A DNA stretch of 64,000 nucleotides from Micromonospora sp. NBC_01699 (GTDB taxonomy: Bacteria > Actinomycetota > Actinomycetes > Mycobacteriales > Micromonosporaceae). The notes beneath the pieces were generated by a model. That model saw only the letters and a program-made list of their open reading frames with translations. It had not been told where the DNA came from and searched no databases. The translations under genes were made by a program, and so were the position numbers. Location of the stretch: positions 1,674,001 through 1,738,000 of the forward strand of contig NZ_CP109199.1 of assembly GCF_036250065.1 (NCBI RefSeq). The letters are read 5' to 3'. Below, piece after piece: positions 1 to 64,000 of the stretch. The stretch's first letter is position 1. Each line of letters opens with the position of its first letter.

Positions 1-735
1 GCCCTGCGTGGTCTCGTCATCGCCGAGGACATGACATCGTTCGTGATCCGCTATGCCGGTCACCCCGGCTCGGCTTGCCTGGTCGCCGACCGCGCGCACC
101 AGGCGGCCGAACGGCTCGATGATCCGGTGATGCTCGGCCTCGCGGCTTGGTCGCGGGGGCACGCGGCAACCGGCATGGGTCTGTATCCACGGGCGCTACA
201 GGTGGCGCAACGAGCTGCGACCGAACTCCAGCCGCACACCGGCGAGCCGGACGCGCTGGAGATGTTCGGGCAACTGCTGATGTTGCAGGCGTTTGCGATC
301 TACGCCCAGGGTCGCGACCTGGCCGACACGACCGAACTGGTTGCCGAGGCGGTGCGGATTGCCGAGCAGACCGGCGAGAGCGGGGCCCTGAACCTGGCCT
401 TCGGGCCGACAAACATCCGGTTCTGGAAGGTCAGCATGCTCTCAGACGGTGACCCAGGCGCGGCCGTCGAGATCGCACGCGAGACTCAGCCGGCGGCGGT
501 CGAGTCCCCGTCCCGGCAGTTCGCGTTCTACGCGGATACCGGCCGCGCGCTGGCGCACCTGCGCCGCGACCGGGAGGCCCTGCGGATGTTGCTGACCGCC
601 GAGCGGTTGAGTCCTCAGCGGATGCGCTCGCCGATCATCACGGAGACAGTGCGGGGCCTGCTGGAGCGGTCGAAGCGAGGCACCGGCTGGACCGAGCTTC
701 GCGGCCTCTGCGAACGGCTCGGCATCGGGGCGTAG
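1..735 (+). CDS. C-terminal part of a TPR-containing transcriptional regulator (5' truncated by window)
   Basis: The frame is open from base 1, so the gene starts upstream and only the last 244 residues are visible. They are all-helical with repeated Leu/Ala-rich segments such as ALQVAQRAATELQ and ADTGRALAHLRRDREAL, which look like tetratricopeptide repeats. The end (LLTAERLSPQRM, then RGLCERLGIGA) matches the tail of actinomycete XRE-type regulators that have an N-terminal helix-turn-helix followed by a TPR sensor. The DNA-binding part is outside the window, so the regulator assignment is inference from family likeness. The first in-frame ATG at 31 is not a credible start. Confidence 0.6.
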   Translation, partial: ALRGLVIAEDMTSFVIRYAGHPGSACLVADRAHQAAERLDDPVMLGLAAWSRGHAATGMGLYPRALQVAQRAATELQPHTGEPDALEMFGQLLMLQAFAIYAQGRDLADTTELVAEAVRIAEQTGESGALNLAFGPTNIRFWKVSMLSDGDPGAAVEIARETQPAAVESPSRQFAFYADTGRALAHLRRDREALRMLLTAERLSPQRMRSPIITETVRGLLERSKRGTGWTELRGLCERLGIGA

Positions 736-861
736 ACGACAGACCGTTCACGTCAGCCGCCCTCCGGTGGGCCAATCCTCCAGTCACCGACCCGGAGCCG
801 TAGCCGAACGGGGGTGTTGCGCAGTGGTGCCGATCGAACGCGATGGTGTTGACTGAGCGTC

Positions 862-1719
862 ATGTCCGCCACAGACGATCTACTGGTCGACGTAGCCACC
901 CTCGCCGGGGAACTGGCCGACCCTGAGCCGGCCGCACCAACCGTACTGGATGTTCGCTGGCGGCTCGCCGGCCCACCCGCGCGGGAGGACTACGCCGCCG
1001 GGCACCTGCCCGGAGCGGTTTTTGTCGATCTCGACGCCGAGCTGTGCGGTGCCCCCGGCCCCGAGGGGCGGCATCCGCTGCCCGACCCGGCCGCGCTCCA
1101 GCGGGTCCTGCGCGCCGCCGGGGTGCGTACCGGTCACCCGGTGGTGGTCTACGACGGCGGCGACGGTCTGCCCGCCGCCCGCGCCTGGTGGACCCTGCGC
1201 TGGGCCGGACACGAATCCGTCCGGGTGCTCGACGGCGGATTCGCGGCCTGGGTCAGCGCCGGGCAGCCGGTCACCGCCGAGGTGCCGACCCCACCGCCGG
1301 GGGACGTCACCGTCGTACCCGGTGGTCTGCCGGTGCTCGACGCCGACGCGGCGGCCGAACTCGCCGCCGGAGCCGGCGTGCTGTTCGACGTCCGGGCCGC
1401 GCCGCGCTACCGGGGCGAGACCGAGCCGGTCGACCCGGTCGCCGGGCACGTACCCGGCGCGGTCAATCTGCCGACCACCGAGCACATCGCCCCGGACGGC
1501 AGGCTGCGGGCCGCCGCCACCCTCCGGTCGCGGTTCGCACAGGCCGGCGTCGAGCCCGGCGTACGCGTCGGCGCGTACTGCGGGTCCGGGGTGACCGCCG
1601 CGCACACGGTGTTCGCCCTGCACCTCGCCGGGCACCCCGACGCCGCCCTCTACGTCGGCTCGTGGAGCCAGTGGGTGACCGACCCGGACCGCCCGGTGGC
1701 CACCGGCGCCGGCACCTGA
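862..1719 (+). CDS. Thiosulfate/3-mercaptopyruvate sulfurtransferase (tandem rhodanese)
   Basis: A 285-residue protein with two rhodanese domains, roughly 1-140 and 155-280. The first is the inactive half; the second carries the catalytic loop AYCGSGVTAAH with the persulfide-forming Cys at 240. Substrate-binding arginines and the CH2A-like DVRAAPRYRGE segment (176-186) are present. Family role: transfer of sulfane sulfur from thiosulfate or mercaptopyruvate to cyanide or thiol acceptors in the cytoplasm. The length equals the usual 280-290 of SseA/CysA-type enzymes. ATG 862 is the only sensible start; its ribosome site is weak. It is followed by acuC on the same strand after 85 bp. Substrate preference cannot be read from the sequence. 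Confidence 0.88.
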   Translation: MSATDDLLVDVATLAGELADPEPAAPTVLDVRWRLAGPPAREDYAAGHLPGAVFVDLDAELCGAPGPEGRHPLPDPAALQRVLRAAGVRTGHPVVVYDGGDGLPAARAWWTLRWAGHESVRVLDGGFAAWVSAGQPVTAEVPTPPPGDVTVVPGGLPVLDADAAAELAAGAGVLFDVRAAPRYRGETEPVDPVAGHVPGAVNLPTTEHIAPDGRLRAAATLRSRFAQAGVEPGVRVGAYCGSGVTAAHTVFALHLAGHPDAALYVGSWSQWVTDPDRPVATGAGT

Positions 1720-1804
1720 TCCCACCGTCGGCCGGGGCCCGGTCCACCCTCGCCGAGGGCGGTTGAGTCTGGGAGCGGGCCCCGCCGCATGCGACGATGG
1801 CGCC

Positions 1805-2986
1805 ATGTCGGATGGCACGGTGGTGGTGTGGGATGAGTCCCTGCTCGCCTACGACCTGGGTGAGCACCCGCTCGATCCGGTCCGGGTCGAGCTGACCGTC
1901 GCGTTGGCGCGAGAGCTGGGCATCCTCGACCGGGCCGGTGTCCGGGTGGTCGCCCCGACCCCGGCCGACGAGGCGGCACTGACCCGGGTGCACCGGCCGG
2001 ACTACCTGGACGCGGTCCGGGCCGCACCGGACGACCCGTTCTTCTCCGGGTATGGCCTCGGCACCCCGGACAACCCGATCTTCGACGGCATGCACGAGTC
2101 CAGCGCCCTGATCGCCGGAGCCACCCTGGCCGCTGCCGAGGCGGTCTGGCGTGGCGAGGCCCGGCGGGCGGTCAACGTCGCCGGTGGCCTGCACCACGCC
2201 ATGGCCGGCCGGGCCGCCGGGTTCTGCGTCTACAACGATCCGGCGGTCGCCATCGCCCGGCTGCTCGACCTCGGCGCCGAGCGGGTCGGCTACGTCGACG
2301 TCGACGTACACCACGGCGACGGGGTGCAGGAGATCTTCGCCGACGACCCACGGGTGCTCACGGTCAGCCTGCACGAGACCCCACTGGCGCTCTTCCCGGG
2401 CACCGGCTTCTCCGACGAGACCGGGGGTCCGGCGGCCAGGGGCAGCGCGGTCAACGTGCCGCTGCCGCCGGGCACCGGTGACGCCGGCTGGCTGCGCGCG
2501 TTCCACGCGATCGTGCCGTCGGTGCTGCGGGCGTTCCGGCCGCAGATCCTGGTCACCCAGTGCGGCGCGGACAGCCACCGGCTGGACCCGCTTGCCGACC
2601 TGCGGCTGTCCGTGGACGGGCAGCGGGCCAGCTACCTGGCCCTGCGGGCGCTCGCCGACGAACTCTGCGAGGGCCGCTGGGTGGCCACCGGCGGCGGCGG
2701 GTACGCCCTGGTCGAGGTCGTGCCTAGGGCCTGGACCCACCTGCTGGCGATCGCCACCGGGGAGCCGATCGCACCGGCCGCGCTCACCCCGCCGGCCTGG
2801 CGGGCGTTGGCGAAGACCCGGCGACCCGAGCGGGACGTGCCGCTGCGGATGACCGACGACGTCGACCCGGCGTACGAGCCGTGGCAGCCGACCGGCGAAC
2901 CGGACGGGGTGGACCGGTCCATCCTGGCCACCCGCAAGGCGGTCTTCCCGCTGCACGGGCTGGACCCGCACGACCCCAGGGACTGA
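1805..2986 (+). CDS. acuC: AcuC-type class I zinc-dependent deacetylase
   Basis: A 393-residue arginase/deacetylase-fold protein. The zinc and catalytic signatures of class I histone-deacetylase relatives are visible: GGLHHAMAGRAAGFCVYND (the His pair and FCVYND), VDVDVHHGDGVQEIF (Asp/His metal ligands) and GGGGYALVEV near the end. The family removes acetyl groups from lysines; bacterial AcuC reactivates acetylated acetyl-CoA synthetase. I chose ATG 1805 over TTG 1763 because it begins at the conserved core and the extra 14 residues look non-homologous. The next gene encodes a GNAT fused to an acyl-CoA-synthetase-like module, so writer and eraser of lysine acetylation are probably encoded side by side. 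Confidence 0.9.
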   Translation: MSDGTVVVWDESLLAYDLGEHPLDPVRVELTVALARELGILDRAGVRVVAPTPADEAALTRVHRPDYLDAVRAAPDDPFFSGYGLGTPDNPIFDGMHESSALIAGATLAAAEAVWRGEARRAVNVAGGLHHAMAGRAAGFCVYNDPAVAIARLLDLGAERVGYVDVDVHHGDGVQEIFADDPRVLTVSLHETPLALFPGTGFSDETGGPAARGSAVNVPLPPGTGDAGWLRAFHAIVPSVLRAFRPQILVTQCGADSHRLDPLADLRLSVDGQRASYLALRALADELCEGRWVATGGGGYALVEVVPRAWTHLLAIATGEPIAPAALTPPAWRALAKTRRPERDVPLRMTDDVDPAYEPWQPTGEPDGVDRSILATRKAVFPLHGLDPHDPRD

Positions 2987-2997
2987 CACCCGAGGCA

Positions 2998-3045
2998 GTG
3001 ATCGGAGGCGAGCCCGCAGTGATCGGAGGCGAGCGCGCAGTGGTC
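2998..3045 (+). repeat. Tandem 21-bp repeat carrying nested SD plus GTG starts
   Basis: Two 21-bp units (2998-3018 and 3019-3039) differ at one base, and a third starts at 3040. Each unit begins with an in-frame GTG and contains GGAGG about 10 nt before the next GTG, so the acetyltransferase gene has three in-frame starts (2998, 3019, 3040), two with a good ribosome site. The translated repeat reads VIGGEPA and VIGGERA. No similar array was seen elsewhere in the window, although part of the unit (gcgagccc-gcagt) resembles the cassette at 25307-25474. Confidence 0.7.
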
Positions 3046-5634
3046 GACGGCCCACCGGACCGCTCGGCGGACGTGCTGCTGCGCGACGGCACCACCGTCC
3101 ACCTGCGACCGATCCGGTCAGACGACGCGGACGGCATCGTCGCCATGCACTCCCGGTTCTCCGACCGGACCCGCTACCTGCGCTACTTCTCGCCGTACCC
3201 GAGGATCCCGGAGCGGGACCTGAACCGGTTCGTCACCGTCGACCACCACGACCGGGAGGCGTTCGTGGTCGTCGCGGGGGAGCGGATCCTGGCCGTCGGC
3301 CGGTTCGACAAGCTCGGGCCGGGAGCCACCGACGCCGAGGTCGCGTTCGTGGTCGAGGACGCCCACCAGGGGCGCGGCATCGGGCCGGTGCTGCTGGAGC
3401 ACCTCGCCGAGGCGGCCCGCCGGGAGGGGATCACCCGGTTCGTCGCCGAGGTGCTGCCGTCCAACGCCACCATGCTGCGGGTCTTCTCCGACTTCGGCTA
3501 CCAGGTCGCGCGCCGGTACGCCGACGGCGTGGTCCACCTCAGCTTCCCGATCGCCCCCACCCGTGAGTCGCTGCGGGTGCAGTGGGGCCGCGAGCACCTG
3601 ACCGAGGCCCGGTCGATTGCCCGCCTGCTCGCCCCGACCGGCATCGCCGTGTACGGGGCCAGCGCCACCGGGCAGGGCATCGGCGCCGCCATCCTCGGGC
3701 ACCTGCGCGACGGCGGTTTCACCGGACATCTCGTACCGGTGCACCCGAGCGCGGCGACGGTCGGCGGGCTGCCCGCGTACCCGGCGGCGGCGCAGGCGGG
3801 CGTACCGCTGGACCTGGCCGTCGTCGCGGTGCCGCCGGAGGCCGTACCCGATGTGCTGGCCGACGCGGCCGGTGCCGGGCTGCACGGCCTGGTGGTGGTC
3901 TCGGCCGGGTTCGCCGAGTCCGGGCCGACCGGCGCCGCCGCCGAGCGTGACCTGATCCGGGCCGCGCACGCCGCCGGTATGCGGGTGGTCGGGCCGAACT
4001 GCCTGGGCGTGGCCAACACCGACGAGCGGGTACGCCTCAACGCCACCCTCGCGCCCCGGCTGCCGTCGCCCGGTCGGGTCGGCTTCTTCAGCCAGTCCGG
4101 CGTGCTCGGGGTGGCGTTGCTGGCCGAGGCCGAACGCCGTGGGCTGGGCCTGTCGAGTTTCGTCTCGGCCGGCAACCGGGCCGACGTCTCCGGCAACGAC
4201 CTGTTGCAGTACTGGCAGGACGATCCCGGCACCGACGTGATCCTGCTCTACCTGGAGACCTTCGGCAATCCGCGCAAGTTCGCCCGGCTGGCCCGCCGGA
4301 TCGGCCGGACCAAACCGGTGGTGGCGCTCGCCTCGTCGGCCCGGCTGCCCGTGCCACCGTCGACCGGGGTGCCCGACCCCGACCCCGTCCCCACCGGTCC
4401 GGACGTTGCCGCGGTCACCGCCCTGTACGCCCAGTCCGGCGTGATCCGGGTGGACACCGTCGCGGAACTCTTCGACGTCGGGGTGCTGCTGGCGCAGCAA
4501 CCGCTGCCGGCCGGCCGCCGGATCGGGATCGTCGGCAACTCCACCGCCCTGGCCGACCTCGCCGCGATCGCCTGCCGGGCGTACGGGCTCACGGTTGCCG
4601 CCGGCTACCCGCGCAACGTCGAGCCGCAGGCCACCGCGCACGACTTCGCCGACGCGCTCGCCGACGTCGCGGTCGACCCGGCGGTGGACGCCCTGCTGGT
4701 GCACTTCGCCCCGCCGCTGCCGGGTCAGCTCGTCGGCGACGACGCCGACTTCACCTCGGCGGTGGCGAGCGTGGCGCTGGCCGGGGACCGGCCGACGGTG
4801 GTGACCTTCCCGGTCGGCCGCCCGCCGGACGGGGTGCCGTCGTACCCGTCGGTGGAGGAGGCGGTACGGGCGCTGGCCCGGATGATCGGTTACGCCGACT
4901 GGTTACGCGAGCCCATGGGTGAGCTGGCCGAACCGGCCGGTGTCGACCGGGACGCGGCACGTGACGCCCTGCACGACGACGGGCCGGACCTGGCCGAGCG
5001 GCTGCTCGCCGCGTACGGGATCCCGGTCGTGCCGTCGACGGTGGTCGGCTCCGAGCGGGCGGCCGTGACGGCGGCGGACGTCCGGGGTTACCCCGTCGTG
5101 CTGAAGTCGGCCACCGAGGGGCTGCGGCACCGGCTCGACCTGGGCGCGGTCCGGCTGGACCTGGCCGACGAGGAGGCGGTGCGCCGGGCGTACCGGGAGA
5201 TCGCGGCGCCGTTCGGGGACCGGGTGCTGGTCCAGCCGATGGTGGCGCCGGGGGTGGCCTGCGTGGTCGAGGCGACCGAGGATGCCGTGTTCGGCCCGGT
5301 GGTCGGGTTCGGGCTCGGCGGGGTGGCGACCGAGTTGCTCGGTGACCGGGCCTGGCGGGCGGCGCCGCTGACCGACCGGGATGCCGCCGCGCTGATCGAC
5401 GGGCCACGGGCGGCGCCGCTGCTGCACGGCTACCGGGGGGCGGCGCCGGTCGACCGGGCCGCGCTGGTCGACCTGCTCCAGCGGGTGGGCCGGCTGGTGG
5501 ACGAACAACCACGGGTACGCACGCTGCGCCTCAACCCGGTGCTGGCGCGCCCCGACGGGGTGGCGGTCCTGCACGCCGAGGTCCGGCTCGGCGATACAAC
5601 CATCCGCCCCGACACCGGCCCCCGCCGCCTCTGA
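3040..5634 (+). CDS. GNAT acetyltransferase fused to NDP-forming acyl-CoA synthetase-like module (protein lysine acetyltransferase, Pat-like)
   Basis: About 864 residues. An N-terminal GNAT domain (about 10-170: LRPIRSDDADGIVAMHSRF, acetyl-CoA loop VEDAHQGRGIGPVLLEHLA) is followed by a CoA-binding Rossmann domain (about 200-330, VYGASATGQGIGAAI), a succinyl-CoA-ligase-like domain (about 340-490) and a C-terminal ATP-grasp domain (about 640-860, YGIPVVPSTVV, LKSATEGLRHRLDLGAV). Enzymes of this architecture acetylate and silence acyl-CoA synthetases; the synthetase module usually lacks activity and acts as a sensor. GNAT is at the N terminus, as in streptomycete PatA. The start is ambiguous because of the preceding repeat (2998, 3019 or 3040). 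Neighbouring acuC supports an acetylation/deacetylation pair. Confidence 0.85.
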   Translation: MVDGPPDRSADVLLRDGTTVHLRPIRSDDADGIVAMHSRFSDRTRYLRYFSPYPRIPERDLNRFVTVDHHDREAFVVVAGERILAVGRFDKLGPGATDAEVAFVVEDAHQGRGIGPVLLEHLAEAARREGITRFVAEVLPSNATMLRVFSDFGYQVARRYADGVVHLSFPIAPTRESLRVQWGREHLTEARSIARLLAPTGIAVYGASATGQGIGAAILGHLRDGGFTGHLVPVHPSAATVGGLPAYPAAAQAGVPLDLAVVAVPPEAVPDVLADAAGAGLHGLVVVSAGFAESGPTGAAAERDLIRAAHAAGMRVVGPNCLGVANTDERVRLNATLAPRLPSPGRVGFFSQSGVLGVALLAEAERRGLGLSSFVSAGNRADVSGNDLLQYWQDDPGTDVILLYLETFGNPRKFARLARRIGRTKPVVALASSARLPVPPSTGVPDPDPVPTGPDVAAVTALYAQSGVIRVDTVAELFDVGVLLAQQPLPAGRRIGIVGNSTALADLAAIACRAYGLTVAAGYPRNVEPQATAHDFADALADVAVDPAVDALLVHFAPPLPGQLVGDDADFTSAVASVALAGDRPTVVTFPVGRPPDGVPSYPSVEEAVRALARMIGYADWLREPMGELAEPAGVDRDAARDALHDDGPDLAERLLAAYGIPVVPSTVVGSERAAVTAADVRGYPVVLKSATEGLRHRLDLGAVRLDLADEEAVRRAYREIAAPFGDRVLVQPMVAPGVACVVEATEDAVFGPVVGFGLGGVATELLGDRAWRAAPLTDRDAAALIDGPRAAPLLHGYRGAAPVDRAALVDLLQRVGRLVDEQPRVRTLRLNPVLARPDGVAVLHAEVRLGDTTIRPDTGPRRL

Positions 5635-5674
5635 CCGCTCCACCGCCGCTGACCGGCCCCGGAGGGTCACCGGC

Positions 5675-6031
5675 TCAGCGGACCACCCGGCCGTCGGTGT
5701 CGCTGCCCAGTCGCCACAGCAGGAGCCGGTTGCCGGCGGCGAGCACCGCCAGGGCGGCCCCCAGGTACGGGTGACCGCTGGCGACCAGTACGGCGGTCGC
5801 GCCGCCGAAGACCACCCACTCCGGGATGAGGCGCGCCGGGTCGGCCAGCTTCCGGTCCGATCGTGGTGCGACCCAGCGGCCCCAGATCAGCGCGGCGGCG
5901 ACCGGGAACAGCACGGCCAGCAGCAGCCGTTGCCACAGCTGGGGCCCGCCGGCCAGCCAGCCGCCGTAGGCGAGTGCGACCAGCGCGCAGAGTTCGAGCA
6001 GGAATCGCAGGCAGAGGTTGGCGATTCTCAT
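5675..6031 (-). CDS. DUF2568 / YrdB-family small membrane protein
   Basis: A 118-residue protein with four predicted hydrophobic segments: LCLRFLLELCALVALAYGGW, a second starting LLLAVLFPVAAALIWG, then WVVFGGATAVLVASG and LGAALAVLAAGNRLLLW. The LELCALVALAYGGWLAG opening and WGRWVAPRSDRKL motif are typical of the YrdB/DUF2568 family, of unknown function. It reads away from the acetyltransferase gene and lies downstream of the sigma-factor gene on the same strand with a 119-bp gap. Location: cytoplasmic membrane. Confidence 0.75.
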   Translation of the reverse strand: MRIANLCLRFLLELCALVALAYGGWLAGGPQLWQRLLLAVLFPVAAALIWGRWVAPRSDRKLADPARLIPEWVVFGGATAVLVASGHPYLGAALAVLAAGNRLLLWRLGSDTDGRVVR

Positions 6032-6150
6032 TCCCGAACTCTCTCACCCCGTCCCCGGACAACGGCCCCGGTCGGTGCACCCGGACGAGCGAAGGACCCC
6101 CGGTCGACGCGAACCGCTGTCGACCGAAGGTCCTTCCACACGCCGTGACG

Positions 6151-7197
<1,047 letters not shown>

Positions 7198-7474
7198 CTT
7201 CAGTCGCCTCCCCGCGTCGACTAAGTGGCGCGTACCGGCGGCCGTGTGGCGCCGATGGGAACAGCTTGGCGGGCGGGGCGTGAAGCGGAGGTGAGGCGAT
7301 CGTCCACGTGGCATGAAACCGGGAGTTGTGGGCGGTGGCTTACCGGTTTTGATGGCTTAAGTCGATAATGTTCTGGGCGTTCGGTCGGTAACCGGGGCTT
7401 GCCGGGGCCGGTTACTGTGCCACCGATTGGCCACCGGGCCACCGACGAACGCGAACGAAAGCCAGGAGGACGGC

Positions 7475-8263
7475 GTGGTCTTCAAAAGACTCATGCAGGC
7501 GATGGGTGTGGGCGGCCCATCCGTGGAAACCGTGCTGAACAACCCGAACTGCCGTCCGGGCGGCCAGCTTGAGGGACGTATCCAGATCAGCGGGGGCGAC
7601 CACCCGGTCGACATCGAGTACGTCGCGCTCGGTCTCGTCACCCGGGTCGAGGTGGAGAGCGGCGACGGCGAGTACGACACCACGCAGGAGTTCCAGCGCC
7701 AGCGCGCCACCGGCGCGTTCCGGCTGGAGGGCGGGCAACGGCACGAGATCCCGTTCCGCTTCGAGGTGCCCTGGGAGACGCCGATCACCGAGGTCTACGG
7801 CCAGCACCTGCACGGCATGACGATGGGGCTGCGGACCGAGCTGGAGGTGGCCCGCGCGGTGGACAAGGGCGACCTCGACGCGGTTGCCGTACATCCGTTG
7901 CCGGCGCAGGAGCGCATCCTGGACGCCCTGCTGCGGCTCGGCTTCCGCTTCACCCGGGCCGACGTCGAGCGCGGCCGGATCTACGGGGTGCAGCAGACGC
8001 TGCCGTTCTACCAGGAGATCGAGTTCTACCCGGCGCCGCAGTACGCCCGCGCCATCAACCAGCTCGAACTGACCTTCATCGGTACGCCCCAGCACCTCCA
8101 GCTCGTCCTGGAGATCGACAAGCGGGGTGGCGTCTTCACCGAGGGACGCGACGCGTTCGGCCGGTTCACGGTCGACTACGCCACCGCCGACCGGACCGAC
8201 TGGGTCACCCAGCTCGACGGCTGGCTGCGCCAGTCGATGAGCCAGCGCGGCCTGTTCTTCTAA
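7475..8263 (+). CDS. Spo0M / SpoOM-like arrestin-fold sporulation control protein
   Basis: A 262-residue protein beginning MVFKRLMQAMGVGGPSVETV, with the Spo0M-family pattern of an N-terminal beta-sandwich (PGGQLEGRIQISGGDHPVDI, IPFRFEVPWETPITEVYG) and a second sandwich with FYPAPQYARAINQLELTF. In Bacillus, Spo0M controls sporulation; in actinobacteria the role is not established and the protein is cytoplasmic. GTG 7475 is chosen because AGGAGG (7464-7469) lies six bases upstream. It is divergent from the sigB-like gene; the 277-bp shared intergenic region shows no clear consensus promoter. A stack of hairpins follows the stop. Confidence 0.82.
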   Translation: MVFKRLMQAMGVGGPSVETVLNNPNCRPGGQLEGRIQISGGDHPVDIEYVALGLVTRVEVESGDGEYDTTQEFQRQRATGAFRLEGGQRHEIPFRFEVPWETPITEVYGQHLHGMTMGLRTELEVARAVDKGDLDAVAVHPLPAQERILDALLRLGFRFTRADVERGRIYGVQQTLPFYQEIEFYPAPQYARAINQLELTFIGTPQHLQLVLEIDKRGGVFTEGRDAFGRFTVDYATADRTDWVTQLDGWLRQSMSQRGLFF

Positions 8264-8278
8264 CCGCGCGCACGCCCC

Positions 8279-8314
8279 GCCCGTCCCGCCCGCCGTTTGC
8301 CGGGCGGGACGGGG
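8279..8314. terminator. GC-rich hairpin between convergent genes
   Basis: A 12-bp perfect stem (8281-8292 with 8301-8312, extendable by two pairs) and an 8-nt loop lie between the convergent Spo0M-like and methyltransferase genes. Two smaller hairpins (8318-8334 and 8341-8357) follow at once. No U-run is present, so this is an actinobacterial-style hairpin usable in both directions. Confidence 0.6.
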
Positions 8315-8356
8315 CCGGGACCGCTCAGCGGTCCGGCAGGACCGTCCGGGGGACGG

Positions 8357-9841
8357 TCAGTCCGTCTCGGGAGCGATCAGACCCCGCTCCACCAGGTGCT
8401 CGATAATCGGCCCGGCCGCCTCGGCGAGATCCTCGGCCGGCACCTCGTGCGCGATGGCCAGCACCGCGAGCTGCTCGCGCAGCGGCACCCGCCCGTCCGC
8501 GCCGCTGACCAGGGCCAGCACCAGCGGGTCCACCTCCTCGCTCCAGCGCAGCCCGTGCGGGTTGGCGAGCACCTGACGGTCCACCGCCCAACCGTCCGGA
8601 CCCATGGTCGCCTCCTGGCGCAGTTGCAGGCCCTCCGCGATCCGGTAGCGGGTCGCCAGCAGCGCCTCGGCATCCTGCGCCCGGAGCCAGTCCTGACGGT
8701 CGAACCAGGCGGCGATCTGGTCGCCCATCGGCGGCTGCACCGGCTGGCGCAGGTCCTCGACCCGGACCACCGGGTGGTCGTGCCCGGCCCGGCGCAGGTT
8801 GATCACCCCGAAGCCGACCGCCTCCACCTTCTGCGAGTCGAACCAGTCCAGCCAGGCCGCGATCCGGTGCGGGTCGGTCGCCTCGCTGGCGTCGGCCAGC
8901 CACAGGTCGACGTACGCCATCGGGTCGGCCACCTCACGCTGGATCACCCAGGCGTCCAGCCCGGTGCCGGCGAACCAGCCGGCGACCCGCTCGCCCCAGT
9001 CCTCCCCGGCGACGTGCACCCAGTTGGCGAGGTACTGCATGGTGCCGCCCTCGGTCAGCAGGTCCGGCGCGGCGGCGGCCAGTTCCGCCGCGATCCCGTC
9101 ACCGACCCGGCCCGAGTCACGGTAGCTGTGCGTGGTGGTGCCCGGCCCGACCACGAACGGCGGGTTGCTCACCACCAGGTCGAACCGGCGACCGGCGACC
9201 GGCGCGGTCATGTCGCCGTGCAACAGCTCCCAGCGCTGGCCGTTCAGGGCCGCGGTGGTCGCGGCGAACCGCAGCGAACGGGGAGAGACGTCGGTGGCGG
9301 TCACCCGGCCGGCGTGGGTGGCCAGGTGCAGCGCCTGCACCCCGGAGCCGGTGCCGAGGTCGAGGGCGGTGTCGACCGGCCGCCGGAGGGTGGCGCCGAC
9401 CAGCGTGGTCGACGCGCCACCGATGCCCAGCACATGGTCGGCGGCCAGCGGGCGGCCCGGCCGGGCGCTCGCCGGCACGTCGGACAGCGCCCACCAGGCG
9501 TCCCCGTACGGCTCCAGGTCGATGCCCTGGCGCAGGCCGCCGTCGGCGCGCTCGACCAGGCCGGCGGCGAGGGCGTCGGCCAGCGGCAGCGGGGCCAGGG
9601 CCGCCGCGACCGCCGCCTCCGGTTCGGTCTGCGCACAGACGAACAGCCTGATCAGCGTGCCGAGCGGGTCCCGGTCGGCAGTGATCCGCAGCGCCGCCCG
9701 GAAGTCATTGCGGGCCATCCCGCTGGTCGCCTGCGGACCGAGTCGCCCGGCGATGCCGCTGGACGTGTAACCGGCGTTGGTCAGTGCCGTGCGGAGCTGG
9801 TCGACGCCGGCCGCGGAGAGGAGCATCTCGTTTTCGTCCAC
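8357..9841 (-). CDS. Class I SAM-dependent methyltransferase with N-terminal extension (RlmG/HemK-like NPPF type)
   Basis: A 494-residue protein. Residues about 1-130 form a helical recognition domain seen in actinobacterial modification methylases. The catalytic domain shows motif I DLGTGSGVQALHLA, motif II TATDVSPRSLRFA and the N/Q-methyltransferase signature VVSNPPFVV. A long C-terminal region (about 330-494) is less conserved. NPPF enzymes methylate adenine, guanine or glutamine side-chain amino groups in rRNA, DNA or proteins; the substrate here is not determinable. GTG 9841 starts MDENEMLL; an ATG five codons later is an alternative. Convergent with the Spo0M-like gene. Confidence 0.78.
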   Translation of the reverse strand: MDENEMLLSAAGVDQLRTALTNAGYTSSGIAGRLGPQATSGMARNDFRAALRITADRDPLGTLIRLFVCAQTEPEAAVAAALAPLPLADALAAGLVERADGGLRQGIDLEPYGDAWWALSDVPASARPGRPLAADHVLGIGGASTTLVGATLRRPVDTALDLGTGSGVQALHLATHAGRVTATDVSPRSLRFAATTAALNGQRWELLHGDMTAPVAGRRFDLVVSNPPFVVGPGTTTHSYRDSGRVGDGIAAELAAAAPDLLTEGGTMQYLANWVHVAGEDWGERVAGWFAGTGLDAWVIQREVADPMAYVDLWLADASEATDPHRIAAWLDWFDSQKVEAVGFGVINLRRAGHDHPVVRVEDLRQPVQPPMGDQIAAWFDRQDWLRAQDAEALLATRYRIAEGLQLRQEATMGPDGWAVDRQVLANPHGLRWSEEVDPLVLALVSGADGRVPLREQLAVLAIAHEVPAEDLAEAAGPIIEHLVERGLIAPETD

Positions 9842-9943
9842 CCCGCCATCCTGCCGGTTGGGCCCGAGTCGGCCGGGCGCAACCCCGGCAGAACCCGTAC
9901 CGGCGGGTCGCCGGCCGTCCGGCCCGAGGGCGGTCTCCGCCGG

Positions 9944-10384
9944 TCAGCGCAACTGGAAGTCGGCGAAGTCGAAGCCCGGCGCCACCACGCAGCTCACCAG
10001 CACCGGCTCGTCGCCGGCCGGCACCGCGGCCTGCCACACCCCGCCGGGAATCAGCACCTGCGGCCGCTGGCCGGCGGCCACGTCGGCACCGAGCAGCACC
10101 TCGTCCGGGTCGGCCGCCGGCTCCGCCCCGGTGCCGCCGAAGCGCAGCGTCAGCGGTCCGCCGGAGTGCCAGAACCACAGCTCGTCCGAGCGGACCAGGT
10201 GCCAGCGGGACTCCTCACCCGGAGCGAGCAGGAAGTGGATCGCGGTGGCCGCGTTGCGCGCCGCGGCGTACCCCTCGGGGTGGAAACTGTGCGCGGACCG
10301 CCAGGTTTCGCGGAACCAGCCACCCTCGGGGTGGGGTGAAAGGTCGAGCAACGCGGCCAGGTCGGGCCGGGACGGCGTGGTCAC
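9944..10384 (-). CDS. DUF985-family cupin protein
   Basis: A 146-residue single-domain cupin: LLDLSPHPEGGWFRETW, then AIHFLLAPGEESRWHLVRSD, ELWFWHSGGPL and IPGGVWQAAV. This is the signature of DUF985/YML079-type cupins, beta-barrels that bind small ligands but have no agreed enzymatic role. GTG 10384 follows GGAGGAGGAGACCGACCC, a strong ribosome site. It lies 102 bp downstream (in its own reading direction, beyond the stop) from the methyltransferase start and probably forms its own transcript. Confidence 0.8.
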   Translation of the reverse strand: MTTPSRPDLAALLDLSPHPEGGWFRETWRSAHSFHPEGYAAARNAATAIHFLLAPGEESRWHLVRSDELWFWHSGGPLTLRFGGTGAEPAADPDEVLLGADVAAGQRPQVLIPGGVWQAAVPAGDEPVLVSCVVAPGFDFADFQLR

Positions 10385-10436
10385 GGGTCGGTCTCCTCCT
10401 CCGGTACGACTACCGTCCGCCACGGCCCGGCCGGTG

Positions 10437-10490
10437 CGGGTCCGGCGCCGGACCGGGTTGGCGCGGGTCCGGCAGCGGACCGGGTGGCGG
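10437..10490. repeat. Two imperfect 27-bp tandem repeats in a 312-bp gap
   Basis: The interval 10385-10696 has no supported gene. It holds two 27-bp units (10437-10463, 10464-10490) with few mismatches, each containing an internal cggtcc/ggaccg-type inverted repeat. The rest is G+C-rich sequence between the divergent cupin and HhH genes and presumably holds both promoters; no consensus boxes were recognised. Confidence 0.5.
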
Positions 10491-10696
10491 ACGAACCGGT
10501 CGGGGTAGCGGCGACCGGCCGTCCCGAGGTTAGCCGGCGGGGGCCGAACCGGGACCGTGGCGCGGCCGGAACGTGGCGAGGAGCGGGGCCGGGCGGTGGA
10601 CGAGTCCGACGGCGCGCCTGGTGCGCACCGCCGCCCGACCGGTACCGCCCCGGCCCGGTCACCTGCGGCCGGGGTCACAACCGGCATGATGGTGGC

Positions 10697-11263
10697 ATGA
10701 GCTTCTCGTTGCCGATCGCCCCGGAGGCGAACGCGCTGCTTGACCGGGATCCACTGGCGGTGCTGATCGGGCTGACCCTCGACCAACAGGTGACCATGGA
10801 GAAGGCGTTCACCTCGCCGCACGTACTGGTGCAGCGGCTCGGGCACGAGCCGACCGCGGCCGAGCTGGCCGACTTCGACCCGGACGAACTGCTCACGATC
10901 TTCGCGACGCCACCGGCCCTGCACCGCTTTCCGAAGGCGATGGCCGCCCGGGTCCAGGAGGTGTGCCGGGTCATCTCCGAGCAGTACGGCGGTGACCCCG
11001 CCGCCCTGTGGCGGGACGCGGCCGACGGTGCGGAACTGTTCAAGCGGATCCTGGCCCTGCCCGGCTTCGGCAAGCAGAAGGCGCAGATCTTCGTCGCCCT
11101 GCTCGGCAAGCAGTACGGCGTACAGCCCGCCGGTTGGCGCGAGGCGGCCGGCGGCTACGGCGAGGAAGGCGCGTACCGCTCGGTCGCGGACATCGTCGAC
11201 GACGAGTCGCTGGCGAAGGTGCGCGCCTACAAGAAGGAGATGAAGGCCGCCGCCAAGGTCTGA
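10697..11263 (+). CDS. HhH-GPD-type base excision DNA repair protein
   Basis: A 188-residue protein with the family opening DPLAVLIGLTLDQQVTMEKAF, a helix-hairpin-helix LALPGFGKQKAQIFVALLG and the distal helix bearing YRSVADIVDDESLAKVRAYK. It belongs to the small actinobacterial HhH-GPD family related to MutY/Nth/AlkA glycosylases but lacks an iron-sulfur cluster motif. Expected role: removal of damaged bases; lesion specificity is unknown. ATG 10697 matches the conserved start. The toxin-antitoxin pair is convergent with it, 22 bp away. Confidence 0.82.
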   Translation: MSFSLPIAPEANALLDRDPLAVLIGLTLDQQVTMEKAFTSPHVLVQRLGHEPTAAELADFDPDELLTIFATPPALHRFPKAMAARVQEVCRVISEQYGGDPAALWRDAADGAELFKRILALPGFGKQKAQIFVALLGKQYGVQPAGWREAAGGYGEEGAYRSVADIVDDESLAKVRAYKKEMKAAAKV

Positions 11264-11285
11264 CCTCGACCCGTCCGGTGGTGGC

Positions 11286-11603
11286 TCAGGCTGCGGTCGG
11301 GTGGGCGAGCGCCGCCAACGCCCGGCGTACGTCGGCCAGCGACACCGTCGCCGAGTCGTCCAGGTCGGCCAGCCCGGCCTCGATCCACTGCCGCATCAGG
11401 GTGGTGACCCCGATGCCCCGCGCGTCGGCGGCGGCACGGACCCGCTCGTAGGTGTCCAACGGCAGCCGTACGGACCGGCTGACCATCGGCACATCGGTGT
11501 CGGGCGTGGGCAACTCGACCGGTTGGCTCTCGTCGATCAGGTCCGCGAGCCGGTCGCCGCCCTCGTGGAAGTACTTGGTCGCGTCGTGTCGGTTCATCGT
11601 CAT
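11286..11603 (-). CDS. Ribbon-helix-helix antitoxin (BrnA/CopG-like)
   Basis: A 105-residue protein whose centre, VSRSVRLPLDTYERVRAAAD followed by ARGIGVTTLMRQWIEAGL, is a ribbon-helix-helix DNA-binding domain. The N-terminal segment, about 35 residues, is acidic and flexible, as expected for a toxin-neutralising arm although the order is reversed in many antitoxins. The start is ATG 11603 or the ATG two codons on. It begins 7 bp after the stop of the putative toxin gene, the toxin-first order of brnTA. By family analogy it would bind the operon promoter and repress it together with the toxin. Confidence 0.65.
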   Translation of the reverse strand: MTMNRHDATKYFHEGGDRLADLIDESQPVELPTPDTDVPMVSRSVRLPLDTYERVRAAADARGIGVTTLMRQWIEAGLADLDDSATVSLADVRRALAALAHPTAA

Positions 11604-11610
11604 CGCCCCC

Positions 11611-11898
11611 TCATCGTCGCCATCCCCGGATCGCCTCGTCGTAGCGCTTGGACTCGCTGTCGCTGAGGTCGCGTGCGGAGAGGATGTCCCAGTCGTTGTC
11701 GCTGTGGTCGGCCTCGGCCAGCAGGATGGCCAACCGGCGCCCGCGACGTGCGGTCGCGTACATGACCATCACGTCGTCGCCGAGGTGCCGGATGACCCGC
11801 CGCGAACTGTGCAGGGCCTCCCAGACCTCGCCGGGGGTGACGCCGTAGACCCTCAGGTTGCCCAACGCCTCGTCGGTGAAGCTGAACCTGCTGCCCAC
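11611..11898 (-). CDS. BrnT-like toxin candidate
   Basis: A 95-residue protein. The C-terminal half (DVMVMYATARRGRRLAILLA, then DILSARDLSDSESKRYDEAI) resembles the BrnT core, where a beta-strand GR-xL-V segment is followed by I-SAR-x4-E-x2-Y. The N-terminal FxWDE motif of classic BrnT is not evident (FSFTDEALGNLRVYGVTPGE instead), so this is a divergent member. BrnT toxins are RelE-fold ribonucleases that block translation. GTG 11898 is chosen because upstream codons are unrelated; no strong ribosome site is seen. Adjacent RHH gene supports a toxin-antitoxin operon. Confidence 0.55.
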   Translation of the reverse strand: MGSRFSFTDEALGNLRVYGVTPGEVWEALHSSRRVIRHLGDDVMVMYATARRGRRLAILLAEADHSDNDWDILSARDLSDSESKRYDEAIRGWRR

Positions 11899-12006
11899 GC
11901 GGGGGAGCGTACCACGTACGTAACACGGACGAGTCCATTCGCTTTTCGCCGACACCGCCGGCGAAGTGCGAGGATGGGCAGGCATCCCATGCGGAGGAGG
12001 ACCGTG

Positions 12007-12360
12007 GTGAAGCACCAGGCGTACCAGCCGATCCTGATCACCGACGCCTCACAGAGCCAGCAGGACCAATTGCACAGCCGCCAGGTGCGCTACGTCGTGA
12101 TGATGTCGATCCGGGTGGTCTGCATCGTCGCCGGTGCCGTCCTGGTCGGTGTCAAGGCACCCCTGCTCTGGCTCTGGCTGCCGCTCTGCGCCGTCGGCAT
12201 GGTCCTCGTACCGTGGCTGGCCGTGCTGCTCGCCAACGACCGGCCGCCCAAGGAAGAGCACCGCTTCGGCGCCCGCCGCCGCCTGCGCCACCTGGACGAC
12301 ACCCCGCCGCGCAGCCTCCCCGCCGAGCGTCCGCACCCCGTCATCGACGTCGAACCCTGA
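12007..12360 (+). CDS. DUF3099 membrane protein
   Basis: A 117-residue protein with the DUF3099 opening QPILITDASQSQQDQLHSR, two transmembrane segments (about 31-50 IRVVCIVAGAVLVGVKAPLL and 52-72 LWLPLCAVGMVLVPWLAVLL) and a polar, arginine-rich cytoplasmic tail. The function of the family is unknown. AGGAGG ends six bases before GTG 12007; GTG 12004 is in frame but too close to it. A terminator hairpin follows the stop. Confidence 0.82.
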   Translation: MKHQAYQPILITDASQSQQDQLHSRQVRYVVMMSIRVVCIVAGAVLVGVKAPLLWLWLPLCAVGMVLVPWLAVLLANDRPPKEEHRFGARRRLRHLDDTPPRSLPAERPHPVIDVEP

Positions 12361-12374
12361 CCCGACCACGACAA

Positions 12375-12404
12375 AAGCCGGGCCCCCTCTCGGGGACCCG
12401 GCTT
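12375..12404. terminator. Hairpin between convergent genes
   Basis: A 13-bp stem with one mismatch (12375-12387 with 12392-12404), loop of four bases, directly after the DUF3099 gene and before the end of the convergent secreted-protein gene. Confidence 0.7.
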
Positions 12405-12426
12405 CCGTATTCGCTGTTCGTATTAC

Positions 12427-13053
12427 TTACTTGGTCCAGACGTCCTGCACGATGTGCGCGGCCTGGTTCTCCCACTGCGCGTACGCATCCGGGAACGCCG
12501 ACACCTGAACCTTCTGCGCCGCATCCGTCAACGGCATATCCTGCCAACCATCAACCTGCTTCAGATTCTTCAGGAACGCGGTCGTAGCGTAGGCCGGGTC
12601 CGTGATCTGCTCCGGCGTACCCCAACCCGAACTCGGCCGCTGCTGGAACAGGCCCAGCGAGTCGTGGTCGTTCATGTCACCCAGATGACCCAGGTTCTCC
12701 AACTTCGACTCCTGCATCGAAGTAGCGACCGCGATCACCGCACCACGCTCACCCATACCCAGCTTCTTCGCCGTATCCGTGATCGCCTTGGCGTTATCAC
12801 GCTGGTCCTTGCTCAGGCTGATGTTCGACTGCGCACCCTGCGTACCGTGCGGCACGAGCTTGTCCATGCCCGGCTTGTCCGAGGTCACCTGCGCGACCGT
12901 GGTCATCGCCGGGGCGGCACGCTCCGCCGGAGACGCGAACGCGTGGCCCACCGGCCCCGCAACAGCACCACCGATAAAGGCCAGGCCGGCAACACCCAGA
13001 GCAGTCTTACGAACAAACGAAGTCTCAGCAAAAGTGGTGAAAGTCGTCTTCAC
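12427..13053 (-). CDS. Secreted transglycosylase/lysozyme-fold-like protein
   Basis: A 208-residue exported protein. A basic N terminus and hydrophobic stretch (TALGVAGLAFIGGAVAGPVG) precede a likely signal-peptidase I site at AFA-SPAE (about residue 40). The mature part carries AVIAVATSMQESKLENLGHL, DSLGLFQQRPSSGWGTPEQI and AYAQWENQAAHIV, the pattern of an actinobacterial domain with a goose-type lysozyme/lytic transglycosylase likeness and a candidate catalytic Glu in MQES. Enzyme activity on peptidoglycan is plausible but unproven. Its codons are less G+C-biased than neighbours in places (runs of A in the 5' part), typical of highly expressed secreted proteins. GTG 13053 follows GAAAGGTGAACCATC. 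Confidence 0.7.
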   Translation of the reverse strand: MKTTFTTFAETSFVRKTALGVAGLAFIGGAVAGPVGHAFASPAERAAPAMTTVAQVTSDKPGMDKLVPHGTQGAQSNISLSKDQRDNAKAITDTAKKLGMGERGAVIAVATSMQESKLENLGHLGDMNDHDSLGLFQQRPSSGWGTPEQITDPAYATTAFLKNLKQVDGWQDMPLTDAAQKVQVSAFPDAYAQWENQAAHIVQDVWTK

Positions 13054-13309
13054 GATGGTTCACCTTTCATTCGGGGGTACCCGACGCGCGCCCACAAGGG
13101 GAAAGGCGCCTGCGCTCAGGTGAGAAGTACGAGGCCACAGCACACACGAGGCGGGGGGATCATGCCCCGGCGCTGCTCCGGTCGTACGCGATGTATAACC
13201 GACCCGACCCCGCCAACATTCCGCCAACCGACCCCCGACCCGAGTCGATCAACCCCAAAAACCTCGCACCCCCGACACCCCACCCACACAGACCACTAAT
13301 ACAGAGAAA
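13054..13309 (-). promoter_or_regulatory. Leader and promoter region of the secreted protein gene
   Basis: This gene-free stretch lies upstream of GTG 13053. On the minus strand TATACA (13197-13192) is a good -10 box; GGAAT (13222-13218) 18 nt before GTTATAC is compatible with an ECF-type promoter. Either would give a leader of about 130 nt. Upstream of that to 13309 the DNA is C-rich and shows nothing further. Confidence 0.35.
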
Positions 13310-13339
13310 GAGTGGCTATCCCGGACGGGATAACCACTC
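13310..13339. terminator. 13-bp-arm hairpin
   Basis: Arms 13310-13322 and 13327-13339 pair with one mismatch around a ggac loop. It follows the larger palindrome at 13365-13438, both downstream of the psuG-psuK operon read on the minus strand. A/T content here is higher than in the coding regions. Confidence 0.5.
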
Positions 13340-13364
13340 ACTCACTGAAAGAGTGCGGGTGTCT

Positions 13365-13460
13365 GGTTTCGGGGGCGGCGTGCCCCGCGTCGGGATCAAG
13401 CCTGACCGCCCAGAGCGGGGCACGCCGCCCCCGAAACCCCCCACGCCGCCCCCGAAACCC
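13365..13460. terminator. Perfect 24-bp-arm palindrome plus duplicated arm
   Basis: Arms 13365-13388 and 13415-13438 are exact reverse complements around a 26-nt spacer. The inner part of the right arm (cacgccgcccccgaaaccc) is repeated once more at 13442-13460, a 21-bp step. It sits 6 bp beyond the stop of the sugar-kinase gene, so it may terminate the psuGK transcript; the length and the extra arm copy also suggest a repetitive element. Confidence 0.55.
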
Positions 13461-13465
13461 AAGAC

Positions 13466-14365
13466 TCAATGAACCGGCCGCGCACCAACAAGGGATACCG
13501 CCAAAGCGCCAACCTCGCCACCCGAGGCCAGCGCCTCCGCCGCCCCCGCCCCGCCCGTCCAGGCAGCGAGCAGACCGGCCGCGAAGGCATCCCCCGCCCC
13601 GGTCGCGTCCAGCACCAGCACCCGTCGGGCGGCCGCCTCGACCGTCGGGCCGCCCCGCGAAGCCCAGACCGCTCCGTCCCCGCCCCGTTTCACCACCGCG
13701 TGCCGTACCACCGTGGTCAACGCTTCGGCCTGGGCATGGGGACCCGCCGGGCCGGCGAGCACCGCCGCCTCGTCCGCGTTGGCGAGGAGCAGGTCGACGT
13801 CGCGTACCCAGTCCAGGAAGGCCGCCGCGCCGACTTGCCGCAGCGGCTCGGCGGAGGCCGCGTCGACGCTGGTGGTGAGGCCGCGCTCGCGGGCGGCGGC
13901 CAGCGCGTGCCGGCCGGCGTCGCGGGACCCGGCGTCCAACAGGGTGTACGCGGACAGGTGCAGGTGCCGGGCGTCGGGTGCGCCGGCCAGGGCGGCGTCC
14001 AGGTCGGCCGGTGCCAGTCGCAGGTTGGCGCCCCGTTCGCTGACCATCGTCCGCTCGTCGGCACCGGCGAGCACGATCACCGTGCCGGTCGGCGCGTCGG
14101 CGCAGCGGCGTACGGCGCAGTCGACCCCGACGGCGGCCAGCTCGGCCACCCGCGTACGCCCGGTTTCGTCGTCGCCGACGACGGCGACCAGGGTCACCGG
14201 GTGGCCGCGCGCGGCCAGCCAGGCCGCCGTGTTGGCGGCCTGGCCGCCGCCGGTGAGGCGGATGCCGGCCGGGGTGTCCGAGCCGGTCGCCAGCGGCCCG
14301 GAGAGCACCGCGAGCACGTCGGTGACGATGTCGCCGACCGCGATGATCCGTGCCGCCCCGCTCAT
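13466..14365 (-). CDS. PfkB-family sugar kinase, probable pseudouridine kinase
   Basis: A 299-residue ribokinase-fold enzyme. The PfkB signatures are clear: [21 protein letters not shown] near residue 35-55 and the anion-hole/catalytic motif [20 protein letters not shown] with the base Asp in GAGDAF. The start ATG 14365 overlaps the stop of psuG by 4 bp (ATGA), so the two are translationally coupled. In the known pathway PsuK phosphorylates pseudouridine to the 5'-phosphate, the substrate of PsuG; the coupling makes that the likely job, though PfkB kinases vary in substrate. Confidence 0.78.
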
Positions 14366-15303
14366 CCGGCGGTGCTGCCGTCGCGGGTCGCCGCCACCGC
14401 GATCCGGCCGGCGAGCGTCGCGTTGCGCAGGATGATCCGTACGTTCACCGCCAGGCTGGCGCCGCCGGTGGAGGAGTGGAAGTGGGAGAGCAGGAACGGC
14501 GTCACGGCCTTGCCGGTCACCCCGTCGCGGGCCATCCGGGCCAGCCCGTCGGCCAGGGTGCGGTCGTGCAGGTCCGGGTCGAGTTGTTCGTCGACCGGCA
14601 GCGGGTTCGCCACGATCACCCCGCCGGGTTGTACGCCGTGGTCCGCCCGCGCGGCCAGGACCGCGGCGATCTGTTCCGGCGTCTGCACCGACCAGTCCAG
14701 GTCGAACCCGCTGTCGGTGATGAAGAAGCCGGGGAAGCGGAGGGTCCGGTAGCCGAGCACGGTGACGCCGAGCGTTTCGAGTCGTTCCAGGGTGGCGCCG
14801 ACGTCGAGGATCGACTTCACCCCGGCGCAGACCACCGCGATCGGGGTCCGGGCCAGCGCGGTCAGGTCGGCCGACTCGTCGAAGGTCTGTGCCGCCTCGC
14901 GGTGCACCCCGCCGAGCCCGCCGGTGGCGAAGACGCCGATCCCGGCGGCGGCGGCGACCGCGCTGGTCGCGGCGACCGTGGTGGCGCCGTCGGCGCCGAT
15001 CGCGGCGGCCACGGCGAGATCGCGTACGGAGAGTTTGGCCACCCCGTCGGTGCTGGCCAGTCGGGTGAGCTGGGCGTCGTCCAGGCCGACCACCAGTGCG
15101 CCCTCGACCATGCCGATGGTGGCGGGTACGGCACCGGTGGCCCGTACGGCCGCTTCGATCTCCCGGGCGACCCGGAGGTTGTCGGGCCGGGGCAGCCCGT
15201 GCGAGACGATGGTGCTCTCCAGCGCCACGATCGGGCGCCCGTCGCGTCGGGCGTCGGCCACCTCGGCGCCGTAGCGGATGTTGAACTTGGTCACGTTGAT
15301 CAC
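14362..15303 (-). CDS. psuG: Pseudouridine-5'-phosphate glycosidase
   Basis: A 313-residue protein that matches PsuG/IndA from end to end: [39 protein letters not shown], then GGVHR, and [20 protein letters not shown] with the catalytic Lys in GVKSILD, and the C-terminal [10 protein letters not shown]. It cleaves pseudouridine 5'-phosphate to uracil and ribose 5-phosphate in the cytoplasm, with Mn2+. GTG 15303 or GTG 15294 could start it; neither has a strong ribosome site. It is divergent from DUF3039 (96 bp between starts) and coupled to the PfkB kinase. Confidence 0.92.
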
Positions 15304-15398
15304 CGTACGGGGCCGACCGGCGGGCGTTCCGGTGGACCCTGGGGCAGTGACCTGCCAAACTGGAAAGTTGCGGGGTCATTCTGGGAGGTAATGCCGAC

Positions 15399-15617
15399 GT
15401 GAGCACCGAGGTTCTCGAACGTCCGGAGTTGAAGGACGCGGACACCGGGCCGGAGATGTTTCATTATGTCCGGAAAGAGAAGATCGCTGAAAGTGCGGTC
15501 ATGGGGACCTTCGTGATCGCCCTCTGCGGCGAGACGTTCCCCGTGACCAAGGCGGCCAAGCCGGGTTCACCGGTCTGCCCGCAGTGCAAGGAGATCTACG
15601 AGTCGATGCGTGCCTGA
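15399..15617 (+). CDS. DUF3039 small zinc-ribbon-like protein
   Basis: A 72-residue protein ending in a two-cysteine knuckle pair: ALCGETFPVTKAAKPGSPVC then PQCKEIYESM, which gives C-x(n)-C-x2-C spacing suited to a zinc ribbon. The opening (TEVLERPELKDADTGPEMFH) matches DUF3039. Function unknown; cytoplasmic. GTG 15399 follows GGGAGG by ten bases. The TRIC gene starts 39 bp after its stop. Confidence 0.8.
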   Translation: MSTEVLERPELKDADTGPEMFHYVRKEKIAESAVMGTFVIALCGETFPVTKAAKPGSPVCPQCKEIYESMRA

Positions 15618-15644
15618 CCCGCCGACGGGATCCACCCGAGCGCG

Positions 15645-15650
15645 TAACAT
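15645..15650 (+). promoter_or_regulatory. -10 box for a leaderless transcript
   Basis: TAACAT lies six bases before the GTG of the TRIC gene and no ribosome site is present. Transcription would begin at or next to the start codon. Confidence 0.4.
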
Positions 15651-15656
15651 TCTGCG

Positions 15657-16337
15657 GTGACCACCGCGACCGCCCTGTTGCTGGCCGATCTCACCGGCGT
15701 GGCCGTGTTCGCCGCGTCCGGGGCGTCGGCCGCGGTGGTGAAGCGGCTCGACCTGTTCGGAGTGGTCTTCGTCGGCTTCGTCGCCGCGCTGGGCGGTGGG
15801 ATCTTCCGTGACCTGGTGATCGACGAGGTCCCACCACTGGCCTTCGCCGACTGGCGGTACGCGGTCACCGCCGCGCTCACCGCGGCGGCGGTCTTCTGGC
15901 TGCACCCGCAACTGGCGCGGCTGCGTACGGCGGTCCTGGTCCTCGACGCGGCCGGCCTCGGCCTGTTCACCGTCACCGGCACGCTCAAGGCGCTCGCGGC
16001 CGACGTGCCGCCGGTGGGTGCGGTGCTGATCGGCATGCTCACCGCGATCGGCGGCGGGCTGGGCCGGGACCTGCTCACCGGGGAGATCCCGGTGGTGCTG
16101 CGGCGGGAGATCTACGCGGTGGCGGCGCTGGCCGGGTCGATCGTGGTGGTCGCCCTGGACTACGCCGGGGTGACCGGACCACTGCCCCTGGTCGCGGCGG
16201 TGGTGCTGATCTTCGGCCTGCGCCTGGTGGCACTGCGTCGGCGCTGGTCGGCGCCGGTCCCACTGGTCGACGATCCGGGAACCGGTGACACCATCCGGCC
16301 GTCGTCGGAGCGCGGAGGCGAGCGCCGGGGAGTGTGA
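15657..16337 (+). CDS. TRIC-family (UPF0126) cation channel
   Basis: A 226-residue membrane protein with seven hydrophobic helices in two repeats of three plus one. The paired signatures FVGFVAALGGGIFRDLVIDE and GMLTAIGGGLGRDLLTGEIP mark the two halves and contain the conserved GGG-x2-RD kinked helices that line the pore in trimeric intracellular cation channels. Bacterial members form homotrimeric K+/Na+ channels. The C-terminal 30 residues are polar. GTG 15657 is the start; a -10 box lies six bases upstream. Confidence 0.9.
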   Translation: MTTATALLLADLTGVAVFAASGASAAVVKRLDLFGVVFVGFVAALGGGIFRDLVIDEVPPLAFADWRYAVTAALTAAAVFWLHPQLARLRTAVLVLDAAGLGLFTVTGTLKALAADVPPVGAVLIGMLTAIGGGLGRDLLTGEIPVVLRREIYAVAALAGSIVVVALDYAGVTGPLPLVAAVVLIFGLRLVALRRRWSAPVPLVDDPGTGDTIRPSSERGGERRGV

Positions 16338-16518
16338 CCAACGGTGCGGTGGTGTCGCCTGGGGCGGCCCGCCTCCGCTGGTTATGCTGGGACGGCCTTC
16401 GCGCGCCACCTGGGTCGCGGAGGCGTTTTCATGGTCCACCGTCATCGCTGCCACCGCCGCGCCGCGGCCCTCCGGCCCGCGAGAGCGCGGTCCCGGTAGC
16501 CGAAGGGGAGATTCTCGC

Positions 16519-18240
16519 GTGGGTGCCCGACTGCCGGCGATCGACACCTTCCCGGCGCTGCGGGACTGGCAGCGCAAGGCGCTGGTGGGATACCTGCGAC
16601 GGCGGTCCGAGGACTTCATGGCGGTGGCGACGCCCGGCGCCGGCAAGACCACCTTCGCCCTGCGGATCGCCGCCGAGCTGCTCGCCGACGGCACGGTCGA
16701 GGCGGTCACCGTGGTCGCCCCGACCGAGCACCTGAAGACCCAGTGGTCGCAGGCCGCCGCACGGGTCGGGATCCAGCTCGACTCCGCGTTCCGCAACGCC
16801 GACCTGCACTCCGCCACCGACTTCCACGGCGCCGTGGTGACGTACGCGCAGGTGGGCATGGCGCCGCAGGTGCACCGGCGGCGGACGATGACCCGGCGCA
16901 GCCTGGTCATCCTGGACGAGGTGCACCACGCCGGGGACTCCCGGACCTGGGGCGACGGGGTCAAGGCGGCCTTCGAGCCGGCCGTACGCCGGTTGATGCT
17001 CACCGGTACGCCGTTCCGCTCCGACGACAACCCGATCCCGTTCGTGACCTACGAGCGCGGCGGTGACGGGCTGCCCCGCTCCCGGGCCGACTCGATCTAC
17101 GGGTACGCCGACGCGCTGCGCGACGGCGTGGTGCGCCCGGTGATCTTTCTTGCCTACTCGGGCGAGACCCGGTGGCGTACCAACGCGGGCGACGAACTGG
17201 CCGCCCGCCTGGGCGACCCGATGACCCCGGACCTGATCGCGCAGGCGTGGCGGACGGTGCTGGACCCGGCCGGTGACTGGATGCCGCAGGTGCTGCGGGC
17301 CGCCGACGCCCGGCTTCAGGTGCTCCGGGCCGGCGGGATGGCCGACGCGGGCGGGCTGGTGATCGCCACCGACCAGCAGGCGGCTCGGGCGTACGCCCGG
17401 CTGATCGAGCGGATCACCGGGGAGAAGGCAGTGGTGGTCCTCTCCGACGACGTGGGTTCGTCGGCCCGGATCGCCTCCTTCGCCGAGTCGGACCAGCGCT
17501 GGATGGTCGCCGTACGGATGGTGTCGGAGGGGGTCGACATTCCCCGCCTCGCCGTCGGCGTGTACGCGACCAGCGCCTCGACCCCGCTCTACTTCGCCCA
17601 GGCGATCGGCCGGTTCGTCCGGGCCCGCCGGCCGGGGGAGACGGCCTCGGTCTTCCTGCCGAGCGTGCCGCACCTGCTGGGGCTGGCCAGCGAGTTGGAG
17701 GCCGAGCGGGACCACGTGATCGGCGAGCCGAAGAAGCGGGAGGGCTTCGAGGACGACCTGCTCGAACGGGCCCAGCGCGAGGAGAAGGCCAGCGGTGAGC
17801 TGGACAAGCGGTTCGAGGTGCTGGAGGCGACCGCCCACCTGGACCAGGTGATCTTCGATGGTGCGTCGTTCGGCACCACCGCCCAGGCCGGTACGCCGGA
17901 GGAGGAGGAGTATCTGGGCCTGCCCGGCCTGCTCACCGCCGACCAGGTGTCGGTACTGCTGAACAAGCGTCAGGCCGAACAGTTGGCCGCCAAGCGGCGC
18001 CAGGCGGCGAACGAGCCGGTGCCAGCGCCCCGCGAGCCGTCCCGCCCGAGCAGCGCGGCGGAGCGACGGGTCGCGCTGCGGCGACAGCTCAACACCCTGG
18101 TCGCGGCGCACCACCACCGGACCAACCTGCCGCACGGAAAGATCCACGCAGAATTGCGCCGGCTCTGTGGCGGCCCGCCGAGCGCCCAGGCCACCATCGA
18201 GCAGCTGGAAGAGCGGATCGCCACGATCCAGACCCTCTGA
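16519..18240 (+). CDS. Superfamily II DEAD/DEAH-type helicase
   Basis: A 573-residue ATPase. Motif I is ATPGAGKTT (37-45), motif II LVILDEVHHAGDS, motif III MLTGTPFRSD, motif V/VI SEGVDIPRLAVGVYATSAS and FAQAIGRFVRARRPGE, so both RecA-like lobes are intact. A 150-residue C-terminal region includes an acidic segment and a helical tail that ends in QLEERIATIQTL. It resembles XPB/RadD-like type III restriction-helicase relatives that are present as single-copy genes in actinobacteria. GTG 16519 is preceded by AAGGGGAG at the right distance; the in-frame extension upstream is not conserved-looking. Duty in DNA repair is inferred only. Confidence 0.87.
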   Translation: MGARLPAIDTFPALRDWQRKALVGYLRRRSEDFMAVATPGAGKTTFALRIAAELLADGTVEAVTVVAPTEHLKTQWSQAAARVGIQLDSAFRNADLHSATDFHGAVVTYAQVGMAPQVHRRRTMTRRSLVILDEVHHAGDSRTWGDGVKAAFEPAVRRLMLTGTPFRSDDNPIPFVTYERGGDGLPRSRADSIYGYADALRDGVVRPVIFLAYSGETRWRTNAGDELAARLGDPMTPDLIAQAWRTVLDPAGDWMPQVLRAADARLQVLRAGGMADAGGLVIATDQQAARAYARLIERITGEKAVVVLSDDVGSSARIASFAESDQRWMVAVRMVSEGVDIPRLAVGVYATSASTPLYFAQAIGRFVRARRPGETASVFLPSVPHLLGLASELEAERDHVIGEPKKREGFEDDLLERAQREEKASGELDKRFEVLEATAHLDQVIFDGASFGTTAQAGTPEEEEYLGLPGLLTADQVSVLLNKRQAEQLAAKRRQAANEPVPAPREPSRPSSAAERRVALRRQLNTLVAAHHHRTNLPHGKIHAELRRLCGGPPSAQATIEQLEERIATIQTL

Positions 18241-18328
18241 CCGTCCCACCACCCGATCGGGTGGTACGAACGCCGCTGGGCCTGGTGTCCCGTTCGTGCC
18301 GGTGGCACCGGCAGGGGATCGGGATGAG

Positions 18329-18373
18329 ATAGACGACCGGAGGTGCCCGTCAGGGGCCCCTCCGGTCGTCTAT
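18329..18373. terminator. Strong bidirectional hairpin
   Basis: A perfect 15-bp stem (18329-18343 with 18359-18373) plus four inner pairs lies between the convergent helicase and DUF7455-like genes. A/T-rich ends (atagac/gtctat) give a short U-tract in both directions. Confidence 0.85.
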
Positions 18374-18386
18374 ATGGGGTTTCGTA

Positions 18387-18620
18387 TCAGTTCGCCATCA
18401 GATCGGCGCCACGCCACGTGAAATCTGGGTCAGCCGCGAACCGGACCGTGATCTTCACCAGATCTTCGGCGTACTTGTTCGCGTGATGTCCACAGAACAC
18501 CAGCTCGCTCCCACCCGCGAGGGTGATCCGGAGCTTGCCGGCGGCGTTGCAGCGGTCGCACCGTTCATCGGCGGCTGGGGGAGCCGCCGTTGCGGGCGGC
18601 GGCGTGAGGGTCGGGTTCAT
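18387..18620 (-). CDS. DUF7455-like small zinc-binding protein
   Basis: A 77-residue protein. After a Pro/Ala-rich start it has ERCDRCNAAGKLRITLAGGS, then ELVFCGHHANKY, giving C-x2-C ... C-x2-H, a likely zinc ribbon, and ends with an acidic helix. It is found next to the principal sigma gene in many actinobacteria; its function is unknown. ATG 18620 is chosen because AGGAGGAA precedes it by six bases. Confidence 0.75.
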   Translation of the reverse strand: MNPTLTPPPATAAPPAADERCDRCNAAGKLRITLAGGSELVFCGHHANKYAEDLVKITVRFAADPDFTWRGADLMAN

Positions 18621-18864
18621 CGCCTTCCTCCTCGGGTCGTCACCGATGAACACTCTCTTCGGTCGTTGCTCACCTATCCTGCAACACCCTGGCGGGGTGT
18701 GGCCTTCCCAGTGTGCCCGCGGGGGACCGAGGTCACACGTGGTAGAGACAGTGTGCCGTGCACCAAGGGTGCCACGTCAACGATCACAACCGGGAAACCG
18801 GCCGATCGCTATCGGGTGTTGTACACCTGGTGATCAAAGCGACACAACTAGTTGACGTTTTGGG

Positions 18865-20487
<1,623 letters not shown>

Positions 20488-20630
20488 GAATGACCTTCCG
20501 GAGGCGATGAGCGAGCACGGCCGATTCGGCCAGCGCAGCGCTAGGCGTCGTGCCGGACCGATGTGGTTGAGGGACCCCCGAGTCCCGGGCCGGCCGGTGT
20601 CGGCGGTCCGTGGCGCGTGGGCAGGCGTGA

Positions 20631-20636
20631 ATTGTA
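20631..20636 (-). promoter_or_regulatory. Candidate -10 box of sigA
   Basis: On the minus strand TACAAT fits the actinobacterial TAnnnT consensus and would give a leader of roughly 135 nt before GTG 20487. No good -35 hexamer lies 17-18 nt upstream. On the plus strand of the same 286-bp gap, GATACT at 20725-20730 may serve suhB. Confidence 0.4.
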
Positions 20637-20773
20637 ACGCCGTCTGCGGGGTTCCTCCCGCGCCGCACGCCGAAACGGCGGCTGGAGGCCGCCGACTCGG
20701 AGCGCATGTGGACTTTGTAAGGATGATACTCGTGTCCGGCGCGGACGTCGCAGCCGTGCGAGAAGGGGACGCG

Positions 20774-21598
20774 ATGGGTAGCAGCCGACCGACCGCCGAA
20801 GAACTGCTGGAGCTGGCGCTGGAGGTGGCCCGGGCGGCCGCCGGTACGGCCCGCCGGATGCGCGCCGAGGGGGTCTCCGCGGTGGCCACCAAGAGCACCG
20901 CGACCGACGTGGTCACCGCCGCCGACCGGGCGGTGGAACGGCAGGTCGTCGCGGCCCTGCGGGCGGCACGGCCGGACGACGCGGTGCTCGGCGAGGAGTA
21001 CGGCGCCGCCGCCGGTCCCGCCGGAACGGGCCCGGGTGGCGTCCGGTGGATCTTGGATCCCATCGACGGCACCGTGAACTACCTGTACGGCCTGCCCCAC
21101 TACGCCGTGTCGCTGGCCGCGGAGGTCGACGGCGAGATCGTCGCGGGAGTGGTGCGCAACGCCGCGACCGGGGACGAGTGGACCGCGACCCTGGGCGGTG
21201 GGGCCTGGCGGGACGGCCGCCGGCTGGGCGGCTCGACCGAAACCGATCTCGGTCAGGCGCTGGTCGCCACCGGATTCGGCTACGACCCGGCCCGCCGCGC
21301 CCACCAGGCCGGGGTGCTGGCCGGACTGATCACCGCCGTACGCGACGTCCGCCGGTTCGGTGCGGCCGCCCTGGACCTCTGCCTGGCCGCCGAGGGCGCC
21401 GTCGACGCGTACTACGAGAAGGGGCTCAACCACTGGGACCACGCGGCCGGTGGGTTGATCGCCGCCGAGGCGGGGCTGCGGGTGGCCGGGCTGGCCGGTG
21501 CGGCGCCCGGACCGGATCTGGTCATCGCCGCGCCGCCGGCCCTGTTCGAGCCGCTGCACGAGCGGCTGGCCCGGCTCGACGCCGCCGGGGGACCGTGA
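20774..21598 (+). CDS. suhB: Inositol monophosphatase family protein
   Basis: A 274-residue Mg2+-dependent phosphatase. Metal ligands are visible: GEEYG (73-77), [12 protein letters not shown] (95-106) and NHWDHAAGG (219-227), all spaced as in inositol-1-phosphatases. The family hydrolyses myo-inositol 1-phosphate, with relatives that act on NADP or fructose bisphosphate; the N terminus shows no extra domain. AAGGGGA precedes ATG 20774. It is divergent from sigA, as in mycobacteria where suhB lies beside sigA. Exact substrate is not assigned. Confidence 0.9.
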
Positions 21599-21678
21599 CC
21601 CGCGGAGCGGAGCGTGCCCTGCCGGGTGGACGAATCCATCTGTTCGGATGAAACCGATCCACCCCTTCGGTGGAAACC

Positions 21679-21721
21679 GAACCGGCCCCACTCCCGCTGG
21701 TCGCGGGGGCGGGGCCGGTTC
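21679..21721. terminator. GC-rich hairpin between suhB and cei
   Basis: An 11-bp stem (gaaccggcccc at 21679-21689 with 21711-21721) lies between the two convergent genes. There is no U-run. Confidence 0.55.
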
Positions 21722-21738
21722 CGGTCGGTACGGCCGGA

Positions 21739-22272
21739 TCAGCTCGCGTCTTCCTTCGCCGGGCAGGTACCCGGCTCCAGCTTCGGCGAGCCGAGCCCGG
21801 TCAGGGCCTGGTTGACCTCGGTGCTCGTGGCGAGCTGGGTGTAGCTGTTGCCGATCACCACGTCGACCGTGTCGTCCTCGCGGTTGGGGTCGTACTCCGG
21901 CTCGGCCTCGTCCAGGAAGTACGCCTTCAGCAGGTGCGCCGAGGCGATCCCCTTGGGGCCGTACCGCAGCACCGCCACCCCCTCGACCGGCTTGCTGTCG
22001 TTGCCCTGCTTGACGACCTGGAACTTGCGGTTCTTGAAGTCCGTCGCGACGTTGGCGGCCAGGGCGGGGGTGTCGGTCGCATTGTAGACAGCGATCTTGA
22101 CGTCCTTGGCCTCGCGGAGCGCGATGTTGGCCCGCTTGAAGCCGGCCGGGCAGGCATCGTCGGCGGCGGAGCCCCGCTGCGTGTCACGGAGCAGGGCGGT
22201 ACCGACGAAGACCAGGGCGAGCACCGCCAGCACCCCGACGACGACAAGTGCGCGCACCCGGGCAAAACTCAT
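21739..22272 (-). CDS. cei: LytR C-terminal domain envelope protein (Cei-like)
   Basis: A 177-residue protein with one N-terminal transmembrane helix (about 8-28, ALVVVGVLAVLALVFVGTAL) and an extracytoplasmic LytR_C domain with KIAVYNATDTPALAANVATD and VAVLRYGPKGIASAHLLKAY. Cysteines at about 41 and 170 could pair outside. Mycobacterial Rv2700 (cei) has this layout and position next to suhB and is required for envelope integrity; that role is transferred by homology and synteny. ATG 22272 begins MSFARVRALVVV. The gene is followed upstream by a 422-bp gap. Confidence 0.85.
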   Translation of the reverse strand: MSFARVRALVVVGVLAVLALVFVGTALLRDTQRGSAADDACPAGFKRANIALREAKDVKIAVYNATDTPALAANVATDFKNRKFQVVKQGNDSKPVEGVAVLRYGPKGIASAHLLKAYFLDEAEPEYDPNREDDTVDVVIGNSYTQLATSTEVNQALTGLGSPKLEPGTCPAKEDAS

Positions 22273-22642
22273 CTGGTTGGCTCCCGTACAGGTGTGGTCC
22301 GTGGTGCCGGTCGGCTGGTGAGAACCGGCCGCCGTCGGCTACCGAGTATGCCGGTGAGGCTAGCCGTTGTCCGGCCCGGCGCGGAAACCGGCAAACCTGC
22401 CGGCGTGCCGACGCCGTTCGGCCTACCGCTACCCCTATCTTCGTGTCGCCTGAGTCACATTGGGAACAACTCTGGCCGCTCGGGCGTACATGCATGCCGC
22501 GAGGGCGGTATACATGCCTCGCCCGATGGGGGGTAAGGTACCGCGCTCGCCAGGGGTGTTCTCCTGGCGGCCGTGGCCCGGGCACCGAGCCGGGGTCGGC
22601 GACCGGAAAAAGATGACCGGCCAGCGGGAACCGAAACAGTGT

Positions 22643-22664
22643 CTTCCGGCGTTACAACCGGAAG
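22643..22664. promoter_or_regulatory. Inverted repeat upstream of the DUF4193 gene
   Basis: Perfect arms cttccgg (22643-22649) and ccggaag (22658-22664) with an 8-nt spacer lie 30 bp before ATG 22695. They are followed by the palindrome tatcgata, then the ribosome site. This is a candidate operator or promoter-proximal site. The rest of the 22273-22694 gap has no supported gene; it shows repeated acatgc-type words near 22485-22520. Confidence 0.4.
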
Positions 22665-22694
22665 CGACTATATCGATATGGGAGAGTGAAACCG

Positions 22695-22991
22695 ATGGCC
22701 ACCGACTACGACGCCCCGCGTCGCGACGAGGTCGACCTCGGCGAGGACAGCCTGGAAGAGCTGAAGGCCCGGCGCGTCGACTCACAGTCGGGCGCCGTGG
22801 ACGTCGACGAGGCCGAAGTCGCCGAGAGCTTCGAGCTTCCGGGTGCCGACCTGGCCGACGAGGAGCTCACGGTCAAGGTGCTGCCGATGCAGTCGGACGA
22901 GTTCCGCTGCGCTCGCTGCTTCCTCGTACACCACCGCAGTCAACTCGCCGTGGAGCGCAACGGCGAGCTGATCTGCCGCGAGTGCGCCTGA
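22695..22991 (+). CDS. DUF4193 zinc-ribbon protein
   Basis: A 98-residue acidic protein: MATDYDAPRRDEVDLGEDSL, then EELKARR, and a C-terminal double knuckle RCARCFLVHHRSQL ... ICREC. The start, acidic middle and C-x2-C pair are diagnostic of DUF4193 (mycobacterial Rv2699c type). Role unknown; an RNA-polymerase or translation-associated small zinc protein is a guess. ATG 22695 sits ten bases after GGAG; an in-frame GTG at 22686 is too close to it. A hairpin follows. Confidence 0.88.
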   Translation: MATDYDAPRRDEVDLGEDSLEELKARRVDSQSGAVDVDEAEVAESFELPGADLADEELTVKVLPMQSDEFRCARCFLVHHRSQLAVERNGELICRECA

Positions 22992-23024
22992 GCTGGACAC
23001 CGACGCCGGGGGGCGGCGGTACGG

Positions 23025-23050
23025 GAACGCGGCAAGGGTAGGCCGCGTTC
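23025..23050. terminator. 9-bp hairpin after the DUF4193 gene
   Basis: Arms gaacgcggc (23025-23033) and gccgcgttc (23042-23050) pair perfectly around eight bases. Confidence 0.6.
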
Positions 23051-23138
23051 GATTCGAGATGCGCGGGTGGCACCGACCTGCTTGACTCGATCCGACCGAC
23101 TCGACGTTGGACGGATCGCCACGGCTGGAGGTCAGCGC

Positions 23139-24047
23139 ATGACCCGCTCCGAGCAGGCGCCGGAAACCCCTGCGGGGGTGCCGGCGCCGACTGGGGGGAC
23201 CGGTCCGGTGGGCAATCCACCGGACACCGAGTTGGAGAGCGCCGAGGGTGACCTCGGTGCGACCATCGCCGCGTTGGCCGAGGACGACATCGGTCCGGCG
23301 CGGCGCCGCCGGCTGCTGGGCCGGCTCGTCGGCCAGGTTCGTGCCCGCGGTCTGGGCGACCTGTTCCGGCCCAGGGCGGCGATCCGCTGGATGAGCGACG
23401 TGGTCGGTGAGGTGGTCCCGCACATCCCGATCCGGGATCGGGACACGCTCCGGCGGCACTACGACGGCCTCGACGGCGACGCGCTCGCCGAGCGGTTGAT
23501 CCGTAACGCGGCTCGGGCCACCGCCGGGGTGGGTGCGGCCGGCGGTGGGGTGGCGGCGGTGGAGTGGGCGGTCACGCCGACTCTGCTCTCCGCACCGGTG
23601 CTGCTGGCCGCCGAGACGGTCGCGGTGGTGACCATCGAGATCAAGCTGATCGGCGAGCTGCACGAGGCGTACGGGGTGCGGCTGGCCGGGAGCACCACCC
23701 AGCGGGCCAGCGCCATGATCCAGTCCTGGGCGAGCCGGCGCGGGGTGAACCCGTTCCTGCCCGGCATGGGGGTGAGCGCCGTACTCGGCCCGGCGGTGCG
23801 CAAGCAGCTCCGGGAGACGTTGCTGCGGCGGTTCGGCCGCAACCTGACCACCCTCGCCCCGTTCCTGACCGGCGCCGCGGTGGCCGGCTATCTCAACCGG
23901 CGGGCGACCCTCCAGCTCGGCGACGCGATCCGGACCGACCTGCGCAAGCAGTTCCGGGCCATCACCGGCCCGCCGGAGCTGGCCATCGGCGACCGACCCG
24001 AATCGGCACCGGACCGGCCGGGCGGGGCTGAGCCGGGCGGGGCCTAA
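23139..24047 (+). CDS. Conserved actinobacterial protein of unknown function with glycine/alanine-rich hydrophobic centre
   Basis: A 302-residue protein I cannot place in a named family. Residues 1-60 are polar and low complexity. The centre has an arginine-rich patch (DDIGPARRRRLLGRLVG), two to three weakly hydrophobic stretches (ATAGVGAAGGGVAAVEWAV, APVLLAAETVAVVTIEIKLI) and a later one (LAPFLTGAAVAGYLNRRATL). GEL-EAYGVRL and the QRASAMIQSWASRRG segment look conserved-type. It may be a membrane-associated protein. ATG 23139 follows GGAGGT by six bases. Its stop overlaps that of the convergent DUF3093 gene by four bases. Confidence 0.6.
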   Translation: MTRSEQAPETPAGVPAPTGGTGPVGNPPDTELESAEGDLGATIAALAEDDIGPARRRRLLGRLVGQVRARGLGDLFRPRAAIRWMSDVVGEVVPHIPIRDRDTLRRHYDGLDGDALAERLIRNAARATAGVGAAGGGVAAVEWAVTPTLLSAPVLLAAETVAVVTIEIKLIGELHEAYGVRLAGSTTQRASAMIQSWASRRGVNPFLPGMGVSAVLGPAVRKQLRETLLRRFGRNLTTLAPFLTGAAVAGYLNRRATLQLGDAIRTDLRKQFRAITGPPELAIGDRPESAPDRPGGAEPGGA

Positions 24048-24667
24048 CCGGCCGCCGGCGCGGTGTTGGTGGCGCTACCGGCGTCGGACCGATCGGCCGT
24101 CCGGGCCGGGTCACCAGCCACCGGGTCGGTCGTGCCGGCCGGGCCACGAGCCACCGGGGCGGTCGTCCCGGCGGGGCCACGAGCGGCCAGGATCGCCTCG
24201 GCGAGCCGCACCGGGTACCGGGAACTCACCACCCAGTACGGGGTGGGATCGGCCGGGTCGTCGAGAACCACCTGGACGGCACCCGCCACCCAGGGGCGTT
24301 GCACCACGAAGGCGAGCGGGTCCGCGCCGACACCGAGGACCTCGCGGCGTCCCTGCGCGTCCAGGGCGATCGCGTCGCTGACGTACCCGACCGGCAGCCG
24401 GGCGTCGTCGACCAGCAGCTCGCCGTCGCGTACCCGGATCGTGATCCGCCCCACCCGCCAGAGCCCGAGCGCGATCAACGGCAGTAGTACGGCGAACGGG
24501 ACCCAGGCCCGTGCGCCGTCCGAGCCCATCCAGATCTCCATCGCGAGCAGGGCGCCGGCCACCATCCCGGCCAGCCACCCCCACCAGGGCAGGAGGAGCC
24601 GTTCGCGATAGCCGTCGGCGTCCGTCAGGGCCGGCGCGGCGGCGGAGGTGAGACGAGTTGGTGCCAC
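24044..24667 (-). CDS. DUF3093 membrane protein
   Basis: A 207-residue protein: YRERLLLPWWGWLAGMVAGA starts the first of two transmembrane helices (about 20-40 and 48-68), followed by a PH-like beta domain (ITIRVRDGELLVDDARLPVG) and RPWVAGAVQVVLDDPADPTP then YWVVSSRYP. This is the DUF3093 pattern (Rv2698 type) with unknown role. The C terminus holds two copies of an 11-residue repeat (VARGPAGTTxP-like) and more Ala/Asp/Thr-rich sequence, a low-complexity tail. GTG 24667 is divergent from dut, 88 bp apart. Confidence 0.82.
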   Translation of the reverse strand: MAPTRLTSAAAPALTDADGYRERLLLPWWGWLAGMVAGALLAMEIWMGSDGARAWVPFAVLLPLIALGLWRVGRITIRVRDGELLVDDARLPVGYVSDAIALDAQGRREVLGVGADPLAFVVQRPWVAGAVQVVLDDPADPTPYWVVSSRYPVRLAEAILAARGPAGTTAPVARGPAGTTDPVAGDPARTADRSDAGSATNTAPAAG

Positions 24668-24755
24668 AGTGTGAGGGTACGGCGCGGCGCGGCGGGGTGA
24701 CCCGGCAGGATAGAGGCCAGCGCCACGCACCCGACGGATCGGAAAGAGTGACACC

Positions 24756-25259
24756 GTGACCCAGGCCGTGCCCGTACCCGTCCGACAGCTCGACCCGGAA
24801 CTACCGCTGCCGGCGTACGCCCATCCCGGCGACGCCGGTGCCGACCTGCTGGCGGCGCGGGACGTGGAGCTCGCACCGGGGGCTCGGGCGCTGGTACCCA
24901 CCGGGATCGCGATCGCCCTGCCGGACGGCTTCGTCGGGCTGGTCCACCCGCGCTCGGGGCTGGCCGCCAGGCTGGGCGTGACGGTGCTCAACGCGCCCGG
25001 TACGGTCGACGCCGGCTACCGCGGCGAGATCCTGGTGAACCTGATCAACCATGACCGGGAGAACCCTGCCAAGATCTCTCGTGGCGACCGGATCGCGCAA
25101 CTCGTGGTGCAGCGGGTGGAACACGTCCGCTTCCATCCCGTCGACGAACTTCCCGCCACCGCGCGGGGCGAGAATGGACACGGTTCGACGGGCGGGCACG
25201 CGGGTCTGGTCCCGCCACGCGACGCAAGCGAGCAGCAGGCAGAGAGGTCGGCACGGTGA
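24756..25259 (+). CDS. dut: dUTP diphosphatase
   Basis: A 167-residue trimeric dUTPase with all five motifs: GDAGADLLA (25-33), PRSGLA (65-70), [11 protein letters not shown] (82-92), RGDRIAQL (109-116) and [11 protein letters not shown] (137-147), where His replaces Phe as in mycobacteria. It hydrolyses dUTP to dUMP and PPi, keeping uracil out of DNA and feeding dTMP synthesis. GTG 24756 follows GGAAAGAG. The last 20 residues extend past the normal end and terminate in ERSAR, the same end as the mini-ORFs that follow; the stop overlaps the next GTG as GTGA. Confidence 0.95.
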
Positions 25260-25366
25260 GCACGAGGAGCGAGCGTTCCGGGGCGGCCCGCGTGGGACGC
25301 GGCTGCGCCGGAATGCGAGTAGAGCTTGCGAGCCCCGCAGTCGCGAACGAAAGGTCGGCACGGTGA
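25256..25366 (+). CDS. 36-codon mini-ORF coupled to dut
   Basis: GTG 25256 overlaps the dut stop (GTGA) and runs to TGA 25366, which overlaps the next GTG. It starts [16 protein letters not shown] and ends [15 protein letters not shown], so the first part is a diverged cassette and the end is the standard one. No protein family is recognised. Expression is likely by reinitiation; whether the peptide matters is unknown. Confidence 0.4.
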
Positions 25367-25474
25367 GCGCGAGGAGTGAGCTTGCGAGCCCCGCAGTCGC
25401 GAACGAAAGGTCGGCACGGTGAGCGCGAGGAGTGAGCTTGCGAGCCCCGCAGTCGCGAACGAAAGGTCGGCACG
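25307..25474 (+). repeat. Three 56-bp tandem units (first one diverged at its 5' end)
   Basis: Units at 25363-25418 and 25419-25474 read as identical; 25307-25362 matches them over its last 40 bases. Each unit begins gtgagcgcgaggagtgagct and ends in gaaaggtcggcacg, so it carries a start codon, a mini-ORF, a ribosome site and, with the next unit, a stop overlapping a start. A variant is present at 48801-48865 on the minus strand. The short word cgcgaacgaaag also occurs at 7451, before another gene start. Confidence 0.9.
25363..25422 (+). CDS. 19-codon mini-ORF, first standard cassette
   Basis: Encodes [19 protein letters not shown]. Its GTG overlaps the previous stop and its TGA overlaps the next GTG. 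AAAGG lies at spacing suitable for ribosome binding before each GTG. Confidence 0.4.
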   Translation: MSARSELASPAVANERSAR

Positions 25475-25478
25475 GTGA
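25419..25478 (+). CDS. 19-codon mini-ORF, second standard cassette
   Basis: The same peptide as the preceding mini-ORF. Its TGA (25476-25478) overlaps GTG 25475, the start of the DUF3710 gene, so the coupling chain reaches a real gene. Confidence 0.4.
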   Translation: MSARSELASPAVANERSAR

Positions 25479-26287
25479 TCTTTTCCCGAGGACGCGGCGG
25501 ACGGCACGCGCGTGACGAGCGGGCCGGTGGGTCCGAGCCGGCGTCGGTCGACCAGCCCGTGGACGACCTGTCCGACGCCCCGGTCCGCGCCGGGGGCCCG
25601 TACGACGTCTCCGAGGCCCCGTCCGGGGTGGAGCGACTCGACCTGGGCAGCTTGAAGATCCCCGCGATCGCCGACGTCGAGATCCGGGTCCAGGCGGACC
25701 CGGAGGGCGTGGTCCAACAGGTGGTGCTGCTGCACGGGGAGAACGCGTTGCAGCTCGGCGTCTTCGCCGCGCCCCGGTCCGAGGGCATCTGGGACGAGGT
25801 GCGCCAGGAGATCCGCGAGTCGCTGTTCAAGGAGGGCACCGCGGTCGAGGAGAGCGACGGCGAGTACGGCGTCGAGCTGCGGGCCCGGGTCCGTACCCCG
25901 GAGGGTTTGACCGACCTGCGGTTCGTCGGCATCGACGGGCCGCGCTGGATGGTCCGCGGTGTCTACCAGGGCCGGGTGGCCAGCGACCCGGACGCCGCCG
26001 GTCCGCTCGCCGACTGCCTGCACGGTCTCGTGGTGGACCGTGGCCAGGAGGCCAAGCCGGTCCGTGAGCCGCTGCCGCTGCGTCTGCCCAAGGAGATCGC
26101 CGAGCGGCAGGCGGCGGAGGCCGCCGCGGCCGGTACCGCACCGGGCGGCGAATCCGTGATCCGGGCGGACGGCGGTGGCCCGGACGGGGCCGGCGCGACG
26201 CCCGTGGCGCGGGTCAACGGCAGCGGCCCGGACCAGCCACAGGCCCGCCGGGGCAAGCCCTCACCGAGGCCGCGCGGGTCGGCCTGA
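25475..26287 (+). CDS. DUF3710 protein
   Basis: A 270-residue protein. The core (about 55-205) has VERLDLGSLKIPAIADVEIR, VVLLHGENALQLGVFAAPRS and GIDGPRWMVRGVYQGRVASD, diagnostic of DUF3710, which follows dut in actinobacteria (Rv2696c type). Both ends are low complexity. Function unknown; no transmembrane segment. The start codon and ribosome site are supplied by the repeat cassette, so its translation probably depends on ribosomes arriving from dut and the mini-ORFs. Confidence 0.85.
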   Translation: MIFSRGRGGRHARDERAGGSEPASVDQPVDDLSDAPVRAGGPYDVSEAPSGVERLDLGSLKIPAIADVEIRVQADPEGVVQQVVLLHGENALQLGVFAAPRSEGIWDEVRQEIRESLFKEGTAVEESDGEYGVELRARVRTPEGLTDLRFVGIDGPRWMVRGVYQGRVASDPDAAGPLADCLHGLVVDRGQEAKPVREPLPLRLPKEIAERQAAEAAAAGTAPGGESVIRADGGGPDGAGATPVARVNGSGPDQPQARRGKPSPRPRGSA

Positions 26288-26416
26288 GCGGTGTTCCGCC
26301 GGTCCGCGGCGGTCCGGCACGGCGGCGTACGCTGAAGGCACGGTCCCCGTCGGGACCGGCTGGAACTGGCCGCGACCGGATGATCCGGGGCGGTTCGAGG
26401 AGGGTGGCACGGGGTC

Positions 26417-26797
26417 ATGGCGACCGACGAGGGTCGGGGGTCGCTGCGCAACCTCCTACAGCGGCTGACCGCGAGCGAGGCCGAGATCGAGGCGCAGGAG
26501 CTGCGCCGGGAGAGCGCGCAGTGCGGGGCCACACCGGCCGGGCTCTGCCGTCGGGGCGAGCTGGTGTCGATCTCCGGGCGGCTCCGTACGGTGGTGTACA
26601 CCCCACGGACGAACCTGCCCACCCTGGAGGCCGACCTCTACGACGGCACCGACGTGGTGACCCTGGTCTGGCTGGGGCGTCGGCACATCATCGGCATCGA
26701 GCCGGGGCGGCAATTGACCGTTCGTGGTCGCGTGGCGATCCGGGATGACCGTAAAGTCATCTACAACCCGCACTACGAGTTGGAACTGCCCCGTTGA
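26417..26797 (+). CDS. OB-fold nucleic-acid-binding domain protein
   Basis: A 126-residue protein with a single OB fold: CRRGELVSISGRLRTVVYTP, then LEADLYDGTDVVTLVWLGRR, and IGIEPGRQLTVRGRVAIRDD. The N-terminal 40 residues are helical (LLQRLTASEAEIEAQELRRE). Its place between DUF3710 and DUF3159 is that of Rv2694c. The fold suggests RNA, DNA or tRNA binding; the ligand is unknown. ATG 26417 is preceded by GAGGGTGGCACGGGGTC. Confidence 0.85.
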   Translation: MATDEGRGSLRNLLQRLTASEAEIEAQELRRESAQCGATPAGLCRRGELVSISGRLRTVVYTPRTNLPTLEADLYDGTDVVTLVWLGRRHIIGIEPGRQLTVRGRVAIRDDRKVIYNPHYELELPR

Positions 26798-26840
26798 GTA
26801 CGAGGCCGGGCAGCCGCCGCCCCGAACGGAAGACGCGCAG

Positions 26841-27536
26841 ATGACGACTGGACCACAGCCGGCCGCCAAGGTCGACGCCGACCCGGCGGACGAAGCCCCG
26901 CTGCCCAGCATGGCCGAGCAGGTGGCCGAGCAGCTCGGCGGCTGGCGAGGGATGGTCGAGTCGAGCGTTCCGGTGCTCGTCTTCGTCCTGGTCAACGTGC
27001 TCGCCGAGCTGCGCCCCGCGCTGATCGCCTCGCTGGCCGTCGCGGTCGCCATCGCGGTGCTGCGGCTGGTGCAGCGGCGGCCGATCCGGCACGCGGTCAA
27101 CGGCCTGTTCGGCATCGGCGTCGGCGCCTTCATCGCCTTCCGCAGCGGTGACTCGAAGGACTTCTACCTGCCCGGCATCCTCTACGGCATCGCGTACGGC
27201 CTGGCGCTGCTGGCGTCGGCCGCGATCCGGCAGCCGCTGGTCGGCTGGATCTGGTCGGTGCTGGTGGCCAAGGGCAAGTCGGAGTGGCGGCACGACGCCC
27301 GGCTGGTGCGTACCTTCACCTGGCTCACCGTGCTCTGGGGTGTGGTCTGGCTGGCCAAGGTCGGCGTTCAGGCGGCGCTGTACCTCGCCGACCAGGAGAC
27401 CGCGCTCGGGGTGGCCCGGCTGGCCCTGGGCTACCCGCCGTACCTGCTGCTGCTGGCGATCACGGTCTGGACGGTGCGCCGGGTGACCCGGGATTCGCCG
27501 CCGGCCGGTACGGCCACCGCGGCCAGCCCGAGCTGA
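26841..27536 (+). CDS. DUF3159 membrane protein
   Basis: A 231-residue protein. A soluble start (EQVAEQLGGWRGMVESSVPV) leads into five or six transmembrane helices, including VLVFVLVNVLAELRPALIAS and VGWIWSVLVAKGKSEWRHDA. These are diagnostic of DUF3159 (Rv2693c type). The transport or enzymatic role is unknown. It follows the OB-fold gene with a 43-bp gap and ends 21 bp from the convergent ceoC, which fits a dut to DUF3159 operon. Confidence 0.85.
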   Translation: MTTGPQPAAKVDADPADEAPLPSMAEQVAEQLGGWRGMVESSVPVLVFVLVNVLAELRPALIASLAVAVAIAVLRLVQRRPIRHAVNGLFGIGVGAFIAFRSGDSKDFYLPGILYGIAYGLALLASAAIRQPLVGWIWSVLVAKGKSEWRHDARLVRTFTWLTVLWGVVWLAKVGVQAALYLADQETALGVARLALGYPPYLLLLAITVWTVRRVTRDSPPAGTATAASPS

Positions 27537-27557
27537 CCGCGGTTCCGGTTCTGCCGG

Positions 27558-28247
27558 TCAGCCTTCCGCCCGGGTCCGTTCGACGCTGTCGGGGCCGAGG
27601 ATGACCTCGCGGACCGCGTCCTCCACCTCGGTGGTGCAGACGAAGATCAGCTCGTCGCCCGCCTCAAGCGGGTCGTCCGGGCTCGGCACCAGCACCCGTC
27701 GCCCGCGCAGGATGGCGACCAGGGCGGCGTCGCGGGGCAGCGGTACGGCGTGGATCGGGTGCCCGACGTAGGGCGCGGCCTTCGGCAGGGTGATCTCGAC
27801 CAGGTTCGCCTCGCCCTGGCGGAAGGTCATCAGCCGGACCAGGTCGCCGACCGTGACCGCCTCCTCGACCAGCGCGGCCATCACCCGGGGCTTGCTCACC
27901 GCCACGTCGACCCCCCACTGGTCGGTGAAGAGCCACTCGTTCTCCGCCCGGTTCACCCGGGCCACCACCCGGGGCACCGCGAACTCGGTCTTCGCCAGCA
28001 GCGACACCACCAGGTTGACCTGGTCGTCACCGGTCGCCGCGACCACCACGTCGCAGCTGGCCAGGTCGGCCTCCTCCAGGCTGGCCAGCTCGCACGCGTC
28101 GGCGAGCACCCACTCGGCGGCGGGCACCCGTTCCGGGCGCAGCATCCTCGGCTGGCGTTCCACCAGCATCACCTGGTGGCCGTTGTCGATCAGCTCCTGG
28201 GCGATGGACCGGCCCACGTTGCCGGCACCGGCGATGGCGACCCGCAT
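27558..28247 (-). CDS. ceoC: TrkA-type RCK potassium uptake regulator (second of pair)
   Basis: A 229-residue RCK protein: RCK_N Rossmann domain (MRVAIAGAGNVGRSIAQELI, with GxGxxG and E at the strand-2 end in MLVERQ) and RCK_C domain from about 140 (GEANLVEITLPKAAPYVGHP). It binds nucleotides (NAD(H) or ATP) and gates a K+ channel or transporter at the membrane. It starts two bases after the stop of ceoB, so the two are made together. In mycobacteria ceoB-ceoC occupy this position. Confidence 0.9.
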   Translation of the reverse strand: MRVAIAGAGNVGRSIAQELIDNGHQVMLVERQPRMLRPERVPAAEWVLADACELASLEEADLASCDVVVAATGDDQVNLVVSLLAKTEFAVPRVVARVNRAENEWLFTDQWGVDVAVSKPRVMAALVEEAVTVGDLVRLMTFRQGEANLVEITLPKAAPYVGHPIHAVPLPRDAALVAILRGRRVLVPSPDDPLEAGDELIFVCTTEVEDAVREVILGPDSVERTRAEG

Positions 28248-28248
28248 G

Positions 28249-28914
28249 TCACTGTCCCCCTTCGGGCGGCGCGCCGGCCACCGTCGTGACCCCGCCGGCC
28301 ATGTCGTCGGTGACCAGCATGAAGAGCTGGTCACCCTCCTGTAGAACGCTGGACGCGGTGGGCAGCGTGCCGATGCCGAACCGCATGACGTACGCGGCGC
28401 GGGCGCCGGTCGCCTGTTCGATCGCCTTTATCGGGCGGCCGATCCAGTCCTTGTGCACCGGCACCTCGATGATCGACACCGTGCTGGTGGGGTCGCGGAA
28501 GATCTCCACGTTCCCCTCCGGCACCAGGTGGCGGATCATCCGGTCGGCGGTCCACCGGACGGTGGCGACGGTGGGGATGCCGAGCCGCTCGTAGACCTGG
28601 GCCCGCTTCTGGTCGTAGATCCGGGCCGCCACCCGCGACACCCCGAACGTCTCCCGGGCCAACCGGGCCGAGATGATGTTGGAGTTGTCGCCGCTGGAGA
28701 CCGCGGCGAAGGCGTCGGCCCGCTCGATGCCGGCCTGGCGCAGGACGTCGCCGTCGAACCCGATCCCGGTGACCGTGATCCCGCCGAAGTCGGGGCCGAG
28801 CCGGCGGAAGCTGTCCGAGTTCTGGTCGATCACGGCCACCGAATGACCGCGGGACTCCAGACTGTGGGCGAGCGTCGAGCCGACCCGCCCACACCCCATG
28901 ATCACGATGTGCAC
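28249..28914 (-). CDS. ceoB: TrkA-type RCK potassium uptake regulator (first of pair)
   Basis: A 221-residue RCK protein: MHIVIMGCGRVGSTLAHSLE with the Rossmann glycines and the acidic VIDQN after strand 2, then GDNSNIISARLARETFGVSR, and an RCK_C domain with VSIIEVPVHKDWIGRPIKAI. GTG 28914 is preceded by CAGGAGGAAGCACC, a strong site. It is divergent from the KimA-like permease gene, with 169 bp between starts. Predicted to form hetero- or homomeric gating rings with the ceoC product. Confidence 0.9.
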   Translation of the reverse strand: MHIVIMGCGRVGSTLAHSLESRGHSVAVIDQNSDSFRRLGPDFGGITVTGIGFDGDVLRQAGIERADAFAAVSSGDNSNIISARLARETFGVSRVAARIYDQKRAQVYERLGIPTVATVRWTADRMIRHLVPEGNVEIFRDPTSTVSIIEVPVHKDWIGRPIKAIEQATGARAAYVMRFGIGTLPTASSVLQEGDQLFMLVTDDMAGGVTTVAGAPPEGGQ

Positions 28915-29069
28915 GGTGCTTCCTCCTGGCGTGAACCGTGTGCTCCACCCGGCGGCCGGGGGACTCCCAGAGCGTGCCATGCCGGTGGCAGCTCACGCCG
29001 CCCGACCGTACCGGTTCGCCGGGGGGAGAGGTTGATCGCCACCCGATGCCGATGAGCCGGTCCCGGTCG

Positions 29070-29075
29070 TACTCT
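29070..29075 (+). promoter_or_regulatory. -10 box for a leaderless transcript of the APC permease
   Basis: TACTCT ends eight bases before GTG 29084 and no ribosome site is visible between, so transcription should begin within one or two bases of the start codon. Confidence 0.45.
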
Positions 29076-29083
29076 TACCGGTT

Positions 29084-31165
29084 GTGGCCAGTCCCACCTC
29101 TCTGATGAAGCGGCTGCTGCTCGGTCGACCGTTCCGGTCCGACAGGTTGCAGCACACCCTCCTACCCAAGCGCATAGCTCTGCCCGTCTTCGCCTCCGAC
29201 GCGCTCTCCAGCGTGGCCTACGCGCCGGACGAGATCCTGCTGACCCTGTCGATCGCCGGTGCCTCGGCGTTCGTCTTCTCGCCGTGGGTGGCGCTGGCCG
29301 TCGTCGTGGTCATGCTCACCGTGGTGGCGAGTTACCGGCAGAACGTGCACGCATATCCGTCGGGTGGTGGCGACTACGAGGTGGCCACGGTCAACCTGGG
29401 CCCGAAGTTCGGGGTGGGGGTGGCCAGCGCGCTGCTGGTCGACTACGTGCTGACGGTCGCGGTGTCGGTTTCCTCGGGGGTGGCGAACCTGGGCTCGGTG
29501 GTGCCGTTCGTGGCCACCCACAAGGTCGGCGTCGCGGTGGCGGCGGTGGTGATCCTGACCGCGATCAACCTGCGTGGCCTGCGTGAATCGGGTACGGCCT
29601 TCGCCATCCCGACCTACGGCTTCATGATCGTCATCATCGGGATGGTGCTCACCGGTCTGATCCGGATCTTCGTGCTCGGTCACGACCTACAGGCGCCCAG
29701 CGCCGGGTTGCAGATCCAGGCCGAGCACAGCGTGACCGGTTTCGCCCTGATCTTCCTGCTGCTGCGGACGTTCTCCTCCGGCGCCGCCGCGCTGACCGGG
29801 GTGGAGGCGATCTCCAACGGCGTACCGGCGTTCAAGCCGCCGAAGAGCAAGAACGCGGCCTCTACACTGCTGTGGCTCGGGATCGTCGCGATCACCATGC
29901 TGGTCGGCATCGTCACGTTGGCCCACCTGACCCATTTGCAGTTCGTCGAGGACCCGGCCCGGCAGATCATCGGCGGACCCGAGGGGTACGTGCAGAAGAC
30001 GGTCACCACCCAGCTCGGTGAGACGGTCTTCGGCAGCGGCTCGTTCCTGCTCTACATCGTCGCCGGGGTCACCGCGCTGATCCTCTTCCTGGCCGCCAAC
30101 ACCGCCTTCAACGGGTTCCCGGTGCTCGGCTCGATCCTGGCCCAGGACCGCTACCTGCCCCGGCAACTGCACACCCGGGGCGACCGGCTGGCCTTCTCCA
30201 ACGGCATCGTCTTCCTCTCCGTCGCCGCGATCGTGCTGATCGTCGGCTTCCAGGCCGAGATCACCCGACTGATCCAGCTCTACATCGTCGGCGTCTTCGT
30301 CTCCTTCACCCTCTCCCAGGCCGGCATGATCCGGCACTGGAACCGGCTGCTGCGGGTGGAACGCGATCCGGAGCGGCGCCGGAAGATGATCCGGTCCCGG
30401 GGAATCAACGGCTTCGGCATGGGGCTGACCGGCGTCGTACTGGTGATCGTGCTGATCACCAAGTTCCTGCTCGGTGCCTGGATCGCGATCGCCGCGATGG
30501 CCGTGATCTACCTGCTCATGCTCGGCATCCGCAAGCACTACGACACCGTCGCGGCCGAGCTGACCCCGGCCGAGGGGCGGCCCATGCTGCCCGCCCGCAA
30601 CCACGCCATCGTGCTGGTCAGCAAGGTGCACCAACCCACCCTGCGGGCGGTCGCGTACGCTCAGGCGACTCGACCGGACACGCTGACCGCGGTCACGGTC
30701 AACGTCGACGAGAAGGACACCCGGGCGATCCAGGACGAGTGGGAGCGGCGTGAGGTGCCGGTCCCGCTGACCGTGATCGACTCGCCGTACCGGGAGATCA
30801 CCCGGCCGATCCTCGACTTCGTCGCCTCGGTGCGTCGCGACGCACCCCGCGACGTGGTCACCGTCTTCATTCCCGAGTACGTCGTCGGCCGATGGTGGGA
30901 GAACCTGTTGCACAACCAGAGCGCGTTGCGGCTCAAGGGCCGCCTGCTCTACGAGCCCGGCGTGATGGTGACCAGCGTGCCGTGGCAGCTCGCCTCGACC
31001 GCGACCAAGGACCTGGACCGGTACGACGCCACGCTCAGCCGTGGCCCGGCCCGTGGCCCGCGCGGTGCCAGTGTCGGCCATGCCCCGCTGACCCCGGCCC
31101 CGGCCCAGCCGCCGGCGGTCGCGCCGACGCTGACCGATCCCGACCCGACGGAGCGGCCCCGATGA
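29084..31165 (+). CDS. KimA/YdaO-like APC-superfamily permease, probable K+ symporter
   Basis: A 693-residue protein with about 12 transmembrane helices (30-480) and a C-terminal cytoplasmic domain of about 200 residues. The sequence ASDALSSVAYAPDEI gives D39 and Y46; LLVDYVLTVAVSVSSG gives D120, Y121 and T124. These line up, offset by three, with the K+ ligands I recall for Bacillus KimA (D36, Y43, D117, Y118, T121). YPSGGGDYEVA is also shared. The C-terminal domain is KimA-like. It is divergent from ceoBC. Many databases call it an amino-acid permease; K+ is my inference. Its stop overlaps the start of the methyltransferase (ATGA). Confidence 0.82.
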   Translation: MASPTSLMKRLLLGRPFRSDRLQHTLLPKRIALPVFASDALSSVAYAPDEILLTLSIAGASAFVFSPWVALAVVVVMLTVVASYRQNVHAYPSGGGDYEVATVNLGPKFGVGVASALLVDYVLTVAVSVSSGVANLGSVVPFVATHKVGVAVAAVVILTAINLRGLRESGTAFAIPTYGFMIVIIGMVLTGLIRIFVLGHDLQAPSAGLQIQAEHSVTGFALIFLLLRTFSSGAAALTGVEAISNGVPAFKPPKSKNAASTLLWLGIVAITMLVGIVTLAHLTHLQFVEDPARQIIGGPEGYVQKTVTTQLGETVFGSGSFLLYIVAGVTALILFLAANTAFNGFPVLGSILAQDRYLPRQLHTRGDRLAFSNGIVFLSVAAIVLIVGFQAEITRLIQLYIVGVFVSFTLSQAGMIRHWNRLLRVERDPERRRKMIRSRGINGFGMGLTGVVLVIVLITKFLLGAWIAIAAMAVIYLLMLGIRKHYDTVAAELTPAEGRPMLPARNHAIVLVSKVHQPTLRAVAYAQATRPDTLTAVTVNVDEKDTRAIQDEWERREVPVPLTVIDSPYREITRPILDFVASVRRDAPRDVVTVFIPEYVVGRWWENLLHNQSALRLKGRLLYEPGVMVTSVPWQLASTATKDLDRYDATLSRGPARGPRGASVGHAPLTPAPAQPPAVAPTLTDPDPTERPR

Positions 31166-32565
31166 GCCGGACCGAGGCGCCGACCGGCGCGGCACCGGAC
31201 CAGACGGAGTCGGTGGAGCGGGCGGAGTTCGTGGTGTTCGTGGACCAAACGGATTCGGCGGAGCGGGTAAGGCGGGTGGAGTTCGTGGACCAGGCGGAGC
31301 GGGTGGAGCAGGCTGAGTCGGGCGTGGCCGGGAGCCGGGCGGCGGACTCCGGTCCGGGCGAGGCGGAGCTGGTCGAGTTGACCATCGACGCGGTGGCGCC
31401 GGGCGGGCACTGCGTGGGCCGGCTCGACGGTCAGATCGTCTTCGTCCGGCACGCGCTCCCCGGCGAGCGGGTGATCGCAGAGATCACCGAGGTGAACCGG
31501 GGATACCTGCGGGCCGACGCGGTGACCGTGCTCGAACCCTCGGCGTCTCGGGTCACCCCGCCGTGTCCGTACGCGGGTCCGAACCGGTGTGGTGGCTGCG
31601 ACCTGCAACACGTCGAGCCGAGCGCCCAGCTCGACTGGAAGGCCGACGTCGTACGCGAGCAGTTGCGCCGGCTCGGTCGGCTCACCCCGGAGGAGATCGA
31701 CGCCCTGGGCGTACGGGTCGAGACACTGCCCGGCGGACCGCTCGGCTGGCGGTCGCGGGTCCGGTACGCGGTCGACGCCGCGGGTCGGGCCGGTCTGCTC
31801 AAGCACCGCTCGCACGAGGTGGTGCCGGTCGACCGGTGCCTGATCGCCCACCCCGCGATCCAACTCCTGCCGGTGCTCTCGACCGACGGGCAGCGGTGGC
31901 CGACCGCCGAGGCGGTGGAGACGGTCGCCTCCACCGGCGGTGACGTCGCCGTGCAGACAGTGGTGGACGGCACCCCGGTCGCCGAGCGGGGGCCGGCGAC
32001 GGTCCGCGAGCTGGCCGCCGGACGGGAGTGGCAACTGCCACCGGACGCGTTCTGGCAGGTCCACCCGGCCGCCGCGGACACCCTGGTCGACACGGTGCTG
32101 GAACTGCTCGAACCGCGTACCGGTGAACGGGCCTGGGATCTCTACGGCGGCGCGGGGTTGTTCGCCGCCGCGCTCGCCGGCCGGGTCGGGCCGACCGGGC
32201 GGGTCACCATGGTCGAGGCGGCGCCGTCCGGCGTCGCGGCGGCCCGGGAGAACCTGACCGACCTCGGGCAGGTCGAGGTGGTGTCGGCGAAGGTGGAGAC
32301 CGCACTGGCCCGCCGCCGGATCACCGGACCGGTGGACCTGGTGGTGCTGGACCCGCCGCGGACCGGTGCGGGGGCCGAGGTGGTCCGGGCGTTGACCGGC
32401 GTCGGCGCACGGGCGATCGCGTACGTGGCCTGCGACCCGGCGGCGTTCGCCCGCGACGTACGGATCTTCGCCGAGGCCGGCTGGCGGCTGGTGGCGCTGC
32501 GCGGGTACGACATGTTCCCGATGACCCAGCACGTGGAGTGTGTCGGGCTGTTCACCCCGGCCTGA
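31162..32565 (+). CDS. TRAM-domain class I RNA (uracil-5-)methyltransferase (TrmA/RlmD family)
   Basis: A 467-residue enzyme. Residues 68-128 form a TRAM domain (ELTIDAVAPGGHCVGRLDGQ). Cysteines 135, 143, 146 and 226 match the Fe4S4 ligands of the RlmD branch (CPYAGPNRCGGCDLQHV). The SAM motif is AWDLYGGAGLFAAAL, and the catalytic pair is VVLDPPRTGAG then AYVACDPAAFARD with nucleophilic Cys. It methylates uracil-5 in rRNA or tRNA. The 65-residue N-terminal extension has degenerate repeats of ER-EFV-xFVDQ and is not part of the family. ATG 31162 overlaps the upstream stop by four bases. Confidence 0.9.
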   Translation: MSRTEAPTGAAPDQTESVERAEFVVFVDQTDSAERVRRVEFVDQAERVEQAESGVAGSRAADSGPGEAELVELTIDAVAPGGHCVGRLDGQIVFVRHALPGERVIAEITEVNRGYLRADAVTVLEPSASRVTPPCPYAGPNRCGGCDLQHVEPSAQLDWKADVVREQLRRLGRLTPEEIDALGVRVETLPGGPLGWRSRVRYAVDAAGRAGLLKHRSHEVVPVDRCLIAHPAIQLLPVLSTDGQRWPTAEAVETVASTGGDVAVQTVVDGTPVAERGPATVRELAAGREWQLPPDAFWQVHPAAADTLVDTVLELLEPRTGERAWDLYGGAGLFAAALAGRVGPTGRVTMVEAAPSGVAAARENLTDLGQVEVVSAKVETALARRRITGPVDLVVLDPPRTGAGAEVVRALTGVGARAIAYVACDPAAFARDVRIFAEAGWRLVALRGYDMFPMTQHVECVGLFTPA

Positions 32566-32598
32566 CCGGTCGAATCGGATCCGCTGCCGCGCGGTGGC

Positions 32599-32844
32599 TC
32601 AGTGCGGCAGCAGGTGGTGTACGGGAGCGGCCGGGCTGCCGGCGGCCCGCCGTTCGGCGCGGGCCTGGGTCCGGTCCCTGAGCCGGATCCAGGCGATGAT
32701 CACCAGGAGCAGGGGAAGCAGCGGCAGGCCGACCAGGACGACGACGATCAGTGCCAGGAGTTGGCCGGTGGCGTACCGGCCGGACATCCGGCTCGGCCGG
32801 GCGTTCGGGCCGGACCAGTGCGGGTGACTACCGGGAGGCGACAT
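32599..32844 (-). CDS. Small single-span membrane protein, unknown
   Basis: An 81-residue protein with one strong transmembrane helix (TGQLLALIVVVLVGLPLLPL, about 28-50) and an arginine-rich cytoplasmic tail ending HLLPH. No family recognised. ATG 32844 follows AGAGG at eight bases; GTG 32853 is an alternative. The ribosome site lies inside an inverted repeat. It is convergent with the RNA methyltransferase gene. Confidence 0.55.
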   Translation of the reverse strand: MSPPGSHPHWSGPNARPSRMSGRYATGQLLALIVVVLVGLPLLPLLLVIIAWIRLRDRTQARAERRAAGSPAAPVHHLLPH

Positions 32845-32846
32845 CT

Positions 32847-32875
32847 GTAACACCTCTGACAGAGGAGGGTGTTAC
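32847..32875. promoter_or_regulatory. Inverted repeat spanning the ribosome site of the small membrane protein
   Basis: gtaacacctctg (32847-32858) pairs with cagagg...gtgttac (32860-32875) with a 3-nt insert. On the minus strand the ribosome site agagg is within it, so it could be an operator or a translation-blocking hairpin. Confidence 0.4.
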
Positions 32876-33055
32876 CGCCATATTAACGTCGTCCCTGCTC
32901 GGAGTGCCTGTGTCATTACTGCCCGTGGTTGTCGCCGATCCGGTGGAAGGCGCTGCCTGATCGGCGTACGGGCCGACCCGGACGGCAGCGCTCCCGCCCT
33001 CGGACGAATCTCCGAGCACGATCTCGGCCCGGGCTGCGGTAGCCGCCGGGGCCGA

Positions 33056-33061
33056 TAGACT
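33056..33061 (+). promoter_or_regulatory. -10 box for a leaderless dxs transcript
   Basis: TAGACT ends eight bases before ATG 33070 with no ribosome site between. Confidence 0.45.
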
Positions 33062-33069
33062 CTCCGGTC

Positions 33070-35058
33070 ATGAGAGTTGAAGAGGGTGCGGCCACCCCTG
33101 GTCGGCTGCTGGCTACCGTCCGCAGCCCCCAGGACGTCAAGCGGATGTCGGCCGAGGAACTCGACCTGCTCGCCGCCGAGATCCGGGACTTTCTGGTCGC
33201 CAAGGTGTCCCGCACCGGTGGCCATCTCGGCCCCAACCTCGGCGTGGTCGAGCTGACCCTCGCCATGCACCGGGTCTTCGACTCGCCCCGGGACCGGTTC
33301 CTGTTCGACACCGGGCACCAGGCGTACGTGCACAAGATGGTGACCGGCCGGCAGGACGGCTTCGACAATCTCCGCCAGCGCGGCGGGCTCTCCGGCTACC
33401 CGAGCCAGGCCGAGAGCGAGCACGACCTGATCGAGAACTCGCACGCCTCCACCGCGCTCTCCTACGCGGACGGGCTGGCCAAGGCATACGCCCTGCGCGG
33501 TGAACGCCGCGACGTGGTCGCCGTGGTCGGCGACGGCGCGCTCACCGGGGGCATGTGCTGGGAAGCGCTGAACAACATCGCCGCCGCCCGCAACCCACTG
33601 GTCATCGTGGTCAACGACAACGGCCGGTCGTACGCGCCCACCATCGGCGGCCTGGCCGACCACCTCTCCACGCTGCGGCTCAACCCCGGCTACGAGCGGG
33701 TGCTCGACGTGGTCAAGGACGCCCTCGGCTCGACGCCGCTGGTCGGCCGTCCGATGTACGAGGTGCTGCACGCGGTCAAGAAGGGCATCAAGGACGCGGT
33801 CACGCCGCAGGCCATGTTCGAGGACCTCGGCATCAAGTACGTCGGCCCGGTCGACGGGCACGATGTGGCCGCAGTCGAGTCGGCCCTGCGCCGGGCGCGG
33901 GGCTTCGGCGGTCCGGTGATCGTGCACGCGGTCACCCGCAAGGGCTACGGCTACCGGCCGGCCGAAGAGGACGAGGCGGACTGCCTGCACGGCCCGAGCA
34001 GCGCGTTCGACGTGGCAACCGGCAAGCTGCTCGCCGCGCCGTCGGTGAAGTGGACCCACGTCTTCGCCGACGAGCTGGTGGCGATCGCCGACGAGCGGCC
34101 CGACGTGGTCGGCATCACCGCCGCCATGGCCGAGCCGACCGGCATCGCCTCGCTGGCCCGCAAGTACCCGGAGCGGGTCTACGACGTCGGCATCGCCGAA
34201 CAGCACGCGGCCACCTCGGCGGCCGGGCTCGCGCTCGGTGGCCTGCACCCGGTGGTGGCGGTCTACGCGACCTTCCTCAACCGCGCCTTCGACCAGGTCC
34301 TGCTCGACGTGGCGATGCACAAGCTGCCGGTCACCTTCGTGCTGGACCGGGCCGGCATCACCGGCCCGGACGGGCCGAGCCACTACGGCATCTGGGACAT
34401 GTCCGTCTTCGGGGTGGTGCCCGGCCTGCGGATCGCCGCCCCCCGCGACGCCGCCACGCTGCGCGCGGAACTGCGCGAGGCGGTCGCCGTCGACGACGGC
34501 CCGACCATCCTGCGTTTCCCGACCGGTTCGATCGCCAAGGACCTGCCGGCGGTGCGCCGGTTCGGCACCGTTGACGTGCTGGCCGAGTCGGCACGCAAGG
34601 ACGTGCTGCTGGTCGCCGTGGGCGCGTTCGCACCGCTCGGCGTCGAGGTCGCGACCCGGGTGGCCGAGCAGGGCTACGGCGTGACCGTGGTCGACCCGCG
34701 CTGGATCCGTCCGATCCCCGAGGACCTGGTGACGCTCGCCGGCTCACACCGCCTGGTGGTGACCGTCGAGGACGGCGTACGCGCCGGTGGGGTGGGTGAC
34801 GCGCTGGCCAAGGCGATGCGCGACGCCGACCTGCTGGTGCCGCTGCGCGACCTCGGGGTCCCGCCGGTCTTCCAGCCGCACGGCACCCGCGCGCAGATCC
34901 TGGCCGACCTCGGGCTGACCGCCCAGGACGTGGCCCGCGACGTCACCGGTTGGGTGTCCCGCCTGGACGCGCCGATCGAGCCGGTCCGGATCTCCGCCGG
35001 AAGCGGCGACCGGCCGGCCACCGGCGAGCGCACCAAGGGCCACAGCAGCCGCTCCTGA
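33070..35058 (+). CDS. dxs: 1-deoxy-D-xylulose-5-phosphate synthase
   Basis: A 662-residue thiamine-diphosphate enzyme. Conserved: [16 protein letters not shown], the TPP/Mg site [20 protein letters not shown] followed by VIVVNDN (about 153-180), the pyrimidine domain with [20 protein letters not shown] (catalytic Glu) and the C-terminal transketolase domain with [13 protein letters not shown]. It joins pyruvate and glyceraldehyde 3-phosphate to form DXP, the first step of the MEP isoprenoid pathway, also feeding thiamine and pyridoxal synthesis. ATG 33070 starts [15 protein letters not shown] long hairpin follows the stop. Confidence 0.96.
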
Positions 35059-35073
35059 CGAGCGCAAACTCCG

Positions 35074-35115
35074 CCGCCGGCGGGATGACCGGTCACCGGT
35101 CGTTCCCGCCGGCGG
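35074..35115. terminator. Hairpin after dxs
   Basis: A 12-bp perfect stem (35074-35085 with 35104-35115) with a self-complementary inner part lies between dxs and the convergent lipoprotein gene. Confidence 0.7.
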
Positions 35116-35192
35116 TTCGTGTTGTGCGCCGGTCGTCTCCCCGGTGGTTCGTCTCGTTCGCCGGTGCCGTGCGGGTGACGCGCGATGCGCGC

Positions 35193-36383
35193 CTACTGAC
35201 CGCCCATCTGGCGCTGGTAGGACTTGTCGGCGGAGTTGAGGGTGAACGTCACGCGGGTGGCCGGCTTCTCGACCACGGCCAGACCCGGCCGGTCCACCAG
35301 GCGGGTCACCCCGGCCGGCAGGGCCAGGCTGGTCTCCGAGTTGGCCCGCCAGACCAGCACCACCAGGTTCCGGTCCGGGGTGGGCAGCTCGTACGCCTGC
35401 AACGGGTTCACCCGGTCCGCCTCGGAGACCACCGGGTCGCCCTGTGCCGGCCGCAGCACGACGGCGTTCATCATGCCCGCGTCGGTGTGCCAGGAGAGCT
35501 GGTCGAGGCGACCGGCTTTCTCCGTACCGAAGCGGACCTGACCGAGTGGCTTGGTGGCGACCCGGTCGGCCGGCCACGAGGTCGGTACGGAGCCGAGGTG
35601 GTCCCGGTCGTGGATCCGGCGCGGAACGCTGCCGAACGGACCCGTGGCGGTGGCCAGCACACAGGTGTCCAGACCCTCCAGGGCGCTCAGCCCGGACCCG
35701 GACTCGTCGACCACCAGCGGATAGCGCGGCCCGGCGATCCCGGTGCCCAGGTCGAGCAGCCGGTCGTTCGCCCTGCCCTGGGGCAGCGACTCGGTGCTGC
35801 GCAGCCGGGCGGTGATCGGCACCGCACCGCAGCGCGGTACGGCGACCGGCGCGCTGACCCCGTCGGTCACCGGCAGCGGCTTGCCGTTCGGGCCGAGTAG
35901 CCGCTCGACCCGGGTGGAGGTCAGGTAGCGCCGGCCCTCCGGCACCACCACCGGCAGCACGTCGGAATAGATCAGGTAGCCCGGATCGGAGTAGTCGACG
36001 GCGTTGGTGACCTCGAACTCCGCGCCCCGCCCGGTGAGCTGGAGCAACCAGGAGGCCGCGTCACCGGGCACGTCTGCGGCGACCAGGGCCAGCGGGCCGC
36101 CACCTTCGAGCTGCCCGAGCCAGAGGATGCCGGACGAGGAGATGTGCACCCGGTCGTCGACCGGGGAGCGCCAGCGCGCCACCGCGCGGGTGACGGCGGC
36201 GGTCGCTTGTGGATCCGTGACCAGACCGCCCCGGGCCGGCCAGGTCTCCAACGCGCCGTCGCGGGAGTCGGCACCGACCCTCAGCGGGTCGGACGGCTCC
36301 ACCGTGCTCGGGCCGCAACCCGTGCTGACCAGGGCCAATGTCAGCACCGCAGCCAGTACACCGCCACGACGGACCGAAACCAC
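35193..36383 (-). CDS. Putative lipoprotein of unknown function
   Basis: A 396-residue exported protein. The signal peptide VSVRRGGVLAAVLTLALVST ends in a lipobox LVSTGC, so the mature protein would carry a lipid on Cys and lie outside the membrane. The body is beta-rich with segments such as GPLALVAADVPGDAASWLLQ, YLTSTRVERLLGPNGKPLPV and RNLVVLVWRANSETSLALPA; no domain is recognised. GTG 36383 fits the signal peptide; a GGGGG track is upstream. Convergent with dxs, divergent from the first GT-C-like gene (188 bp). Confidence 0.65.
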   Translation of the reverse strand: MVSVRRGGVLAAVLTLALVSTGCGPSTVEPSDPLRVGADSRDGALETWPARGGLVTDPQATAAVTRAVARWRSPVDDRVHISSSGILWLGQLEGGGPLALVAADVPGDAASWLLQLTGRGAEFEVTNAVDYSDPGYLIYSDVLPVVVPEGRRYLTSTRVERLLGPNGKPLPVTDGVSAPVAVPRCGAVPITARLRSTESLPQGRANDRLLDLGTGIAGPRYPLVVDESGSGLSALEGLDTCVLATATGPFGSVPRRIHDRDHLGSVPTSWPADRVATKPLGQVRFGTEKAGRLDQLSWHTDAGMMNAVVLRPAQGDPVVSEADRVNPLQAYELPTPDRNLVVLVWRANSETSLALPAGVTRLVDRPGLAVVEKPATRVTFTLNSADKSYQRQMGGQ

Positions 36384-36556
36384 CTGTAAGCCCCCGATCC
36401 CGTCGGCGTGCTGCGGAAGCCACATCTTACGAGATCTCGGGCGGGGCTCGGGCGTCACCTCGCAAAGCCGTCCCAGCTTTTGGCGGCCCACGCCTGGCGT
36501 ACGGATCTCGTTGCGCAAACCCGTACGTGCCGTCCGATACGTCCGTGACGCTCCGG

Positions 36557-36562
36557 TAGACT
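36557..36562 (+). promoter_or_regulatory. -10 box for a leaderless transcript of GT-C-like paralogue 1
   Basis: TAGACT ends nine bases before GTG 36572; the hexamer and the c after it match the dxs one. Confidence 0.45.
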
Positions 36563-36571
36563 CCGCCGACT

Positions 36572-38539
36572 GTGACGCTTGCCGAGCCACGTCTCGAAAC
36601 CATGCCGGATCCGGAGGCTCCCGGGTCCGGCGGGCCCGCTGCCATTGATCCGACCGGTGAGCAGGGCCCGGTTTCCGTCGATGCCGGCGGCGGGTCCGTC
36701 GGGCCGGACGATGGCGCCGGTACGCGACGGACACCGCCGCCCTCCGGTTCGGACCAGGGCACCGTGGACCGGTCCGGCGATCCGGGTACGCCCGTGCGCC
36801 GCTGGCCGACCCGCCGCCGGGACCTGCTGGTGTTCGGCGCGTTCCTGCTCGCGGCGTTCTGGGTGACCAGCCAGATCTGGCTCGACCCGGCCGGTCGGGT
36901 GGCGTCGCTCTACAGCAGCGACCCGGCCCAGGTGCAGTTCTTCCTGGCCCACTCCGTACGGGTGGTGTTGCACGGCGAATACCCGTTCTTCACCGACCGG
37001 TTGAACTATCCTGACGGGGTCAACCTGATGGCGAACACCGCCGTCCTGGGGCTGGGCATCCCGATGATCCCGGTGACACTGCTGTTCGGGCCGGCGGTGT
37101 CCTTCGTGGTCCTGGTGACGCTCGGCCTCGCCGGCACCGCCTCGGCCTGGTACTTCGTGCTCTCGCGGTACGTCGTCCGCAACCCGATCGCGGCGATCGT
37201 CGGCGGTTGGTTCTGCGGGTTCTCCCCGGCGCTGCTCTCGCACGCCAGTTGGCACCCGAACATCATCTCCCAGTTCCTGCTGCCGTTCATCGTCTGGCGG
37301 GTCATCCTGCTGACCCGGTCCACCCGGGTCGTCCGGGACGGGATCATCCTCGCGCTGCTGGTCAGCTACCAGGCGTTCATCAACGAGGAGATCCTGCTCT
37401 TCACCGCCCTGGCCTGCGGCGTCTTCCTGGCCGCCGTGCTGGTCCAGCAGCCGGGCAGGTTCCGTACGGCGTGGCGGCCACTGGCCGGCGGGTTGGCGGT
37501 CTGCGCCGTGCTCGCCGTCGCCCTGCTCGCGTACCCGCTCTACGTCCAGTTCGCCGGGCGGCAGGCGTACCACGGGCTCAGCGACGCGGTCCGCGACTAC
37601 GGCAACGACCTGGCCGCGTTCGTCAGTCCGGGCTCGCCGACCCTCGGCGGCAACGAGCGGGCCAACGCCAACCTGGCCCCCAACTACTCCGAGGAGAACG
37701 CGTTCTTCGGCTGGGGACTGGCCCTGCTCACCCTGGGCATCGTGATCTGGCTGCGGCGCGAGGTGATCGTCCGGGCGCTCGCCGCGACCGGCCTGATCTT
37801 CGCCGTCCTGTCGCTCGGCGAACGGGTCTCCTACTGGAACCGGGACCTGTTCTGGGGTCCGTGGGAGTGGCTGGTCAAGCTGCCGCTGCTGGACGCGGTG
37901 GTGCCGACCCGGTTCGGTCTGATCACGACCGTGGCGATCGGCCTGCTGCTGGCCCTGGCCGTCGACCGGGCCTGGTCCCTGGAGAGCGTCGACCGCCGGG
38001 TCCGCCGGGTCGGGGTGGTCACCGCGCTGGCCGTCGTGCTGCTGCCGCTGGTCCCGCTGCCGTTGAAGATGAGCTCCCGGCCGCCCGTACCGAACTTCAT
38101 CTCGTCCGGCCACTGGCGGCAGTTCGTCGGCCCGGACCAGTCGCTGGTGCCGGTGCCGGTGCCGGCGATGGGGCACACCAACGGCATGCGCTGGGCCGCC
38201 TCGACCGACCTCGACTTCAAGATCCCCGGCGGCTACTTCCTGGCCCCGCGCAACGGCAACACCGGCGATCCGGGCCGGTTCGGCGGGCGCCCGAGCGGGG
38301 TCAGCGAACTGTTGGACGAGGTGTCGACCACCGGCCGGGTGCTCACCCTGACCGACCGCGAGCGGCGCCGGTCCATGGACGAGCTGCGGCACTGGCAGGC
38401 GGCGATCCTGGTGCTGCCGGTCCGGGAGCACCACGCCGAGCCGCTGCGCCGGACCGTGGAGCAGATCGTCGGCCCCGGCCGGCGGGTGGACGACGTGTGG
38501 CTGTGGGACATCCGTACCCTGACCGCCCCGACCAGCTGA
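36572..38539 (+). CDS. Polytopic GT-C-like membrane protein, paralogue 1
   Basis: A 655-residue protein. About 80 polar N-terminal residues precede roughly 11-12 transmembrane helices and a C-terminal extracytoplasmic part. Shared with its two neighbours: an acidic first outer loop (YSSDPAQVQFF), NYPDGVNLMANTAVLGLG, SQFLLPFIVWRV, the NEEILLF helix, PGGYFLAP and the end DDVWLWDIRTL. Size, topology and acidic loop suggest a GT-C glycosyltransferase that uses a polyprenyl-phosphate sugar, but no family was recognised. The next gene starts 52 bp on, in the same direction. Confidence 0.6.
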   Translation: MTLAEPRLETMPDPEAPGSGGPAAIDPTGEQGPVSVDAGGGSVGPDDGAGTRRTPPPSGSDQGTVDRSGDPGTPVRRWPTRRRDLLVFGAFLLAAFWVTSQIWLDPAGRVASLYSSDPAQVQFFLAHSVRVVLHGEYPFFTDRLNYPDGVNLMANTAVLGLGIPMIPVTLLFGPAVSFVVLVTLGLAGTASAWYFVLSRYVVRNPIAAIVGGWFCGFSPALLSHASWHPNIISQFLLPFIVWRVILLTRSTRVVRDGIILALLVSYQAFINEEILLFTALACGVFLAAVLVQQPGRFRTAWRPLAGGLAVCAVLAVALLAYPLYVQFAGRQAYHGLSDAVRDYGNDLAAFVSPGSPTLGGNERANANLAPNYSEENAFFGWGLALLTLGIVIWLRREVIVRALAATGLIFAVLSLGERVSYWNRDLFWGPWEWLVKLPLLDAVVPTRFGLITTVAIGLLLALAVDRAWSLESVDRRVRRVGVVTALAVVLLPLVPLPLKMSSRPPVPNFISSGHWRQFVGPDQSLVPVPVPAMGHTNGMRWAASTDLDFKIPGGYFLAPRNGNTGDPGRFGGRPSGVSELLDEVSTTGRVLTLTDRERRRSMDELRHWQAAILVLPVREHHAEPLRRTVEQIVGPGRRVDDVWLWDIRTLTAPTS

Positions 38540-38591
38540 TGCGGCGGACCGGGGCCGGCTGGGCCGGCGGCGGAACACCGGTACCGGTCGG

Positions 38592-40475
38592 ATGAATCCG
38601 ACCGGGGGAGCGGAACCGGCCCGGACCGCGGTGGTCACCGCGGTCGAGGACACCTCTCCCGGTACGCCGACCGCCGACGCCCCCACCGCCGACCCGACCC
38701 CGGCCGGTGGCGGCCGTACGGGTGCCCGGATCACCGCCGCGTGGCGGGGCCGCCGATGGCCGGTCGACCTGGCGGTGGTGGTCGGCTACCTGCTCGCCGC
38801 CGGTTACGTCACCGGTCGGCTCTGGCTGAATCCGGACCACACCACCCGGGCCGGCAACGACCAGATGCTCTTCGAGTGGATGCTGGCCCGCGCCGCACAC
38901 GCGGTCACCCACCTGGAGAACCCGCTCTACAGCAGCGCGCTCAACGCCCCGGACGGGGTCAACCTGATGGCCAACACCTCGGTGCTCGGCCTCGGCCTGC
39001 CGCTCACCCCGGTGACCCTGCTGTTCGGCTCGCACACCACGTTCCTGCTGGCGATCGTCGGCTCGCTCGCCGGCACCGCCGCCGCGTGGTATCTCTTCCT
39101 CTCCCGCCGGTTGGTCCGCTCCCGGTTCGCCGCCTGCGTCGGCGGGCTGCTCTGCGGCTTCGCCCCCGGCATGATCTCCCAGGCCACCGGCCACCTGCAC
39201 ATGATCTCCCAGTTCCTGGTCCCGGCGATCCTCGCGCTGGTGTTCACCCCGGCGACCGACCGGGTGCTCCGGCGCGGCGTGCTGCTCGGGCCGCTGGTCG
39301 CGTACCAGGTGTTCCTCGGCGAGGAGGTGCTGGTCTTCCTGGTGCTGGCCTGCGGCCTGTTCACGGTCGGCTACGCCGGGGCGAGCCCGACCGCCGTACG
39401 CCGGCTCGGCCCGGCCTTTCTCGGTCGGCTCGGGACCGGTGCGCTGGTCGCGGGGGTGCTGCTGGCGTACCCGCTCTGGTTCCAGTTCCTCGGTCCGGGG
39501 CACTATCGCGGCCTGCCGTTCGACCCCGGCGCGTACGCGCTGGACGTCGGCTCGTTCACCTCGTCCGCCCGCCAGTCGCTGACCGGGCACGACTCGGTGC
39601 CGGGGCTGCTGTCACCGAACCCGACCGAGGAGAACTCGTTCTTCGGGCTGCCGCTGCTGGTCCTCTGCGCCGTGGTGGTGCTCTGGCTGTGGCGCCGGCC
39701 GGCGGTGAAGGCGCTGGCCGTCGGGGTGCTCGTCTTCGCCACCCTGTCGCTCGGCGACGAGATCCGGCTGGACGGCCGGCTGACCGGGCTGACCGGGCCG
39801 TACCGGCTCGTCGCCGACCTGCCGTTGCTCGACCTGGCGGTGCCGGCCCGGTTCCCGCTGGTCTGCCTGCCGATGCTGGCGGTCCTGCTGGCGCTGGCCA
39901 CCGACGAGGTGTTCCGCCGGGGTCCGGCGACCCGGACCGATGGGCTGCCGGTGCGGCTGCTCTGGACCGGGGCACTGGTCGCGGTGGCGCTGCCGGTAGC
40001 GCCGCTGCCGCTGCGTACGGTGCCGGCCTGGCCGGTGCCGGAGTTCGTGGCGACCGGGGAGTGGCGGTCCTGGGTGCCGCCGGGGCGGACCCTGGTGCCG
40101 GTGCCGCCGACCCGGGGCGCCGAGGCGACCGCCGGGATGTACTGGTCGGCCCGGACCGGGTTGGCCTTCACCGCGCCGGGCGGCTACTTCATCGGCCCGA
40201 CCACCCCGGACGACCGGCAGGCCCGGTGGGGCGCACCGGACCGGCCGACCGCCGTACTGCTGGACGGGGTGGCGTTCACCGGGCAGGTGCCGCCGATCGG
40301 CGACGAGCAGCGGCGGCAGGCGATCGAGGACCTGCGGCACTGGCGGGCCGCGGTGGTGGTACAGGGCGGCCTGCACCGGGGCGGCCCGGTCAAGGAAACC
40401 GTCGACCTGCTGCTCGGGCCGGGGCAGATGATCTCCGGCGCCTGGGTCTGGGACGTCCGCGACCGGGTGCCCTAG
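38592..40475 (+). CDS. Polytopic GT-C-like membrane protein, paralogue 2
   Basis: A 627-residue paralogue of the preceding gene. It has the acidic outer loop GNDQMLFEWMLARAAHAVTH, NAPDGVNLMANTSVLGLGLP, GEEVLVFLVLACGL, a sequence LVPVPPTRGAEATAGMYWSA then PGGYFIGP, and the end WVWDVRDRVP. It is closer to paralogue 3 than to 1 in the outer loop (FEW). ATG 38592 has only a weak ribosome site (ggtcgg), so translation may be coupled to the upstream gene. Role unknown; membrane glycosyltransfer is the leading guess. Confidence 0.6.
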   Translation: MNPTGGAEPARTAVVTAVEDTSPGTPTADAPTADPTPAGGGRTGARITAAWRGRRWPVDLAVVVGYLLAAGYVTGRLWLNPDHTTRAGNDQMLFEWMLARAAHAVTHLENPLYSSALNAPDGVNLMANTSVLGLGLPLTPVTLLFGSHTTFLLAIVGSLAGTAAAWYLFLSRRLVRSRFAACVGGLLCGFAPGMISQATGHLHMISQFLVPAILALVFTPATDRVLRRGVLLGPLVAYQVFLGEEVLVFLVLACGLFTVGYAGASPTAVRRLGPAFLGRLGTGALVAGVLLAYPLWFQFLGPGHYRGLPFDPGAYALDVGSFTSSARQSLTGHDSVPGLLSPNPTEENSFFGLPLLVLCAVVVLWLWRRPAVKALAVGVLVFATLSLGDEIRLDGRLTGLTGPYRLVADLPLLDLAVPARFPLVCLPMLAVLLALATDEVFRRGPATRTDGLPVRLLWTGALVAVALPVAPLPLRTVPAWPVPEFVATGEWRSWVPPGRTLVPVPPTRGAEATAGMYWSARTGLAFTAPGGYFIGPTTPDDRQARWGAPDRPTAVLLDGVAFTGQVPPIGDEQRRQAIEDLRHWRAAVVVQGGLHRGGPVKETVDLLLGPGQMISGAWVWDVRDRVP

Positions 40476-40506
40476 CCTCACGCCGACGCGTGGAACAGCC
40501 GGACGC

Positions 40507-40539
40507 CGGGTCGGGGCACCGGGATGGCGGCCCGACCCG
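40507..40539. terminator. Hairpin between convergent paralogues 2 and 3
   Basis: cgggtcggg (40507-40515) pairs with cccgacccg (40531-40539), loop of 15. Confidence 0.5.
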
Positions 40540-40547
40540 ACGGACGC

Positions 40548-42401
40548 TCAGCCGACCAGGGTGCGTACGTCCCAGAGCCAGACGTCGTCCACCCGCTGCG
40601 GCGGCCCGATCAGCGCGGTCATCAGGGCCCGTAGCTGCTCCACCCGTGGGTGGTCGCCGAGCACCACCACCGAGGCACGCCAGAACCGCAGGTCGTCGAG
40701 GGCCTGGGTGCGCTGCTCCGGGGTGATGGCGGGGACCTCGCCGGTGTCGATCGTGACGTACATCAGCATGGCGGTCGGGCGGGTCGACGCGCCGAACACC
40801 CCGTTGCCCTCCGCGTCCGGGCCGATGAAGTAGCCGCCGGGCACCGGGAACGCGTGGCCGGTCAGCGCGCTCCAGCGCAGCGTCGACAGGCCGTGCACGT
40901 TGCTGGGCACCGGCACCGGGACCAGGGTGCGCCCGGCCGGCACGTAGGGCCGCCACCGGTCGCCGGTGATGAACGTCGGCGGCGGGTCGATGTGCTTCGC
41001 CGGCAGCGGTTTGGGCACCAGCGGCAGCAGCGCGAGCGCGATCGCCGCGTACGCCATGATCCTGACCTTCCGTCGGTGCGGCCCGTCGCCGGCGGCGGTG
41101 GTCGCCACCGCGTCCCAGGCGAGCGCGATCAGCACGCCGACCACGGCCGCGACGACCAGGCTCAGCCGGGTCGGCATCATCATCTCGACCAGCGGCAGGT
41201 CGTCCGGTATGTAGCTCCACGGGCCCTTGACCTCGGTCTCGACCCCGTCGAGCCGGACGAACGGCCCGATCGAGGCGACGCCGAACACCAGGGCGAGTAC
41301 GGCGGCCGTGCGCGCCACCAGCGAGGTACGCCAGAGCAGCACGATCACCAGCAGGGCGAGGCCGACCAGCGGCCAGCCGAACCAGGTGTTCTGCTCGGTC
41401 ATGCCGATGGTCTTCTCCACCGCCTCCGAGCCGGCAATGGTGTCCCGCGAGTAGGTGACGAACGCGGACAGGTCCTCGCCCCAGCTGTGGAACACGCCAC
41501 CCTGCAAGCCCCGGTAGGACTGCGGGCCATTGAACTGGTACCAGATCGGGTAGCCGGCGAGCAGCAGGGCGAGCCCGCCGCCGACGCCGATCGAGAGCAG
41601 GAACGGGACCACCTGCGCCCTGGTCGCCGACCACCGCTGCACCGCGAACGCGGCCACGACCACGATCATGGCGAGCGCGGTGAGCAGCAGCATCTCCTCG
41701 TTGATGAAGATCTGGTACGCGACCAGCAGCCCGAGTACGAGCCCGTTGCGCAGCCAGCGGCCGGGCTCGCCGAGCCGCAGCACCCGGACCACGATCAGCG
41801 GGAGCAGGAAGTTCGAGACGAAGTTCGGCTGGCCGTTGGCGTGGTGCACGATGCCCGGCGCGAAGCCGAGGAACGCACCGCCGGCGAACGCCGCCCCGCG
41901 CGAGGTGACCAGGTGCCGGGAGAGCATCCAGTACGAGGTGGCGGCGGTGGCCGCGAGCGCCCCGCCGAGGTAGATCGCGTACGTGACCTGGGGGCCGAGC
42001 AGCATGGTCAGCGGCGCCAGTGGCAGGCTGATGCCGAGCACCGAGGTGTTCGCCATCATGTTGACCCCGGCCGGGGCGTTCTGCCGGGCCGAGAAGAGCG
42101 GGTTCTCCCAGTGTCGGACCGAGTAGGCGCCGTGTGACAGCAGCCACTCGAACCAGCTGTGGTCGGTCGGCAGGTGCGACGACACCCGGTGCTGGATGTC
42201 CACCCAGTAGTTGGCGCAGACCAGGATGCCGAGCAGCACGTACGCGCCGATGGCGAGCAGGTCGGCGCGGGCCGGCTTCCGGTACGGTCGGCGTACGCGC
42301 GGTGGGTCGGATGCCGCCGGTGCGGGGGCGACCTCCGTGCCGGTGCGTACCTCCGACGCGGAACCCGTGTCCGAATTGTTATTTACTACCGGGATTGCCA
42401 C
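40548..42401 (-). CDS. Polytopic GT-C-like membrane protein, paralogue 3
   Basis: A 617-residue paralogue on the opposite strand, converging on paralogue 2. Shared elements: PTDHSWFEWLLSHGAYSVRH, NAPAGVNMMANTSVLGISLP, NEEMLLLTALAM, GRTLVPVPVP, WSALTGHAFPVPGGYFIGP and the exact end DDVWLWDVRTL. The N-terminal polar part is shorter than in paralogue 1. GTG 42401 is preceded eight bases upstream by TACGAT, another leaderless pattern. Orientation and divergence suggest an old duplication with inversion rather than a tandem copy. Confidence 0.6.
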   Translation of the reverse strand: MAIPVVNNNSDTGSASEVRTGTEVAPAPAASDPPRVRRPYRKPARADLLAIGAYVLLGILVCANYWVDIQHRVSSHLPTDHSWFEWLLSHGAYSVRHWENPLFSARQNAPAGVNMMANTSVLGISLPLAPLTMLLGPQVTYAIYLGGALAATAATSYWMLSRHLVTSRGAAFAGGAFLGFAPGIVHHANGQPNFVSNFLLPLIVVRVLRLGEPGRWLRNGLVLGLLVAYQIFINEEMLLLTALAMIVVVAAFAVQRWSATRAQVVPFLLSIGVGGGLALLLAGYPIWYQFNGPQSYRGLQGGVFHSWGEDLSAFVTYSRDTIAGSEAVEKTIGMTEQNTWFGWPLVGLALLVIVLLWRTSLVARTAAVLALVFGVASIGPFVRLDGVETEVKGPWSYIPDDLPLVEMMMPTRLSLVVAAVVGVLIALAWDAVATTAAGDGPHRRKVRIMAYAAIALALLPLVPKPLPAKHIDPPPTFITGDRWRPYVPAGRTLVPVPVPSNVHGLSTLRWSALTGHAFPVPGGYFIGPDAEGNGVFGASTRPTAMLMYVTIDTGEVPAITPEQRTQALDDLRFWRASVVVLGDHPRVEQLRALMTALIGPPQRVDDVWLWDVRTLVG

Positions 42402-42409
42402 GACGCGAC

Positions 42410-42415
42410 ATCGTA
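42410..42415 (-). promoter_or_regulatory. -10 box for a leaderless transcript of paralogue 3
   Basis: On the minus strand TACGAT lies eight bases before GTG 42401. Confidence 0.4.
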
Positions 42416-42537
42416 CAGGCGAGCGCCGGAGCGATCCGGGTCAGCCGGTTGAGAATGGACTCGCGGACCACGGATCCGACCGCCGGTAAGACGACCGCCC
42501 CGGACGGCGGCACGGGGCGCGGACGAGGGAGTGGCCG

Positions 42538-43953
42538 GTGATCGAGATCGAGCTGGGGGACCGGCTCACCGAACCGCCGGTCGGGGAACGGCCGCTGGTC
42601 CGTACCTGGTTCACCGCCCGCTGGGTGCGGATCGCCGCCGTACTGGCGGTGCTGCTCGCCACCATGACCGCGGCCGGCGTCGGGCCGCCCCGGCTGTCGG
42701 CGGCGACCATCCCGGCCCGGCTGGGCGCGTCGGTGGTGACCGGCACCGACCGGATCTTCGTGATCGACCCCGTCGACCCGACAGCGGAGCCCCGACAGCA
42801 GGTCAGCGCCTACCGGCTGCCCGACGGCGCGCCGCTGTGGCGGGTCCGGATGCCGGTGCCGGGACCGCTGGGCGGGCACACCCTGATCGGACACACGCTG
42901 GTGCTCACCTCCGACTGGGGGTCGGTGGCACCCCGTCGCACGGTCGGGGTGGACACCGCCACCGGAGCCGTCTCCTGGCTGCGTACCGCCAGCTACGAGA
43001 CCGCCAGCGCCGACGGCGACGTCCTGCTCTGGGTGCAGGACACCGACGTCGGGGCCGGTGAGCCCGGCTGGGACGACTCCCCGAACGGCTGGGGTGTGCT
43101 GTCCCCCGGAACCCTGGAGGCGGTGGCCCCGGACACCGGCGCGGTGCGCTGGTCGCTCGCCCTGCCGGCCGGCGCCGTACGCGGCTACGCCGGACCCGAC
43201 GCGCCGACCGACCCCGGACCCGAGGGACCGCTGCCGGAGGCGGTGGTGACCCGCGGGCCGACCGGCCGGATCGAGGTACGCGACCTGACCTCCGGTGCGG
43301 TGGTCCGGTCGGCCAACCTGCCCCGCCCGCCGACGCTCGGCAGCGGGCAGTGGCCACCCCAGGTCGTCGGCAACCTGCTGCTGGTCCCCGACGGCGCGCA
43401 GAGCCTCACCGCGTACGGGTTGGACTCCTTCGACCGGCGCTGGACGATCGACTGGGACGTCGACCGGGAACCCTGGCCGCAGCCGTGCGGCCGACTGCTC
43501 TGCACGTTCCGCCCACAGGGCGGCGTACGGGTGCTGGACCGGGACACCGGGGCGATCCGCTGGAGCGATCCCCGGTGGAGCAGCCTGCTGCCGGTCGGGC
43601 CGTACCTGCTCGGCAGCGGCGAGGCCCGGCCGATGCTGGCCGCCGGGCTGAGCGTGCTCGACCCGGCCACCGGTCGGGTGCTCGGCGACCTCGGCTCCTG
43701 GCAGGTGCTCGGGCGCTCGCCGGACGGCGAGACCGGGACCGGTCACCGGCAGCCGGCCGGTGGCACCCGGCTGATCGGCGTACGGATCGGTTCGGACGGC
43801 CGGGCCTGGGTCGCCGACCTCGACCCGGCGTCGGGTTCGGCCCGGCGGCTGGCCGTGCTGCCCGACGTGTCGGGTGACTGCCAGACCGTGGCCGGCCTGC
43901 TGGTCTGCCGCCGGCTCACCGGCGCGATCGGCGTCTGGCGGCTGCCGGGCTGA
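42538..43953 (+). CDS. Membrane-anchored PQQ-like beta-propeller protein
   Basis: A 471-residue protein. One transmembrane helix (about 30-48, WVRIAAVLAVLLATMTAAGV) anchors an outside beta-propeller with repeated blades, for example YRLPDGAPLWRVRMP, VDTATGAVSWLRTASYE, VAPDTGAVRWSLALPAG and LDRDTGAIRWSDPRWSS, the D-x-TG-x2-xW pattern of PQQ-like repeats without PQQ-dehydrogenase residues. It may be a scaffold or binding protein for the envelope. AGGGAG precedes GTG 42538. The two-component genes follow 99 bp downstream. Confidence 0.72.
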   Translation: MIEIELGDRLTEPPVGERPLVRTWFTARWVRIAAVLAVLLATMTAAGVGPPRLSAATIPARLGASVVTGTDRIFVIDPVDPTAEPRQQVSAYRLPDGAPLWRVRMPVPGPLGGHTLIGHTLVLTSDWGSVAPRRTVGVDTATGAVSWLRTASYETASADGDVLLWVQDTDVGAGEPGWDDSPNGWGVLSPGTLEAVAPDTGAVRWSLALPAGAVRGYAGPDAPTDPGPEGPLPEAVVTRGPTGRIEVRDLTSGAVVRSANLPRPPTLGSGQWPPQVVGNLLLVPDGAQSLTAYGLDSFDRRWTIDWDVDREPWPQPCGRLLCTFRPQGGVRVLDRDTGAIRWSDPRWSSLLPVGPYLLGSGEARPMLAAGLSVLDPATGRVLGDLGSWQVLGRSPDGETGTGHRQPAGGTRLIGVRIGSDGRAWVADLDPASGSARRLAVLPDVSGDCQTVAGLLVCRRLTGAIGVWRLPG

Positions 43954-44052
43954 CCCGGCCGGGCCCGGCGAGGGTCGGGCTGAGCTGCGGTTTGGTCGGC
44001 GCGGCTAGGTTGTTTCCAGACACCGGGAACGGTCGAGGGTCGGGAGGTCGCG

Positions 44053-44739
44053 GTGCGGGTACTGGTGGTGGAGGACGAGCGGAATCTGGCCGACGCGATC
44101 GTTCGCGGGCTGCGCCGCCAGGGCATGGCGGTGGACGTGGCCTACGACGGCACCGCCGGGCACGAGATGGCGATGATCACCCGGTACGACGTGGTCGTGC
44201 TCGACCGGGACCTGCCCGGCGTGCACGGTGACCAGATCTGCGCCGACCTGGTCGAGTCGGGGGCGCTGACCAGGGTGCTCATGCTCACCGCGAGCGGTAC
44301 GGTCGCCGACCGGGTGGAGGGGCTGCAACTCGGCGCCGACGACTACCTGCCCAAGCCGTTCGCCTTCGACGAACTCGTCGCCCGGGTGCAGGCGCTCGGC
44401 CGGCGGGCCACCCCGGCCGCACCCCCGGTGCTCACCGTCGCCGACCTGGTGGTCGACCCGGCCCGCCGGGTGGCCACCCGGGCGGGCGCGCCGGTGGACC
44501 TGACCCGCAAGGAGTTCGGGGTGCTGGAGGAGTTGCTCAAGGCCCGGGGCGCGGTGGTGTCGAGCGAGGAGCTGCTGGAGCGGGTCTGGGACGCCAACAC
44601 CGACCCGTTCACCACCACCGTCCGGGTCACCGTGATGACCCTGCGCAAGAAGCTCGGTGATCCGCCGCTGATCGAGACCGTCGTCGGCGCCGGTTACCGG
44701 GTGCCGGAGCGCTACCTGCCCGAGCAGGTCGGCGCGTGA
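44053..44739 (+). CDS. OmpR/PhoB-family response regulator
   Basis: A 228-residue regulator. Receiver domain 1-115: acidic E7/D8 (VLVVEDERN), phospho-acceptor D51 (VVVLDRDLPG), LTASG and the KP pair in DDYLPKPFAFDELVARVQAL. The winged helix (about 130-225) has DLTRKEFGVLEELLKARGAV and RVTVMTLRKKLGDPPLIETV, then GAGYRVP. It binds DNA when phosphorylated by the partner kinase. GTG 44053 follows GGGAGG. Its stop overlaps the kinase start (GTGA). Confidence 0.93.
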   Translation: MRVLVVEDERNLADAIVRGLRRQGMAVDVAYDGTAGHEMAMITRYDVVVLDRDLPGVHGDQICADLVESGALTRVLMLTASGTVADRVEGLQLGADDYLPKPFAFDELVARVQALGRRATPAAPPVLTVADLVVDPARRVATRAGAPVDLTRKEFGVLEELLKARGAVVSSEELLERVWDANTDPFTTTVRVTVMTLRKKLGDPPLIETVVGAGYRVPERYLPEQVGA

Positions 44740-46034
44740 CCGTCTACCTGACCCGCCGACGGGCCCGGCTGCGCCCCACGCTGCGGCTGCGACTGACCCT
44801 GCTCAACGGGGTGCTGCTGATCGGCGCCGGGGCGATCCTGCTGGTGCTGGCCTGGCTGCTGGTCACCGCCGCACTGCGGCCCACCGACGACCTGCTGCCC
44901 GGCACCACCGTGGTGCTCGCCGACAACACCCGGATGGACGCCGTACGGTGGCAGGAGCAGATGGCCTCCGACGCCACCCGGCAACTGCTCGCCAAGGGGC
45001 TGGTCGCGCTGCTGGCGATCAGCGTGGTCGGGGTGGCCGGCGCGTACGCGGTCGCCGGTCGGGCGCTGCGCCCGCTGCACCAGGTCACCTCCACCGCCCG
45101 CCGGCTCGGCGAGGCCACCCTCGACCAGCGGATCCGCTACTCCGGGGCGGACGACGAGGTGGCCGAGCTGGCCGGGACCTTCGACGCGATGCTGGACCGG
45201 ATCGGCGGCGCGTTCGAGGCGCAGAAACGCTTCGTCGCTAACGCCTCGCACGAGCTGCGTACGCCGCTGGCGGTGATGCGTACGGAGATCGACGTGACGA
45301 TGGCCGACCCGGACGCGGACGTGGCCGAGTACCGCCGGATGGCGACCGTGGTCCGGGACGCCTCCGAACGGGCGAACGGGCTGGTCGACTCGCTCCTGGT
45401 GCTGGCCCGCAGCGAGGCCCAGTCGGGGCGCCGGCTCAGTCGCAAGGCGCCCACCGATCTGGCCGACGGGGCCGCCGCCGCGCTGTCCGCGATGGGCGCG
45501 GAGATGAAACGGCTCGGGCTGGACGTGAGCGCGTCGCTCCAGTCGGCACCGGTGGTCGGTGACCCGAGCCTGCTGGAGCGGCTGGCCGGAAACCTGATCG
45601 AGAACGCGGTCCGCTACAACCACCTGCACGGCCGGCTGTGGGTGCGTACCAGTTCGGACGCGGCGCAGGTCCGGTTGGTGGTCGGCAACACCGGCTTCGA
45701 GGTGGACCAGGCCGACGTACCGGGGCTGTTCGAGGCGTTCCGGCGCGGCGGCCGGGAACGGACCGGGGCGCGCGGCTCCGGGCTCGGGCTGTCGATCGTC
45801 TCGGCGGTCTGTGACGCGCACGGCGGGGCGGTGACCGCGGTGGCCCAGCCCGGCGGTGGGCTGGAGGTGACCGTGACATTGCCGGCCGCCGACGCGACCC
45901 CGGTGGTGGCGGCCTCGGCCGTGGTGCTGCCCGCCCCGGTCACGGTGCCGGCCGCGCCGCCGACCCCGACCCCGACCGTGGCGTCCCCGTCGGAGAGTGG
46001 GCCGGCGGACGGCTCGAACCCGCCGGGGCGGTAG
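44736..46034 (+). CDS. Sensor histidine kinase
   Basis: A 432-residue kinase. Two transmembrane helices (about 20-45 and 87-108) enclose a short outer loop of 40 residues; HAMP follows (GRALRPLHQVTSTARRLGEA). The DHp box is FVANASHELRTPLAVM with phospho-His 172. The ATP-lid region shows NLIENAVRYN (N box) and GSGLGLSIVSAV (G2). A C-terminal Pro/Thr/Val-rich tail of 45 residues is unusual. The small outer loop suggests that it senses membrane or envelope state. Signal and regulon are unknown; the GT-C-like and propeller genes next to it are candidates. Confidence 0.93.
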   Translation: MTVYLTRRRARLRPTLRLRLTLLNGVLLIGAGAILLVLAWLLVTAALRPTDDLLPGTTVVLADNTRMDAVRWQEQMASDATRQLLAKGLVALLAISVVGVAGAYAVAGRALRPLHQVTSTARRLGEATLDQRIRYSGADDEVAELAGTFDAMLDRIGGAFEAQKRFVANASHELRTPLAVMRTEIDVTMADPDADVAEYRRMATVVRDASERANGLVDSLLVLARSEAQSGRRLSRKAPTDLADGAAAALSAMGAEMKRLGLDVSASLQSAPVVGDPSLLERLAGNLIENAVRYNHLHGRLWVRTSSDAAQVRLVVGNTGFEVDQADVPGLFEAFRRGGRERTGARGSGLGLSIVSAVCDAHGGAVTAVAQPGGGLEVTVTLPAADATPVVAASAVVLPAPVTVPAAPPTPTPTVASPSESGPADGSNPPGR

Positions 46035-46202
46035 GCCGAAATGGTGTTGTTCGATCCGTCGGTGTGTGGCAGGCTCGTTTCCGGTCAGCCAGCGGTGGGA
46101 GGGAGGTGCGGTCGATGAGTTACTCGAACCTTCCCGCGCCCCGTCCCGGTTCCCGCTGACCCGTCCGGTCGCGGGGCGCACAGCCGTCCTGGAGGACACC
46201 CA

Positions 46203-46589
46203 GTGAGTTCCCGCATCAATCACATCACCGTCGACTGTGCCGACACCTACACCCTGGCCGGATTCTGGGCCGAGGCGCTCGGCTACCCCCGCAGCACCGA
46301 CGACCACCCCGGCGACCCGGAGGCGATCGCCCAGGCACCGGACGGGGCCGGCCCGAGCCTGCTCTTCATCCGGGTCCCCGAGGGCAAGACGGTCAAGAAC
46401 CGGCTCCACCTCGACCTACAACCGAGCGACCGCAGCCGGGACGAGGAGGTCCTCCGGCTGATCGGGCTCGGCGCCACCCAGGTCGCCGACCACCGCCGGC
46501 CGGACGGCGCCGGCTGGGTGACCCTCGCCGACCCGGAGGGCAACGAGTTCTGCGTCGAACGCAGCGCCGCCGAACGCACCGCCGCCTAG
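46203..46589 (+). CDS. VOC (glyoxalase/bleomycin-resistance fold) protein
   Basis: A 128-residue VOC protein: RINHITVDCADTYTLAGFWA, FIRVPEGKTVKNRLHLDLQP and WVTLADPEGNEFCVERS with candidate metal-binding His, His and Glu positions. The actinobacterial subfamily often has unknown small-molecule ligands. TGGAGG lies eight bases before GTG 46203. Its gene end touches the C-rich left flank of the palindromic element. Confidence 0.85.
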   Translation: MSSRINHITVDCADTYTLAGFWAEALGYPRSTDDHPGDPEAIAQAPDGAGPSLLFIRVPEGKTVKNRLHLDLQPSDRSRDEEVLRLIGLGATQVADHRRPDGAGWVTLADPEGNEFCVERSAAERTAA

Positions 46590-46614
46590 CCCCCCGCCCC
46601 CCGCCCCCCACCCG

Positions 46615-46680
46615 CCCGCGATCTAGGCCAAATACGTGCTAGTGGATCTCCAATTACCACCATTTGCCCTAGATCGCGGG
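46615..46680. repeat. Palindromic element, 19-bp arms with one mismatch
   Basis: Left arm 46615-46633 and right arm 46662-46680 are reverse complements except for one C/G difference; the arms include cgcgatctagg and caaat. The 28-nt spacer acgtgctagtggatctccaa... is A/T-richer than the surroundings. It lies between convergent genes. It looks like a REP/MITE-like unit rather than a simple terminator, because arms and spacer both look sequence-specific. Confidence 0.75.
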
Positions 46681-46727
46681 AGGGTGAGCGGAGGGTGAGC
46701 GGGAGGGTGAGCGGGAGGTGGGGGGTT
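46681..46727. repeat. G-rich microsatellite next to the palindrome
   Basis: Three to four units of agggtgagcgg(g) in steps of 11-12 bp (46681, 46692, 46704) grade into ggtggggggt. The other side of the palindrome (46588-46614) is C-rich, so the two flanks are partly complementary and could extend the hairpin. Confidence 0.7.
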
Positions 46728-46733
46728 ATGGGG

Positions 46734-48800
46734 TCAGGCGGGGAGGCTGGCTATGCCGTACGGGAGGAAGCGTTGGGCGGTGACTCGGTCGGAGGTGCCG
46801 GTTCGGTCCAGGTACGGGGTGATGCCGCCCAGGTGGAAGGGCCAGCCGGCGCCCAGGATCAGGCACAGGTCGATGTCCGGCGCGGCGGCGACCACGCCCT
46901 CGTCCAGCATCAGCCGGATCTCCCCGGCCAGTGCGTCCAGTGCGCGCTGGCGTACCTGTTCGGTGTCGAGTGGCTGGTCGCCGACCTGGAGCAGGGCCGC
47001 GACCTCGGGGTCGATCTCGTCGTCGACCAGCAGCGGCCGACCGGCGTCGGCGAGCCGCTTCAGGTTCTCGCTCAGGCCGAACCGGTCCGGGAAGGCGGCG
47101 TGCAGCGTCGCCCCGGTGTGGTACGCCACCGCCGGTCCGACCAGTTGCAGCAGGGCCAGCGGGCGCATTGGCAGCCCGAGCGGGTCCAGCGCGCTGTCGG
47201 CCACCTCCAGCGGGGTGCCCGCGTCGACCGCCGCGAAGATCTCCCCGAGGAAGCGGGTGAGCAGCCGGTTGACCACGAACGCCGGTGCGTCGGAGACCAG
47301 TACGCAGGACTTGCGCAGCTCCTTGCCGACCGCGAACGCGGTGGCCAGGGTGGCGTCGTCGGTCCGCTCGCCCCGGATGATCTCCAACAGCGGGAGCACC
47401 GCGACCGGGTTGAAGAAGTGGAAGCCGACCACCCGCTCCGGGTGCTCCAGGTCGGCGGCCATCGCACCGATCGACAGTGACGAGGTGTTCGTGGCGAGCA
47501 CCGTCTCCGGTGAGACGATCTTTTCCAGTTCGGCCCAGACCTGCTTCTTCACGCCGAGGTCCTCGAACACCGCCTCGATCACGAAGTCGGCGTCGGCGAA
47601 GACGGACTTGTCCACCGAACCGGTGACCAGGCCGCGCAGCTTGGCGGCCGTACCGACGTCCAGCCGACCCTTGCCGAGCAGCTTCTCGATCTCGCCGTGC
47701 ACGTAGGCGACGCCCTTGTCGACCCGGTTCTGGTCGAGGTCGGTGAGCACCACCGGCACCTGCAACCGGCGGGCGAACAGCAGCGCCAACTGGGAGGCCA
47801 TCAGGCCGGCGCCGACGATGCCGACCTTCGTCACCGGACGGGCCAGCGTCGCCGGGGGAGCACCGACCGGCTTGCGGGCCCGGCGCTGGACCAGGTCGAA
47901 CGCGTACAGGCCGCTGCGCAGTTCCTCGCTCAGGATCAGGTCCGCCAGGGCCTCGTCCTCGGCCGCCGTACCGTCCTCGAACGACGCCTCGCCGGCCAGG
48001 CCGAGCAGTTCCAACGCCCGGTACGCGGACGGCACCGCACCGTGCAGCCGCTGGTCGAGCGTCTGCCGGGCGAAGAACATCACCCCGTCCCACATCTCCC
48101 GGTCGACCTCGGGGCGGGTCACCGTGACGGTGCCGCAGACCACACCGGCCGCCCACTCCAGCGACCGCTCCAGGAAGTCGGCCGGTTCGAGCAGTACGTC
48201 GGCGATGCCCAGCTCGGCCGCCTGCTTCGGCTTGAGCATCCGGTTCTGCATCAGCGGGTTCGAAATGATCACCTGGGTGGCCGCCGCGATGCCGATCAGG
48301 TTCGGCAGCAACTGCGTACCGCCCCAGCCGGGCACCAGGCCCAGCGAGACCTCGGGCAGCGCCAGCGCTCCCGCGCCGCCGGAGAGCGTCCGGTAGTGGC
48401 AGTGCAGGGCCAACTCCAGGCCGCCGCCCAGCGCCGCGCCGTTGACGAAGGCGAAGGTCGGCACCGTGCTGTCGCGCAGCCGGGCGAAGACCCGGTGGCC
48501 GAGCCGGCCGATGTCGAGCGCCTGCTCCCGGTCGGTGACCAGCGGGATGCCGGTCACGTCCGCGCCGACGCAGAAGATGTACGGCTTCCCGGTCACCGCG
48601 ACCAGCGCCGGCTCGGCGGCCAGCGCGGCGGTGATCGCCTCGTCCAGGCTGGCCAGTCCGGCCGGCCCGAGGCTGTTCGGCTTCCTGTGGTCGAAGCCGT
48701 TGTCGAGCGTGATCAGCGCCGCCGGCCGATCCAGCCCCGGTACGTTCACCAGCCGCAACAGCGCCTTCGTGACAACCTCGTCCGGATTCTGCAAAGTCAT
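46734..48800 (-). CDS. fadB: 3-hydroxyacyl-CoA dehydrogenase/enoyl-CoA hydratase (FadB-type)
   Basis: A 688-residue bifunctional beta-oxidation enzyme. N-terminal crotonase domain (about 1-190: AALGGGLELALHCHYRTLSG, PEVSLGLVPGWGGTQLLPNL with the catalytic Glu). Dehydrogenase from about 325: VGIVGAGLMASQLALLFA (NAD site), NTSSLSIGAMA, GFHFFNPVAVLPLLEIIRG and two C-terminal 3HCDH segments (FVVNRLLTRFLGEIF). With the thiolase it forms the trifunctional complex for fatty-acid degradation. ATG 48800 overlaps the stop of a 22-codon mini-ORF (ATGA), which in turn overlaps the thiolase stop. Confidence 0.93.
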   Translation of the reverse strand: MTLQNPDEVVTKALLRLVNVPGLDRPAALITLDNGFDHRKPNSLGPAGLASLDEAITAALAAEPALVAVTGKPYIFCVGADVTGIPLVTDREQALDIGRLGHRVFARLRDSTVPTFAFVNGAALGGGLELALHCHYRTLSGGAGALALPEVSLGLVPGWGGTQLLPNLIGIAAATQVIISNPLMQNRMLKPKQAAELGIADVLLEPADFLERSLEWAAGVVCGTVTVTRPEVDREMWDGVMFFARQTLDQRLHGAVPSAYRALELLGLAGEASFEDGTAAEDEALADLILSEELRSGLYAFDLVQRRARKPVGAPPATLARPVTKVGIVGAGLMASQLALLFARRLQVPVVLTDLDQNRVDKGVAYVHGEIEKLLGKGRLDVGTAAKLRGLVTGSVDKSVFADADFVIEAVFEDLGVKKQVWAELEKIVSPETVLATNTSSLSIGAMAADLEHPERVVGFHFFNPVAVLPLLEIIRGERTDDATLATAFAVGKELRKSCVLVSDAPAFVVNRLLTRFLGEIFAAVDAGTPLEVADSALDPLGLPMRPLALLQLVGPAVAYHTGATLHAAFPDRFGLSENLKRLADAGRPLLVDDEIDPEVAALLQVGDQPLDTEQVRQRALDALAGEIRLMLDEGVVAAAPDIDLCLILGAGWPFHLGGITPYLDRTGTSDRVTAQRFLPYGIASLPA

Positions 48801-48865
48801 TGTGCTGTCACACCTTTCGTTCCCGACTGCGGGGCTCGCAAGATCGGCTCACTCCTCGCGCTCAC
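48797..48865 (-). CDS. 22-codon mini-ORF between fadA and fadB (variant coupling cassette)
   Basis: On the minus strand GTG 48865 overlaps the fadA stop (GTGA), and the TGA at 48797-48799 overlaps fadB ATG 48800 (ATGA). It starts VSARSE like the dut cassette, then a 5-nt insertion shifts the frame and gives a different remainder (PILRAPQSGTKG...). gaacgaaaggtgtgacagca supplies a ribosome site. Conserved at DNA level to the 56-bp unit at 25363. Confidence 0.45.
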   Translation of the reverse strand: MSARSEPILRAPQSGTKGVTAQ

Positions 48866-50055
48866 GCTGCCCCGTTCCAGTTCGGGTTCTCCCAGATCAC
48901 GGTGCCGCCCATGCCGATGCCGATGCACATGGCGGTGAGGCCGTAGCGCACCTGCGGCTGCTCGGCGAACTGCCGGGAGAGCTGGGTCATCAGCCGTACG
49001 CCGGAGGAGGCGAGCGGGTGGCCGACGGCGATCGCCCCGCCCCACTGGTTGACCCGGGGGTCGTCGTCGCCGATGCCGAAGTGGTCGAGGAAGGTGAGCA
49101 CCTGGACCGCGAACGCCTCGTTCAGCTCGAACAGGCCGATGTCGTCGATGGTCAGCCCGGCGATCCGCAGCGCCTTCTCGGTGGACGGGATCGGGCCGAT
49201 CCCCATCACCTCCGGCTCGACCCCGACGAAGCCGTACGACACCAGGCGCATGCCGATCGGCAGGCCGAGCTCGCGGGCCACCTCCTCGGCGGCGAGCAGG
49301 CTGGCGGTGGCGCCGTCGTTGAGTCCGGCGGCGTTGCCGGCGGTGACCCTGCCGTGCGGGCGGAACGGGGTCTTCAGCCCGGCGAGCTTCTCCAGTGAGG
49401 TGTCGCGGGGCGCCTCGTCCACGCATGCCAGGGCCCAGCCGGTCTCCGGGTCGCGGATCGCGACGGTCACCAGGTCGTCCTGGAGCTTGCCGTTGGCGTA
49501 CGCCTTGGCGGTCTTCTGCTGGGAGGCGAGCGCGAAGGCGTCCGAGCGCTCCTTGGTGACGTGCGGGACCCGGTCGTGCAGGTTCTCCGCGGTGGAGCCC
49601 ATCACCAGGGCGGACGGGTCGACCAGCTTCTCGGCCAGGATGCGCGGGTTGGGGTCCACGCCCTCGCCCATCGGGTGCCGGCCCATGTGCTCGACCCCGC
49701 CGGCGATGGCCACGTCGTACGCGCCCATGGCGATGCCGCCGGCCACCGTGGTCACCGCGGTCATCGCACCGGCGCACATCCGGTCGATGGCGTAGCCCGG
49801 TACGGTCTTCGGCAGCCCGGCCAGGAGCGCGGCGGTACGGCCGATGGTCAGCCCCTGGTCACCGATCTGGGTGGTGGCGGCGATGGCCACCTCGTCGACC
49901 CGCTCCGGTGGCAGTTGCGGGTTGCGTCGCAGCAGTTCACGGATGCAGCGGATGACCAGGTCGTCGGCACGGGTGTTGGCGTACATCCCACCCGCCTTGC
50001 CGAACGGGGTACGGACGCCGTCGACGAAGACGACTTCCCTGACTTCTCGGGGCAC
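48862..50055 (-). CDS. fadA: Acetyl-CoA C-acyltransferase (thiolase)
   Basis: A 397-residue thiolase. Nucleophilic C94 is in IDRMCAGAMTAV; the second-half residues are in NQWGGAIAVGHPLASSG (His) and LTAMCIGIGMGG (Cys). It performs the last step of beta-oxidation, forming acetyl-CoA from 3-ketoacyl-CoA. GTG 50055 follows aaggaggctcaa, a strong ribosome site. fadA lies first in the operon and fadB second, joined by the mini-ORF cassette. It is divergent from the epimerase gene. Confidence 0.94.
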   Translation of the reverse strand: MPREVREVVFVDGVRTPFGKAGGMYANTRADDLVIRCIRELLRRNPQLPPERVDEVAIAATTQIGDQGLTIGRTAALLAGLPKTVPGYAIDRMCAGAMTAVTTVAGGIAMGAYDVAIAGGVEHMGRHPMGEGVDPNPRILAEKLVDPSALVMGSTAENLHDRVPHVTKERSDAFALASQQKTAKAYANGKLQDDLVTVAIRDPETGWALACVDEAPRDTSLEKLAGLKTPFRPHGRVTAGNAAGLNDGATASLLAAEEVARELGLPIGMRLVSYGFVGVEPEVMGIGPIPSTEKALRIAGLTIDDIGLFELNEAFAVQVLTFLDHFGIGDDDPRVNQWGGAIAVGHPLASSGVRLMTQLSRQFAEQPQVRYGLTAMCIGIGMGGTVIWENPNWNGAA

Positions 50056-50216
50056 TTGAGCCTCCTTGGCGGCGGGGCGTGTACCCCGGATGCTACTCGC
50101 CGGTAACTAGGGCTGTCAGTGCGCTGTCTGTGGTCCGGGCCACACCGCGCCCGTCCGGCGGTTCATCCCGGTCCGGTAGGTTGATCGGGACCGGATGGGG
50201 CGATACGGAGGCGGCG

Positions 50217-51218
50217 TTGAAGGTACTGGTAGCGGGCGGTGCGGGGTTCATCGGCAGCACGGTGGTGTCGGCCTGCCTGGACGACGGCCTGGTGCCGGTG
50301 GTCCTGGACAACCTGAACACCGGCCGGCGGGAGTTCACCCGCGACCGGATCTTCTACCAGGGCGACATCGCCGACGGGCCGCTGATCGACCGGATCTTCG
50401 CCGAGCACCCGGACATCGACGCCGTGGTGCACGCCGCCGCGCTGATCGTGGTGCCCGAGTCGGTCGCCCAACCGCTGCGCTACTACCGGGAGAACGTCGC
50501 CAAGTCGGTCGACTTCCTCGACCACCTGCTGCGCAACGGCTGCCAACGGATCCTGTTCAGCTCCTCGGCCGCGATCTACCGCCCCGGCGATGACTTCTCC
50601 GTCGACGAGGACTCCGCCCTGGAGCCGACCAGCCCGTACGGCCGGACCAAGGCGATGCTGGAGACGATCCTCGCCGACACCGCCGCCGCCAGCGGACTGC
50701 GGGCGCTGTCGCTGCGCTACTTCAACCCGATCGGGGCCGACCCGACCATGCGTACCGGGTTGCAGCTGCGCCGGCCCAGCCACGCGCTCGGGATGATGAT
50801 CAGCGCGCTGGAGAGCGACAACGAGTTCACGGTCACCGGTGTCGACTGGCCGACCCGCGACGGTTCCGGGATCCGCGACTACATCCACGTCTGGGACCTG
50901 GCGCGGGCGCACGTACAGGCGCTGCGCCGGTTCGACGACATCCTGCCGGTCGGCGCCGCCCGGACGGCCGAGGTGATCAACCTCGGCACCGGCAACGGCA
51001 CCACGGTCAAGGAGTTCGTCACCGCCTTCAACGCGGTCAGCGACCGCCCCCTGCGGGTACGCGAAACCGGCCGCCGGCCGGGTGACTCGGCCGGCTCCTA
51101 CACCCGTACCGGGCGGGCCCGGCAGTTGCTCGACTGGAAGCCGGAACTGACCCTGGAGGACGGCATCCGGCACTCGCTCCAGTGGGCCGCCCGCCGCGAC
51201 GACGTACTCGACGACTGA
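50217..51218 (+). CDS. galE: NAD-dependent sugar-nucleotide epimerase (GalE-like)
   Basis: A 333-residue extended short-chain dehydrogenase. KVLVAGGAGFIGSTVVSACL is the NAD-binding start; FSSSAAIYR and SPYGRTKAM hold the Ser/Tyr-x3-Lys catalytic set; RYFNPIGADPTMRTG and RDYIHVWDLARAHVQAL match UDP-glucose 4-epimerases. Expected to interconvert UDP-glucose and UDP-galactose for envelope sugars; other substrates cannot be excluded. The start is TTG 50217, supported by ACGGAGGCGGCG, because the conserved fold begins there. TAGGTT at 50177-50182 is a possible -10 box. Confidence 0.87.
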   Translation: MKVLVAGGAGFIGSTVVSACLDDGLVPVVLDNLNTGRREFTRDRIFYQGDIADGPLIDRIFAEHPDIDAVVHAAALIVVPESVAQPLRYYRENVAKSVDFLDHLLRNGCQRILFSSSAAIYRPGDDFSVDEDSALEPTSPYGRTKAMLETILADTAAASGLRALSLRYFNPIGADPTMRTGLQLRRPSHALGMMISALESDNEFTVTGVDWPTRDGSGIRDYIHVWDLARAHVQALRRFDDILPVGAARTAEVINLGTGNGTTVKEFVTAFNAVSDRPLRVRETGRRPGDSAGSYTRTGRARQLLDWKPELTLEDGIRHSLQWAARRDDVLDD

Positions 51219-51226
51219 GAAGAAGG

Positions 51227-51261
51227 CCGCCACCGCCCCGGCGTACGTGGGGCGGTGGCGG
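51227..51261. terminator. Perfect 13-bp hairpin between galE and rnd
   Basis: ccgccaccgcccc (51227-51239) pairs with 51249-51261 around nine bases, between convergent genes. Confidence 0.8.
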
Positions 51262-51265
51262 TGCG

Positions 51266-52585
51266 TCAGGCCGGCTCGGGCAGAGCCAGGGTCAGTTCCC
51301 CGCCGATCAGGTTGACCTGCCAGTGCCGGGCGCCGTAGCCGTACAGCGTCTCGACCACGGTCGCCTCGCTGATCTCGTCCGGCGGCGTCCAGGCCAACCG
51401 ACGGACCGAGTCCGGCGTGATCAGGTTTTCCGGCGGCAGGTTGTGCTCGGCCGCGATCCGGGTCACCACCTCCCGGCAGCGGGCCAGCCGGGCCGCCGCC
51501 GTCGGGTCCCGCTCGGCCCACCGGTGCGGTGGCGGTGGCCCGTCGACCGCCGGGCTGACCGGCAGCGCGTCGTCGGGCAGCGTCCGAGCCTCGGCCAGCG
51601 CCTCCAGCCAGGTCCGGGCGAGCCGGCGGACCGAACGACCACCGAACCCGGGCAGCATCAGCAGGGTCCGCTCGTCCTTCGGATCCATCTCGGCCGCGGC
51701 GATGATCGCCGCGTCCGGCAGGACCCGTCCCGGCGCCGAGTCGCGCCGGGACGCGATCGCGTCCCGGGCATACCACATCGACCGGACCCGGGCCTGGGCG
51801 CGCGCGCCCCGGACCCGGTGGATACCGGAGGTACGGCGCCACGGGTCGGGCCGTGGCCGAAGCGGCTGCGCCCCCCAGAGCACCAGCGAGGCGAACTCCT
51901 CCGCCGCCCACTCCTGTTTGCCCTGCTGCTCCAGTTCGAGGGCGAGACTGTCGCGCAGGTTGGTGAGCAGTTCCACGTCCAGCGCGGCGTAGGTCAGCCA
52001 GGAGTCCGGCAGCGGTCGACTCGACCAGTCGGCGGCCGAATGATGTTTCTCCAGGGTGTAACCGAGCAACTGCTCGGTCAGCGCGGCCAGTCCGACGCGT
52101 TCGAAACCGGCCAGCCTCGCGGCCAACTCGGTGTCGAACAGCCGGCGCGGTCGCAGCCCCAGGTCGGCCAGGCAGGGCAGGTCCTGACTGGCGGCGTGGA
52201 GCACCCACTCGGTGTCGGCGAGGGCCTCGTCGAGGGTGCGTAGGTCACCGAGGGGCAGTGGGTCGATCAGCACGGTGCCAGCGCCTTCCCGGCGCAACTG
52301 CACCAGGTAGGCGCGCTGGCTGTAGCGGTAGCCGGAGGCGCGCTCGGCGTCGACGGCAACCGGGCCGGTGCCGGCGGCGAAGCGGGCGACGACATCGGCG
52401 AGGGCGGCAGGGGTTGCCACCGGCTCCGGTGTGCCATCGCGGGGGGCGAGGAGCGGAACGGGCCCGCCAGGCATTGGGTCGGGCCCCACGGTCTCGGGTT
52501 CCGGCGCGGACGCCGGCAGGCTGTGCGGCTCGTCCCCTGCTTGGCTTTGCGCGGCCCGACGGCGCAGGGGTGGTTCGTCGGTCAC
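51266..52585 (-). CDS. rnd: Ribonuclease D (3'-5' exoribonuclease with HRDC domain)
   Basis: A 439-residue DEDDy exonuclease. Exo I is VAVDAERASGYRYSQRAYLV (D, E), Exo II WVLHAASQDLPCLADLGL (D), Exo III TYAALDVELLTNL (Y, D). An HRDC-like helical domain (about 235-310, VRSMWYARDAIASRRDSAPG) follows, and a second one may lie near the end. It trims 3' ends of tRNA and other stable RNA. GTG 52585 is preceded six bases upstream by TAGGGT, a leaderless-type -10. This is the Rv2681-type gene of the conserved block. Confidence 0.9.
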   Translation of the reverse strand: MTDEPPLRRRAAQSQAGDEPHSLPASAPEPETVGPDPMPGGPVPLLAPRDGTPEPVATPAALADVVARFAAGTGPVAVDAERASGYRYSQRAYLVQLRREGAGTVLIDPLPLGDLRTLDEALADTEWVLHAASQDLPCLADLGLRPRRLFDTELAARLAGFERVGLAALTEQLLGYTLEKHHSAADWSSRPLPDSWLTYAALDVELLTNLRDSLALELEQQGKQEWAAEEFASLVLWGAQPLRPRPDPWRRTSGIHRVRGARAQARVRSMWYARDAIASRRDSAPGRVLPDAAIIAAAEMDPKDERTLLMLPGFGGRSVRRLARTWLEALAEARTLPDDALPVSPAVDGPPPPHRWAERDPTAAARLARCREVVTRIAAEHNLPPENLITPDSVRRLAWTPPDEISEATVVETLYGYGARHWQVNLIGGELTLALPEPA

Positions 52586-52591
52586 CTGACA

Positions 52592-52597
52592 ACCCTA
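52592..52597 (-). promoter_or_regulatory. -10 box for a leaderless rnd transcript
   Basis: On the minus strand TAGGGT lies six bases before GTG 52585, with no ribosome site. Confidence 0.45.
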
Positions 52598-52805
52598 GTG
52601 GTCACTCGCATCCGCCATACGCAGCCGGGCCGGCGCGGCGGTTTGTCCGGCCGCTTGGTGCGTACATTTGTCGGATTGGACGAGTCAGACATGGGGGAAG
52701 ACAAAGCTCAGCACGGCCGGTACGGTGCCTCCTTGCCGCAGGATCCCGGGCTGGTCGCCCGACGGTACGACTGTGGCACGAACGTCTACGGGAGGACGTC
52801 GATTC

Positions 52806-54080
52806 ATGACCTCTGGCTATGACCCGTACCCCGCGCCCGGCCCCGAGCCGTACCCCGGCGCACCGGTGCCCGGCCAGCGGCAGCCGACCGAGGACCTGCA
52901 CAACGACCCGACGGTGGCTCACCCGGCACAGCCGTGGTCGGGCGTACCGGGGTCGCCGCAGGTGGAACCGACGGTCGGGATCAGGCCGGGGCCGCTGCCG
53001 CCGCGGCTGGAGCCGCCCCGGACCGACCCCGTACCGATTTCCGGTCACGGTCCGGCATCGGTTTCCGGTCCGGGCTACGGACCGGCGTCCCCGCCTCCCG
53101 GTTACGGACCGGCTTCGGGTCCCGGCGCCGGCTACGGCCCGCCCGGTTACCCCTCGCTCCCGCCCACGCCCGGCTCGCTCTCGCCCACGCCCGGCTCGCT
53201 CTCGCCCACGCCCGGCTCGCTCTCGCCCATGCCCGGCTCGCTCTCGCCCATGCCCGGCTCGTTTCCGGCGTCGCCCGGACAACCGGCGCCGCGGGTTCGG
53301 CGGCGGCTGGCTTGGCCGGGCGTGACCGCGCTGCTGCTGGTGCTCGCACTGGCCGGGGCGGTGGGGTTCCAGGCGTACCAGGTCGACCGGCTCACCGGTC
53401 GGCTCGCCGAAACCGATCGGCGGTTGGCCGACGCGCAGCGGGCCGACGGCGCCCGGCTGGACGGCATCGAGGGCCGGGCGCTGGACCTGGAGAACCGGGC
53501 CGGGCAGGTCTTCAACCCCGAGGCCATCTCCAGCGCGGTGCTGCCCAGCGTGTTCCGGGTCCGGGCCGGGCAGTTCACCGGCACCGCGTTCGCCGTCGGC
53601 AAGCCGACCGGCAACGGCGGAACCAACCTCTTCACCAACTTCCACGTGGTCGAGGAGCTGTGGGACGGCGGCGGCCGGCAGGTCTTCCTTGAGCGTACGG
53701 ACCAGCGCTTCCCGGCCACCATCGTCAAGGTCGACAAGGCCAACGACATCGCCCAGCTCAGTACGGACGGCACGTTCACCGGCCTGGTCGCGGCCCCCGA
53801 GGTGGTGAAGTCCGGCCAGCAGATCGTCGTGGTGGGTGCTCCGCTCGGCCTGGAGGACAGCGTGACCACCGGTGTGGTCAGCGCCTTCCGCGACAACGAG
53901 GACGGCCCCGGCAAGGTGATCCAGTTCGACGCGCCGATCAATCCGGGCAACTCCGGTGGTCCGGTGATCAACGGGGCGAAGCAGGTCGTCGGCATCGCCA
54001 CCGCCAAGGCCCGCGACGCCGAGGGAATCGGCCTGGCCGTACCCATCGCGACCGCCTGCGACGGCTTCAAGATCTGCTGA
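52806..54080 (+). CDS. Membrane-anchored trypsin-like serine protease (HtrA/S1C-like, no PDZ)
   Basis: A 424-residue protein. A Pro/Gly/Tyr-rich cytoplasmic part (1-165), one transmembrane helix (172-190), a short coiled coil (193-235) and a chymotrypsin-fold protease with NFHVV (H280), KANDIAQL (D314) and INPGNSGGPVI (S383). It ends at 424 without a PDZ domain, unlike typical HtrA. Residues 120-154 are five repeats of PTPGSLS. The protease faces outside and may degrade misfolded envelope proteins. ATG 52806 follows GGGAGGACG. Confidence 0.82.
   Translation: MTSGYDPYPAPGPEPYPGAPVPGQRQPTEDLHNDPTVAHPAQPWSGVPGSPQVEPTVGIRPGPLPPRLEPPRTDPVPISGHGPASVSGPGYGPASPPPGYGPASGPGAGYGPPGYPSLPPTPGSLSPTPGSLSPTPGSLSPMPGSLSPMPGSFPASPGQPAPRVRRRLAWPGVTALLLVLALAGAVGFQAYQVDRLTGRLAETDRRLADAQRADGARLDGIEGRALDLENRAGQVFNPEAISSAVLPSVFRVRAGQFTGTAFAVGKPTGNGGTNLFTNFHVVEELWDGGGRQVFLERTDQRFPATIVKVDKANDIAQLSTDGTFTGLVAAPEVVKSGQQIVVVGAPLGLEDSVTTGVVSAFRDNEDGPGKVIQFDAPINPGNSGGPVINGAKQVVGIATAKARDAEGIGLAVPIATACDGFKIC
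53163..53267 (+). repeat. Five 21-bp coding minisatellite units
   Basis: Units of cccacgcccggctcgctctc(g) at 53163, 53184, 53205, 53226 and 53247; the last two have atg for acg and the final unit changes its end. In frame, so copy-number change alters the linker length only. Confidence 0.85.
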
Positions 54081-54129
54081 TGTTCGGCCGGACACTCCGG
54101 CACCCGGTCCTACCCTCGGAGGAAAGTGC

Positions 54130-54849
54130 ATGTCCCAGCCCCTGAACGGTCCCGACGACCCGCCACCGGTCGATCCGACCACCCCACTGCCACCGGTGAC
54201 CGCCCCGGGTGCCGCCTACGCCCCGCCGCCGTACCACCCGCCGGTCTCCGCGCTTCCGACGCCGGGAGCGCCCGTTCCCGGCGGCTCGCAGCCGTACCCG
54301 GGCGTCCCGGTCTCCGGTGGTCCGCAGCCGTATCCGGGAGCGCCGATGTCGGGTGTGCCGATGTCGGGTGTGCCGGTCGGGCAGCCGATGTCCGCGCCGC
54401 CGGGACCCGGCCTGCCGTACGGACCTCCGCCGCCGGTTGCCGGTGGTCGCCGCCGGACGGTGCTGGTGCTGTCGATCGTCGTCGCGCTGCTCTTCAGCGT
54501 CGGTGCGGTGATGACCGGCCTGTTCGTCACCAAGAACAACGAGCTGACCCGGACCGAGCGGGAACTCGGCGGCCAGGTCGCCGACCGGGACACCCGGTTG
54601 GCCGCGAACTCGCGCGAGATCGAGCGGCTCAACCGGGGTCTGGAGGCGGCCAACGACCGGATCAAGGCGGTGGAGCAGGACCTGACCGGGACCAAGAACG
54701 ACCGGGACGAGCAGGCCCGGCAGAAGGCGGTCATCGCCAACTGCCTCGACCTGTTCAGCAAGGCGATGACCGCGACCAGCGAGTCCGCCTTCAAGAAGGC
54801 GATCGACGAGGCGGACAAGGTCTGCGCGGAGGCCGACGGCTACCTCTGA
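54130..54849 (+). CDS. Proline-rich single-pass membrane protein with coiled coil
   Basis: A 239-residue protein. The Pro/Gly/Ser/Tyr-rich N terminus (1-105, repeats of GGSQPYPGVPVSG type and SGVPM) resembles that of the preceding protease. One transmembrane helix (110-133) leads to an outside coiled coil (about 136-190, LTRTERELGGQVADRDTRLA) and a small helical end with Cys at about 204 and 233. Unknown family. It follows the protease by 49 bp with a GGAGGAAA ribosome site, so the two are probably one operon and may form a complex. Confidence 0.6.
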   Translation: MSQPLNGPDDPPPVDPTTPLPPVTAPGAAYAPPPYHPPVSALPTPGAPVPGGSQPYPGVPVSGGPQPYPGAPMSGVPMSGVPVGQPMSAPPGPGLPYGPPPPVAGGRRRTVLVLSIVVALLFSVGAVMTGLFVTKNNELTRTERELGGQVADRDTRLAANSREIERLNRGLEAANDRIKAVEQDLTGTKNDRDEQARQKAVIANCLDLFSKAMTATSESAFKKAIDEADKVCAEADGYL

Positions 54850-54909
54850 CCGGGAAGACCGGCCGATGACCGGGAAGGTACGGCCGATGACCGGGAAGGT
54901 CCGGCCGAC
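54848..54909. repeat. Three 20-21-bp tandem units after the membrane-protein stop
   Basis: gaccgggaag...ggccgat-type units at 54848, 54868 and 54889 (20, 21, 21 bp), with few changes. The first overlaps the stop codon. Each contains gaccggg/ccggcc words that can fold. Confidence 0.75.
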
Positions 54910-54947
54910 GGCGCGGCCGGGTGGGTCGGCTGCCCGGCGCGGGTGGG

Positions 54948-55520
54948 TCAGGCGGCGCCGGCCGGGCGGCGGTCGGACAGCGCGGTCACCCCGGGCGGGG
55001 GCAGCCCGGCGGTCGACGCCAGCAGTGTGCACCAGCCGAGCAGGTGGGCGTGCAGGTCGGCGCCGAGCGGGGTCCAGGAGGCCCGGATCTCGATGTCACC
55101 GGCGGCCGGTGGCCCGGCCAGGTCGCCGAACCGGGTGGACATGGTCTGCGTCACCGTGCCGCCCAGGGCCCGGTGGTCGGCGCCCTGCGCGTCCAGCGCG
55201 TCGGTGAGCCAGGTCCAGCCGACCGAGGGCAGCAGCGGGTCGGCCGCGAGGTCGATCTCCAGCTCCGCGGTCACGTACGTCACCAGGCGTAGGGTTCCCT
55301 CCCACGCCTCGTGACCGGCGGGGTCGTGCAGCAGGATGAGCCGCCCGGTGGCGACCTCGTCACCGTCGCGCAGGACGCTGGCGCTGAGCGCGAAGGCGTA
55401 CGGGGCGAGCCGCTGCGGGGCGCCGACCTCTTCGAGCAGGATCTCGTCCCGGGGCGGGGCCGCGCGCAGACCGGCCACCGCGCGGGTGAACGTCTCGGGT
55501 AGCACGATCGGGGCGGCCAT
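54948..55520 (-). CDS. DUF3000 protein
   Basis: A 190-residue protein: [20 protein letters not shown], then [34 protein letters not shown] and [20 protein letters not shown]. This is DUF3000 (Rv2680 type), always near hemE and rnd in actinobacteria and of unknown function. ATG 55520 is preceded six bases upstream by TAGGCT, a leaderless-type promoter. It is divergent from hemE with 117 bp between starts. Confidence 0.87.
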
Positions 55521-55526
55521 GTTCGC

Positions 55527-55532
55527 AGCCTA
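55527..55532 (-). promoter_or_regulatory. -10 box for a leaderless DUF3000 transcript
   Basis: On the minus strand TAGGCT ends six bases before ATG 55520. Confidence 0.45.
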
Positions 55533-55637
55533 AGCCGACCGGTGGCGTGGCGGGGGATCGGCGCGCCGTCCGCGTTCGTGCTCACAAATGGCCCGGCCCC
55601 CTCCGCTGCCACCATCGGGCGTGGCACGATTGCGCCG

Positions 55638-56720
55638 ATGACCACCACGATTGCCGGAAACGTGAGCCGGGGCGGGGAACCAGCCCCGGCGGGCCCCGCC
55701 GACTCTCCGTTCGTCCGCGCCTGCCGACGGCTGCCGGTGCCGCACACCCCGGTCTGGTTCATGCGGCAGGCCGGCCGCTCGCTGCCGGAGTACCGCGAAC
55801 TGCGGGCCGGCGTGCCGATGCTGGAGTCGTGCCGGCGGCCGGAACTGGTCCACGAGATCACCATGCAGCCGGTACGCCGGCACGGCGTGGACGCCGCGAT
55901 CCTGTTCAGCGACATCGTGGTGCCGGTCGCCGCGGCCGGAATCGACCTGGAGATCGTGCCGGGGACCGGTCCGGTGGTCGCCGAGCCGGTGCGTGCCGCC
56001 GCCGACGTGGACCGGATCCGGCCGATCGACGCCGCCGATCTCTCCTTTGTGGACGAGGCGGTCCGGCTGCTCGTCGCCGACCTCGGCGACACGCCGTTGA
56101 TCGGGTTCGCCGGGGCGCCGTTCACCCTCGCCAGCTACCTGGTCGAGGGCGGCCCGTCGCGTACGCACGTGAAGACGAAGGCCCTGATGTACGGCGCGCC
56201 CGAAATCTGGCACGCGCTCTGCGCCCGGCTGGGCGACATCACCGAGGAGTTCCTCCGGGTGCAGGTGAACGCGGGTGCGTCTGCGATCCAGCTGTTCGAC
56301 TCCTGGGCCGGGGCGCTCTCCGAGGCCGACTACCGGCGGTTCGTGCTGCCGCACTCGACCCGGGTGCTGGCGAGCCTGGCCGACGCGGGCGTGCCCCGGA
56401 TCCACTTCGGTGTGGGCACCGCGGAACTACTCGGCGCGATGGGCGAGGCCGGGGCCGACGTGGTCGGGGTCGACTGGCGTACGCCACTGGACGCCGCCAC
56501 CGTACGGATCGGCCCGGACAGGGCGGTGCAGGGCAACCTGGACCCGTGCGTGCTGTTCGCCCCGTGGCCGGTGGTCGAGGCCGAGGTGCGCCGGATCCTG
56601 GCCGAGGGCGAGTCGACTCCGGGACACGTGTTCAACCTCGGCCACGGCGTCCTGCCGGAGACCGATCCCGACGTGCTGACCCGGGTGGTCGCGTTGGTGC
56701 ACGAGGCATCCGCCCGCTGA
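55638..56720 (+). CDS. hemE: Uroporphyrinogen III decarboxylase
   Basis: A 360-residue enzyme with the family signature [19 protein letters not shown] (substrate-binding Arg and Gly), [16 protein letters not shown] (catalytic Asp), [16 protein letters not shown] and a C-terminal [14 protein letters not shown]. It converts uroporphyrinogen III to coproporphyrinogen III in the cytoplasm. ATG 55638 is chosen because the conserved part begins soon after; cACGAT seven bases upstream is a weak -10. It is the first of three heme genes in a row. Confidence 0.95.
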
Positions 56721-56739
56721 TCATGGAAGCTTGCTGAGC

Positions 56740-58218
56740 ATGGAAACCGGTACGCGGGACGACGCGGCGGGACGGCCGGCGCGGATCGCGGTGGTCGGCG
56801 GCGGCATCACCGGTCTCGCCGCCGCGCTGCGGTTGCGGGACCGGGCACCGGACGGCAGCACGATCACCGTCTACGAGCAGTCCGGCTCGCTGGGCGGCAA
56901 GCTGCGTACCGGCAGCGTCGCCGGAGCGCCGGTCGAGTTCGGTGCCGAGGCGTTCCTGACCCGCGACCCCGCCGGGGGCGAGTCGGCGGCGGTCGCCCTG
57001 GCCCGCCGGCTGGGGCTGGGCGAGGACCTGGTGCACCCGGCGACCGGGCAGGCGGCGATCGCGTTGCGTGGCCGGCTGCTGCCCGTACCCGGCGGCACGC
57101 TGGTCGGCGTACCCGGAGATCTGGAAAAGGTGTCCGCGCTGGCGCAGCCGGCGGCGGACCGGGACCGCGACGGCGGTGGCCCGCTGCTCGGCCCGGACGA
57201 GGACGTCGCCGTCGGTGAGCTGGTCCGGCGCCGGCTCGGCGACGAGGTCGTCGACCGGCTGGTCGACCCGATGCTCGGCGGCGTCTACGCCGGCCGGGCG
57301 GACTCGCTCTCGCTGGCCACCACCATGCCCGGATTGGCCCGCACCGCCCGGATCGAGGGCACCCTGACCGGCGCCGTCCGGGCCGCCCTGGCGGCCTCGC
57401 CCCGCACCCCCGGCCGACCGGTCTTCGCCACCGTGGAGGGCGGGCTGGGTCGGCTGGTCACGGCCGCGGCCGAACACCTGGTGGCACCCGTCGGGGCCGG
57501 CAGCGGTACGGCGGTCGGCGGGGTCCAGATCAGGCTCGGCGCGACGGTACGGGAGCTGGCCCCCACCCCGACCGGCTGGCGGCTGGTGATCGGCCCCACC
57601 CGCGACCCGGAACAGGTCGAGGCGGACGCGGTGGTGCTGGCCCTGCCGGCGCGTCCGGCCGCCCGGCTGCTCGCCGGGGTCGACGTCGGTGTCGGTGCCC
57701 TGGTCGGCCGGCTCGACTACGCCAGCGTGGCGCTGGTCACCCTGGTCGTGCCGGCGGCGACCCTGCCCGACCTCTCCGGTTTCCTGGTGCCGGCGACCGA
57801 GGGCACGCTGACCAAGGCGGCCACCTTCTTCAGCACCAAGTGGGCGCACCAGCGCCGGTCGGACGGGCTGGCGCTGCTGCGCGCCTCGGTCGGCCGCTAC
57901 GGCGAGGAGCACCTGTTGCAGCGCGAGGACGCCGAGCTGGTCGCGGCGGTGCACGGGGAACTGGGTCGACTGCTGCCCGGTGGCGCACTGCCGGCGCCGG
58001 TGGCCAGCCACGTCCAGCGGTGGGGCGGGGCGCTGCCGCAGTACCAGCCGGGACACCTGGAACGGGTGGCGGCGGCGCGGAACACGCTGCGGACGAGCCA
58101 CCCGACGCTGGCGCTGGCCGGCGCCGGCTACGACGGGGTCGGCATGCCGATCTGCGTACGCTCCGGCGAGACCGCCGCGGAAGAGATCGTCAAGGCGTTG
58201 GGAGGAGCCACGGGATGA
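56740..58218 (+). CDS. hemY: Coproporphyrinogen III oxidase (HemY/CgoX type)
   Basis: A 492-residue FAD protein. [20 protein letters not shown] is the dinucleotide fold; [26 protein letters not shown]-like [14 protein letters not shown] and the C-terminal [20 protein letters not shown] complete the monotopic oxidase pattern. In actinobacteria this enzyme oxidises coproporphyrinogen III to coproporphyrin III in the coproporphyrin-dependent heme route. ATG 56740 is preferred over TTG 56731 because ggaag is ten bases before it. Its stop overlaps the hemQ start (ATGA). Confidence 0.92.
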
Positions 58219-58931
58219 GCACGGATGCTGGTGCGGAACAGAGCAACGCGGCCCGGCTGCGGGAGCTGAACGACACTGTCCGCTACACCATGTGGTCGGT
58301 CTTCCGGGCCACCGGCCCGCTGCCGGACGACCGGGACCGGATAGCCGCCGAGGTCGAGGCGCTCTTCGCCGACCTGGCGAGCAAGGACGTGGTGGTCCGG
58401 GGCAGCTACGACGTCTCCGCCCTGCGGGCCGACGCGGACCTGCTGATCTGGTGGCACGCGACCACCCCGGACGCGCTCCAGGAGGCGTACGGGCTGTTCC
58501 GGCGTACGGGACTGGGTCGGCAACTGGCACCGGTCTGGTCGCAGATGGCGCTGCACCGGCCGGCGGAGTTCAACAAGAGCCACGTGCCCGCGTTCCTGGC
58601 CGGTGAGCCGGCCCGCGACTACATCTGCGTGTACCCGTTCGTGCGCTCGTACGAGTGGTACCTGCTGCCCGACGCCGAGCGCCGGGAGATGCTCGCCGAG
58701 CACGGCCGGATGGCTCGCGGCTACGCCGACGTACGGGCCAACACGGTCGCCTCGTTCGCCCTCGGCGACTACGAGTGGATGCTCGCCTTCGAGGCCGACG
58801 AACTGCACCGGATCGTCGACCTGATGCGTGACCTGCGCGCCTCCCGGGCCCGCCGGCACGTACGCGAGGAGGTGCCGTTCTACACCGGCCGCCGCCGCTC
58901 GGTCGGCGAACTGGTCGCCAGCCTGCCGTGA
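58215..58931 (+). CDS. hemQ: Coproheme decarboxylase (HemQ/ChdC)
   Basis: A 238-residue chlorite-dismutase-family protein: [40 protein letters not shown] with the catalytic Tyr, and [20 protein letters not shown] with the proximal region. It decarboxylates two propionates of iron-coproporphyrin III, using H2O2, to give heme b. GGGAGGAG lies before ATG 58215, which overlaps the hemY stop. A perfect hairpin follows the stop, so hemE-hemY-hemQ is a self-contained operon. Confidence 0.95.
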
Positions 58932-58932
58932 G

Positions 58933-58975
58933 CGCGGTGCGGGCCACGGCGTTTCCTGCCGTGGCCCGCACCGCG
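58933..58975. terminator. Perfect 18-bp hairpin after hemQ
   Basis: 58933-58950 pairs with 58958-58975 around gtttcct, between the convergent hemQ and lectin-enzyme genes. It is the longest exact terminator-type stem in the window. Confidence 0.9.
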
Positions 58976-58983
58976 TTACCCGA

Positions 58984-61188
58984 TCACGGGTAGTTGACCA
59001 GCGTGGCGACGTTGTCGGCCGAGTTCGCCGGGTCGCCGACGTTGTTGACGATGTTGCGGATGGTGCCGGTCCCGCCGAGCGACACGGTGGTCATGTTGTG
59101 TAGCCGGACGCCGGCCCGGTTCGGCACCTCGAACGAGTGCCCCAGCACCACACTCGGGTTGCTGCTGAAGAAGCAGTAGCTGCCCAGCCCCCAGGCTTCG
59201 TGCGTGGTCACCGAGTCGGCCACCTTGTACGCCGCGTACCCCTGTTGCGAGCCGTTCTGCCAGCTCGCCTGGTTCGGCACGTCGTACGGGATCTCGTTCT
59301 GGTAGAAGTACGTCCTGCCCCGTTCGCCGTTCCAGATGGTCTGGTACTTCTGGTAGTGCTCGACGAAGAGGCCGTACATGGTGACGTCGTTGCCGTTGAC
59401 GATCAGGCCGGTGTCGGCGGTGTTGACGTTCCAGCCGACCCCGTAGCTGTGGTCCCCGCGCCAGATCCACAGGTGGTCGCCGATCACGTTCGAGCTGTTC
59501 ACCCGCAGGCTGACGGTGGCCTTGCCGACCGCCGCGCCGCCGACCCGGAAGTAGACGTCGTGCAGCGAGGTGGGGTTGGCCGAGTGGTTGGCCGACGAGC
59601 CGGTCGGGCCGACCTCCATCAGCACCGGCGAGTTGACCGGTCCGGCGTCGAACAGCAGCCCGGCGACCTTCACCCCGTCGACGTCGGCGACGCTCATCGC
59701 GACGATGCCGTTGTCCGGCATCAGGGTGGCCAGGCCGAGGCCGAGCACTACCGTGTCCGGCCGGGTCACCCGCAGGGTGTCGTTCAGGTGGTAGATCCCC
59801 GGGGTGAACAGCAGGTGCTTCCCCTGGGCCAGTTGCGCGTTGATGGTCGCGGCGGTGGCGCCGGGCTTGACCACGAAGAACTGGCCGATCGGCAGGGACG
59901 TACCGGCCGGGGCGCCGGACGCCCAGCTGGTGCCGGTCGTGTTGGTCCGGACCGCCGGTACGAACACCTGGTAGTTGCCGGCCTGGTCGACGTAGAGGAA
60001 CGGCTTCTCGCGTACCACCGGCGTCTGGGCGACGGTGGTGAACGGCGGGTTCGGGAAGCTGTTGGCCGGGGCGTTGACCGCGCCGACGAAGACCATGTTC
60101 CAGTTCGAGCCGGTCCAGCTGCCCCACTGGGTGTTGCGGGACAGCCACTGCTGCTGTGAGCCGGAGCGGACCTGGCCGTCGATGCGGGTGTCGGCGAGCA
60201 GGCCGCCGCTGGACCAGCCGCCGTCGTCGAGCTGAAGATTTCCGCGTACGTGCATGCGGCGGTAGGCGGCGGCCTGGGAGACGGCCCAGCGGTCGGTGCC
60301 CGACGGCGGGTTGACCGACAGGTTCTCCGCGCCGCGCCAGAAGTTGTGCGTGGCGTTGCCCTGGAACCAGTCCGCCTCGACGTGCACGCCGCCGTTGATG
60401 GTGACGCTGTCGGGCAGGTAGCCGAGCCCGGCGACCTGGGTGTAGAAGCCGACGTTCACGTCCACGTTGTACGTGCCGGGCTTGAACAGCAGCGCGTACC
60501 GGTTGTTGCCGAACTGGTTGCTCTCCTGCTGCTGGAAGACGGTGTTGAGACGGCTCTGGATGGTCGCTGCGGGCATCGACGGGTCGAAGACGGAGACATT
60601 CGGTCCCAGGTCCACGTTGCCTCCCGGTGGCGGTGTCGTCGGTGCGGTCGGCGTCGGCGTCGGATTGCCGCCGCCGGTGGGCAGGACCCATTGTTGGTTG
60701 GGTCCACCGAAACACTCCCAGATTTGCAGCGGCGTGCCGTCGGCGGAGGAGGGGCCGGTGGCGTCGAGGCACTTGTTCGCCGTCGGGTTGCGCAGCAGGC
60801 CGGCGCTGGCGGTCCACTGTTGGGCGCCGCTGCCGTTGCAGTCCCAGATCTGCACCCTGGCCCCGTTGGCGGTGGACGCGCTCGCCACGTCGAGGCACTT
60901 GCCCAGGGCCCGGATGGTGCCGTCGTCGCCGACGGTCCACTGTTGGGCGGTGCTGCCGTTGCAGGTGTAGAGCTGCACCCTGGTTCCGTTGGCGTTGCTG
61001 GCGGCGGCGATGTCGACGCACTTGCCGCCGTACCCGGTGATGGCGCCGGTGGTGGCGGCCAGGGCGTGGGTGACGCCGACCGCGCCCACCGCGAGCCCGA
61101 CCGCGACGGTGGCGAGTACGGCGACGATGCGGGGCCGGATCCGGCCGACGGTCCTGCTGCTGGGGGTCATGGCGCTGCTCGGGGTCAT
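58984..61188 (-). CDS. Secreted ricin-B lectin/right-handed beta-helix protein (GH55-like)
   Basis: A 734-residue exported protein. A basic start and IVAVLATVAVGLAVGAVGVT form the signal peptide. Residues about 45-170 are a ricin-B/CBM13 trefoil with three repeats (GKCVDIAAASNANGTRVQLY, GKCLDVASASTANGARVQIW, NKCLDATGPSSADGTPLQIW, each followed by QQW). A Thr/Pro linker (TPTPTAPTTPPPGG) leads to about 530 residues of beta-helix (SVTINGGVHVEADWFQ, VIGDHLWIWRGDHSYGVG). The second part resembles GH55 beta-1,3-glucanase-like proteins; activity is unproven. ATG 61188 follows AGAAGGAAG; upstream ATGs lack a ribosome site. Confidence 0.7.
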   Translation of the reverse strand: MTPSSAMTPSSRTVGRIRPRIVAVLATVAVGLAVGAVGVTHALAATTGAITGYGGKCVDIAAASNANGTRVQLYTCNGSTAQQWTVGDDGTIRALGKCLDVASASTANGARVQIWDCNGSGAQQWTASAGLLRNPTANKCLDATGPSSADGTPLQIWECFGGPNQQWVLPTGGGNPTPTPTAPTTPPPGGNVDLGPNVSVFDPSMPAATIQSRLNTVFQQQESNQFGNNRYALLFKPGTYNVDVNVGFYTQVAGLGYLPDSVTINGGVHVEADWFQGNATHNFWRGAENLSVNPPSGTDRWAVSQAAAYRRMHVRGNLQLDDGGWSSGGLLADTRIDGQVRSGSQQQWLSRNTQWGSWTGSNWNMVFVGAVNAPANSFPNPPFTTVAQTPVVREKPFLYVDQAGNYQVFVPAVRTNTTGTSWASGAPAGTSLPIGQFFVVKPGATAATINAQLAQGKHLLFTPGIYHLNDTLRVTRPDTVVLGLGLATLMPDNGIVAMSVADVDGVKVAGLLFDAGPVNSPVLMEVGPTGSSANHSANPTSLHDVYFRVGGAAVGKATVSLRVNSSNVIGDHLWIWRGDHSYGVGWNVNTADTGLIVNGNDVTMYGLFVEHYQKYQTIWNGERGRTYFYQNEIPYDVPNQASWQNGSQQGYAAYKVADSVTTHEAWGLGSYCFFSSNPSVVLGHSFEVPNRAGVRLHNMTTVSLGGTGTIRNIVNNVGDPANSADNVATLVNYP

Positions 61189-61234
61189 GGCGCTTCCTTC
61201 TCGCCGGCTGCCCGCCGACGGCGGCATAGCAGTG

Positions 61235-61250
61235 ACTGATGTCAATCAGT
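61235..61250. promoter_or_regulatory. Inverted repeat actgat-gtca-atcagt
   Basis: A 6-bp-arm palindrome lies in the 258-bp divergent region between the lectin enzyme and the acetate-type transporter, about 47 bp before ATG 61188. On the minus strand TTGACA (overlapping it) and TAAAGT nearby could be promoter elements, so it may be an operator. Confidence 0.35.
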
Positions 61251-61446
61251 TCACAAACTTTACAGATTGGCCGAAGGCTATTCCGGCCATGGGGGGAAGT
61301 CAACATATGACCGAAAAAGCTCCCCGTGGTCGCGACCGACGACAAGCCGCCACATCCGGTGTAATGCCTGTTCGGGCGGGTAGTCGGCAACCGCTACGGG
61401 CCCAGCCGCGTCAGGCGGTGAGATCCGCTGGAGAAGGAGTCTGGAG

Positions 61447-62199
61447 ATGTCTCACATGTCACGCCCCGGACCACCGATACGCGGCCATGACGGCCACGAC
61501 GGCCACGACGGCGAGTTCGAGTTCTGGCGCAACCACGCCACCGTCGTCCTGCAACCGGTGGCCGCCCCGTCGATCCTCGGGCTCTTCGGCTTCGCCGCCG
61601 CCACCTTCGTCGTCGGCGCGAACCTGGCCGGCTGGTACGGCAACTCGACCACCCCGCAGTTCCTCTTCCCGTTCGCCGCGTTCCTCGGCGGCCTGGCCCA
61701 GTTCCTGGCCGGGATGTGGGCGTACCGGGCGCGGGACGGGCTGGCCACCGCCATGCACGGGATCTGGGGCGCCTTCTGGCTGTCGTACGGGCTGCTCTTC
61801 CTGCTGATCGCGATCGGCGTACTGACCCAGCCCACGCCGTTCGTGGCCCTCGGCTACTGGTTCATCGCACTCGCCGCGATCACCTGGTCCGGTGCGGCTG
61901 CCGCCCTGGCGGTGAACCTCGGGCTCGCCGGGGTGCTGATCACCCTCGCCGCCGGTGCGACCACCTTCGGCGTCGGCCAGATCTCCGACAGCTCCGCCTG
62001 GCGGACGACCGGCGCCTGGCTCTTCGTCGTCTCGGCCCTGATCGCCTGGTACACCGCCACCGCGATGATGCTGGAGGCGACCTACGGGCGGGTCATCCTG
62101 CCGATCGGCAAGCGCCACGGCGTCAACGTGCCCGGCCGACAGCCCCGCCAGAACATCCAGTTCGTCTCCGGCGAACCGGGCATCAAGGTCGGCCAGTAG
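61447..62199 (+). CDS. AceTr (GPR1/FUN34/YaaH, SatP-like) acetate/succinate transporter
   Basis: A 250-residue protein with six transmembrane helices. The family start motif NPAPLGL appears as AAPSILGLFGFAAATFV; FPFAAFLGGLAQFLAGMWAY and the last helix WLFVVSALIAWYTATAMMLE are typical. It carries acetate or related monocarboxylates across the cytoplasmic membrane. The N terminus has the unusual repeat GHDGHDGHDG (9-bp DNA units), a possible metal-binding arm. gagaaggagtctggag precedes ATG 61447. A strong terminator follows. Confidence 0.85.
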   Translation: MSHMSRPGPPIRGHDGHDGHDGEFEFWRNHATVVLQPVAAPSILGLFGFAAATFVVGANLAGWYGNSTTPQFLFPFAAFLGGLAQFLAGMWAYRARDGLATAMHGIWGAFWLSYGLLFLLIAIGVLTQPTPFVALGYWFIALAAITWSGAAAALAVNLGLAGVLITLAAGATTFGVGQISDSSAWRTTGAWLFVVSALIAWYTATAMMLEATYGRVILPIGKRHGVNVPGRQPRQNIQFVSGEPGIKVGQ

Positions 62200-62295
62200 C
62201 CTGGTGGTGGATTGAGCGGCGACTTCTACTCCGAAGACGACGCCGATACTGCAAGCAGTGCGCATGAGGGTGGAAAAACGGGTAGGTCGGCTACA

Positions 62296-62330
62296 AAGAA
62301 GGGCCCCAGCATCGCGCTGGGGCCCTTCTT
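62296..62330. terminator. Perfect 15-bp hairpin
   Basis: aagaagggccccagc (62296-62310) pairs with 62316-62330 around atcgc, ending in tt. It separates the transporter from the convergent DUF397 gene. Confidence 0.88.
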
Positions 62331-62382
62331 AGCTGGAAATCTGTCTGACAGGGAGACCAAACTTCCGTAGTCGATCGAGTGA

Positions 62383-62577
62383 CTAACTGGCACTCGACGC
62401 GAAGCTGACGAACGCCCGCCACGCCTCCGGCCCGAAGGTCAGGGTACCGCCGTCGCGGTCCTTGGTGTCCCGGACGAGCACCCGGCCAGGGAGGTTGTCG
62501 GCCACTTCCACGCAGTCACCGTTGCCGCTGCCGTTGCTGCGGCTGCTCTTGCGCCATGCGGCGTGGGTGAGATTCAC
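62383..62577 (-). CDS. DUF397 protein
   Basis: A 64-residue protein: AAWRKSSRSNGSGNGDCVEV, VLVRDTKDRDGGTLTFGPEA and WRAFVSFASS, the complete DUF397 pattern. In streptomycetes and relatives DUF397 genes accompany XRE-DUF5753 regulators and may work as their small partner or antitoxin-like switch (WhiJ/BldB-type systems). GTG 62577 lies two bases after the stop of the regulator and has gaaggaagg upstream. Confidence 0.9.
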   Translation of the reverse strand: MNLTHAAWRKSSRSNGSGNGDCVEVADNLPGRVLVRDTKDRDGGTLTFGPEAWRAFVSFASSAS

Positions 62578-62579
62578 GG

Positions 62580-63434
62580 CTAGCCTTCCTTCATCCAATA
62601 ATCGCGCGCACGTTCGATTGCCGTGCGTGACTCGTCGGGGCCTGTTGCTACCGCCCGTAGGTGGTCAAAGGCGAGCGTATACCGGCTCACATAATCCTCT
62701 TGCTCGACGTGCGAATCACCGGTCAGGCTCTCCGTGAAGACGATCGACGGATGCTCCGGGAACGACATGACGCTGAACCCTCCGCCAAGACCGAAGTGCC
62801 AGACTGTCTGCTGCTTGAGTATCTGGACTGTCACCTCGGGCGAGGGGTGAGCCAACCGGTCGAGCTGTTCGGCAAACACCTTCGGTCCGCCTATCGGGCG
62901 GTGCAACAGGGACTCGTCGAGAACAACCCACAAGCTCAGGCTGCCATCGGTTAGCCTCACCTGCCTCGCCATCCGGGCGTCAACGAGCCGGTCGATCTCA
63001 TCCGGGTCGACGCGGCGGGGATCGCTGGCGAACAGGGCTCGGGCGTATCCCTCCGTCTGGAGCAGGCCCGGCATGAAGCCCCAGTTCCAGGAGTTGACGG
63101 CGGTCGCCTCGGCCTCAAATGCGATGTAGGTACTCAGGCCACCTGTGATCACGTGGCGGTAGTCCTCCCACCAGCCTCGGCCACGCCCCTCGCGTGCGAG
63201 CTGCCAGAACTGCTCGTGAGTCTCCTCCGGAACGTTGTACGTCTTGAGGATCAGGAACAGGTCACCCTTGCTGACACCCGACTGGGCCAGTTCAATCCGG
63301 CTGATCTTTCCTTGCGAACACCCGACCAGCCCGGCCGCCTCCTCAGCGGACAGTCCGGCTTCCGTGCGGAGCCTGCGCAGGTCAAGTCCGAGTTGTCTCG
63401 CGCGAACCGTGGGAGTTCGCTTCTGGTCAGGCAC
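62580..63434 (-). CDS. XRE-family regulator with DUF5753 domain
   Basis: A 284-residue regulator. HTH_XRE at about 16-65 (LGLDLRRLRTEAGLSAEEAA, then GLVGCSQGKISRIE); DUF5753 ligand-type domain from about 90 (GWWEDYRHV, FMPGLLQTEGYARALFASDP, LTGDSHVEQEDYVSRYTLAF). WhiJ-like regulators of development or antibiotic genes have this form. GTG 63434 follows gggagagg; longer N-terminal versions would overlap the GntR-like remnant. G+C content is clearly below that of the conserved block. Confidence 0.88.
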   Translation of the reverse strand: MPDQKRTPTVRARQLGLDLRRLRTEAGLSAEEAAGLVGCSQGKISRIELAQSGVSKGDLFLILKTYNVPEETHEQFWQLAREGRGRGWWEDYRHVITGGLSTYIAFEAEATAVNSWNWGFMPGLLQTEGYARALFASDPRRVDPDEIDRLVDARMARQVRLTDGSLSLWVVLDESLLHRPIGGPKVFAEQLDRLAHPSPEVTVQILKQQTVWHFGLGGGFSVMSFPEHPSIVFTESLTGDSHVEQEDYVSRYTLAFDHLRAVATGPDESRTAIERARDYWMKEG

Positions 63435-63744
63435 CGTAACCTCTCCCTCGCTCGCCACGACCATGCGTTGCCCCGCGATGGAGCAATAGCCCGTCGTTGC
63501 GCGGTATGTCAAGCGCTTGTTGGACGTTCGGCTTCCCAACCCCGTGATGCCGGGCTAGCCGATGCTGGGAGGGTAGCCGCTCACCGGCGCGGACATGTCC
63601 AGCCGCATCGCGTCTCTCAATCTGTCGGCTACCCCGCCGGGACGCTGCCAATGGACCGCTGTGGTCGATTGATCCTAAAGAGTCCAATTCTGCACCCACC
63701 GTCACCCCTCTCACTGATCGACGTTGAACGGGTTGTCTCAGCAC
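63427..63744 (-). pseudogene. GntR-type winged-helix remnant
   Basis: The frame 63427-63744 on the minus strand encodes RAGERLPSQHRLARHHGVGK, PNVQQALDIPRNDGLLLHRG, which matches the recognition core of GntR winged helices (GerLPSerelA-x-GVSR-tvrqALd-LR-eGLl). The residues before it do not form a normal N-terminal helix, and the frame ends soon after the wing with no effector domain, overlapping the XRE gene start by 8 bp. Probably a decayed gene; a small functional wHTH of this size also exists in actinomycetes. Confidence 0.5.
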
Positions 63745-63796
63745 CGTTGCGTTAGTCAGGGTGAATGATGCAAGCTAATTGGCAATAAGTCGAGCT

Positions 63797-63813
63797 GATC
63801 ACTATGAGTGATC
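63797..63813. promoter_or_regulatory. Inverted repeat gatcact-atg-agtgatc
   Basis: Perfect 7-bp arms with a 3-nt spacer lie 18 bp before the ATG of the small membrane protein. They are a candidate operator for one of the adjacent regulators. Confidence 0.4.
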
Positions 63814-63831
63814 TTACCTGTGGGATGGTGT

Positions 63832-63984
63832 ATGGACCTCTTTGTCCCGTTGTTGACGCTACTGGTGGGTTTCGCCGTTGGGCTGACCATCTTCAAGGTC
63901 AAAAGCCGGTGGTGCCCTAAGTGCGGGTTGGCGACCACCGACCGCATGACCGACCCCAACCCCGGCAGGCATCACCATGTCTAG
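63832..63984 (+). CDS. 50-residue membrane protein with zinc-ribbon half
   Basis: Starts MDLFVPLLTLLVGFAVGLTI (one transmembrane helix), then SRWCPKCGLATTDRMTD with a C-x2-C knuckle and a His-rich end. The ribosome site is weak (gggatgg). No family recognised, but the transmembrane plus CPxCG design is real-looking and the codons are in keeping with the low-G+C end. Placed divergently from the XRE-DUF397 pair. Confidence 0.5.
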   Translation: MDLFVPLLTLLVGFAVGLTIFKVKSRWCPKCGLATTDRMTDPNPGRHHHV

Positions 63985-64000
63985 GCATCGGTTGCGGGTA

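Follow-up and report, generated by a model that had tools for sequence, protein, structure and literature searches.

A short repeat of probable MIRU kind interspersed at gene junctions of Micromonospora and other Micromonosporaceae

The genes for dUTPase (dut) and a DUF3710 protein in Micromonospora sp. NBC_01699 are joined by three very small reading frames, each tied to the next by an overlapping stop and start codon. This arrangement raises the question of what such a structure is and how it could settle between two genes of an operon. The locus lies in the window, the whole stretch of 64,000 nucleotides analysed from this genome (G000, 8.28 Mb). On the plus strand, dut occupies 24756..25259 (PF00692, E 9.1e-30) and the DUF3710 gene, which has a GTG start, 25475..26287 (PF12502, E 3e-60). 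The stop codon of dut, TGA at 25257-25259, shares the GTGA at 25256-25259 with a GTG at 25256-25258, and further GTGA overlaps follow at 25363-25366, 25419-25422, and 25475-25478. They bound a long first unit (25256..25366, plus strand) with a mini-ORF of 36 codons and GTGA at both ends, and two short-variant units (25363..25422 and 25419..25478, plus strand), whose mini-ORFs of 19 codons were read as identical, the TGA of the second overlapping the DUF3710 start. A ribosome-site-like stretch with its GTGA, AGGTCGGCACGGTGA, stands at the 5' end of the array (25245..25259, plus strand) and recurs exactly at three other sites, 25352-25366, 25408-25422, and 25464-25478, the last being the 3' copy next to DUF3710 on the same strand; it is single-copy at the empty dut/DUF3710 junction of the sister genome G001. 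The four overlaps linking dut to DUF3710 through mini-ORFs of 36, 19, and 19 codons are thus as the preliminary description had read them. The first unit is a longer relative (107 bp) that contains a palindrome and is not identical to the other two. TRF gives a period of 56 bp, 2.9 copies, and a 99% match.

The palindrome of the long unit (about 25273-25316, arms of about 20 bp) is common to G000 and G002 and is possibly a nested insertion. A second repeat family was considered as its source and rejected for want of a good further copy in G000, where the next best match reaches only E 0.01 over 19 bases.

Chains of three to five mini-ORFs (8-60 codons) linked by GTGA, ATGA, or TTGA were present in 20 of 20 random windows from a first-order Markov model, and the longest chain in the real window is three, on either strand. 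Since random windows of the same composition hold such chains, a mini-ORF chain alone is unsurprising, and the idea that it is improbable in itself was ruled out by this control. Three things go beyond chance: the chain exactly joins two real genes, it consists of a repeat, and the arrangement is met again at numerous independent junctions. The 27-base core matches the window four times with at most three mismatches; the mean number of matches over 100 shuffles was 0.00. One match belongs to a second copy, absent from the preliminary description and found by core match and ORF reading, on the minus strand at 48797..48865. It is a single unit with a mini-ORF of 22 codons running from GTGA to ATGA, placed between a thiolase gene (48862..50070, minus strand, PF00108/PF02803, start at the high-coordinate end not called) and a fadB-like gene for enoyl-CoA hydratase/3-hydroxyacyl-CoA dehydrogenase (46734..48800, minus strand, PF02737, PF00378, PF00725). 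The thiolase stop, TGA at 48864-48862, falls in the GTGA of this copy, and the ATG start of the fadB-like gene is overlapped, as ATGA, by the stop of the mini-ORF.

The repeat extends well beyond the window. A sequence model gave nine matches with E <1e-4 at seven sites of G000, and 14 matches up to E 1. Of the 121 family genomes, 31 contained matches to a strict near-consensus pattern; they represent 14 of the 44 genera sampled, and the highest count, 33 matches, was that of G046. A reversed control pattern had zero matches in any of the family genomes listed. Because copies were selected by this near-consensus pattern, diverged copies elsewhere are under-sampled. The loci collected, at least 120, come from Micromonospora, Plantactinospora, Paractinoplanes, and one Micromonosporaceae bacterium, and none among those listed is from Mycobacterium. 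These names, and a match at 100% of G167 (genus g4) to 385 bases of Micromonospora mirobrigensis, place the family sampled as Micromonosporaceae. Outside G000 and G005, the candidates retained from 296 genomes of the phylum were limited to four weak hits of model R1 (E 3.7e-4 to 8.8e-4), and on reading these did not have the anatomy of the element; candidates were capped in this search and its filters were strict, and it missed one G005 site that the pattern scan had found. An interspersed mobile repeat family, common in Micromonospora, is real, and the dut/DUF3710 array is a member of it rather than a local minisatellite. Among the open-access papers listed in a literature search, no title or abstract opening described such a repeat in Micromonosporaceae, and of four short forms of its sequence only one was matched, by papers whose titles concern muscle or horses.

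Position, strand, and frame were surveyed in loci L052-L171 (at least 120), of which the first 80 were surveyed and the other 40 held out. The 80 loci contained 84 arrays with 138 units, reduced to 66 clusters of one representative each that have no flanking gene in common (blastp, 45% over 50 aa). Genes were called by a codon-score script and not taken from annotation, and the counts of stops and phases omit flanks with a codon score <=0.1 or running off the locus. Phase is the frame of the downstream gene relative to the GTG of the last unit, 2 denoting a 4-nt overlap and 0 a run-on fusion. Before reduction, 67 of 84 arrays had neighbours on both sides that run in the direction of the repeat, and among the 68 arrays, out of 84, for which a start was found, 51 showed a 4-nt overlap between the mini-ORF stop and the start of the downstream gene. 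Of 74 cases, 49 had GTGA as the tetranucleotide at the downstream start and 14 had ATGA; in 6 no start was found. After reduction, the repeat lay in sense between co-directional genes at all 54 sites, of the 66, with both flanks callable. The upstream stop was exactly the TGA of the repeat in 40 of 55 sites and elsewhere in 15. Phases 2, 0, and 1 were found 43, 12, and 3 times (n=58; p 2.5e-10 against one third), 15 of 58 thus lying outside the overlap phase. In three arrays (L079, L095, L105), the upstream side was assigned to the opposite strand. They represent a single junction, which on reading holds a short co-directional ORF with its stop overlapping the next start, and they were clustered under L063, whose upstream flank extends past the end of the locus.

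The held-out loci gave 34 clusters, of which 31 were sense-sense, two had one side callable, and one (L146), on reading the small-ORF junction of L079, L095, and L105 again, had its upstream side scored minus. Sense orientation held in 31 of 32, the stop was exact in 26 of 30, and phases 2/0/1 were 23/7/1 (n=31). For all of the at least 120 loci pooled into 80 clusters, the figures were 68 of 68, 52 of 68, and 52/15/4 (n=71); in the 14 clusters without a gene in common with the first 80 loci, they were 14 of 14, 12 of 13, and 9/3/1 of 13. The proposal that the repeat is operon-internal and in sense with its operon therefore stands, at 54 of 54 and 31 of 32 held out. The pattern that had been named as speaking against it, copies mostly outside operons, randomly oriented, or with the overlaps lost, was looked for and is not what these loci contain.

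A walk through the frames reached the next gene at 32 of 37 sites, at 27 of 37 after one added base (fusion), and at 11 of 37 after two. As the one-base-shifted control also passes 27 of 37 and only one phase is bad, the frame walk is weak evidence, and it was downgraded as a proof of coupling. In single genomes, the downstream gene was in sense at nine of nine sites of G005 (pattern and model searches combined), and clean sense junctions were present at only four of the seven G000 sites. One G000 copy, of the short variant, is embedded in frame within a gene for a P-type ATPase (PF00122; L268:1501-1555, G000:C1:3640436-3640490), presumably kdpB, where it falls in the loop that precedes RQIRKGA; it is absent from the homologues that were read in G001, G002, G003, and G004. 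Another G000 site is ambiguous, its flanks being scored on the opposite strand, and a further one is a weak match without a callable upstream gene. A diverged copy is present in all three genus genomes (L266, G000:C1:112892-112949; L012 in G001; L014 in G002); its flanks are scored on the opposite strand, though an overlapping GTGA ORF exists in sense. In L321 (G005:C1:4045900-4049100), an array of three units sits at a start-codon GTGA that is separate from the upstream stop, the latter being 57 nt ahead of the core; what the element targets would thus seem to be the start codon and not the stop/start overlap.

The element is very probably a non-autonomous, non-palindromic interspersed repeat of the same kind as the mycobacterial MIRUs, with an anatomy that would let translation pass through it. 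In the sequences compared, a unit follows immediately upon a DTGA that forms the start codon of a gene and mostly already overlaps the stop of the preceding one. The left edge of the unit re-supplies the GTG, and its right edge adds a new DTGA behind a purine-rich stretch that resembles a ribosome site. Ribosomes finishing the upstream gene could then restart on the mini-ORF and again on the downstream gene, and an insertion would cost the operon little. Insertions into operons normally harm downstream expression. Tandem units may arise from slippage or from recombination between identical units, and selection would remove insertions that break the relay, while 3k units running on into the next unit or gene would be tolerated. 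That the unit carries a stop, a start, and a ribosome-site-like stretch, as had been suggested, is supported by the surveyed loci. An SD-like tetramer precedes the 5' GTGA in 30 of 50 sites, compared with 818 of all 3856 GTGAs that these loci contain, and precedes the start of the downstream gene in 41 of 50.

Junctions with and without the repeat bear on its mobility. In G001, AACGAAAGGTCGGCACGGTGA alone joins dut and DUF3710 by a bare GTGA; G002 has one long unit there, and G000 three units with four GTGAs. Among 30 dut/DUF3710 junctions read by eye, a bare GTGA or ATGA overlap was seen in at least seven other genera (G003, G004, G010, G011, G016, G021, G023). Between the genes for pyruvate kinase and an acyl-CoA thioesterase, one or two units occur in 9 of 30 Micromonospora loci and 21 are without a recognisable unit; between a small ORF and a THAP4-like gene, one to three units occur in 16 of 30 and none in 14. 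Both sets are the best 30 of 81 genomes and not a random draw, and absence means none by a fuzzy pattern, some of these loci keeping short remnants. The empty dut, pyruvate kinase, and THAP4-like junctions show a bare GTGA. Empty and filled orthologous sites at these three junctions support the earlier view of the repeat as mobile. Reading along an overlap relay or a run-on frame leads into the downstream gene in 8 of 9 filled pyruvate kinase loci and 15 of 16 filled THAP4-like loci, counts weakened by the one-base-shift control, which 27 of 37 sites pass. At the dut/DUF3710 junction of G005 (L175; genus g4, Micromonospora), a remnant-like mini-ORF of 10 codons lies between two GTGAs.

At some filled junctions, the stretch ahead of the GTGA recurs behind the element, over 15 bp at dut in G000, over 18 bp in G002, and as GGGCTCTTCAGTGA in L106/L202. 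The clearest such matches, 13-18 bp long, are those of dut in G000 and G002, L106/L202, and L067, and few sites have one of this length. For the 50 of 66 clusters with both DTGAs identified, the similarity of the flanks was 5.7/13 versus 4.66 for permuted pairs, a value reached in 0 of 2000 permutations, which is consistent with a target duplication. The similarity of spacers between loci (5.73/14) nearly equals that of spacers to their own flank (5.94/14; 4.90 to other flanks), and part of the spacer therefore either travels with the element or is convergent ribosome-site sequence. A spacer made wholly of target duplication was accordingly abandoned: the duplication accounts for it only in part, and at many sites the spacer looks element-derived. 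The empty G001 junction already resembles the right end of the element, so that recombination driven by similarity would also fit. Conceivably, the mobility mechanism itself dictates the exact placement after start codons and the strict sense orientation, which would then be more than a residue of selection. Insertion could, for example, be guided by mRNA or the translation-initiation region, either RNA-templated or by template switching, and such a process would also yield duplications of 13-18 bp comprising the ribosome site and the DTGA. We consider this unlikely.

The number of units varies as well. Arrays of one to four units were found in the listed loci, with up to six in G005, and the earlier claim that the repeat is expandable is supported by these arrays and by the range of 0-3 units at one orthologous junction. 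The same range, observed across species among the best 30 of 81 genomes, and the arrays of up to four units, or six in G005, would also suit a selected regulatory cassette whose copy number tunes the downstream gene and which the host keeps for that purpose. No recognisable unit is present, however, in 21 of 30 and 14 of 30 loci at the two junctions, and such a function is quite improbable. Typical units measure 56, 59, or 62 bp, which is 3k+2. A GTGA overlap at each unit is not needed, as periods of 3k are as frequent as those of 3k+2: modulo 3, the periods of 30 non-redundant arrays in the listed loci are 2, 0, and 1 in 14, 14, and 2 cases, and 38 arrays across the at least 120 loci give 19, 17, and 2. 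With 3k+2 and 3k equally common and 3k+1 rare, either a stop/start handover or a run-on frame appears to be tolerated.

The core exists as variants of 34 and 39 bp, 5 bp apart, extending from GCGAGGAG through GTCGCGA. The 56-bp and 59-bp variants have two DNA blocks in common, the second of which is read in different frames; the thiolase/fadB copy reads VSARSEPILRAPQSGTKGVTAQ, and the second half of the window array is in another frame. Phase 2 is found in 15 of 20 short-variant and 42 of 54 long-variant arrays. The variants differ in the frame of their second half and yet keep the overlap, which argues for the coupling phase and against a functional peptide, and the suggestion that the unit encodes a peptide of 19 residues is not upheld. 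If the unit were kept for the function of a peptide of 19-20 residues, the open mini-ORF of many copies and the short-variant reading that stays in frame inside the G000 ATPase gene would be explained, but not the change of frame between variants; this possibility is very improbable. The 29 invariant columns in alignment A1 (52 units) are largely so by construction, since the near-consensus pattern picked the copies, and for the same reason the DNA identity of the blocks is no evidence for or against a peptide.

Short, interspersed, non-autonomous repeats are also known as REP/REPIN sequences with RAYT. A palindromic element of REP or MITE type, moved by a RAYT-like or other transposase and found at gene starts only incidentally, would be short, multicopy, and interspersed like the present one, and the long first unit does contain a palindrome. 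Ordinary units contain none, however, and six of six units fold no better than their shuffles (z -1.04 to +1.52, all > -1.1); the long first unit forms a hairpin with a z of only -1.04. No Rfam match up to E 1 was found in 24500-26500 of the window. Y1_Tnp (PF01797) was present in two of eight element-bearing genomes and in two of eight without a pattern match, no association thus appearing in these 16 genomes, and the position at gene starts is not incidental in the surveyed or the held-out loci. The fold scores and the Rfam search do not support a structured RNA or REP, the equal frequency of PF01797 in the 16 genomes does not point to a RAYT partner, and this explanation is very improbable. 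A local minisatellite, born by slippage at dut and immobile, would account for the two identical short units and is refuted by the same core at dozens of unrelated junctions, its presence in 14 of 44 genera, and the empty orthologous sites.

Rickettsia palindromic elements are repeats able to sit in frame inside genes, as the copy in the ATPase gene does. They differ from the present repeat, which is not palindromic, has one such copy here, and lies mostly at gene junctions. Mycobacterial interspersed repetitive units, or MIRUs, were reportedly described by Supply et al. in 1997 (Mol Microbiol 26:991). According to a 2025 review (PMC12548453), MIRUs are apparently mobile elements whose insertion takes place at start codons, with an inner ORF coupled at -4 nt, an anatomy like that found here; insertion at a start codon or DTGA holds for the present repeat except for the ATPase-gene copy and the 15 of 55 upstream stops located elsewhere. 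Another review (PMC4473831) describes them as without dyad symmetry, with small ORFs that overlap their neighbours in the same direction. Similarly, the present repeat is intergenic, tandem, and in the sense of its neighbours, the ends of its small ORFs overlap the flanking ORFs, and six units are without excess fold, the long unit having a local palindrome. The MIRU unit lengths of 77 and 53 bp stated in two further papers (PMC2453075, PMC4213456) are 3k+2, as are the 56, 59, and 62 bp found here. The present repeat belongs to another bacterial family and, unlike MIRUs, has two core variants differing in frame, arrays of 3k period that run on, a copy embedded in frame within a gene, and numerous junctions that are empty in one species and filled in another. 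The strictly filtered search of 296 phylum genomes with model R1 brought no sign of kinship in sequence with MIRUs. Since the functional features listed recur here and the two were set side by side by description alone, the repeat is best regarded as a family in its own right, of one kind with the MIRUs. By this analogy it would work like a MIRU, a kind already known from mycobacteria that the preliminary description did not name.

These results indicate a second bacterial lineage with a repeat so built that ribosomes could be passed along the operon. Micromonospora species are harmless and culturable, and their numerous junctions with and without units could make movement, coupling, and the effect of copy number approachable outside mycobacteria. 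For annotation, downstream starts, upstream C-termini, and short ORFs at such junctions may be element-derived and call for caution.

Two groups of loci carry smaller traces. L236, L240, L250, L251, L254, and L256 hold no recognisable unit and carry a pair of GTGAs with a spacing of 8 or 9 nt; such pairs may mark where units were lost or may show the state before insertion. In L093, L104, L126, L130, L131, and L265, element-like codons (GTGAGCGCGAGG or near) directly follow the last unit, and represent either a partial unit or an N-terminus derived from a lost one.
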